Assembly: GCA_024278215.1 (NCBI GenBank)
Contig: JAJRTR010000088.1
Coordinates: forward strand, 1-5,175
DNA length: 5,175 bases
Source of the DNA: a bacterium
Lineage (GTDB): Bacteria > UBP15 > UBA6099 > JAJRTR01
Direction: 5' to 3'
The position numbers and the translations under genes were made by a program. Positions 1 through 5,175 of this stretch are shown one piece after another; the stretch's first letter is position 1; each line of letters starts with the position of its first letter. The notes beneath the pieces are model-generated. The model made no database searches, was not told the DNA's origin, and was given only the letters and a program-made list of their open reading frames with translations.

Positions 1-175
1 CAGTTGCAAAATTATGTTCGAAGCGAGGTCGAGCGAAATTGGACTAAAGCAAAGCGGATGTGCAAAATCCCCGCAGGCGTACTTGTAGAGTACGTCGAGG
101 AAGATTTTGTGCCGACAATGCAGCTGTTGACAATTGCAGCCAACCGCAGCCGAATCAGAATTTTGCAATTGGCTC
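1..175. repeat. Palindromic repeat element A, copy 1 (MITE-like)
   Basis: This long imperfect palindrome recurs at the other end of the window. Three pairs of arms share one centre, at base 86. The outer arms are 1-13 and 159-171 (TTGCAAAATT against AATTTTGCAA). The middle arms are CAAAATC 63-69 and GATTTTG 103-109. The central hairpin is CGTACT 78-83 and AGTACG 89-94 with a 5-base loop. The right end, 159-175, is the exact reverse complement of the left end of copy 2 at 5016-5032 (GAGCCAATTGCAAAATT), so the terminal inverted repeat is at least 17 bp. The left end of this copy probably starts a few bases before the window. It aligns with 5020-5175 over 156 bases without gaps and with about 16 mismatches by hand count. 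No ORF inside looks real. It resembles a non-autonomous palindromic mobile element; I do not recognise a named family. Confidence 0.85.
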
Positions 176-271
176 GCCTGTAATACAAGGCGCGGCAAGT
201 GAGTGGTGAGGGAGCATACTGCTGGTATGTGAACGATCCCGAATCGCCGCCGCAACACAGTAGAACAGGCG
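175..271. repeat. Palindromic repeat element B
   Basis: A second imperfect palindrome directly abuts element A. Its terminal arms are 175-186 (CGCCTGTAATAC) and 260-271 (GTAGAACAGGCG), which match at 10 of 12 positions when one is reverse-complemented. A central hairpin CATAC 215-219 / GTATG 225-229 has a 5-base loop and sits within one base of the centre of the outer arms. GC-rich stretches near 188-196 and 244-253 can pair as intermediate arms. The design (outer arms, GC-rich flanks, short central stem with a 5-base loop) matches element A, but the sequence differs. Only one copy is present here, so mobility is inferred from architecture. Confidence 0.6.
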
Positions 272-409
272 TTATCCCGATTTTCCGGCGGAAAGAAAAC
301 ACCTCACCGCTTTGCAGCCTCCAGCCGGGCGATCCACATTGTAACAATAATGATCACGCAATGAAATGTTTCCTGTGAACTTTCGGGGGATTTTATTTTA
401 CAACAGAAA
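272..409. other. Non-coding spacer, no recognisable content
   Basis: No convincing gene, RNA or strong hairpin is visible between elements B and C. Open frames crossing it are short and resemble no protein family I know. It may be decayed flanking DNA left by successive insertions, since repeat elements lie on both sides. Confidence 0.4.
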
Positions 410-554
410 TTGATTCGTGTGTAATAAGTCGAAGATGACAATTGTCAACCAACAATGATCGACTATAACGAACGTGCGTTCAGCATTTCAAAGCATCTTG
501 ACCGACTTTGACAAAAACATTGTTTTTGAAAATGACTTATTACGCACGAATCAA
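410..554. repeat. Inverted-repeat element C, inserted in receiver gene remnant
   Basis: Terminal inverted repeats of 21 bp lie at 410-430 and 534-554 and match at 20 of 21 positions. The left arm begins TTGATTCGTG and ends AATAAGTC. The interior holds three smaller palindromes: TGACAATTGTCA (436-447), GAACG/CGTTC (470-481) and CAAAAACATTGTTTTTG (512-528). No coding capacity is seen. The right arm enters the minus-strand receiver-domain frame and provides its TGA stop (551-553), so the element either inserted into that gene or marks a deletion end. No clear target-site duplication was found. The 145-bp size with near-perfect terminal repeats fits a MITE-type element. Confidence 0.75.
512..528. 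promoter_or_regulatory. Perfect 17-bp palindrome, operator-like
   Basis: CAAAAACATTGTTTTTG is symmetric around base 520 with eight paired positions on each side. The spacing is too tight for an RNA hairpin loop, so it resembles a dimeric repressor site more than a terminator. It lies inside element C and has no intact gene near it, so it may simply be part of that element's structure. Confidence 0.35.
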
Positions 555-886
555 GATTCCGTTTGCGCATCAAGCAAATCGCCGTCTGTCACCCCTCCTC
601 CACTCATCAGCACCACGGGTATGCGGCCACCCCCGGTATGCGTGCGTCGAATGACCCTCGAGGTCTCGACACCCGACATGCCCGGGAGCGCCACATCCGT
701 TAGTACTATGTCCGGCCCTTCTTCTTTCACACGCCTGAGCGCCTTCTTCACATCACCCTCTTTGATAATTATGAAATGTTCGGCCAGTACGCGTGCCAGT
801 ACTCCAAGCAGCTTTTCATCGTCTTCTATTTCATTTTTCCCTGTTTGCTTTACAGCTACTTTATCCCCTCTGTTCCATCGTTCATT
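551..886 (-). pseudogene. Truncated response-regulator receiver domain
   Basis: The minus-strand frame between stops at 887-889 and 551-553 encodes most of a CheY-like receiver domain. Visible landmarks are the acidic pair in EIEDDEKLLGVL, the phospho-acceptor Asp in DIVLTDVALPGMSG, and the beta-4 Ser in IPVVLMSGG. The domain stops after DAQTES, before the conserved beta-5 Lys, exactly where element C begins. The N-terminal beta-1 strand is also abnormal: where a hydrophobic run such as ILIVDDE is expected, the sequence reads KNEIEDDE. No ATG lies in frame before the domain; the only usual start is GTG at 749-751, which would remove the first third. The linker-like lead (RGDKVAVKQTGK) could come from the C-terminal receiver of a hybrid histidine kinase or from a free response regulator. 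I read it as a non-functional remnant broken at both ends. Confidence 0.75.
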
Positions 887-940
887 TCATATTATGATTC
901 CAGCCTGCGCCTGTGTCTGTGACGCTGCTCACTATCGGCA

Positions 941-956
941 TGTGATATGTGTCACA
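941..956 (+). promoter_or_regulatory. CRP/FNR-family binding site, perfect TGTGA-N6-TCACA
   Basis: TGTGATATGTGTCACA matches both half-sites of the classical CRP consensus exactly with the correct 6-base spacer. It overlaps a second inverted repeat, GTCACA 951-956 / TGTGAC 963-968. The site lies about 110 bp before the phosphatase start codon and about 90 bp before the likely transcription start, a position compatible with activation. No CRP-family gene is in the window, so the regulator is inferred. Confidence 0.5.
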
Positions 957-1006
957 AACAGGTGTGACTTATGTCAATCGGCAACAAATAGAAAAGCCGC
1001 AACCTG

Positions 1007-1033
1007 TTGTGGCCGGGTGTTTTTGTGTAGAAT
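1007..1033 (+). promoter_or_regulatory. Possible sigma-70 promoter of the phosphatase gene
   Basis: TAGAAT at 1028-1033 is a good -10 hexamer. TTGTGG at 1007-1012 is a fair -35 but only 15 bases upstream; TGTTGT at 1005-1010 gives a 17-base spacer with a weaker match. Transcription would start near 1040, just before the ribosome binding site. It lies downstream of the CRP-like site. Confidence 0.35.
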
Positions 1034-1066
1034 TCTGGAAGCGACATGCCGGAAAGGAAAAACGCG

Positions 1067-1693
1067 ATGAGCGAACTGATACTTGTAAGACATGGAGAGA
1101 CAGTCGGAGAATCGGCGTTGAGGCTGTATGGAAGGACGGATATCGAGATGAGCGACCTGGGGCGCAGGCAGATGGCGGCGGTGCGCGACGCACTTGCGGA
1201 CATCGAGTTCGCTTATGCGGCATCGAGTCCGCTGCGGCGCTCGCGCGAGGCGGCGCGCATAGTGATTGGAGAGCGGAAAACGACCGTAGATATTGTCGGC
1301 GATTTCACAGAGATAGACTTCGGCCAATGGGAAGGATGGTCGCTGGCGGAAGCAGCGGAGAAAGACCCTGAGAACCACTGCGAGTGGCGGAAATCCGGGG
1401 TGGAGTTCAGGTTTCCCGGCGGAGACATGAAAAGAGAGTTTTTCCAGCGAGTAGCATGCACGGCGGTCGAGATATTCGGGCAAGCGCCCCGCCCAGCGCT
1501 TGCCGTACTGCACAAGGGCGTAATAAAAGGCATACTCGCCGGCCTGCTGGGAAAGCCGGTTGCCGATTTCACAGAGTACAAAATCGAACTCGGCAGCATC
1601 CACCGGCTTACACTATCACAAACAGGATGGAATCTCATCTCCGAGAACGAAACCAGGCACCTTGCAGAATTCAGGATACCCTCCTCGGCATGA
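1067..1693 (+). CDS. Histidine phosphatase superfamily protein (phosphoglycerate mutase-like)
   Basis: The 208-residue protein opens with LILVRHGET, the RHG signature whose His9 is transiently phosphorylated in this superfamily. Other family marks are GRTDIEMSDLGRRQ (binding loop and 'T..G..Q' region), SSPLRRSREAARI with the phosphate-binding Arg57/58, EIDFGQWEG with the probable acid Glu82, PGGDMKREFFQRV, and the second catalytic His149 in AVLHKGVIKG, where HGG is more usual than HKG. Length and motifs suit the small broad-specificity phosphatase or alpha-ribazole phosphatase branch; the substrate cannot be told. An ATG at 1046 would add seven residues, but GGAAAGG at 1050-1056 sits ten bases before the ATG at 1067 and the family normally starts just before the RHG strand, so 1067 is preferred. 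The gene is alone on its strand here, behind a CRP-like site, and converges on the RAYT-like gene. It is cytoplasmic, with no signal peptide. Confidence 0.9.
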   Translation: MSELILVRHGETVGESALRLYGRTDIEMSDLGRRQMAAVRDALADIEFAYAASSPLRRSREAARIVIGERKTTVDIVGDFTEIDFGQWEGWSLAEAAEKDPENHCEWRKSGVEFRFPGGDMKREFFQRVACTAVEIFGQAPRPALAVLHKGVIKGILAGLLGKPVADFTEYKIELGSIHRLTLSQTGWNLISENETRHLAEFRIPSSA

Positions 1694-1695
1694 TA

Positions 1696-1803
1696 CAAGT
1701 AGTGGTTGAAGAAAACCAGCTCCTACCGGAATGCGCGCAAATCGCCGCTATCCCGGGAGAAGGAAACAGGGAGTCCGGAGGTTTCCGCCCAACCACTACC
1801 TTG
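1696..1803. repeat. Palindromic element D between convergent genes (possible bidirectional terminator)
   Basis: Arms GTAGTGGTTG (1699-1708) and CAACCACTAC (1790-1799) are perfectly complementary and extend, with one extra base, to CAAG at 1696 and CTTG at 1803. Further inside, AAACC 1713-1717 pairs with GGTTT 1780-1784, and CCGGA 1726-1730 with TCCGG 1774-1778; TCCCGGGA (1751-1758) lies near the centre. The hairpin fills the whole gap between the phosphatase stop (1691-1693) and the RAYT-like stop (1796-1798), and the latter stop codon lies inside the right arm. It could end transcription from both sides, although there is no strong T tract. It could instead be a REP/BIME-like element, since the left arm starts with GTAG, the tetranucleotide found beside known REP hairpins. 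Confidence 0.65.
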
Positions 1804-2749
1804 CAACCGCTCCGTTGCTGTTGCGGATTTTGCGTTCGATTTCCAGCATAGTCCTGTCCAGTTGCTTATCGGATTTTCTATTTGCTTCGACCCGTTTGGC
1901 GGTGTTGCATATAGAAGACGGGCCGACGGCGAACAGGTCGCCGAGTTCCTCGAGCGGTATCGTGGTGACATTCCTGCAAAGATAAATAGCGATATTGCGC
2001 GGAATATTCGGTTTTTTTCTGTTATTTGTAATCGATTCCACAGAAACGCTGTAGTAGGCGGCGATGGCGTCGATAACTTTTGTCGGGCTTATAGTTGCAA
2101 GCGGAGGGCGTTCCGATTCCTTTTTCACAAACTCGATAAAATCCGGTCCGCCTATGATCCGCTGTTTCAGAAGCATTTTCTCCATGGCGGTATAATCCAG
2201 ATTGATGCCCGATTCGACATAGTCCTTATATTTTCGTTTGCACCTGTTAGGCGACCCGCTGAACTTGCCGAGTACATCTCTTGTAAAAACCGCCGGTATC
2301 TGGTCGCCGGGCAGGGCATATTTGTAGTGGCTGGTCCAGCGGTAGCGGTCGGGGTGGTGCGCCAGGCCCGCATAAACAGGAATCAGGTGAATATGGCGGG
2401 TGATCTTCAACAGGTATCGCGATTTGTCCACCACGGGACTCTTATACCTGCCCTTGAAAAGGCGGCCCGAAATCCTGTGGCGCGTATTGATATAAGCCAT
2501 ATAATGACTGTTTATATACTGTAAAGCTTTTGTCAGGTTGCCCATCGGCGTTTCGAGTAACAGCCTGTAGCTGTCGTTCATCAGGCAGAATGCGTGCAGT
2601 TTCAGCGAATATCTTTTAATACCGTAATCCAGTATCTGGAGAAATCTGTTTCTGTCTATGTCATCCTGAAAAATCCTTACGTCCGGCATTGCCTCAACAT
2701 ATATATGATAAAGAGCGCCCGGGTATTCAATTCTTGTGGGTCTCGGCAC
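1796..2749 (-). CDS. REP-associated tyrosine transposase (RAYT/Y1_Tnp) relative with DnaA-like C-terminus, catalytic residues lost
   Basis: The 317-residue protein has the RAYT order. It starts PRPTRIEYPGALYHI, followed by the IFQDDIDRNRFLQIL helix, LHAFCLMNDSYRLLLETP, SGRLFKGRYKSPVVDKSRYLL and IHLIPVYAGL. From about residue 215 a tail (KVIDAIAAYYSVSVESI, IPRNIAIYLCR, IPLEELGDLFAVG) resembles DnaA domain IV, a helix-turn-helix that binds double-stranded DNA; this fusion is known in larger RAYT-like proteins. Active members cut single-stranded DNA next to REP hairpins using an HUH motif and a tyrosine. Here the expected NHYH reads DSYR (residues 59-62), losing both histidines, and the expected RYIHLNP reads RHIHLIP (118-124), replacing the tyrosine with His119. 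The SRGN segment is also altered (VEAM). The frame is otherwise intact, so it may be a retained DNA-binding protein or an early pseudogene. The GTG at 2747-2749 is chosen as start because GGAGGT lies nine bases upstream and the family begins at this point. The stop codon lies in palindrome D. Confidence 0.85.
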   Translation of the reverse strand: MPRPTRIEYPGALYHIYVEAMPDVRIFQDDIDRNRFLQILDYGIKRYSLKLHAFCLMNDSYRLLLETPMGNLTKALQYINSHYMAYINTRHRISGRLFKGRYKSPVVDKSRYLLKITRHIHLIPVYAGLAHHPDRYRWTSHYKYALPGDQIPAVFTRDVLGKFSGSPNRCKRKYKDYVESGINLDYTAMEKMLLKQRIIGGPDFIEFVKKESERPPLATISPTKVIDAIAAYYSVSVESITNNRKKPNIPRNIAIYLCRNVTTIPLEELGDLFAVGPSSICNTAKRVEANRKSDKQLDRTMLEIERKIRNSNGAVAR

Positions 2750-2758
2750 CTCTGTGTA

Positions 2759-2764
2759 ACCTCC
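2759..2764 (-). promoter_or_regulatory. Ribosome binding site fixing the RAYT-like start
   Basis: On the minus strand GGAGGT lies nine bases before the GTG at 2747-2749. It overlaps the alternative TTG-initiated frame (start at 2768-2770), which makes that longer reading unlikely. Confidence 0.7.
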
Positions 2765-2771
2765 CTGCAAA

Positions 2772-2996
2772 TCAAACTTCGCCTGGTTTTTCCCTGCCCC
2801 GCCGAAGTATTCGTATCCCTGCCGGATTCTTTATGAAACCGACCTTCGGATGCTGCAATCCCAGCATTCCGTTTCTCACATGAGCCAATTGCCTCACATT
2901 ATCTTCTGTTATCGATTCGCCCGTTATTATCCGCCGGGTTTGGAATTCACATCTGAAACAAGTCTGAAAACAGGCATTGTCCTGCTTTTTTATCAC
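2772..2996 (-). CDS. Doubtful 74-residue ORF in the leader of the RAYT-like gene
   Basis: The frame starts at GTG 2994-2996 with AGGA a few bases upstream and ends 22 bases before the RAYT-like GTG. It lies about 85 bases downstream of the expected transcription start of a perfect promoter, so it would be the first gene of a two-gene unit. The product has three cysteines near the N-terminus (ACFQTCFRCEF, a C-x3-C-x2-C arrangement) and a basic, glycine-rich end (VGFIKNPAGIRILRRG). I recognise no family. It has no membrane segment or signal peptide. A hairpin (2847-2871, TGCTG/CAGCA stem) lies inside it. It could be a real small gene, the remnant of an older one, or chance coding in a structured leader RNA. 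Confidence 0.35.
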   Translation of the reverse strand: MIKKQDNACFQTCFRCEFQTRRIITGESITEDNVRQLAHVRNGMLGLQHPKVGFIKNPAGIRILRRGREKPGEV

Positions 2997-3090
2997 CCAT
3001 TCCTATCGATTCGAGCGGTTTTGTCATTCATGCTTGCCGACGTTGTTAAATGCACGTGGGGATCGGACTGCGGCGAATCAACAAAACCAA

Positions 3091-3118
3091 ATTATAGTGT
3101 CTGAAAACGGCATGTCAA
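3091..3118 (-). promoter_or_regulatory. Consensus sigma-70 promoter towards the RAYT-like gene
   Basis: On the minus strand TTGACA (3113-3118) and TATAAT (3091-3096) both match the consensus at all six positions, with a 16-base spacer. Transcription would begin near 3084 and read into the 74-codon ORF and the RAYT-like gene. The promoter begins only five bases past the tlyA stop codon, so the downstream genes need not depend on tlyA read-through. An inverted repeat ACAAAACC 3081-3088 / GGTTTTGT 3017-3024 lies at the start of the transcript. Confidence 0.75.
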
Positions 3119-3123
3119 TGCTT

Positions 3124-3936
3124 TCACAGGTTTTGAAAAAATGAGTGAGCTGCATCAACAACAGCATCATGATCTACCTTTGCCGAGCGACCGGAATTAT
3201 TAAAAAACACAGCAAAGAACTCGATATTTCCTTTCGGACCCCTCAGGCGCGAGAATGTCAGGCCGCCTGTGTACAGTCCGAATTCCACGGCAACGTCGGT
3301 GATGTTTTTCAGCACCTTGGTGTGGACTTCGGCGTCTTTGACAACTCCGCCTTTGCCAACTTTCCCGCGCCCGGCCTCGAACTGCGGTTTCACAAGCGAC
3401 ACTATAAGACCGTCGTCTTTCAACAATTTGGAAACAGCCGGAAAAACCTTCAACAATGAAATGAAAGAAACGTCCATTGTCGCCATGTCGAATGATTTGT
3501 CGAAATCGCCCGGATCGAGGTACCGTGCATTTGTTTTTTCAAACACCGAGACACGTTTGTCGTTGCGGAGTTTCATAGCGAGTTGGCCGTATCCGACATC
3601 AACAGCAGCAACAGTTTTCGCGCCGCGCCGGAGCAGACAGTCGGTAAAACCGCCTGTCGATGCGCCGATGTCCAGCACGTCGAGGCCTTTCGGGTCGATG
3701 TTGAAGTCGTCCAGAGCGCCTTCGAGCTTCTCGCCGCCCCGGCTCACATATTTCGAGCCGCCGCCCCTGACTCGGACCCGCGCATGTACTGAAACGCTCA
3801 CGCCGGCCTTCGTTACAGGTGTGTCGTCCACCAGCACACGGCCTGCCATTATCAACGCTTTTGCCTTTTCCCGCGATTCGGCAAGTCCTTTTTCGGCAAC
3901 TATGCGGTCCAGTCTTCTCCTGTCTTTTCCCGGCAT
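3124..3936 (-). CDS. tlyA: TlyA family RNA methyltransferase (S4 + FtsJ-like domains)
   Basis: The 270-residue protein is the usual length for TlyA, which methylates ribose 2'-OH groups of cytidines in ribosomal RNA using S-adenosylmethionine. An S4 RNA-binding domain covers about residues 6-65 (RRLDRIVAEKGLAESREKAK, then AGRVLVDD). A Rossmann methyltransferase domain follows from KYVSRGGEKLEGAL. The SAM motif is VLDIGASTGGFTDCLL (87-102), with the ribose-binding acid in VAAVDVGYGQL. The K-D-K-E tetrad of FtsJ-type 2'-O-methyltransferases is present as Lys70, Asp155 (MDVSFIS), Lys183 (LVKPQFEAGRGKVGKGG) and Glu239 (GNIEFF). The ATG is preceded by AAAGGGGGGATT, a strong but unusually close binding site. 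It is annotated as haemolysin in older databases, but the residues support the enzyme. It is transcribed divergently from the LOG-like gene, and I see no strong terminator after it. 16S or 23S specificity cannot be told from the sequence alone. Confidence 0.95.
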   Translation of the reverse strand: MPGKDRRRLDRIVAEKGLAESREKAKALIMAGRVLVDDTPVTKAGVSVSVHARVRVRGGGSKYVSRGGEKLEGALDDFNIDPKGLDVLDIGASTGGFTDCLLRRGAKTVAAVDVGYGQLAMKLRNDKRVSVFEKTNARYLDPGDFDKSFDMATMDVSFISLLKVFPAVSKLLKDDGLIVSLVKPQFEAGRGKVGKGGVVKDAEVHTKVLKNITDVAVEFGLYTGGLTFSRLRGPKGNIEFFAVFFNNSGRSAKVDHDAVVDAAHSFFQNL

Positions 3937-3990
3937 AATCCCCCCTTTGCCCGCCCCCCCTTCCCGTGCTGGAACAAGGGAACAGGAGAA

Positions 3991-3999
3991 TGATATAAT
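3991..3999 (+). promoter_or_regulatory. Extended -10 promoter candidate for the LOG-like gene
   Basis: TGATATAAT is a TGn extended -10 with a perfect TATAAT (3994-3999). No good -35 is visible about 17 bases upstream, which is tolerated for extended -10 promoters. Transcription from near 4006 would place all of palindrome E in a leader of about 165 bases before the 4172 start codon. Confidence 0.4.
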
Positions 4000-4019
4000 T
4001 CGTGTGAATATCTAAACTC

Positions 4020-4125
4020 GTGCGTTTTTCGATATTATGTGTAAATTTCGGGGACATGACTGGAATTTGCCCTTTAATTCCGGATCGTATCCCCAGAAGT
4101 ACAATTGCCTTTTACAAAAACGCAC
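4020..4125. repeat. Palindromic element E in the tlyA / LOG-like spacer
   Basis: Arms GTGCGTTTTT (4020-4029) and AAAAACGCAC (4116-4125) are perfectly complementary. Inside them GGGGA 4050-4054 pairs with TCCCC 4090-4094, and GGAATT 4062-4067 with AATTCC 4076-4081. All three pairs share a centre at about 4072, so the structure is a concentric imperfect palindrome of 106 bp. The interior segment AAATTTCGGGGACA resembles sequences I have seen in intergenic repeats near RAYT genes, but this is from memory. No ORF within it is credible. If transcribed it could form a structured leader for the LOG-like gene. Confidence 0.6.
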
Positions 4126-4156
4126 AAGATCAGTAAATATTATAGCCTATGATTTC

Positions 4157-4162
4157 AGGAGG
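4157..4162 (+). promoter_or_regulatory. Consensus ribosome binding site of the LOG-like gene
   Basis: AGGAGG lies nine bases before the ATG at 4172-4174. A GTG at 4169-4171 is also in frame but adds only one residue. The site rules out the longer frame that could begin at 4037. Confidence 0.75.
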
Positions 4163-4171
4163 AGTGCAGTG

Positions 4172-4648
4172 ATGGAAATGAAACCTGTGGTAGGAGTTAT
4201 GGGGCCCGGCGCGCCGGACGAGGAAACTATGGCGATGGCGGAGGAAGTGGGAAGGGGAGTCGCGGAGCGCGGCGGTGTTCTGCTGTGCGGAGGAGGCGGC
4301 GGCGCGATGGAGGCGGCGGCGCGGGGCGCGGCGCAGGCAGGGGGTACAGTTGTTGGTGTGCTGTCCGGCCCGGACCCGGCGGCGGCTAACGAATATGTGA
4401 CTATTCGCATCGCTACCGGCATGGGGAACGCGCGTAATGTTGTCAATGTGCTGTCGTCGGATGTAGTGATTGCTGTGAGGGGGTCTTACGGCACACTTTC
4501 GGAGATAGCGCTGGCACTGAAATGCGGCAGGCCGGTTGTGGCGTTGCAGTCGTGGCGACTGGACAGGATCGGACTCGACGACGAACTTTTTCATGTGGCC
4601 GGGTCGCCCGCCGAAGCAGTGCGAAAAGCGTTTGAACTGATAACGTAG
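4172..4648 (+). CDS. LOG-related Rossmann-fold protein, TIGR00725-like
   Basis: The 158-residue cytoplasmic protein begins VVGVMGPGAPDEE and carries two glycine-rich loops. The first is LLCGGGGGAMEAAARGA (37-53), matching the family's GG-x-x-G-x-M loop. The second is IAVRGSYGTLSEIALAL (100-116), where relatives usually have GGGYGTLSEIALAL; the first Gly of that run is Arg103 and the third is Ser105. NEYVTIRIATGMGNARN (73-89) and the C-terminal GRPVVAL also fit the family of small LOG-like, nucleotide-binding Rossmann proteins. Some LOG proteins release cytokinin bases from nucleotide monophosphates, but the TIGR00725 group has no firmly established reaction, so none is assigned. The coding sequence is very rich in GC and Gly/Ala. 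A consensus ribosome binding site fixes the start. It is followed by a terminator-like hairpin and then by the sepF-like gene on the same strand. Confidence 0.85.
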   Translation: MEMKPVVGVMGPGAPDEETMAMAEEVGRGVAERGGVLLCGGGGGAMEAAARGAAQAGGTVVGVLSGPDPAAANEYVTIRIATGMGNARNVVNVLSSDVVIAVRGSYGTLSEIALALKCGRPVVALQSWRLDRIGLDDELFHVAGSPAEAVRKAFELIT

Positions 4649-4656
4649 AGCAAAAA

Positions 4657-4693
4657 GCAAATTGTGCATTGATTATTTTTCCGCACATTTTGC
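4657..4693 (+). terminator. AT-rich hairpin after the LOG-like gene, possible terminator
   Basis: GCAAATTGTGC (4657-4667) and GCACATTTTGC (4683-4693) pair at 10 of 11 positions, flanked by A-rich sequence on the left and AATTTTA on the right. The stem is AT-rich and the loop is 15 bases, so it would be a weak terminator. It starts nine bases after the stop codon. The right arm CATTTTGCAATTTT resembles the end sequence of element A, so it could also be a decayed repeat end. Confidence 0.45.
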
Positions 4694-4750
4694 AATTTTA
4701 TCACATAAATACTGGAAAATATTCATAAAGGCCTTTGAATCGAAATCGTT

Positions 4751-5017
4751 ATGAACGAAGAATACTACCAGAGCGATGAGATAATCGCACTGTCACCCAG
4801 GGGTTTCGATGAGGTGACACTCGCAGCCGATGAGCTTAAAGCCGGCAAGCCGATAATTATAAACTTCTCCGATTTCCAGTCGGAAGAGCGTATATGGGCC
4901 ATCCAGTTTCTCAACGGTGTCGTATATGCGATGGGCGGCAAGTCTAAAGATATCGGCAACATGGTTTTTCTTTTCGCACCTCCGAATGTCGATATCAATC
5001 TTGATTCATTGAACTGA
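4751..5017 (+). CDS. sepF: SepF-like cell division protein, minimal core only
   Basis: The 88-residue protein matches the SepF (DUF552/YlmF) core throughout. IIALSPRGFDEVTLAADELKAGKPIIINFSDF is the beta-alpha-beta start, RIWAIQFLNGVVYAMGG the helix and turn, and DIGNMVFLFAPPNVDI the final strands. In Gram-positive bacteria and many archaea SepF tethers FtsZ filaments to the membrane. Those proteins are usually about 150 residues, with an amphipathic membrane-binding helix and a linker before this core. Here both are absent: only about ten residues precede the core, and an in-frame TGA at 4736-4738 blocks any longer start. There is no clear ribosome binding site before the ATG. It may act through another membrane partner or as a soluble core protein. 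The stop codon overlaps the end of element A copy 2, which supplies its last two bases. Confidence 0.85.
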   Translation: MNEEYYQSDEIIALSPRGFDEVTLAADELKAGKPIIINFSDFQSEERIWAIQFLNGVVYAMGGKSKDIGNMVFLFAPPNVDINLDSLN

Positions 5018-5175
5018 GCCAATTGCAAAATTATGTTCGAAGCGAGGTCGAACGAAATTATTCAGAAGCAAGGCGGAGGTGCAAAATCACCGCAGGCGTA
5101 CTTGCAGAGTACGTTGAGGAAGATTTTGTGCCGACAACGCAGCTGTTGACAATTGCAGCCGACTGTAGCCGAATC
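5016..5175. repeat. Palindromic repeat element A, copy 2 (runs off the window)
   Basis: This is the same element and orientation as copy 1: 5020-5175 aligns with 1-156 without gaps. The left end GAGCCAATTGCAAAATT (5016-5032) is the terminal inverted repeat defined by the right end of copy 1. The middle arms are at 5082-5088 and 5122-5128, and the central hairpin CGTACT/AGTACG at 5097-5113. The matching right end should follow within about 20 bases after the window. Differences between copies cluster in the left interior (5041-5060), while the paired arms are nearly unchanged. Confidence 0.85.

Follow-up and report, generated by a model that had tools for sequence, protein, structure and literature searches.

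A conserved RAYT-type protein that seems to have given up DNA cleavage and probably serves its host as a DNA-binding regulator

The window, a 5,175-nt contig (JAJRTR010000088.1, assembly GCA_024278215.1) from a bacterium of the uncultured UBP15 lineage, carries a gene for a protein of the RAYT type in which a Y1 (HUH-type) domain is followed by a DnaA-like DNA-binding tail (Table 1). The original prediction had read the family, the tail and the length of 317 residues from the letters, and Pfam and fold matches agree: the first domain scores 24.1 bits against PF01797 (Y1_Tnp; cut-off 23), the tail is recognised as Bac_DnaA_C, and the NCBIfam model for REP tyrosine transposases (NF047646) gives 40.7 bits, half of its 80-bit cut-off. 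DnaA profiles match the tail only (50 bits vs a cut-off of 344), and the AAA+ ATPase domain is absent. The reading frame runs without stops or frameshifts, as had been claimed; its GTG start at 2749 is favoured over an upstream TTG at 2770 because the orthologues begin at the same residue, and the gene is the sole full-length copy of its kind in the 4.55-Mb genome. Elsewhere in the window, a 66-aa open reading frame (551-751, minus strand) that holds part of a response-regulator receiver domain (positions 32-78 of the 111 in the profile) is probably a gene remnant; a comparison of the window with Rfam found no structured RNA.

Table 1. Features of the gene and its surroundings, in window coordinates
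Feature	Position	Strand	Details and basis
Catalytically dead RAYT-type gene (Y1_Tnp + Bac_DnaA_C), judged by sequence	1796..2749	-	GTG start, 317 aa, TAG stop
Y1 (HUH-type) domain, residues 1-145	2315..2749	-	Pfam PF01797; 4er8 match of model residues 1-194
Former HUH site NDSYR, residues 58-62	2564..2578	-	Alignment: N-H-x-H in active relatives
Former Tyr/metal-ligand motif RHIHLIP, residues 118-124	2378..2398	-	Tyr119 to His, Asn123 to Ile
Less conserved linker, residues 146-219	2093..2314	-	Low orthologue identity, relaxed dN/dS
DnaA-domain-IV-like DNA-binding tail, residues 220-313	1811..2092	-	Pfam PF08299, E 1.6e-10; 3pvp/1j1v structure matches
Ribosome-binding site AGGGAGG upstream of GTG	2760..2766	-	Sequence; GGAGG upstream of all orthologues too
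Exact sigma-70-type promoter TTGACA-N16-TATAAT directly after tlyA	3091..3118	-	Present in 6/6 genomes
tlyA (rRNA 2'-O-methyltransferase), conserved upstream neighbour	3124..3936	-	TIGR00478, 242 bits; synteny

One full-length orthologue, 50-53% identical, is present in each of five genomes from another family (f2) of the same order, all filed in GenBank as UBP15/ADurb.Bin236 relatives (RA.bin91, ADurb.Bin236, USMO_maxbin.112, USCA_metabat.19 and UBP15_UBA6099); family f1 is represented by the window genome only. In each of these six genomes, tlyA lies directly upstream on the same strand and the exact promoter stands between the two genes, with the spacer and a leader of 230-500 bases diverged; in dinucleotide shuffles, a promoter match with at most one mismatch arose anywhere in the window in 5 of 200. 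The good ribosome-binding site and perfect promoter of the original prediction are both borne out. Downstream of the gene, the f2 genomes have rpmH, rnpA, yidD, yidC and jag (in genus g2, yidD was identified from the sequence itself) and the window has a convergent histidine-phosphatase gene; because the window genome keeps its rpmH-rnpA-yidC-jag cluster elsewhere, apart from the gene, the association with rpmH is dispensable; the constant companions of the gene are tlyA and the promoter. Such company might point to an RNA-binding accessory of the ribosome or of RNA metabolism, since the gene of an rRNA methyltransferase adjoins it in each of the six genomes, and rpmH, rnpA and jag (khpB/jag) in five; however, a gene with its own promoter need not share a function with its neighbours, and the strongly constrained DnaA-like helix-turn-helix points to double-stranded DNA, which makes this role very unlikely.

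What has become of the active site? All 11 active relatives in the alignment read N-H-x-H at the HUH position, where the window reads N58-D-S-Y-R62, and the RY...NP of their tyrosine motif is R118-H-I-H-L-I-P124 in the window; the alignment thus confirms the two replacements first proposed from a remembered consensus (NHYH to DSYR, RYIHLNP to RHIHLIP). The five orthologues read DGYR or DGYK (DDGY[RK] with the preceding D), then LP for NP. Six positions are changed in all six proteins (G20 to A/S, N21 to M, N59 to D, H60 to S/G, H62 to R/K and N123 to I/L), with the active residue found in 9-11 of the 11 active relatives at N59, H60, H62, N21 and N123; two of the six, G20 and N21, belong to the RGN motif. 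The metal ligands of these enzymes are two histidines and the asparagine four residues after the tyrosine, Y---NP (Quentin et al., 2018, PMC6006769); since all three are changed, the entire metal site is gone. Tyr119, by contrast, is lost in the window genome alone and kept in 5/5 f2 orthologues, and Tyr119His is a one-base difference in MAG data, with a sequencing error at that base possible. The original claim that all catalytic groups were lost thus holds for the window genome and fails for the five orthologues, which keep the tyrosine; of the changes that were to be looked for in orthologues, they have the metal-site loss (5/5), and Tyr to His is confined to the window.

HUH enzymes need both the metal and the tyrosine, by established chemistry, so the protein has presumably lost the ability to nick or rejoin single DNA strands. 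Judged by its sequence, it falls outside the ordinary RAYTs, three of whose defining catalytic features were looked for and are absent: the HUH histidines, the catalytic tyrosine (in the window) and the Y---NP asparagine. Could cleavage persist through a rebuilt site, built from clade-specific residues such as D59, H82 or the basic one now in place of the second histidine? Several charged residues (D59, H82, K99, R111 and K115) are newly fixed in the clade, and Tyr119 is kept in 5/6 members; but the three known metal ligands are gone, the missing tyrosine of the window protein makes a shared tyrosine mechanism impossible, and neither alignment nor fold comparison, a check suggested at the outset, places an alternative His-U-His in the site. 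Persistent cleavage of this kind is highly unlikely.

Other RAYT-like sequences show a range of states. Both histidines are kept in 42 RAYT-like loci of the other genomes examined, and the exceptions there are two, both of one unrelated genome (G036, loci L021 and L096): HUH-less proteins that read DESFQ and DNSFH and sit on long tree branches, so HUH losses of this sort may recur. The window genome itself has a second RAYT-like gene on contig 6 (L004, 1441-1977, minus strand), tail-less, with PDSLH and RYVETLP; its first histidine and NP asparagine are replaced and its tyrosine is kept, a pattern that resembles the f2 orthologues, and no orthologue of it was seen in f2. An 86-aa RAYT fragment on contig 115 (L002, 1492-1752), with RGN intact and NHYQ, is 37-46% identical to the dead clade, closest to its g2 members, and is possibly the remnant of a relative.

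The six orthologues group as a single clade (support 100/100) in a tree built from 40 RAYT-like proteins; the clade has a long stem (1.03) and is nested inside DnaA-tailed, HUH-intact RAYTs; by descent, as far as the sequences tell, the protein belongs to the DnaA-tailed RAYT lineage. The end branch of the window protein (0.34) shows no acceleration vs its sister branches. Since the five f2 orthologues still keep Tyr119, the metal site would have gone first; we infer, as the simplest order, that it was lost in the common ancestor and the tyrosine later, in the window lineage. Within the order, the sixth genome (G002, 78% complete) has tlyA and lacks the RAYT-type gene behind it. A scan of genome contigs gave nothing with a single-protein query; with patterns derived from the alignment, a scan of ~85,000 species genomes recovered the five orthologues already known but no other close relative, at the limited sensitivity of a pattern search.

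Is the cleavage-dead form decaying or being kept? Among four genomes of genus g2, dN/dS is 0.06-0.10, which is not neutral and compares with higher values for tlyA (0.12-0.18) and near ones for yidC and jag (0.02-0.08). In the widest g2 pair, the deficit of amino-acid changes gives a binomial P of 1.7e-20 against neutrality for the whole protein. When the parts are taken separately, the Y1 domain (P 2e-14) and the tail (P 4e-8) each show a significant deficit, and that of the linker is weak (P 0.01). Identity to the orthologues follows the same partition, with 32-34% in the linker vs 53-60% in the two domains, and reaches 81-88% in the recognition helix of the tail vs 50-53% overall. The Y1 domain and the tail are equally constrained, and both domains are being kept. 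Synonymous sites have reached saturation in comparisons of f1 with f2; the within-genus dN/dS is that of g2 only, and selection on the Tyr-less form is judged by its intact frame, branch length and divergence pattern. These figures bear on the possibility that a mobile RAYT was inactivated recently and left a pseudogene, a thought encouraged by the degenerate or truncated state of the two other RAYT-like sequences of the window genome (contig 6, PDSLH...RYVETLP; contig 115, 86 aa, NHYQ). Against it stand the metal-site loss common to five other genomes, the intact frame, the low dN/dS and the conserved promoter and synteny; such an origin is extremely improbable, a fresh pseudogene being ruled out by the shared losses and dN/dS. 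The domestication put forward in the original prediction fares well, with the inactive form conserved across two families and under purifying selection in g2.

The predicted fold is intact. In an AlphaFold2 model (mean pLDDT 85, pTM 0.68), the Y1 domain superposes on the E. coli RAYT-REP complex 4er8 (Z 17.5, rmsd 2.2 Å, 156 residues) and the tail on the DNA-binding domains of DnaA, 3pvp and 1j1v (Z 16-17, among them 16.9; rmsd 1.2-1.3 Å). Binding of DNA without catalysis is feasible, because catalytic-tyrosine mutants of Y1 transposases have been crystallised on DNA (2xo6). But does the likeness of the tail extend to what it reads? The DHTT motif of DnaA reads the DnaA box; the DH[TS]T of E. 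coli DnaA and of these genomes' own DnaA proteins is replaced by GPSS in the tail, as a result of which DnaA-box recognition is unlikely, and other RAYT tails are without DH[TS]T too. A role in replication, with the tail competing with DnaA or recruiting it at DnaA boxes near the origin, would suit a tail modelled as DnaA domain IV and the position of the f2 gene immediately before rpmH-rnpA-yidD-yidC-jag, a cluster often beside dnaA/oriC in other bacteria. It is made very doubtful by the GPSS replacement, by dnaA-dnaN lying on other contigs, by the rpmH-rnpA of the window genome lying on another contig without the RAYT-type gene, and by a search near the gene that found no DnaA-box cluster.

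If not DnaA boxes, could the target be a repeat? A repeat-binding role had been suggested and is not upheld, for the abundant repeats of the genome are MITE-like and not REP-type. The main dispersed repeat (family 1, ~190 bp; 40 scored matches, 391 candidates) has 17-bp terminal inverted repeats, GAGCCAATTGCAAAATT, and mostly 4-bp target duplications, like the MITEs of DDE transposases, and was rejected as a RAYT substrate. Both contig ends (window 1-175 and 5016-5175) fall in copies of this family, the right-hand one contributing the GA of the TGA stop (5015-5017) of a SepF-like open reading frame. A second dispersed family (~176 bp) has a copy in the leader of one f2 orthologue (genome G005, L034) and, by eye, another at window 176-300; it is abundant in all genomes with the RAYT-type gene (157 candidates in G005, 109 in the window genome; other counts 29-48), and G002, the genome without that gene, has few copies (11 candidates). 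An inverted repeat with GTAG ends, GTAGTGGTTG...CAACCACTAC (1699-1799; RNA fold z -3.0), spans the stop codon of the gene and the gap to the convergent gene; a REPIN is unsupported here, with few partial copies elsewhere in the genome and one of them with GTAG. In the literature on TnpA-Y1 classes, subclass 2.1 RAYTs have no flanking REPs.

Two nucleic-acid-binding folds under selection, no metal site and a conserved promoter of its own argue for a domesticated, non-cleaving DNA-binding protein, which we regard as the best explanation, with a probability of about 0.72. A DnaA-tailed TnpA-REP/RAYT would have been captured by an ancestor of the UBP15 order and domesticated; the two HUH histidines, the Y---NP asparagine and the RGN turn would have been removed before f1 and f2 split, and the window lineage would later have lost a nucleophile tyrosine that was by then unnecessary. 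Presumably expressed from its own strong predicted promoter downstream of tlyA, the protein probably binds double-stranded DNA through its helix-turn-helix tail, in which the recognition helix has hardly changed within the clade. The retained Y1 fold probably binds a hairpin or single-stranded nucleic acid, and may alternatively be a dimerising platform. Nucleic-acid binding and dimerisation are read from the modelled folds and a regulatory role from analogy; the likeliest use would be to regulate transcription or the nucleoid at a small number of sites, although the function could instead be RNA- or protein-directed.

Why bacteria keep RAYTs is an open question: they look vertically inherited and housekeeping-like, yet without a proven host function. 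A dead RAYT under strong selection uncouples binding from cleavage and opens the question of host benefit to testing, its binding target being a candidate for the service that made a RAYT worth keeping. That a vertically inherited RAYT family gave up DNA cleavage and became fixed as a host DNA-binding regulator is somewhat likely; if true, the benefit that a host draws from RAYT-type proteins can be wholly non-catalytic. The case also argues against the practice, in family surveys, of discarding HUH-less Y1 sequences as non-functional.

No description of a conserved catalytically dead RAYT family was found in open-licence PMC papers, and the protein is best placed by comparison. With TnpA-Y1 class 2 subclass 2.1.2 (PMC6006769) it has in common a Y1 fold followed by a DnaA-like helix-turn-helix, a length of ~320 aa, low copy number and perhaps the lack of recognised flanking REP hairpins, and the C-terminal Bac_DnaA_C-like domain of that subclass is present behind the Y1 core. 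The members kept in that survey have HuH and Y---NP, sequences without them having been set aside as non-functional (Quentin et al., 2018, PMC6006769), whereas the window protein has lost its metal site and yet belongs to a clade under strong purifying selection. E. coli TnpA-REP (4er8), described as a domesticated transposase (PMC8266576), has the same fold but keeps HUH, Tyr115 and Asn119, cleaves REP hairpins and is without a DnaA-like tail. The tail shares its fold with DnaA domain IV (1j1v, 3pvp), but the window protein has no AAA+ domain and has GPSS for DHTT. The TldR proteins (PMC13418256), nuclease-dead transcription factors derived from TnpB, offer an analogy, in that a transposon protein lost catalysis and became a regulator; they are unrelated proteins and RNA-guided, and no membership is claimed.
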